From contig WPIO01000040.1 in NCBI GenBank assembly GCA_009760855.2, forward strand, positions 168,501 to 232,500: 64,000 nucleotides of DNA. The letters run 5' to 3'. The first letter of the stretch is position 1, and every line of letters starts with the position of its first letter. The position numbers were made by a program, and so were the translations under genes. The DNA comes from Cristatella mucedo. Taxonomy: Eukaryota > Bryozoa > Phylactolaemata > Cristatellidae. Of the stretch, positions 1 through 64,000 are shown piece after piece. The notes beneath the pieces were generated by a model, which did not search any database, was not told the origin of the DNA, and saw only the letters and a program-made list of their open reading frames with translations.

Positions 1-760
1 ATCGCCAAGTTTCAGGAAATTTGTGCCATACACAATCGATTTTCTGATAGACGTGTTTATCAGCCGCTGCAGCAGATTCCCACAGTTGTAATGACAAACA
101 CGGCTGAGTATCGTCAGCATAAAGGTTATAGGCTATTCAATGGGGCTGAATCACTTTTCCCAGAGCTCAAGTATACATGGAGACCAACGAAGAAGACGAA
201 CCTTGTGGGACTCCACAGGTGACTGGTCTGGTGAATGAGACCCGACCCCCACACGACACGGACTGAATACGACCGAACTAGTAAGATTTGAACCATGCCA
301 GTGCCTCGTCTGCCAGACCGGTCGTTGTTCTCAATCATTCAAGTAGGATACCACGATCAATAATGTCGAAGGCAGCCGATAGATCCAGCAGTGCTAAGTA
401 TCATTGGTTACACGGAGGAGAGCAGTTTCAGAGGAGTGGTGTCGCTTGAACCCCGAATTAAGTTCTTCCCAAAAGTCATTCTTTTCAATGTGCGCTGCAA
501 GCTCCTTTGCGACAATTTTTCAAGGATCTTTGACCAAAAAAAGGAAAAATGGGAACTGAGCGACTGTTGCTGGAACCTCTGAATCTAATCCAGACATTTT
601 AAGTATCGGTCTAACGATGGCCGATTTGAAAGACTTTAGTGCAATCACTTTTTTCCAGAGATGCATTCAAAATCTCAATTATGGCTTGGCTAAGTTTGTC
701 TGCCAGTGAAGACCACAAAGGGGATGGTATTAGGTTTTCAGGAGCCGAGCTCTTTTTTAT
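1..760 (-). mobile_element. CR1/L2-like LINE fragment (reverse transcriptase, N-terminal half), broken
   Basis: Read on the minus strand across frames, it shows LSKILEKIVAKELAAHIEKN, GFKRHHSSETALL and DLSAAFDIIDRGILLE, the typical first blocks of non-LTR reverse transcriptase. The reading frame is broken by stops and shifts. It lies in the BLTP1 intron beyond exon 25. The part to about 1050 may belong to the same copy but has no clear match. Confidence 0.8.
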
Positions 761-1324
761 GACTTAATAAAGGTAGCCACATCGTATGCAGAAACCTAGG
801 AAAATCTCTTAAGGAAGGTCACATGCTTCGACTCAACAACTGCTTTACTCAATAGGGGCTTTATAGAGGCACGAATGTGCACACGTTTTTCGGCGGAGAA
901 AGCTGAAAAGTTGTCGGCCGAGCCGTTAGTACTTGGGGAGTGAGACCTCTCAGAATGGCAAAGGAAATTGTTAATAGTTATGGAAAACGATTGACTGACC
1001 AGTGCAGACCTCCTGGCGATCTCCATAAGCAGCTGCACAAACCCAAAGACATGCTAGAAGTGGACACTACCGGAGACTTAGTCATTTGATGGCCGACAAG
1101 TCTATGTTTTCTTCGCCCACCGGCTTACAACTAGCCCCCCCCCCCTGCACGGTACTCCACGGTCCCTAGAGTATAATCAAAGCAGAGCATTGTTTGCTCG
1201 AAATATGTACCTGCAAGAATACACTGTCATACACAGATAACATGATAACAAATGGGCTTGCACTTGAGCAGTCTGCTTGATGCATCCTCTTGCCAAGATA
1301 TCAATTAGCTACAGCCTAGGGCAA

Positions 1325-1440
1325 AGTATGCACGTGCACACACACGCACGCACATACATGCGTGTGCGCGCTCACACACATACATGCGTTTGCGCGCGCA
1401 CACACATACATGCGTTTGCGCGCGCATGCGCACACACAGA
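1325..1440. repeat. CA/CG/TG mixed microsatellite
   Basis: About 115 bases of alternating purine-pyrimidine sequence with three similar copies of ACATACATGCGTTTGCGCG, in the BLTP1 intron just downstream of exon 25. Confidence 0.85.
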
Positions 1441-1485
1441 GGACAGCAGCTGAGTTAGGTACCTGAACGGCTAGAGATTACTAAC

Positions 1486-33850
<32,365 letters not shown>

Positions 33851-33973
33851 TCTCCTTGGCGTTCCAACCGAGTGATCGGTTATGTAATCCAAGTAACCTG
33901 CAAAGAACCAACCGCTGCAAAGCCCATCTTCCGATCATGCGCTGAACTTGCAGCCTCTATATATAATTATATA

Positions 33974-34112
33974 TAATTCATTTGTATAGCACCCCAAGAG
34001 AACTTAATCTCTATTCAGGCGCTTCACATATGCCTCGGGGCTCGAGCCCACGACCTCGGCATGACCTCGGTCGGGGGTGTGCACCTTAACCGCTGGACCA
34101 AACCAGCTCGGC
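33974..34112 (-). mobile_element. tRNA-derived SINE, type 2
   Basis: On the minus strand it reads GCCGAGCTGGTTTGGTCCAG, CGGTTAAGG (A box) and GGGCTCGAGCCCCGA (B box), then the LINE-like tail GCCTGAATAGAGATTAAGTT. Just upstream of BLTP1 exon 1. Confidence 0.88.
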
Positions 34113-34727
34113 CTTTCAGGTGCTGGCCCAGCAGCACCTGCTGGTCATTGTAGCCACTGACTGCTCTTGTGTGTCGCTGCTTCCTGTTACCGTTTGCAGC
34201 AGCCGCTGTTGATGCCACCAAGCTGTGCAAGGGGGACCTGCCATACCAACCGAATCGGCCACTGGAGCTGCCATGCTGCGGCTGCCTACGTTGCTTAGTC
34301 GCAGCAACAGACTCGAACTTAACGCACTTGCTGTTCAAGCAGCAATGGAAACTTACAAGCCGTAGCCTATGCGTAAAACTGCCCACGAGCACACTACATT
34401 TGCCAGGTTAAATCTGGAGGTATGCCTAACTAGTTACCTTAGGCACACACACTAGAAGTGATGCAAAGCCCTGCACCTTGTCATAACTTTTCCTACCCCC
34501 CCCCTTACGTGCCGATCATAAACTTTCGATTCTGATCGGTTCCAACATTACCCTAGCGACTTCAAACTAGTGGTGAGCAAAGGAAAGCTGATGTTTTGCT
34601 GGTAGTGTAAAAGATGGTGTCCACTAATTTTTTAGCTCTTCTTCCACCTTCTGATCGATCGTTCCTCTAGGGTAGCTCACTGTCTGTGTGTCTCTCATTC
34701 TACCTCTCACTCTGCCTCTCACTCTCC

Positions 34728-34804
<77 letters not shown>

Positions 34805-35257
34805 GCTCTTCTCTCCTTCTCTATTCTCTCTCCAGTTCGTTACCAATATTTGTGCTGAGATACATTTTAGCACCTGCATGCATCGATCGCGTTTTTCCTA
34901 CCAGTTTTAATCTCCTTTTGACGTGGTTCAATCTTTATTGTGGCAGCTCGTCCCTCGCGCCCTCAGGACTCGTGCAACAAATCCTCAAGCCCAACGTCAG
35001 CCAGCTCGTCTGCAATCTGCAACCATTCTTACCGGTCCCATTAGCATGCGTGCAACTATAATAGTTCTGGTTCCCTGCCCCTGGATGTGCTTGCACATTC
35101 AACCCACTTCCCTACACATTAGCGTGACACTCAGAGCAAACGGCACCCACTTTGCTCTCAGACGACTTCCAAACCAGCCCGGGCAGATAAAATCCAAGAA
35201 CGAGCTAGCAGAGAAAGATACCCCAAAAACTCACTCAATTCAGACCCTCTCATGATA
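34113..35257. other. Intergenic; CT microsatellite at 34733-34805
   Basis: No gene recognised. An 80-residue plus ORF at 34169 and other ORFs lack family features. CT tract 34733-34805 with CTCC interruptions. A 5' UTR or promoter of BLTP1 may lie here, but no core motif stands out. Confidence 0.5.
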
Positions 35258-36050
35258 TAATAATAATAATAATAATGCACTTGATAAAGTGCCCTCAGAG
35301 AACTCAATATCTTTCTAGGCGCTTTACATCTGCTGCAAAGGGAAACGCAATTGAATGGTGAGTAATATCATGCTTGATAAACAACATGAATAAAATGGTT
35401 AGGGGTGACATGCACAGGGTCAGCATGCAAATGTGGTTAGTGGCAGCATGCACAGTGTCAGCACACAAAATAACATGAAGGATGAATCACAGGGACCCAC
35501 TAAATGCTGTCCTAAATAGGTGTGTTTTCAAGTTCTTTTTAAATGTGGTCGAGTCAGGGGATGTTCTGACGCAAGTCGGGAAGGAGTTCCAGGGTTTGGG
35601 AGCATACGAACTAAATATGCATGGTCTCCAAAGGATTTGAGGTTTGTACGAGGTATTGGTAGACTGTTGGATTCCGAAAAGCGGGTGGTACGATGCTTGG
35701 CCTGATAAGGTAGTATATCTGAGAGATAGCCTGGAGCCCAAGAATGAAGTGGCCTAAAAGTGAGCGACAAAACCTCGAAGTCAATCCGTTGCTTGACTAG
35801 TAGCCAGTACAGGTCGGCAAGAAGTGGTGTAATGTGGCAACATCGACACTCACGACAGAAAAGCCTAGTGCAGAGTTTTTCACCAGCTGCAATCGCCTGA
35901 TCGCACATTCTGGTAGACCAGTCAGCAGTGAGTTGCAGAAGCCGAGATGGGATGTCACGAATGCATGGACCAACTTAGACGTGGTATCCTTATCTAAACA
36001 ACCCCGAATTTTAGCAATGCTATGTAGCTGAAAGTAGGCAGATTTTACTG
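35258..36050 (-). mobile_element. Family A LINE, 3' half with ATT tail
   Basis: (ATA)n at 35258-35275, hairpin, 3' UTR, then minus-strand RT coding: TRPSFSESNSL-like, PLLADLYWLLVKQRIDFEVL and TSKLVHAFVTSHLGFCNSLL. Frames are shifted between blocks. Confidence 0.9.
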
Positions 36051-37789
<1,739 letters not shown>

Positions 37790-37937
37790 AGTGGTCATTA
37801 GGCCTGCTGCAACTCCGGCACCTCAACGCTTGTCTTTAGAATCTTCATTAAACGTAAAATAAACCCCTATAAATAAGAGGCCTTATTTCTAAAAAGAAGG
37901 CCTCAATCCGCTCACCTTTACGAAAACTTAGCTAAAA

Positions 37938-38388
37938 TTGGTAAACTGCCCGACAGTTAAGGACGTGACCCCGACTGGCTTCTTCTTCTTTCACATCGCT
38001 AGGTCAAACGAATCTGGAGCTGGAGCAGCTGTTAGAAAACGCTCCAACTACGATTTCAAACCATTTGCAGTATCCCCGAAGCAGTCTTTAGAATCTATTG
38101 TCTTGATTTCGCTCGAAAACAGGCTACAAATAGTGGCAGTAGTCTATCGCCCACCAGTTACCAAGTCCTCGTTTATCTCAGATTTCTCTGATTTCATTTC
38201 GATTCTGTGCGCAAGAAATCAAGCTTTGCTCACTATGCTTGATTTCAAAATTCATTTTGATAACTTATCTGACATTTTCAGTACTGAATTTGAATTTGGT
38301 GCACTGGCTGACTTCTTGTCTCTTTTGGCTCATGTGCACGACCCTAGTCACATCAAGGGCCACGAACTCGACCAAATTTTCACATAAT
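37938..38388 (+). mobile_element. LINE endonuclease domain fragment
   Basis: The 149-residue ORF encodes the C-terminal half of an APE-type endonuclease: RLQIVAVVYRPPVTKSSFIS, DFKIHFDNLSD (from GDFNIHFD) and HVHDPSHIKGHELDQIFT. The start is not native and the 5' part is missing. Confidence 0.85.
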
Positions 38389-38431
38389 ACTAATAATAAT
38401 ACGCTTGATGTAGTGCTCTCGGAGAACTCAA

Positions 38432-38502
<71 letters not shown>

Positions 38503-38535
38503 TTGTCTCTAGGTGCTTTACATTTGAAATTTTGT
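38389..38535 (-). mobile_element. Family A 3' hairpin with CT tract grown inside it
   Basis: An ATT-type tail and AGTGCTCTCGGAGAACTCAA, then about 70 bases of CT in place of the short TCTCTTTCT, then AGGTGCTTTACATTTG. Both hairpin flanks are intact around the microsatellite. Confidence 0.88.
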
Positions 38536-39127
38536 CAATGCTTGATAGGCATCCAGTGAAGCTCAGACTGATGCAATGCTATTTAGCAGTTACACTGATG
38601 ACGACCTACCGGACGAGCTGTTGTGTTTAATGCATAACAAAAAATCAATGCATTTTGTCTTCGTAGTTCTGCCTCGGCCAACGGTTTGTACTGGCTACCA
38701 CTATAGCCATCGGAGAAGCTAACTTTTTTTTAATCTTAGTAGTCCAATCTGGCTGCCAGACGATGCTATCAACAACTCCATTTTGCCTACCATTTTGACT
38801 TTCAATGTGTTGGCGTGCCGAGCGTTGGACGTTCGGCCTCATGCTCATTGTAGGATGTGTAGCGACATTGTTCTGTCGAATGTGAACCTGAACTGCTCAT
38901 CGAATATTGTCCATGGAACATTATCACTAATCTGCGAATCTCAAGCACATTACATCCAAATCTTGAAGCTCTTGCCAGCCTACATAAAAACGTGGCGGGT
39001 CTTGTCCTCGCGATGAAAATCCTGACTCCTTCTCTGCTTAACTCTATCCAAGAGTGCACTTTAGCATCAGAGCACGAGTGCTCCTCTCATTAGTTACAAA
39101 TATCTTTCATATGATAATATAATGAAT

Positions 39128-39289
39128 GGCAGTTCATTTTTATTTCGCCCTGTGAGAACGAAACCTCTATCAAGGCACTTCAGTTAAGCCGCAGGGCTTG
39201 AACCCACGACCTCGGTAATCAAATGCATTCAAGTTGACCTCGGTCAATAAAGGCGAGCCCCCCCCCCCCCGAACCACTGGGGCCAAACC
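39128..39289 (-). mobile_element. SINE, type 2, diverged
   Basis: The minus strand has GGTTTGGCCCCAGTGGTTCG, a C/G run, a duplicated ACCTCGGT segment, GGGTTCAAGCCC (B box) and a LINE-like tail. Confidence 0.72.
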
Positions 39290-39599
39290 AGGGCCACCAA
39301 TAATCATTAAGTATTGCCGTTATAAATTTTCAAGTATACTTGATCACCTGGTTTGCCAGCCTGTACGTAACTACCTGTGTTGGTGCTTATTTATGTACTT
39401 TGTTTGTAGCTGCCGGCTTGGTCATCCGGTCTTACGTTTCAAGCGACGGAACGATTGAACCGAATGTTAAGGCGTAGTTACAAACAGAAATAGTCATTTA
39501 TTTCAGCGGCTTTGCAGCCCTTTAGTCACAGCCGGAGATGCATCTGCTTCGCTAAGCTTTTCCCCATAGTTGCCTTCGTTCAGCTCGGGAGATAAGGTT

Positions 39600-40696
39600 T
39601 CCGCCTTTAAAGACCGAGGTCAAGATTGATCCCTCCCAGCCTTTGAGCACCTCAAATTCTCTCAACTCACTTGCAGCATGTATTGATGACATCCGCACAC
39701 GGATGGCAGCAAATTTTCTAAAACTAAACGGTGATAATACTAACTTACTAGTTATGGGCAAACCCAGTGTGATTCACAAATTGGAAAGGCTGACGCTCAA
39801 AATTGGCTCTGCCAGCATATCTCTTGTTGAATCAGCTAGAAATCTAGGTGTCATATTCCAAAGCGACTTCTCTTTAGACGACCTTATCAGCTCCGCAGTC
39901 AAATCTGCTGACTTTCAGGTTCATAACATTGATAAAATTCGGGGTTATTTAGATAAGGATACCACGTCCAAGTTGGTCCATGCATTCGTGACATCCCGTC
40001 TCGACTTCTGCAACTCACTGCTTACTGGCCTACCAGCATGTGCGATCAGGCGATTGCAGCTGGTGCAAAACTCCGTAGCTATGCTTGTCTGTCGTGAGCG
40101 TCGCAGTTGTCCCATTACACCACTTCTCGCCGACCTGCACTGGCTACCAGTCAAGCAACGGATTGACTTCGATGTTTTGTCGCTCACTTTTAGGTCACTT
40201 CATTCTTGGGCTCCAGGCATTCTCCCCGATATACTACCTCATCAGGCCAAGCATCGTACCACCCGCTTTTCGGAATCCAACAGTCTACCAATACCTCGTA
40301 CAAACCTTTAATTCTTTGGAGACCGTGCATTTAGTTCGTATGCTCCCAAAGCCTGGAACTCCTTCCCGCCTTGCGTCAGAACATCCCCTGACTCGACCAC
40401 ATTTAAAAAGAACTTGAAAACACACCTATTTAGGACAGCATTTAGTGGGTCCCTGTGATTCGTCCTTCATGTGCTTATGCGTGCTGGCACTGTGCATGCT
40501 GCCACTAACCACATTTGCATGCTGACCTTGTGCATGTAACCCTAATCATGTTATTCATTTTGTTTGTTTATCAAGCATGATATTACTCACCATTCAATTG
40601 CATTTCCCTTTGCAGAAAATGGAAAGCGCCTAGAGAGAGAGATTGAGTTCTCTGAGGGTGCTTTATCAAATGCATTATTATTATTATTATCATTAT
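39600..40696 (+). mobile_element. Family A LINE, best-preserved 3' half
   Basis: An uninterrupted 222-codon ORF (39643-40311) covers the RT palm end and thumb: RMAANFLKLNGDNTNLLVMG, ESARNLGVIFQSDFSLDD, KLVHAFVTSRLDFCNSLLTG, PLLADLHWLPVKQRIDFDVL. After one stop the C-terminus (MLPKPGTPSRLASEHPLT) reads in another frame. The 3' UTR, hairpin and (ATT)n follow. Confidence 0.93.
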
Positions 40697-40698
40697 TA

Positions 40699-40807
40699 AG
40701 ATGATCCCTTTATGGCCAAGGTCGTCGGCTTGAGCCCTGTGGTTCTTGGGAAGCTCTTGAAAAGAGATTCAGTTCTCTTATGGCGCTATGCGCTATACGA
40801 ATGAATT
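40699..40807 (+). mobile_element. SINE type 2 remnant
   Basis: CTTGAGCCCTGTGGTTCTTG, then AAAAGAGATTCAGTTCTCTT and a terminal GAATGAATT, abutting the LINE tail. Confidence 0.6.
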
Positions 40808-41731
40808 ATATACTATAAGAGGAGCTCATTGCCCGTGGACTCGCTTCGCTGAGTCATAGTAGCTCCGTCACGGGAAGACAACGCTGCACCATCTTGCCGC
40901 TTGACGGAAGCCCACCATCTTGCTACGTGTCGCAAGTGTGCCATCTTGCGGCGTGAAAGATTCTCTCGCTTTAATTAGTAGAGATATATGGTGTCGTTTT
41001 CGTCTTTTTGCGTTCCTGTCTGCTCTGTGTACCAGTGCATGATTCGGTGCATGCTACTAGCGAAACGTCTGACTAATAGCTTTCTCCCTTGTCGTCTTGC
41101 GTAAATATAAAAATGGAGTTTTTCAAATGCACTACAGGTTAAGGCAACAGCTCGTGCGAAAATAGAGCAGCCTGTTCACGTGTCACGTCTTCGCACAGTC
41201 TATTGTCTCTCGCTGTGTCTAGACGCCAAGATCGAGCCGTCGCACGTGCCGTCGTACGCAAACATTCCACTTTGTCCCGTCGCGCTTTCCTTCAATGCTC
41301 GCCCGAAATTCCAGCCGAGCGACCCGGACGATTGAAAAGTTATGCCGCGTGCTCCTTTCGCTTGCTTGATCTGATCTGGCACTTTGGCGTCTTTCAGAGT
41401 CCTTGGGCGACGATTGGGCGAAACGGACAATTAGGATTCGGCACAGCAAGGTTTGTTTTTATCGTCAGAGAGCGAGCTTCAGAATCACTCTCTCGACAGG
41501 CGAGGGTTCCACAGACGAGTCGGAGCCAACCGGCATTCGCTCCTTGGCAACCGGCATTCGCTCCTTGGCACATTCAGCGCAAGGCTATCGCGGGTTACTT
41601 CGCTGAGGCGCGGGCGCGTGTGCAGCGCGAGCGCGCCTCAGCGAAACTAGCTGCCAGTGTCTCGAGCTCGGCGCTCTAGTGTATCCTTGGTGGGTCTCTG
41701 CGATTCGTTCTTCGTGTGCATGTACCAGCTT
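40808..41731. other. Unassigned intergenic sequence
   Basis: ORFs of up to 158 codons (41203-41679, plus) show no recognisable domain. A 20-base direct tandem (CCGGCATTCGCTCCTTGGCA) lies at 41529-41568. The end (41690-41720) resembles the LINE 3' UTR phrase GGGTC...GATTCGTTCTTCGTG. Confidence 0.5.
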
Positions 41732-41870
41732 GCCGAGCTGGTTTGGTCCAGCGGTTAAGGTGCTCACCCCGATTATGGTCTGGCTGAGGTCATGGGCTCG
41801 AGCCCCGACGTATATCTGAAGCGCCTGAATAGAGATTAAGTTCTCTTGGTGCGCTCTATATATGAATTGT
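41732..41870 (+). mobile_element. tRNA-derived SINE, type 2, best copy
   Basis: GCCGAGCTGGTTTGGTCCAG, CGGTTAAGGTGC (A box), GGGCTCGAGCCCCGA (B box), then GAAGCGCCTGAATAGAGATT, AAGTTCTCTTGGTGCGCTCT and GAATT. The last 50 bases mimic the family A LINE hairpin. Confidence 0.92.
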
Positions 41871-41944
41871 TTTTTTTTAAACTAAGCTTGCTGATAGCAG
41901 TTGTTACCGCAAAGCATTTGGCAATTGCTTTCTATACAGCCTCT

Positions 41945-42000
41945 GAAAAGTGCCTAGACAAGGATTTTGTTCTCTGAGGGCACCATGCAAATGTACAATT
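41945..42000 (+). repeat. Solo LINE-type 3' hairpin
   Basis: AAAGTGCCTAGACAAGGATT, TTGTTCTCTGAGGGCACC: the family A hairpin without the rest of the element. Confidence 0.65.
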
Positions 42001-43900
42001 AATATTATCTTTCTGAGCTAATGGGCGGCTGTGAAGACGCTGCGCGGTCTCGCGATTTTGAGCCGTCGGAAGTTCGTAGACGAATGGAAGAGTCGCAGAT
42101 TGTAGGAGTACTGCCCATCTCCGTATTTGTATGGTTACGTCAGGTGTTCGCAGGGCGAAGGGCGAAGCCAGGATTTTCGTGGCCTTGGTACAAGCGCAGT
42201 TCTTGACGTTGCCGTGGCGAACGGTGTCTTACGAAATCTGTTCCGGGCCACCACTCATAGGCCTTGTTGAATTTTTTATCCGAAATGTCGTCGTATTTTC
42301 GTTTATCCTATTATGAGCGGATAGTTTAGCTCTTACAAACTTGAGAAAATCTGCAGCTCCGTACTGAATGCTCGCCACCGGAAACTCGCTTTTGACTCAA
42401 GAAGTCACGGAATGCCATCTTTGCTCCAAGTTGAAGAGCCTGTAGCAGCTCGCTGTTGGTGAATGAACGGGCACCTTTAGGTCTCCCCGGAAGCGTAATC
42501 ACCCGTTTAGCAAACTGAAAAAAAATCCTGCCTCACAATGAATACTCTTTTTCGGACACAACACACACAAACTAAACCTGTGCACTCTGGAAGCCTTTCA
42601 GGGCAATAATGTGGAAAATAACTGTTTTCTCTTCGCGGGGAGGGGTTCGTTTTATTTGAGTTCCGGAGGCGCGATGCGACCGCCATTCACGGTAGTACTC
42701 TACATTAAATAATTAAATAATAAATAATAAAAATATATAAAAAAAAAAAAAAATTTAATAAATAATAATAAATTTAATAATTAAATAATTGCATGCACTA
42801 AATTTCTATCGCCCAGTCGGTCAGTTGCAGGCTTTCTGCTACTGCTCGTCTTTGCTGGCCGTGCGACCATTTCACTAAATTTCACTACAATTTTAATTAA
42901 TTTCACTACATTTCACTAGCTAGTTGCTCGATAAGTCTCCAGAGGTAGCAACCGAGAGCTATATATCCAGATCGCCTATCGTCAGTTTACTGCGGCTGCC
43001 GAAACCGGGAGACCATCGTCTCTGGCTCGTGGGGACGCGCCTTTACGATTGATCGCCGTTGCATCGTTGATCTCCCGACTACTTGTCCATCCGATTTCCT
43101 ATAAGCGACGGCCCTTTCAAGCAGCAGCAGCAGATCTGGGTTCACTCTCGATCGACTGCAGAATAAAGACCAGAGCCACTAATGAAATGGCTCAACGTTG
43201 AAAGGAAGTTGCTTGCATCTGAAAACTTGCTTCGGACATGCAGCCGCCGCGTGCTAGTATCAGTGCGATAATATGAACTGCTCTATGTATCAAGACAAAA
43301 ATGATGTGCACGAGGAAACAAAGTAGGCGTGCCTGCCTGCCTGCCAGGCTGGATAGCTGGATTGCCAGGCGGCTGCAACGGTTGCTGCAACCCGTACAGG
43401 GTAGCCGAAAGCATAATTGCATGCACTAAATTTCTATCCCCGCCTCTGAAAAAAGCTGCGGCAGCCACACGGGAAGAGCAGCGGAAGATATGGAATTTCG
43501 AAGCATGCGGAAAGGTTCACAATGGTGATCGCTCGAGAGGCCTCGATCTCGCGCTGGAGCTACTAGGAGCTTGCTATGGCTCGTAGCCTGTAGAGGCTGT
43601 TTTGGTATCCTAGCGCACCGAGTTGCTGTAATAAATAAATCTCCTAGCAATTATTTAGCCGTAGCGCTGCAGAACTCTTTGGCTCCTCCCACACTTAAGA
43701 GACCAGGCCCGTAAACCGGAGCTTTGCTGGGGCAAACTTCCCCCCCTGAGCCTTTTCAACATCCTTCAAAGCCAGACGGCCCCTCAAAAGACAGCGTTAA
43801 TTTTCGCAAATTTGCGTCAAATGCGCACCGTCCTGCAGTGGCGTCTTCTGTTTCTCTTCAATTAATATTGAGTAAATTATTTGAAGAAGCGATGTGTAGC
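42001..43900. other. Intergenic; AT-rich tract and a 25-base direct repeat pair
   Basis: No gene found. A/T-only run at about 42706-42790. TTTCACTA recurs four or five times at 42868-42920. ATAATTGCATGCACTAAATT followed by TCTATC occurs at 42785-42810 and again at 43413-43438. Confidence 0.55.
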
Positions 43901-44234
43901 CGTTCGTCTAGACGCCAAATCCGAAATCTCTCTTTGAAGAAGCTCTGATAAGATGGCTCCTTGAGCTTTCCTGAGAAAAACTGGCCGCGCCATATTTTGG
44001 TACAGCCCGAAGACCGTCGCTGAAAGAGCCTCGCCTCGAGGACCTTCCGCGGCCACGAGGCGTAAAAAGAGGCGAGACAGCTCAGTCCGATGGCTCATTT
44101 GGACGTTTTTGTGAAAGAATATTACCGCCTAAGCGACTCTAAAAAATAAATACGATTTCCCTCTGGAAAAAACGACAGCTCACATGAAATGCACGCCGAG
44201 CTTGCAGCGTTTTCTCGCCTCGTCCAAGAAAGAA

Positions 44235-44242
44235 TTAACAGA

Positions 44243-44330
<88 letters not shown>
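44235..44330. repeat. (CT)n microsatellite
   Basis: About 90 bases of CT with single TT and CC interruptions. Confidence 0.96.
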
Positions 44331-44859
44331 AAGCATCTTAAATCTGTACACCAAAGGCGCGCCGTGCCGCAGACCGACAACCCTTTCAGATAAAAGGCAA
44401 AGTAGCTACAACTTGTCCAACTTGCAGCGGTCAATAAAAAATTGCCTGCTGCTAGACTCGAGCACCTGGCTGGATTGTCAGGCGGCGCGAGCCTCTAGCC
44501 CCAGGGCTAAGACCTGTGGGGGGCACTTGGATTGATCTCGAAGCCTGGCAATGTCGACCTATTTAGTAGCTTTTTATAGAGCAGCAAAGGCTCCTTTGCT
44601 ACTATCAATTCCTTGCTCGCACTAAGCAATAAAGATTTCGCTGCTGCAGGACTCGTAAACACGACGTCGGGTCGTGAAGTGGTAGCACTTTTTTCCGGTC
44701 AAAGATCGGGGTCTTTCCGTGGGGGCCTAGCGGCTACCCGGAAAGGAATATCCAAGGGGTATCCAACAAAGGCTGTAAGAGACCATTTTGCAGGAGGGGC
44801 GGAGGCTTGATCGGCTGCGCCTTGGGCTGGAGACAACCCAGCGCTTGCGTAGGGCTGGT

Positions 44860-44940
44860 TAGGTAGACCACGATAGCCTAGGGGCTATGTGCTCACACTC
44901 CACGATACAGATCATGGGTTCGAGTCCTGCGGCACAGAAT
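44860..44940 (+). mobile_element. tRNA-like SINE head, type 3
   Basis: GATAGCCTAGGGGCTATGTG (A-box-like) and CATGGGTTCGAGTCCTGCGG (B-box-like). No acceptor stem pairs, so a tRNA-derived repeat or pseudogene is more likely than a functional tRNA. Confidence 0.6.
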
Positions 44941-44974
44941 TCTGTATTGCTCACTGGCAAGCGGGAGTTATGCC

Positions 44975-45146
44975 GTGACGGCACTCTAGGTAAGGCGGTT
45001 GCTTTTCATTTCACGACCTCGATCCCGAGATCGCGGGTTCGGACCCTGCGGTGGGCAATCCTATATTGCCTCTGCAAGCGGTGGTGATAGCCGTAAAAGC
45101 CCTTCTGTCGCTATACAAAAGAGGCTGTTAAATCAGCTACCGTACG
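44975..45146 (+). mobile_element. tRNA-derived SINE, type 1
   Basis: GTGACGGCACTCTAGGTAAG, CGGGTTCGGACCCTGCGG (B box) and the end GTTAAATCAGCTACCG. Confidence 0.85.
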
Positions 45147-45984
45147 GCCCCTCTGCCTGCTATATAAAAAACGCTGTCAAATGTGCTAATCCCCACGTTC
45201 CTTTAACACACACTCTCGTCAGGCCAGGACTGGGTCGCCATTGGCGTAGCGGCTCGGGAAAAAGAGCGTGGGGGCGTTGGCGCTGGCTCGCCGAAGGACA
45301 GCGGTGCGATAACTTCCAATCCAGACGCCCACGTGACGTCGTTCGCCTCTCACCCAAAGGATACTGACATGCTACGTCAGCCAAGCAACGAAAGCCGCAC
45401 GAAAGATTATAAGTGCTTGCTGAATTATACAGCCCATAGCGATGATCGAACATGTCGAAATCGGCAGCTTAGCAAGTACAGCTGGGCGCCTGAAATAACG
45501 GGTCGTCTGCTGCACCGCGGGCTTCAGAAGAGAGCGGCGCGCCTTGGCTGGTATCATGGCTTCGCTAGCTAGTGTGGCCCTCTATGGCCGTCGAATAGAC
45601 CGCTCTGCGCGAAGGACGCTGACATACTGTCATGTCCGCGAACCTTTACCGCCGAAATAGCTGCGCGCGAGCGCACGCTGCGACAGCTGCTCTTTAGCCG
45701 CGCTTTCGCGGTGCCAGTATTCGCTAGTAGTCAAGGGTTCAACTCAGCGTTCGTTTGTCGAGCAATTACCCATTTATTAACTGCGCCAGTCACCGCGTGT
45801 CGGAAAGGACTAGAAGCGAGCGCTATGGGTTCTGTAACGTCGAAGGCTCGCGGAGCAGGCTTGACCGGCCGCTCACCTAGCGGCGTAACCAATCGATTAT
45901 TGCCATTCGGTGCGCGCCTGCGGCGAAATAAGCAGGCCTCCACGAAACGAGCGCTTCCGGCGCTGACCTACTTATCGTTACTAA
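45147..45984. other. Unassigned GC-rich intergenic sequence
   Basis: Short ORFs on both strands (for example 45711-46058 plus) have no recognisable family. Likely old transposon DNA. Confidence 0.4.
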
Positions 45985-46104
45985 TCAAGCATGACTTTAC
46001 TTACCATCTAATTGCATTTCCCTTTGCAGCAAATGTAAAGCGCCCAGAAAGAGAATAAGTTCTCTGAGGGCGCTTTATCAAGTACATTATTATTATTATT
46101 ATTA
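45985..46104 (+). mobile_element. Family A LINE terminal fragment
   Basis: ATCAAGCATGACTTTACTTA, AAATGTAAAGCGCCCAGAAA, TTCTCTGAGGGCGCTTTATC and (ATT)n: the last 120 bases of the element. Confidence 0.9.
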
Positions 46105-46466
46105 AAGGGGCTCGTGAGTCCGCGGCGTGAATTGGAAAGCGAGACGCACACATTGAGGATTTTACTGAGCTTTATTCCCAAGCGCCCAAAGTCGCTGCGC
46201 GCGTCTAGCTCAGCTTTATCTTCACACTCCTCGCACGCTCTCAACAGCACAGGCGCTCTTGCGGAGGGAATACGTCCCCGAACTTAGGCTAACCGCGTCT
46301 ATAGTGGGGAACGACCCAAATAAGACGAAGAGCCCGAACCGGAGCCTAGACCCTGACTGGAGAACTAGGGCTTCGCTTCCACCTTACGGCAGGAATACCT
46401 CACACAATACATCAAGTACTCTTGGCGACGAGACCACACACACACACACACACGCATGCACGCACG

Positions 46467-46505
<39 letters not shown>

Positions 46506-47160
46506 GCACACAAAATACGAAACACAAACATAAAAATGCGAGCTAGAGCGCTATACGACCGTATTCGGCATCTACCGAATTCTTCTAATGTTGATTCTCT
46601 CCGTCTCGTCCATTGCCCGCGGACACAGCCCGCTCTCTTCCATTGTTTTCAGAGAAACGAGTCCGGCAACTACCGGCGACTACTTTGAGACGGAGCCGAA
46701 GACGAAGAAGGAACCCTTAGCGAGCGGCGCCCTATCATTATGTAGCCGCGCAGAAGCTCGTCCACCGGTTCTCTACCGGTGGATGGTGTAGTGCAGCGCT
46801 GCAGCGCGGTTAAAACACAGGCGGCCACAACTGGGTGCCGAAAGCAACAGTTTATTGTGGGCCTGTTAGTAGTGGTTACGCGCCGGCGCAAGCGCTTTAC
46901 GTGGCGCGAACCGGACCGACCGGGTTAGCTGCGTGAGAACTCCCGAAGCCCGACTCCAGTAAGCCACCACACGCCTGTGTCGCTAGCAGTGGTCCCGTCC
47001 CCGAAGGCGGACCGCTACAGCACCTCAATATATGAGCAGCTAACTGAGTAGCCGGCAGAACACAACAGCGCAGTCTAAGTTGCACTTCGCTGTTTGTCGA
47101 CTTTCGTACTCTCGAGGCGTAGTCTCTGATCAACTACCGAAGCTGCAGCCCTGAGCAGCT
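46105..47160. other. Unassigned sequence with CA microsatellite
   Basis: (CA)n at 46433-46505. On the minus strand, AATAAA is followed within about 75 bases by GTGTGCGTCTCG-type sequence at 46110-46190, and there is a second AATAAA at about 46850. They could be LTR ends, but no coding domain confirms a retroelement. Confidence 0.4.
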
Positions 47161-47179
47161 CTGTCCTTCATGTCGTTTA

Positions 47180-47196
47180 TATTCTCTCTCTCTCCC

Positions 47197-47252
<56 letters not shown>

Positions 47253-47294
47253 TCTCTCTCTCTCTCCCTCTCTCTCTCTCTCTCCCTCTCTCTG
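47180..47294. repeat. (CT)n microsatellite with CCCTC interruptions
   Basis: About 110 bases of CT with regularly spaced extra C residues. Confidence 0.95.
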
Positions 47295-48427
47295 CCCTCT
47301 TGACCTTCAGCGTAGCTGCTATTTTTGTCGGACCCTAGCTCTCGGTGTCCGTCCTCGGCTTATTCGCGTCTGCCTGCAATTTATTAGATTGCTCCTCCGC
47401 CAGCTTGCCACCCTTTCTCTCTTTGTCTAGTGGAGCACAGTAGTCGGTCCACATCCTGACCGCTCTTTGTCTAACCAAGCTCCATTCTAACCTGAGCGGA
47501 TCTCGCTGTCAAACTGACGCCTCGCTCCTCTCCCGGTTAACTAATGTGTCCCCCTACCCAATTCTTCTTAGCTAGTCCGCTACGTACGGGTTGCTCAAGG
47601 GCCCTAGTCAGACCCACTAAGGCAAGGGCTAGTATCGCGGCTAACCTGAGAGCTGCACGAGTGCAATTGTATAACTAGCCGGGACAGCGGGGTTTCAATC
47701 GCCTCAGCGAACTCTGCGTCCCCTGCTCACAGCTCGAGAGCGCAGGTGCTCTTCACCCACTTCTTTTATTCTCACGGAAACCGTCCAGCAACTCTAGGAC
47801 GGCTGGCGGCGACAGCGACCCTGGGCGAGCGTTGCCCTTTTCTTAAATTGCCAGTCGGGACTATAGGGTTGACAGGCCAACCAATATCAATCACCTCACG
47901 ATCCTACTACGATGGCTGCGTCCTCTTGCTCGAGGCTCTAGGACAGAGTCGTTTCCGCCGCGCAGCTCTTATGCGCTCTAAAACTGCGTCAGGCCGGCGC
48001 TGTTGCACTTCGATGTTTGCTGCTTTGAGTTCGCCGCTTTGTGGATTTTATTAAAGTTCGGAAGCAAATAGTTCACGCTTGTGGCACTGCATAGTTCTTG
48101 CCCTTGCCCTCTTCGCAGTAAGCACTTGTATCCTGGTCTTTTGCCTCTCTTACCTCTGTAACTTCCTGCTGGACGCTTCGGCTACCCAGCGGGCTCAGCG
48201 CACCGACGGAGTGGGCGCGGCGGCGCCGCGCGTGCCACCCTCGGTGGGCGGGCTTCTCGTGCGACGTCACGCGCCGATTAGGCTCGGAGACAAAGGAGGG
48301 GGCGGTTTCGCAGCGACCGGCGACTGCGCTTTCAGTTATTGCTAGGTCACGTGATCGCGCGCCCCCCCGTTGTTGTCGTCGTACCCTCACTGCGAGAAAG
48401 GCCCGCGCACGAAGAGATCTGGTGGTA
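47295..48427. other. Upstream region of the GT92 gene
   Basis: No other gene found. GC-rich, CpG-containing sequence at 48180-48365 just before exon 1 is a plausible promoter/5' UTR zone, but no TATA box or initiator could be picked out with confidence. Confidence 0.4.
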
Positions 48428-48484
48428 ATGTTAAAAAAATTAAGGAAATTGGTGCCTGTTTTCGCTGCAGCCGTTCTAGTACTG
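48428..48484 (+). CDS. GT92 gene exon 1 (signal anchor)
   Basis: ATG in an acceptable start context (G at -3). 19 codons ending CTAGTACTG|GTAAGC in phase 0. It encodes the basic N-terminus and most of the membrane helix, which exon 2 completes with VLVRTDIVRLLRR. Confidence 0.85.
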
Positions 48485-51400
48485 GTAAGCGCCCTCTCAT
48501 CTTCAAATGGCCAGCACACGGATCCATCGCACTGCCCGTGCCATTATGGCGGCGTCGGCCACCTAGTTCTGACGACGCTGAGCACTTAAGCGACACTCTT
48601 GCTAGCTTCGTGCTCGGCTAAGCTCGCGCGCGTTCCTGATAAATTGTATCAGACCCTTTGGCTGCAAGCGAAATCAAGCGGACTCTTAATAAGCAGCAGC
48701 ATTGGGGGGGGGGGGGGAGCGCGGGCTGCAGTGCGTCAGCTCGGCTTTCGCGATGAATTTCGGCTTCGAATGTTGGTTGGCCACTCGTCCTCTCTGCTGC
48801 TTCGGCGCCGGTGTCGTGCTATCGTGCCTTTGGTTCCAGCGACGGAGCTGCTTGCACTCGACCTATGACCCCTCTCATGCCTAAATACGTTGTGCCTCCT
48901 GCTGCTGCTTTGAGTTCTGCACTGTATATAGGTCGCCACATTTTCCTATCTAGAACGAGCTTAGTCATCTGTCCAGACGAATCGGTAGGACCTTTAAGAC
49001 TTCTCTGGGCTTCTTTGGCTTCAATAACTAGCGAGGGCAGCGCCCTCGACCTCGAACGTGACCCGGCCAATAGAAAGCCAAACCTGGAAGGTGAGCTTGG
49101 AGAACACGTTAGAAAAGGCCTGTGCCAGCTGCTAAAATGGGATGCCCGTATACGCCCGGGATGACGAGTGCTATGGCGTGTACACACTTGAATTTCAAGC
49201 AGTAGTCCTGCAGCAAATAAAGGTCGCAAGCAACCTACTTAGTCGTCCAGCTTGAGGAGTTCTGGGATGCTTTTAGACTAAACTTTGCCAGCCTCAAGAA
49301 AGTCCTTGGCTTTGCTGACAACAGGCCATATCTGTCATGTTCCTATTTGTGCACCACGTGGTACAGCCTGACAGGTGCGATTTGCATGGCTTTTCTTCGT
49401 TTTTCTTGGGCATTAGAGCATCGATCGATCGTCTCATCGGCTGCTATGAAGCATTTTATCTTAGCCTGAAATGGCTCTAAGCCATTTAGGAAGATTCGGA
49501 GTATCATCATGCAAGTGTCACCCGATAGACGCTGACTCGATTTAGTGCTCTCTCTCTCTCTCTCTCTCCCTCCCTCCATCCATCCATCCCTCCCTCCCCT
49601 TTTCCCTCCCTCCCCCTCTCTGTGTCGCTCCTACCTTCCTCTGTCTCTCTCACAATCTAGCTCTCTATATGATCTTTCCTTCTACATAGTTTGTCTATTG
49701 TCTTGTACTCTCTCGTCCTCCCCTGTTCACATCTCTCTATCTATGTAGTAAACGGCTGACCCATCTGCTATGTGCTTTGTATCTGTGACAATTCAGAGAA
49801 CTAGACCGATTAGTGTCGTCTGTTGGGTACCAGCAAGACATGGGTGCAACCCAACCCAGCAAACCAATCATTTGGTAATGCGCTTAGTAAAGTGATTAGA
49901 AAGTGATGGCACACTAGGTAAGGTGGTTGCTTTCACGACCTCGGGACCGAGGTCGTGGGTTCGATTCCTGCAGTAGGCGATTCTTTATCGCCACTGCAAT
50001 CGGTGATGATGGCCGTAAAGGCTCTTCTGTCGCTATACAAAAAGAGGCGTTTAATCAGCTAGGAGTTATGTCTTTAAAGAGATTCAATTCTCTGAGGGTG
50101 ATAAACAAATGCATTATTATTATTATTATTATAAGTTGGCTCTAATAAGGCGACTGCATTGCATAGAGTGGTACAGCCAGCGGTAGATGCATGGGGTATA
50201 CCTTGTACCACTGTTTATTTGCATGCGTGCCAGCCTGCATTGACCTTTTTGGCACTCAAATTCATGCAATGCATGCAATCTCATGCATGCTGTGACGGTA
50301 AAGTGCTGATGGAATCCTGATCACGTGCCCTGATCCCCGCCCAATTGGCCACTCGTGGACACTTTCTTGCTCATCGATGCTTGCATGCACGTGCCTGTGT
50401 TTGCGAGTACAGCAGCAAGTTGGCAGAGGTCACGGCACTTTGGCGAAGTGTTACGGTGCACAGTAGAGAGCAAGCGTCAGCAGGTGCGTGTTTCTTCTTG
50501 GTTTTCTAGGTCCTCGTACGGACAGACATAGTTCGGTTGCTGCGAAGGCAGCTTGACCTATCACTCGGAGCGACAGGGCGCGCACACGACGCTCAGACTG
50601 CAGTGCTCCAGTTGCACCAAAATGCAGAGCAGCAGAGGAAGCAGCAGGAGGAAGGCAACGAGCGAGGACACGTCGAGAGAGTGGAAGTAACAAAGGATGA
50701 GCTAGCGCGAGAAGGTGCCAGCGCAGTAGCAAGCGAGATCTACGAGAGCAGCAGCAGCGATGACCATCACGAAAGACATGCTGCCAAGAAAGGATACTCG
50801 AGAAGCCATCACAGCTCGCGTGGGCTCTCAGGAGGCTTACAGGATCAGCAGGAGCCAGTGGTGTTGGCCCCGAAAACCAAAAATGCAGAGCCAGCCACTA
50901 AATCATCCTCTGTGGTGAGTTCTTTTGAGCTTGGCCACTCTAGAGACTACTCAGACTCTGAGCCAACTGCCGGGCTGCCTGACCGATCACTGTCGGCTAC
51001 CACCGCCGGCAAGGTCGAGGGCAAGGAGCCAACAGGTGAACTCCATAGCAGGGGAGTCGTCGGTAAGCCGCATGCACACAAAGCAGGCGAGCAAATCACG
51101 ACTGTCTCTCGCCCTGCATTTAAAGCTGACCGCCACGAGGCGCCAGGTGTAAGCCTGCAGAGCAACCAAAATGGCAGCAGCATGCCAGCAAGCAGCAGTG
51201 GTCAACCTTCCGTCCTCAAGCCGACCACTGAAAGCCAAAACACTCAGACAAGTCTCTTCGCGGTCACGTGCGAGCTTCGAGCCGGCGACGCTGCTTGGAC
51301 GATCAGCAGCGGTGGCAGCCACAGCTGCCAGGAAGCGATCTCGCTCGACAGTCGTGCTCGCAGCAGCAGCAGCAGCGGCCAGTCCGGCGGCACAGCCGAA

Positions 51401-54400
51401 CCTCAGCACGTGGTCGTCGGTGGTGGTGCATGGCGAAGCGTTGCAGCCGTCTCTCCGACGACCGGCAGCGCTCGTGCCTCTGCCAATTCATCGCCGGCGA
51501 AAAGCAGGGGAAAGCCGAACGGCAGTAACCCAACAAGGGCCGAGCTCTTGAGCTCGAACGGAGCCAGAGGTGTGGCAGGAGGTGTGGCAGCCGCAGCAGA
51601 CCTAGCCAAGTCTGACTTGCCGCTAGTGTCACGTGGCGGCGGCGTCGGCAAGTCACTCTGGAATCACACCGAGACGACTTTCGGATGGTCGAACAGCCGG
51701 GCAGATGAAGACAGAGGCTCCACTGCAGCGGCAGCAGCAGCTTGGCACACTGCTGCTGCCCCCTCCTCATCACCCGAGGTGACTGGCCGCAGAGCTGGCT
51801 TCGAGGCTCCGAGGGAGCCTCGAGCTGGAGGAACAGTACCAGAGGGCGATGCTAGCCAAAGCCTCACGACAGACAGCCCCGAGTTGGTGCTCCAATATGC
51901 AGGCCTTGTCAGCAGCTACGACTCACATTTAAAAATCTCTACTAGCCTAACGGTCGTTGCTTCAACCACCTTGGCTGCCCCAACAGCAGCAGCAAGCAGT
52001 ACAAGGGCAAGGCCAGTTAACTATGTTACCAGTGGCCAGTTAACTATGAACGCCCTGGCTTTCACCAGCAGGTCAGTATAGTTAACTAACGGCTAGCGGC
52101 TGCTGTCCTTGAGCAGCGGCTCCTACTTGGTATATGAATGCAAGCCATTGGTGTTTCGATCGGGCCTGCATGTGCCACGTCCCGAGTTTTTGATTGGTCA
52201 GCTGGTGCCACTAGCAGGCTGAGAGTGAAAGGAACTCTTCTCCTTCTTGCCGGTCAGCTGATTCGGCTTCAGCCCAAGATGTGGTGACGTTGTCGCCCAA
52301 ACCAAGGGATAATCGACACTGATTTAGAAGGAAAGTCGATAGTGTTTGCACAGCTTAAGGATGATAGTCTAGTTCTTCTTCAGGCATGTCTTATGCTTAC
52401 AGGATTTATTGGCTGCTGGTTTTTGCTTCCCGTGCAGCGATTTGCAGCAAAGCAACTGAGTAGTCGTCGAGCTCTTTTAGGGCACTAAAGTACTAAAGAC
52501 TTGCTAATATTGCTATTGTTGCCATCGTTCGAGCTGTCCGTGCTCTTGCCGTTCACATGGCCGAAGCAAGTCGTTCCGGTTCGTCTGCTCCGGCTCGCTG
52601 AGCGACTATTCGTGCCGGACAGCTTATATCACCGCCGATTGTCAAATCGCCTGCTGCAACCTCTCAGGGGCTAGGGGTGCACTCGGCTGCACATCCGGTG
52701 AAGCGAGCTCAAGTAAAAAAAAAAGATCGAACGGTTTGTTTCGCTTGCCACTCTGCTCAGGAGCAAAGCTCTTTTTCCGCCGACCCACAAGGCCTGCCAC
52801 GGCCTGGCTCCGTCATACCTAGCTGAACTGCTGCACCAGTTTCAGCATCTTCCTGACCTCAGGTCCGGTACGGAAAATAAATTAGCCGTGCCGTCCCTCG
52901 GGCTTGAAAGCCGCTGGCGGCAGAAGCTCTTGCTCCGCCTAAGCCTAAGACGTGGAGCCTGCTTCCACAGTTCGTGCGAAACGACACACGTGCTCTCCTG
53001 CTGCCGACTATGGCACATCATTGACATCATTGACATCCGATTGATCGCTGACCATTGATTATTGACAGCCAGGCTGAGCTGCTACTTCCATGCTCCGCAG
53101 CTATCTCAGCTGCTCTCCTGGCTGAGCTCTGCTTCTCACTTTCTCTTTGTTGAGTGTGATGAAGTCTGTTGCCCGTGCTTTCGCGTGCTGACACTGTTGC
53201 ATGCTACCACTAACCACACTGGCATGCTGACCCTGTGCATGTCACCTTCTAACCGCGTTATTCATGTTGCTTATCGAGAATGATGCCATTCACCATTCGA
53301 TCGTGTTTTCTTTGCAGCAAATGTAAAGCACCGAGAAAGAGATTGAGTTCTCTGAGGAGGCTTTATCAAGTCTATTATTATTATTATTATTATTAACCGA
53401 ATGCATACCGAAGGCCGCGTAGACTTTGAATTTGCTTTGCAAAAATCTCCTTCCTAACACCCGCATAGTCTGCTTGGCTTTGTGGAGTTGCAGACTGAGA
53501 TACGTTACATTAGATTCAAGAAGCAGCTGAAGTGCTGAAGACGCCCAATGGCTGCTCAGCCTAACGCTACCTTGCATGCTCCGCTGACGTAGCTGAGCGT
53601 GCTGGCGCATTTTATAGCGCCGCACGTCAGGGATTCTCGCACCATTCGTTCCCTCTTTCTTGCCTGAGCACACGTCCATGACTCGGACGTTCATTGCATA
53701 TGAATGTAGGCCAAAAATTACCTTACGAAATAAGTAATGCCAAGCGATTTTCAGCTTGTCTTTTTTCTAGCAACGAGGCACTGTTTCGCAATTCGTGCTG
53801 ACCATCCTTCGCATTTCCCACCGAAGATTATCGGTGTAGACCGCACCGAGTCGAGCATGCCAAATCTTTCATTCGGATGGATAATGGGTAGGTATGGGTA
53901 ACAGTGAGTTATGGGCTCCTGTCGCAGACTGGATTAAGCCACACGCGGCTGTCAGCGAATGCTCTGGAACAGGTGCCCTCAGGGCCTTGACTTAGCTCGT
54001 GCAGACGCTCTGCCGAGCGGAAGGAGCCGCTCCACCGCTCGGTCGCGGCAGCTCCGGAGCGTGCGCTCCGGAGCACGCACGCAGTTCCGGAGCGAGTCGC
54101 TCGTCACCCTTTTTTCTTTGTAGGCTCTTCTTGATATCGGCTTACAGCGATTTCAGAAAAAACCCGCCCACGGTCAAGATAATCATATATGCGGCTAAGA
54201 GCTTTGACGAGAGAGTGTACTGCGTGCGCCGCGCGGGCGGCGCGGCGGCGGCGGCGGCTCACCAGGCGACTCTCTCGTGGATAAATTACCCGTCCGAGGA
54301 GCTGGCGCTATGGCGAGCGGGCTATCTGCAGTGCCAGCTGCCCGATCTGACGGCGCAGGAGACGAGCGTCGAGCTGCGCCGCGGCGGCGGCGGCGACTCG

Positions 54401-55279
54401 GTCCGCATGCCGCTGGGCAATGCGCCGCCAGCCGCCGCTGCGCCGAGCGCGTTCGGCCTGTGCGTGAAGAGCGGCTACGGAGCGCCGAGCGCTCTGCGCT
54501 TCATCGAGTGGATGGAGCTGCAGTCGCTGCTCGGCGTCGCTCACGTCTTCCTGTACGATCTGGACCTGCGAGGACCGATACGGTCGGCCATGCAGCACTA
54601 CGTCGACAGCGGTCTGCTCACTGTAGTCAAGGACAACAGCAGGCGGCTAATCGAGCAGGCGCAGCCGCGCTTCATCGACCTGTTCGCCGGCTTCGACGCG
54701 ACGCGGGCCACGGGCGACGAGCCGTACTCGCAGCTCGAGCTGCTGTCCATCCAGGACTGCTTTCATCGATTCCGAGGTCTGTTCGAGTACATCGTCGTCG
54801 CCGACATCGACGAGGCCATCGTGCCCGCCGACGGCGGCACGCTGCACGACCTGCTGAGAGCGCTGCGGCGCAGAGCGCCGGCCGCCACGTCCTTCTCGCA
54901 CCAGTCGGCCGCCTACCTGCCGCACTTCGCCGCCGCGAACGCGAGCGGCCGCACGTACATGCTCGCGCACACGCGCCGCACCGAGATCACGTGGGACGGC
55001 TCCAAGGCGTTCCACAGCACGGCCGACACGGAGAGCCTCAACTGGCACCGACGCATCCGTCCCGGTAGTAACGTGGCGTACGTCGAGCCGTCGGAGGCGT
55101 GGCTGCACCACTACCGCGGCTCGTGCAAGGGCTTCTCGTGCGACAGCAATGTCAAGGTCATTGACGACGGCGCGTCCGTCCTGGGCAAACTCGCGACCGC
55201 CCTTACCTCGCGGGTCGCCGCGGTCGCGGAGAAGGTGCGCGGCGACGACAGCCGCCGAGCGGCGGTTGCCGGAGTGTGA
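48428..55279 (+). CDS. GT92-family (DUF23) type II membrane glycosyltransferase, three exons
   Basis: Joined 48428-48484, 50510-52071, 54124-55279: 2,775 bases, 924 residues. GT92 enzymes are Golgi glycosyltransferases; the best-studied member, worm GALT-1, adds galactose to core fucose of N-glycans. The substrate here is unknown. Seen: MLKKLRKLVPVFAAAVLVL plus VLV forms a short anchor with a basic N-terminus (type II). Residues about 20-540 form a Ser/Ala/Gly/Gln-rich stem with a few NxS/T sites. Residues 541-924 hold the catalytic domain: LFLISAYSDFR, YLQCQLPD, FIEWMELQSLLGVAHVFLYD, QDCFHRFRGLFEYIVVADID with the DxD-type metal site (ADIDE, 766-770), and WLHHYRGSC. The stem is unusually long for the family. 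Phases (0, then 2) agree at both joints. Intron 1 holds a SINE; intron 2 holds nested LINEs. Confidence 0.9.
49545..49745. repeat. CT/CCTC-rich low-complexity sequence
   Basis: CT tract passing into CCATCCATCC and CCCTCC repeats, in GT92 intron 1. Confidence 0.85.
49903..50132 (+). mobile_element. SINE type 1 with LINE-like 3' hairpin and ATT tail
   Basis: GTGATGGCACACTAGGTAAG, GTGGGTTCGATTCCTGC (B box), AATCAGCTAGGAG, then AAAGAGATTCAATTCTCTGA, GGGTGATAAACAAATGC and (ATT)n. It shows a SINE body joined to the family A end, in GT92 intron 1. Confidence 0.9.
50510..52071 (+). CDS. GT92 gene exon 2 (long stem)
   Basis: Acceptor TTGGTTTTCTAG, donor ACCAGCAG|GTCAGT. 520 codons plus two bases, open throughout. 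An amphipathic, Gln/Glu-rich start (LHQNAEQQRKQQEEGNERGH) is followed by Ser, Ala, Gly, Thr-rich sequence with poly-Ser and poly-Ala runs. No domain recognised. The open frame begins upstream of any ATG, consistent with an internal exon. Confidence 0.87.
52755..53512 (+). mobile_element. Family B LINE interrupted by a family A LINE
   Basis: 52755-53174 and 53398-53512 together resemble family B (HKACHGLAPSYLAELLHQFQ, GTENKLAVPSLGLESRW, then CCGAATGCATACCGAA and GAGATACGTTACATTA). In between sits a truncated family A end. Lies in GT92 intron 2. Confidence 0.85.
53175..53397 (+). mobile_element. Truncated family A LINE nested in family B
   Basis: GCGTGCTGACACTGTTGCAT through AAATGTAAAGCACCGAGAAA, TTCTCTGAGGAGGCTTTATC and (ATT)n: the terminal 220 bases of family A. 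Confidence 0.88.
54124..55279 (+). CDS. GT92 gene exon 3 (catalytic domain)
   Basis: Acceptor CTTTTTTCTTTGTAG; stop TGA at 55277-55279. It holds the whole recognisable GT92 domain. About two thirds G+C, with an Ala run from (GCG)n at 54240-54258 and a Gly run (RRGGGGD). The tail after WLHHYRGSCKG is Ala/Val/Arg-rich and not conserved. Confidence 0.92.
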
Positions 55280-56814
55280 ATAGCGGTCGCTATGAGAGAA
55301 GAGCTCCGGCTCCGCCGCTGCCGCGAGCCAAGTGCTGGCCGCCGCCGCGCGGTACCTTCGGCGCCGAGAGGCTCCGCTTGCTACTCCCGCGTAAATGGGT
55401 CTTGTGAAATAATTTTACATAATACCACGTTTCGGTCGTCTATCAACAAGCAAAACTTGGGATTGCATTCATGGCTCGTCTTTTGTCTGTATTTAGGCGA
55501 ACTTGAAAAAGTTGAAACGTTGACCCAATTTTTCAATCTTTCCCTGGCTATTCTCCCTGCAAGACGTCGGAGCAGGAAGCCCCGGCCGCCGAGTGCTCCT
55601 CGCACCTGTCAGCGGCCTTGACCTACCTGTTTCGCCGCCGTCAACCAGACGGCTACGCAGCCGCGGCTAAGCGACGGTTCTGGCTGCGTCCGGGTTGCGA
55701 GCACCACTTTGTAAGCTGCAGCGTGAAGGTCCTCGCTGGGCTGGGTGCCCTGCAACCGGAGAGAATGCTGCTACTTTCGCTACTTGGTTGTTTCCGGATC
55801 AACTTACGGGTCAACAAGATCGGTCGCTGGCGATAGTAGTAATTCACACTCGTAGCTACGATGCCCGGCTTCTTTGGAGACTTTCAAACTGGGCAGCCAT
55901 TGCTCCCCGATCGCTAGCTGTCCTGTCCGCTTGACGTTTGCCATTTAGGAAATGAGGACGCCCGCTCTCGCTGGTGACGTGCTGAACTAACATTTCTCGT
56001 TGTCGAGTTGCGTCGTCTGCAGCTGAGGTCTTTTCGTGTGATATTTATTATTTTTCGCCACCTAAGATACGCTCAGTCATTTCTGCAAGCTCTCCAACAA
56101 GCGCGGCTTCGCTAAGGCCATGAGGCACGACTTTCGGCAGGATCTTACATGCTCTGCTTTAAATCTGTTCTGTACTCGATTGAAATCTTTTTGCATGGAT
56201 CACTTTGCGAGTACGGTACAATGTGCAGCGGGAAAGCTCGATGAAATTATATTTAAGTTTTTAAAGGCACGTACTCACATGCTGCTTTCTTTGAATCTCT
56301 TGAAGTAGCAAAAGAACTTGGCAAAAAAAGATTAAAAGACAGCACGCCACCTGTTGATCTTTGCCACGATTCGCTTTGAGCCGACGACCTGATAAATGAC
56401 CTTTTCGCACTGCCGCCTGCTGATCATCGTTAAGAGCTTTACGTACGTAGCAGTGGACCCGGCTCCAGAGACGGCCCAATTAGAATTCGCCCAATTATCA
56501 AGTACCTCAATTGGATACAAATACTTTCGATATATCACTTCTTCTTCTTGCCAAGGATTCTAGGTGTGACCTAGTAGCAGTGGAGATGCTAGACGATGTC
56601 TTCGTTCGGCACCACCGGCTCTGAACTGTTCAGCTCTGTTAGAAGGCGGTTAGAATATGCTTCGAGGTCCGGCTATGACTGATGCTAGATTATCATCGTA
56701 GCACTTTCAAGGTATTGCCTGTCAGCTCTTGGTTATGGCATTAATTGCAGGAAATTGTAAAGCACCGCGATTAAGATTCAGTTCCCGTAGGGCGCATTGT
56801 AAGTATAATATTAA
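55280..56814. other. Downstream of the GT92 gene, no feature assigned
   Basis: The 3' UTR is presumably here. I see no AATAAA close to the stop; an ATTAAA occurs at about 56332. A solo LINE-type hairpin remnant lies at 56755-56800 (TTGTAAAGCACCGCGATTAA...GGGCGCATTG). Confidence 0.45.
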
Positions 56815-56946
56815 ATATAATTCATTTGTATAGCGCGCTAGGAGAACGTAATCTCTATTCGGGCGCTCCACATATGCCGCGGAGCTCGAGCCCACGACCC
56901 CAGTCAAACCTTGGTCAGGGTGAGCATCTTAACCACCGGGGCTATA
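56815..56946 (-). mobile_element. tRNA-derived SINE, type 2
   Basis: The minus strand has GTATAGCCCCGGTGGTTAAG (A box), GTGGGCTCGAGCTCCG (B box) and the tail AGCGCCCGAATAGAGATTAC. Confidence 0.85.
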
Positions 56947-58046
56947 CGAAGACATATGCTATTACATTTGATTCTCTTAGGGCAATTTAAAAAAAGCTTA
57001 TATTGTTATTATTACGACTTGCTATATGGTGTTGAAGGGAACAAGATGCCAAGTTAAGATTTAAATAAATAAAATAAGGCTACCTGCACGGTGCGGCCTT
57101 TCAGGGAATCCGGCTATTTCAGCTTTTGTCGCTTGAGCTTCAAGAATGAGATTTCCGCCTAGATTCGCTCTGTTTTCAAAATATTTGTAAGTCATCTAAT
57201 CTTGAAATAGAGCTGGGCATAGTCAAGGGCGATGGTAGGAATAGGCAAAAGTGCCAAGGTCATGACTGACGGGGTTGAGCCGGGGCTCAGCTACGAACGC
57301 TCAGAACGCAGCTCCTTCGCTCAGAACGCCGCCTTTAGCCTCCCATTGCCTAGAAGCCCGATTGAACCCCTCCCCCCGATTGAATTCCCCCGCCCCCGGA
57401 TGGCTACCAGACTTCCTGGAAGGATCGCCGCACAGGCTTGCCGAGCTGGCTTTCCTGTAGGCTCGTCGAAAGTTTCGAGCTCGAAGATTCAGATATATAC
57501 CAATATATACTCAGATGTACTTGCATTCAAATGTACTAACACGCCCTCACACGAGTAGCGCCTTTGAATCATGTCACTTCACTTATAGTGATGACTCGGA
57601 AGCTACAGCTGCACTCTGCAATTCACCAGGAAGTGCCCAACGTCAAGACCTGTGCGGAATTTAGGCGAGCACGTTCCGGCACCTTTCAACATTCTTCTAA
57701 ACAGTGCAGACACTCCATCAGTGGGAATGCAGAGAACGACACACGATACAAGCGACCGAAGTTGTCAATCGTACGACGTTAATAAGCCAGAGGGCGTAAG
57801 CATCGAGCGCCAGCTATGCTGAAGGAAACTTTGGGGGAGCCAGCAACCAGATGGTTGGATTACTCTTTTGTCCCTATACCCAGGTTTAGTGATCGATCTG
57901 CCTATTTGAATCGCTAATGACTTCTGCCAGCGTTTTCTGTGGTTTCGTCCTCGTCAGGCATAGTTCACCATCTTTTCGGGTCACAACGTGTAAGCTCTAA
58001 CCTTTCAGACCAATGATGTTGATAATCGATGGAGGCAACGGAAAGC

Positions 58047-58078
<32 letters not shown>

Positions 58079-58383
58079 ACCTGATTCACGACCCAGGTCG
58101 CGGGTTCTAGTTCTTGCAGCAGAAAAAACCTGTATTGCCAGCTGCGAATTGGGTTACAGCCGCAATGGCTCATCTGCCGTCTTGCAAATGACGCTTCGGG
58201 ATCAGTTGACCTTTGCTTTTACTTTATTCTGAATGTGTAGTCAATCGTATTTGCCGCACTCCGTCAGACAGTTAGCAGGCTCTCATTGCTCTGTGTCAAG
58301 ACGCCATATACTGGAGCAGCCATGGACTCAAGTCTCAAGGCACGTCAGCTATTAAGCAAGGCCAAGGACACAGAGTAGTCTTA
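56947..58383. other. Intergenic; (GT)n at 58049-58077
   Basis: No gene found. After the GT tract, CACGACCCAGGTCGCGGGTT CT at 58088-58109 looks like a SINE type 1 B-box region, but the remainder is too diverged to call. Confidence 0.45.
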
Positions 58384-58523
58384 TGCAATTCATTTGCACA
58401 GAGCCCAAAGGAAACTTAATCTCTACTCAGGCACTTCACATATGTCACGGAGTTCGAGCCCACGACCTCGACCAGACCGTGGTTGGGGCAAGCACCGTAA
58501 CCACTGGGCCAAACCATCTCGGC
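58384..58523 (-). mobile_element. tRNA-derived SINE, type 2
   Basis: The minus strand has GATGGTTTGGCCCAGTGGTT, GTGGGCTCGAACTCCG (B box) and the LINE-like tail GTGCCTGAGTAGAGATTAAG. Confidence 0.87.
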
Positions 58524-58810
58524 GTCTTGGCGAGACTCCATTCAGCGATGGCAGCGGTGCCTAGCAACGCAGAGAAATATGCTGCACAGTGTGCCTACGC
58601 ATAATCAATATATCAATGCTCTGAGCGTCAACGCCCATTGCCGTTTTTGACGAACGTGCTTTAGCTTCGATTAAGGTCCACGTGAATATTGGCGCAGTGA
58701 GGCATTGATGTTCTCACGGCAATCGATATTTAAAGTACACAGACACGGGAATTAGGCTGAGAAAAGAACTATTCTTTTTTGGCTAGCATTGCCAGTGAAC
58801 GATCGAATGA

Positions 58811-58982
<172 letters not shown>

Positions 58983-59424
58983 GCGTGCTTGAATAGTGAA
59001 TATCGCGAGGAAGAAAGTGTGCGAGAACGACAGAGCTGTAGAGGGTGAGTGAACTGGAGATGAATGGGCAAGAACAAACTGTCTTTTTTAACCTAGTAAT
59101 CGCTGAGCTGGGAGCGGCAGGGCTCCGTCTTCAGTAGATTGCCCGTCTCGGTTGGGCTGTTGCTGGCTGATTGATGAGCAGTGAGTAATTCAAGCGGGAA
59201 GTCTTGAAGCACAGGTGGCAGGTGATCCGCTGATCCCAACGTGGCCTCGCCCGCTCTCGCCTAGAGCTGCAGCTCTCCGCTGAAATACCCGCATGAGGTA
59301 GCAAAATCCTTGCAAAGGTGACGGCGTGTGAGCAAAAGTCGTGTGTGCGCATAGTGGGCGTGCTTGTGTGCTCGCTCGCGTGTGGGCGTGCTTGAAGGTG
59401 GCCAACAGCGACACTGCAAGTTCC

Positions 59425-60125
59425 TGCAGCTAGGCTTGTCTATCGTGAGCGTCGCAGCTGCCACATCACACCACTCCTCGCCGACCTGCACTGGCTCCCA
59501 GTCCAGCAGTGCATTGAATTCAACGTTCTGTCACTTACTTTTAGGTCCCTTCATTTTCTGGCTCCAGACTAACTGCTTGCTGGCCTACCGGCCTTACGGC
59601 TGGTGCACAAACTCTGCAGCTAGTCGGGTCTGTCGCAAACGTCAGAGTTGTCACACCATACTACTTCTCGCCGACCTGCACTGGCTTCTAGTCAAGCATC
59701 AAATCGAATTCAAGGTTCTGCCACTTACTTTTCGTTCCTTTCATTCTCTGGCTGTAGTCTGCCTACCAGAACTACTCCCTCACCGGGCGAAGAATCGTAC
59801 AACCTGCTTTTCTGACTCGAATTATTTAGCCATACCTCATATGAACTTCAAAACCATTGGAGACCGTGCCTTTAGTTCTTATGCTCCCAAAGTCTGAAAC
59901 TCACTACTGACGCACACCACAACGTCCCCTGACGTGACGACATTTGCAAAGAAGCTTAAAACGCACCTTTTTTTTATTACACCTCTTGGTGGGTCTTTGT
60001 GATTCGTCCTTCGTGTGCATGTACCTACTTACCTGCTCGGGACTGCTGCTTGGTGCGTCTGCTGCTTGCGGGTGTTACCGCCGAATATTTGTTAATGCTT
60101 TATATGCAGCATCTGTAAAGTGCCC

Positions 60126-60218
<93 letters not shown>

Positions 60219-60249
60219 GGAGAGAGAGAGAGGGAGGGAGAGAGAGAGG

Positions 60250-60281
<32 letters not shown>

Positions 60282-60325
60282 GGGATTCAGTTCTCTGAGG
60301 GCACTATACAAATGTATTATTATAA
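59425..60325 (+). mobile_element. Family A LINE with internal duplication and GA-expanded hairpin
   Basis: The RT segment encoding PLLADLHWLPV... appears twice (about 59430-59570 and 59620-59760). The C-terminus SYAPKV and a 3' UTR follow. The terminal hairpin (GTAAAGTGCCCTAGAGAG...CAGTTCTCTGAGGGCACTAT) contains about 155 bases of GA. Confidence 0.88.
60124..60283. repeat. (GA)n tract within the LINE hairpin
   Basis: GA with GGGA interruptions toward the right, located between the two conserved arms of the family A hairpin. Confidence 0.95.
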
Positions 60326-60334
60326 TTACTATAG

Positions 60335-60690
60335 TCTACCTATTAGACCTACTTCCCACAGACTAGGCATAGTAACACCCGCTTTTGTGTATCAAATCCT
60401 GTATCAACATCTCGTGCGAATCACAAATCCTTTTGAGACCGTGCGTTAGTTCGTATGCTCCCAAAGCCTGCAACTCACTTCCGACTGAGGTCACGACATC
60501 TAATGACTTGAAGACATTTAAAAAATAGCTAAACGCATCTATTTGTCGCAGCATTTAGAGGGTCCGTGTGATTCTTCTTTGCGTGCTAATACGTGCTAAC
60601 ATTCTGCATGCTGCCACTTAACCATATTTGCATGCTGACCCTATGCATACCGCCTCTAACCACGTTACGCTTCTTGTCATTGAGCGTGGT
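60335..60690 (+). mobile_element. Family A LINE fragment
   Basis: Diverged RT C-terminus (SYAPKACNSL-like in a broken frame) and 3' UTR (TGCATGCTGACCCTATGCAT). No terminal tail. Confidence 0.75.
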
Positions 60691-60734
60691 GCTATAATTC
60701 ATTCGATTATTCTATTAATCATCATAGGAATGCA

Positions 60735-61650
60735 GACATGGGTAGAGCTTCTCTGCTTGTTGTGCTCAATTTTTCGGCAGCTTTTGATACTAATGAACAC
60801 CAAGTCCTTCTTGAGTGCCTCTCGTCTCGCCTGAGCATCACTGGCACAGATCTGCAATGGTACAGGTCAAATCTCGGCGGAAGACTCTACGAGTATTCAT
60901 GTAAATGAACATAGATCATCCGAGGTACCTCCGAAATATAGGGTACCTCAGGGCTCCGTGCTAGGTCCGGTTTTTTCACGGTTTATACTCTCCCACAGAG
61001 TCACTTGCCGATGTGATTGCCAAGCACAATCTAAGCTTTCACTCCTATGCGGATAATAATAATACGGTCAGTTGTACTTTTGCTTTGACCCCTCCCAGCC
61101 TTCAAGCACCTCGAATTTTCTCAACTCCCTTGCTGCATGTATTGATGACATCCACATGGAGGGCAGCACATTTTCTTAAATTAAATGATGATAAAACTAA
61201 CTTACTAGCTATTAGCCTGCCAAGTGTGATTAAGAAATTGGAAAGGCTAATGCTAAAAGTTCGCTCTGGCAGCATATCTCCAGTTGAATCTGCCCGAAAT
61301 CTAGGCGTCCTGTTTCAAAGAGACGTTTCTTTAGACAGCCACATCAGCTCCAAAATCAAGTCTGCCTACTTTCAGCTTCATAACATTGCTAAAATTTGGG
61401 CTGGTTTAGATAAGGATACTACATGTAAGTTAGTCCATGCATTTGTGACATCCCGTTTTGACTTCTTTAACTCACTGTTTGCTGGTTTACCGGCATGTGC
61501 AATCAGGCGCTTACAGCAGGTGCAAAACTCTGCACTTGGCTTGTCTGTCGTGAGCGCGGAAATTGTCACACCATACCACTTCTCGCCGACTTGCACTGGC
61601 TCCCGATGGGTAGGCTGGAGCCAAAGAATGAAGGGACCTAAAAGTGAATG
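60735..61650 (+). mobile_element. Family A LINE, middle RT part, with inverted 3' end
   Basis: Blocks NFSAAFDTNEHQVLLECLSS (broken), FLKLNDDKTNLLAI, ESARNLGVLFQRDVSLDSHI and KLVHAFVTSRFDFFNSLF; a 212-codon ORF covers 61013-61651. From about 61602 the sequence is the reverse complement of the LINE segment that follows (GGTAGGCTGGAGCCAAAGAA), an inversion at the 3' end. Confidence 0.88.
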
Positions 61651-61742
61651 ACAAACGATCTTTTGGATTATCGCTCTCGATGCTCAAATCAAATCTAACC
61701 CAGATCAAAATATGGCGACGAATGTTTTAATATTTTACTGAC

Positions 61743-62018
61743 CTTTGTTCGTATTTGCGAGAGAAACATGTGAAGTATTTCCATTGAGACGTGCTCAGAG
61801 ATAAGATGTAACTCTGGGAGCTCGGTGGGAGTGGCGTCGGTGCACCGCCCGGTGGCCTTGACCCTATCTAAGTGGAGGTGAGCAGGATTTAGATCCACGT
61901 AAAGTACAAGCGGTGGGTGCAATAGAGTCGTGCACATGACATGATTGAACGCGGAACTTACGACCGTCATTTCACATTGCTTCGCGCCTGTCATAATAAT
62001 GTCAAAGTGGCGATACAT
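61743..62018 (-). CDS. Internal exon of an unrecognised minus-strand gene
   Basis: Strong acceptor (CCTTTCTCCTCCAG) and strong donor (ACAAAG|GTCAGT) bound exactly 92 open codons, phase 0 to 0. It encodes MYRHFDIIMTGAKQCEMTVV, HPPLVLYVDLNPAHLHLD and ELHLISEHVSMEILHMFLSQ. Codon usage looks protein-coding and unlike the flanking LINEs. I do not recognise the family. Partner exons were not found: the LINE at 60735-61650 lies downstream and a foldback element upstream. Confidence 0.65.
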
Positions 62019-62130
62019 CTGGAGGAGAAAGGTAAGCCCTCGCCCACATTGTAACGTCGGCAGTAGACCTAGGCCCACCTCAGCGCGGCTTAAAAAAACG
62101 TGGGGTGTCGTAGGCTTTGCACCAATCATT

Positions 62131-62670
62131 CTTAATCCTGGCTTAGACGGCAAGTCTTGCTTCCTACCTGGCTCCTACCTACTTGAGTCTTTGGTGCATA
62201 CGTCACCGATATGGCTGGGTCGGTCCAAGACTTAGGGAAGACTTGACAAAGACTCAGCAGCCACACATGGTTCTACCTCTTCGGCCAAGACTCGGGCAAG
62301 ACTCAGCAAGTGACCAATACTTGGTGTCGTTCAGGCCACGCATACAGCATTGATTTGAAAGGAATCTGCGACGACGAGCCGGCGAAATCGTCGATGGGTT
62401 CAGCTCGAGTCTCTGTCTGACCTCGGCGTTCCAGCGTAAGATTTTGAGACGGCTTCTTCTGCCACGGTTTAAGCAAAGAGACAAAACGACAGCCAACTCC
62501 AATTCAGCGAGATCTGCATCACGAAAGACCCTTTCCTACCTCGCTAACAAAAGTCATTTTTCCATGAGCGCCCAGAGAGAGTAGCAAGCAGGACCGAAGT
62601 AAGACTCAAGTAGGTAGACGAGGCAGGTAAGAAGCAAGACTCGACGTCTAAGCCAGGCTTTAAATTCTTA
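62131..62670. mobile_element. Foldback (MITE-like) element with about 60-base inverted arms
   Basis: The left arm 62131-62192 and right arm 62601-62667 are imperfect reverse complements (shared core CCTGGCTTAGACG...AGTCTTGCTTC...ACCTACTTGAGTCTT). The roughly 400-base centre has repeated AAGACTC-type motifs and no transposase. Confidence 0.75.
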
Positions 62671-63384
62671 GGGCTAACTACGGTAAGGTCTAGATCAAAC
62701 CCACCCAGCTTACTCCTGGCTACGTCCAGCGTGGATATGCAGTGCCTATACTACGTACTACTGTGCACATACGCAGAATGCAAATAAATGTAAATATATA
62801 TGCATATTTAGTGTATGAATTCATAAAAAAGAGTGTATGTAGAGAAGTTGAGTATCGGTGACTGACAGGCTGCCTGTTCCGGCGACTGACTGCTTTTGAA
62901 ATCTCACGCTAGGGGATGGACGCTGCTGGGCCGAGGAACTACAGGGCATGTACCAGAGGGGGGGGGGGAACGGACGGTGGGCGCACGGACGGAGGACGGA
63001 CGGGTGAATGGACGCTAGCCGGGGTCTGCATTCGCGTCCGGTCGTGCGGCTATTACTCACTCCCAGCCAGCCACTGCCTCCCCATTCTTGAGTGGCAGCG
63101 TCGCCTTGCCCCTCCCTACCGCGCCCAAACCCTTTTCGCGATCCTTCGGCTAATCAATCCCACGGGACTTCCCGCCCACCTGTCGCCGCGTCGGCACACT
63201 GGCTGGTGGAGGGAGGGAGGGCGGCGGCGGCGGCGGCCGGCTCGGAGCGAGCCAGAGATCGAGCACGCGCAGGGGGCGTTACGAATGACACCGCCGGAGG
63301 TGACGCACTTGGACCGTGCACGCATGCCATTTGGCCGACCGCCGCCGCCGCCGCCGCCGCCTCGAAGAGCTCGGGAGCGTTGCG
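62671..63384. other. Candidate promoter region before the 63385 ORF
   Basis: AT-rich to about 62830, then steeply GC- and CpG-rich from about 62930, with a G run at 62957-62967 and CCG/CGG repeats at 63220 and 63338-63360. It would separate the plus-strand ORF from the minus-strand gene at 62018. No core element was identified. Confidence 0.4.
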
Positions 63385-63722
63385 ATGGCGCGAAAGTCAA
63401 AGGTCTTGCTCAGCTGCGCCGTCTGTGCGGCGCTCATCGTGAGTGCGACGCGCGCCGGCGAGCGACTCGCGCCGCGTAACCCGCAGTCGACGGTCGGCCA
63501 GCCGCTGAGGCCACCTCTGCTCGCCCGCTTCGCAGCGCCCGCTTCGCAGCGCCCGCTTCGCAGCGCCCGCTTCGCAGCGCCCGCTTCGCAGCGCCCGCTT
63601 CGCAGCGCCCGCTTCGCAGCGCCCGCTTCGCAGCGCCCGCTTCGCAGCGCCCGCTTCGCAGCGCCCGCTTCGCAGCGCCCGCTTCGCAGCCGCCGGCGCC
63701 TGGCGCAGCGCATCTCCGCCGA

Positions 63723-63760
<38 letters not shown>

Positions 63761-64000
63761 CGTCTCCGTCCCGGCGCCACAAAGCATCCCCGCACGTTCC
63801 GCAGCCGCCGCCGCGCTGGGCCGCCGCCGCCGAGCGGCTGGAACTTGGGCAACCGAAGGGACGGCCAGCTCCTCTAGCTCCGCCTCTCCCGTCAGCGCCG
63901 TCTGCAGCGCTAACGCTTGCTGAGCGAGACGCTACATCGACGCGTGCGGGGGCGCGCGCGTGCTGGAGAGCCCGTTGCGACGGCAGCGGCCACCTGCATA
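63385..64000 (+). CDS. Secretory/signal-anchor ORF, 5' end, open to window edge
   Basis: ATG with a good start context (GCGATGG). 205 codons run to the edge without a stop. The first 18 residues are MARKSKVLLSCAVCAALI: basic start plus hydrophobic core. A strong donor (CTCATC|GTGAGT, 63439) follows in phase 0, so exon 1 may be only 63385-63438, as in the GT92 gene. If unspliced, the protein continues into a 14-residue repeat (RFAAPASQRPLRSA) and a run of 12 Arg, which looks more like non-coding repeat than protein. No family assigned. Confidence 0.5.
63522..63689. repeat. 14-base minisatellite, 12 copies
   Basis: Unit CGCCCGCTTCGCAG repeated 12 times without visible variation (168 bases). 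Because 14 is not a multiple of 3, every frame on both strands reads as a 14-residue repeat, which produces several long spurious ORFs. Confidence 0.95.
63724..63759. repeat. (CGG)n trinucleotide repeat
   Basis: Twelve CGG units directly after the minisatellite; poly-Arg, poly-Ala or poly-Gly depending on frame. Confidence 0.93.

What the first reader, a model, noticed from the sequence alone, without database searches (positions are those of the whole stretch)
60100..60325. Second, independent GA expansion in the same LINE hairpin position
A plus-strand copy shows about 155 bases of GA in place of the short AGAGAGA of the hairpin, again with intact flanks. Two independent events at the same seed suggest that family A LINEs disperse microsatellite seeds and may explain why about eleven long GA/CT tracts occur in 64 kb.
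Basis: partly seen in the sequence, partly recalled or inferred. Interest (0 to 1): 0.7.

Follow-up and report, generated by a model that had tools for sequence, protein, structure and literature searches.

The report
LINE hairpin that seeds GA microsatellites
A common jumping element in this eukaryotic genome carries a short AGAGAGAGA run inside a hairpin near its end, and that run repeatedly grows into a long GA repeat, far more often where the run is unbroken than where one base breaks it.

Summary
A 156-bp GA array (60127-60282) sits inside the 3' hairpin of a LINE copy with both arms readable. Copy B (38384-38530, minus) has a separate expansion; the two share only the right arm. Exact counts in the 572-Mb genome: 10,845 copies with an unbroken seed (arm + AGAGAGAGA), 319 of them at 23 bp or more (2.9%); 30,605 with a one-base break (AGAAAGAGA), 3 of them at 21 bp or more (0.01%). 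Of the 39 nearest relatives by left flank, 13 carry arrays of 20 bp or more, unclustered on a poorly resolved tree. A marker of the youngest-looking subfamily occurs in 0 of 20 expanded and 8 of 15 unselected copies, and duplicated copies differ by one unit, so growth probably follows insertion. The seed idea is supported. That it explains the window's GA tracts is not: 2 of 12 window tracts and 1 of 14 in a 200-kb sample are hairpin-borne. Element-borne proto-microsatellites are known; new here are the place (a LINE 3' stem-loop) and a replicated one-base comparison.

The parts
59786..60126 (+). 3' part of LINE copy A: end of the ORF2-like region and 3' UTR up to the hairpin's left arm
   Evidence: 59786-60018 is 70-76% identical to five other long matches in the window; its 60000-60110 stretch has 39 scored relatives besides itself in the genome at 83-87%
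60117..60126 (+). Left (5') arm of the 3' hairpin, AAAGTGCCCT
   Evidence: sequence; arm AAAGYRCCT in many other copies
60127..60282 (+). GA array, 156 bp, pure for its first 84 bp, in place of the 9-bp AG seed
   Evidence: TRF, run scan, relatives
60290..60304 (+). Right (3') arm of the hairpin, GTTCTCTGAGGGCAC
   Evidence: sequence; the stem still closes around the long GA loop in the predicted RNA fold
60305..60330 (+). End of the element: TATACAAATG and ATT-rich tail
   Evidence: sequence; similar tail in other copies
38384..38530 (-). Copy B: short 5'-truncated hairpin copy with an independent GA array at 38432-38510
   Evidence: the truncation is read by eye
15327..15398 (+). Unexpanded copy with the 9-bp unbroken seed AGAGAGAGA
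1791..1860 (-). Unexpanded copy with the broken seed AGAAAGAGA
33960..34060 (-). Tail and part of the head of a tRNA-headed SINE-like copy with the same kind of hairpin (seed CTGAATAGAGATT)
   Evidence: tRNA-like head read by eye, not tested with a tRNA finder

Best explanation
The window holds one of several hundred places where a LINE-dispersed AG seed became a microsatellite. The LINE family (with SINE-like elements sharing its tail) ends in a 3' stem-loop, the kind of structure that stringent LINEs use to bring their own RNA to the reverse transcriptase. In some subfamilies the 5' side of this stem-loop reads AGAGAGAGA (4.5 units, unbroken); in the commoner form one A breaks it (AGAAAGAGA). 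Each insertion plants that seed at a new place. Unbroken seeds are probably near the length at which DNA replication begins to slip, so over time some grow to 20-150 bp; broken seeds very rarely do. SHOWN: the position, the recurrence, the independence of the two window events, the seed dependence. SUPPORTED BUT NOT PROVED: that growth follows insertion. INFERRED: that the mechanism is replication slippage, and that expanded copies are poor templates for further retrotransposition.
For: Whole-genome exact counts: unbroken seed 10,845, 319 of them at 23 bp or more; broken seed 30,605, 3 at 21 bp or more; ratio about 300 (its Fisher test treats copies as independent). The 40 best-scoring copies by left flank alone, copy A included (query 60000-60110, no tract in it): 14 of 40 have an AG span of at least 20 bp; the label needs 12 changes on the tree, shuffled mean 11.8. 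In the same copies the CT run of the right arm (usually 5 bp) never exceeds 6 bp in the 37 of 40 where the arm was found. Of 20 fetched expanded hits 19 show a right arm with up to 3 substitutions, 14 of them exactly 4 bases after the array. Timing: youngest-type marker in 0 of 20 expanded against 8 of 15 unselected copies on contig C2. On contigs C1, C2 and C4, complete in the lists, I counted by hand TG-arm copies expanded in 4 of 10, CG-arm in 3 of 71, CA-arm in 0 of 8 (test of the first two). Duplicated copies differ by one unit: L077/L078 89 and 87 bp, L047/L048 15 and 13 bp. A length threshold for microsatellite birth and the stabilising effect of interruptions are described in PMC4102424 (passages seen).
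Against: Within the 40-copy subfamily expanded and unexpanded copies are equally diverged (median 7.3% and 7.1%, P=0.85): no age gradient inside that set. The tree is poorly resolved: 1 of 36 inner branches starred, and starred branches force only 2 changes. The age order of subfamilies rests on a marker and on near-identity read by eye, not on dates; two of the 20 expanded copies (L077, L078) are duplicates of one. Broken and unbroken classes were not age-matched and the two length cut-offs differ by 2 bp. Three broken-seed copies did expand (read). No length polymorphism or pedigree data are at hand. In the 264-kb sample the share of AG-run clusters with a run of 20 bp or more is 3 of 53 in tails and 22 of 896 elsewhere (one tail case assigned by hand, no test run), so nothing shows that the hairpin itself adds instability.
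Confidence: 0.83

Rival explanations
1. The arrays arise at insertion: the reverse transcriptase stalls in the hairpin and slips on AGAGAGAGA while copying the RNA (target-primed reverse transcription), so copies are born expanded.
For: Slippage of the RT during reverse transcription is offered as one option for RTE elements in Lepidoptera (PMC2887409, Discussion read). The seed lies in a stable hairpin (RNA fold z -5.6 and -5.0). Expanded and unexpanded copies of one subfamily are equally diverged, which this rival also allows.
Against: The youngest-looking subfamily carries the unbroken seed, yet 0 of 20 expanded copies belong to it against 8 of 15 unselected ones; 14 of 15 unselected C2 copies have exactly 9 bp, the other 15 bp; duplicated copies differ by one unit, which shows later change though not the origin.
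Confidence: 0.12
2. One or a few expanded source elements spread the long array by retrotransposition.
For: Expanded copies occur in several subfamilies.
Against: Expansion is unclustered on the flank tree (12 changes for 14 expanded rows, shuffled mean 11.8), lengths vary widely, and in two zebrafish LINEs of the L2 clade the loop of the 3' stem-loop is needed for retrotransposition and binding (PMC4176376, passages seen). The tree is poorly resolved.
Confidence: 0.03
3. The two window copies are one event copied by segmental duplication.
For: Segmental duplicates of expanded copies do exist elsewhere (L077/L078, 97.7% over 438 bp).
Against: Copies A and B share no flank beyond the right arm; A has LINE sequence upstream, B reads as truncated just above the hairpin.
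Confidence: 0.01
4. The hairpin, not the run length, drives the instability (a structure-prone hotspot).
For: The seed lies in a predicted stem-loop.
Against: The broken seed sits in the same hairpin and expands about 300 times less often; the right arm's CT run is stable in 37 copies.
Confidence: 0.1
5. Array lengths are assembly artefacts.
For: Dinucleotide arrays are error-prone in assemblies; no reads are available here.
Against: Contigs reach 24.8 Mb, which suggests long reads; the seed dependence is not expected from artefacts.
Confidence: 0.03

Closest known systems
AG microsatellites in the poly-Y region of carnivore tRNA-Lys SINEs (PMC1634856; abstract and one Results section seen)
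   Same: A retroelement with an internal seed region in which AG microsatellites arise repeatedly (65.0% of poly-Y regions generated microsatellites in the clones that held both regions).
   Different: There it is the poly-Y region of a SINE, and the clones came from a database of microsatellite clones; here the seed lies in the 5' arm of a LINE 3' stem-loop and copies were counted in a whole genome, with a one-base broken-seed comparison.
RTE non-LTR elements as source of microsatellite families in Lepidoptera (PMC2887409; abstract and Discussion seen)
   Same: LINE 3' ends carry simple repeats to new places and account for a fraction (about 10%) of the microsatellites in GenBank for these insects.
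   Different: There the repeat is in the very short 3' UTR, at the end of the element; here it is inside a stem-loop, and a separate ATT tail is the terminal repeat.
L2-clade stringent LINEs with a 3' stem-loop recognised by ORF2 (ZfL2-1, ZfL2-2, UnaL2; PMC4176376, passages seen)
   Same: A 3' stem-loop followed by a short tandem repeat at the end of the element.
   Different: No Rfam match to a LINE 3' element in this window; clade not placed by an RT tree here.

Membership tests
Stringent-type LINE of the L2/CR1 kind | Reverse transcriptase domain | tested here: met
   RVT_1 (PF00078) in an open frame of L020, 9e-30. I saw no LINE hairpin directly after that frame (one search shows a SINE-like tail there), so the link to the tail family rests on the shared ORF2 C-terminal sequence seen by eye with the window frame 39556-40311 that lies upstream of the hairpin at 40641. 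Four window frames gave no Pfam hit.
Stringent-type LINE of the L2/CR1 kind | Conserved 3' stem-loop | tested here: met
   Two typed consensus hairpins fold far better than shuffles (z -5.6 and -5.0); 14 consensus pairs in 20 copies, but only 2 pairs with a two-sided change and a covariation term of +0.3, so covariation does not support it
Stringent-type LINE of the L2/CR1 kind | Short tandem repeat at the 3' end and SINEs sharing the tail | tested here: met
   ATT repeats after the hairpin; copies with a tRNA-like head (by eye) and the same kind of tail
UnaL2 LINE 3' element as an Rfam family (that Rfam holds it is recalled) | Match to the Rfam model | tested here: not met
   No such match among the 11 at E up to 1 in the window
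L2 clade | Placement on an RT tree | not tested
   No reference RTs were at hand; the name L2/CR1-like is recalled from the look of ORF2 and tail
Transposable-element-derived microsatellite | Repeat seed present in the element | tested here: met
   arm + AGAGAGAGA in 10,845 places
Transposable-element-derived microsatellite | Repeated independent expansion at the same element position | tested here: met
   14 of 40 nearest copies, unclustered; 319 exact cases genome-wide
Transposable-element-derived microsatellite | Length polymorphism between individuals | not testable with these tools
   One assembly only; duplicated copies differ by one unit

The most novel reading that the evidence does not exclude
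The single A that breaks the seed (AGAAAGAGA) is a guard: because the loop of the stem-loop is needed for recognition by the reverse transcriptase, lineages with an unbroken seed lose their source elements to GA growth, and broken-seed lineages persist. Selection on the LINE would then act against microsatellite birth in its own recognition hairpin. For: broken-seed copies outnumber unbroken ones by 2.8 to 1. Against: the youngest-looking subfamily sampled on C2 has the unbroken seed.
Probability: 0.1. Interest if true: 0.75.

Novelty: new member of a known kind. Interest (0 to 1): 0.5.

Why it matters
How microsatellites are born from short seeds is usually studied with unrelated seeds in unrelated surroundings (my general knowledge). 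Here about 41,000 exact copies of one hairpin arm give two seeds that differ by one base in nearly the same context, within one genome, and their outcome differs about 300-fold. That would make the birth threshold and its time course measurable: dated subfamilies, tract lengths and sister species would give a rate per seed per unit of divergence. It also warns that some GA markers in this organism will have repeated flanks.

Tried and rejected
Considered and rejected: segmental duplication of one event for the two window copies; insertion of the LINE into a pre-existing GA tract (the array lies between two arms of the element); LINE origin for most window tracts (at the other ten tracts no printed flank hit, up to 3 printed per flank, was a hairpin tail; the tract at 37683 lies in a different repeat, 82% and 71% to L024).

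Led nowhere: Pfam on four window frames gave no hit. A consensus fold run in scripts returned no structure; the fold_alignment tool gave one. The genome-wide count of CT growth in the right arm did not complete, so the right-arm control rests on 37 of 40 copies. A first BLAST of joined flanks did not list even the shared right arm of A and B; it was repeated with separate flanks. The organism was not identified; 'eukaryote' is inferred from the LINEs, the eukaryotic rRNA fragment and the genome size. The papers tool rejected one query for a sign; one Pfam call had wrong coordinates and was repeated with correct ones.

Selection to keep in mind: the 40 copies are the 40 scored of 562 candidates; the 200-kb sample is 20 evenly spaced stretches of one contig, C653; the 20 expanded loci are the first 20 of the list; the 15 unselected loci are all hits on contig C2 in the list. 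On C1, C2 and C4 together 7 of 89 unbroken copies are expanded (hand count), more than the 2.9% of the genome. The exact pattern catches 5 of the 14 expanded copies of the 40-copy set, so 319 is a floor. The broken-seed pattern needs the break to stay left of the run, so growth left of the break is not counted in it; in 14 of the 20 fetched expanded copies the array ran straight into GATTNAG without the break (read by eye).

Full report
What is there. Window 60127-60282 is a 156-bp GA array. On its left is LINE 3' sequence ending in AAAGTGCCCT; on its right is GATTCAGTTCTCTGAGGGCAC, TATACAAATG and an ATT-rich tail. The 59786-60018 part is 70-76% identical to five other long matches in the window, and the stretch 60000-60110 has 39 scored relatives besides itself (562 candidates in the first look) in the 572-Mb genome at 83-87%. 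Copy B, on the minus strand, has an array at 38432-38510 between AAAGCACCT and GTTCTCCGAGAGCAC. Flanks of A and B share only the right arm, 80% over 50 bases, besides one 14-base match at E 0.3. A third case, C, turned up in a 200-kb sample of contig C653 taken without regard to repeats (L012 minus 8514-8566).

The unexpanded form. Copies in the window and the sample read CAGCAAATGTAAAGCGCCTAGAAAGAGATTGAGTTCTCTGAGGGCGCTTTATCAAGTGCATT(ATT)n or variants of it; some carry AGAGAGAGA in place of AGAAAGAGA (69 profile hits at E up to 1 in 264 kb, the profile having been built from 37 tails of the same sequence). The RNA folds into a hairpin much better than shuffles (z -5.6 and -5.0). A fold of 20 aligned copies gives 14 pairs, but covariation does not add support (two pairs with two-sided changes, term +0.3). 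The stem can still close around the long loop of copy A (z -2.7). SINE-like copies with a tRNA-like head, read by eye, end in the same kind of tail. An open frame of what looks like the same LINE in the sample has a reverse transcriptase domain.

Is the recurrence more than chance? In the whole genome 319 places match the exact arm AAAGYRCCT followed by at least 23 bp of AG; the reversed control gave 0. There are 8,019 T-bounded AG runs of that length, of which about 0.5 would be preceded by the arm by chance with equal base frequencies. Of the first 20 of the 319 places, 19 show a right arm with up to 3 substitutions and 14 have it exactly 4 bases after the array.

Seed dependence. The unbroken seed occurs 10,845 times and the broken one 30,605 times. 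Expanded: 319 (2.9%, at 23 bp or more) and 3 (0.01%, at 21 bp or more); the comparison treats copies as independent, and the classes are not age-matched. In the subfamily of copy A the common seed is unbroken, and 13 of 39 relatives chosen by left flank alone, or 14 of 40 with A, have spans of at least 20 bp. In these copies the right arm's CT run stays at 6 bp or less in the 37 of 40 where it was found.

Independence and timing. On a tree of the left flanks the 14 expanded rows need 12 changes, no fewer than shuffled labels (mean 11.8); the tree is star-like and poorly resolved, and its starred branches alone force only 2 changes. Expanded and unexpanded copies of that subfamily are equally diverged (7.3% and 7.1%), so within it age does not predict growth. 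Between subfamilies it seems to: a marker of what looks by near-identity like the youngest subfamily occurs in 0 of 20 expanded (19 if the duplicates L077/L078 count once) and 8 of 15 unselected copies, and on three contigs listed in full TG-arm copies are expanded in 4 of 10, CG-arm copies in 3 of 71 and CA-arm copies in 0 of 8 (hand counts; test). Duplicated pairs differ by one unit: L077/L078 (89 and 87 bp) and L047/L048 (15 and 13 bp). I read this as growth after insertion; growth during insertion is not excluded.

How much does it explain? By my criterion the window has 12 GA/CT tracts of at least 20 bp; 2 are in hairpins, and at the other ten no printed flank hit was a hairpin tail. In the 200-kb sample it is 1 of 14. 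Genome-wide the exact pattern gives 4% of T-bounded tracts, a floor because the exact pattern found 5 of 14 expanded copies in the 40-copy set. So the LINE is one source among others, and the abundance in the window is not explained by it. In the 264-kb sample, 3 of 53 AG-run clusters in tails and 22 of 896 elsewhere hold a run of 20 bp or more (no test run), which gives no sign that the hairpin itself is a hotspot.

Against known work. Carnivore tRNA-Lys SINEs have AG microsatellites arising repeatedly in an internal poly-Y region (PMC1634856, abstract and one section), and RTE elements carry 3' UTR repeats that make microsatellite families in Lepidoptera (PMC2887409, abstract and Discussion). 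Transposable elements also feed tandem repeats in humans (PMC3389668, abstract). A length threshold for microsatellite birth and stabilising interruptions are described in PMC4102424 (passages); that 9 bp of AG lies near that threshold is my inference. In two zebrafish L2-clade LINEs the loop of the 3' stem-loop is needed for binding and movement (PMC4176376, passages), from which I infer that expanded copies are poor templates. In the listings of my searches (the best 9 to 25 papers shown each) I saw no title or abstract start describing growth of a repeat inside a LINE 3' recognition hairpin; most subscription papers are not covered.

Verdict. It is a new member of a known kind (transposable-element-derived microsatellites), with an unusually clean natural experiment. 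Slippage and loss of mobility are inferred.

Noticed in passing
window 57840-57982 (minus): Fragment of eukaryotic large-subunit rRNA (Rfam RF02543, 95 bits), the only such match in the window.
   Followed up: no
L017 minus 6956-7119: Three head-to-tail copies of a ~60-bp hairpin-plus-tail unit: a small tandem array made of LINE tails.
   Followed up: no
L091, about 150-330; also L082, L085, L087, L088, L096, L098: Copies that look truncated just above the hairpin, that is insertions consisting of little more than hairpin and tail; in L091 one seems nested inside another copy's hairpin (by eye).
   Followed up: partly
window 34009 (-), 56853 (-), 40766 (+), 41834 (+): Short elements with a tRNA-like head and the LINE-like hairpin tail (SINE-like), some with AT-rich tails.
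   Followed up: partly
window 37683-37784: A 102-bp CT tract in a different dispersed repeat (L024 near 6161-6291, 82% and 71% on the two flanks): another possible seed family.
   Followed up: no
window 63522-63690: A 14-bp GC-rich unit repeated 12 times at 100% matches.
   Followed up: no
genome-wide: AG runs of 23 bp preceded by T (8,019) are commoner than runs followed by T (5,756, the reversed control): a directional excess that the 319 exact hairpin cases explain only in part.
   Followed up: no
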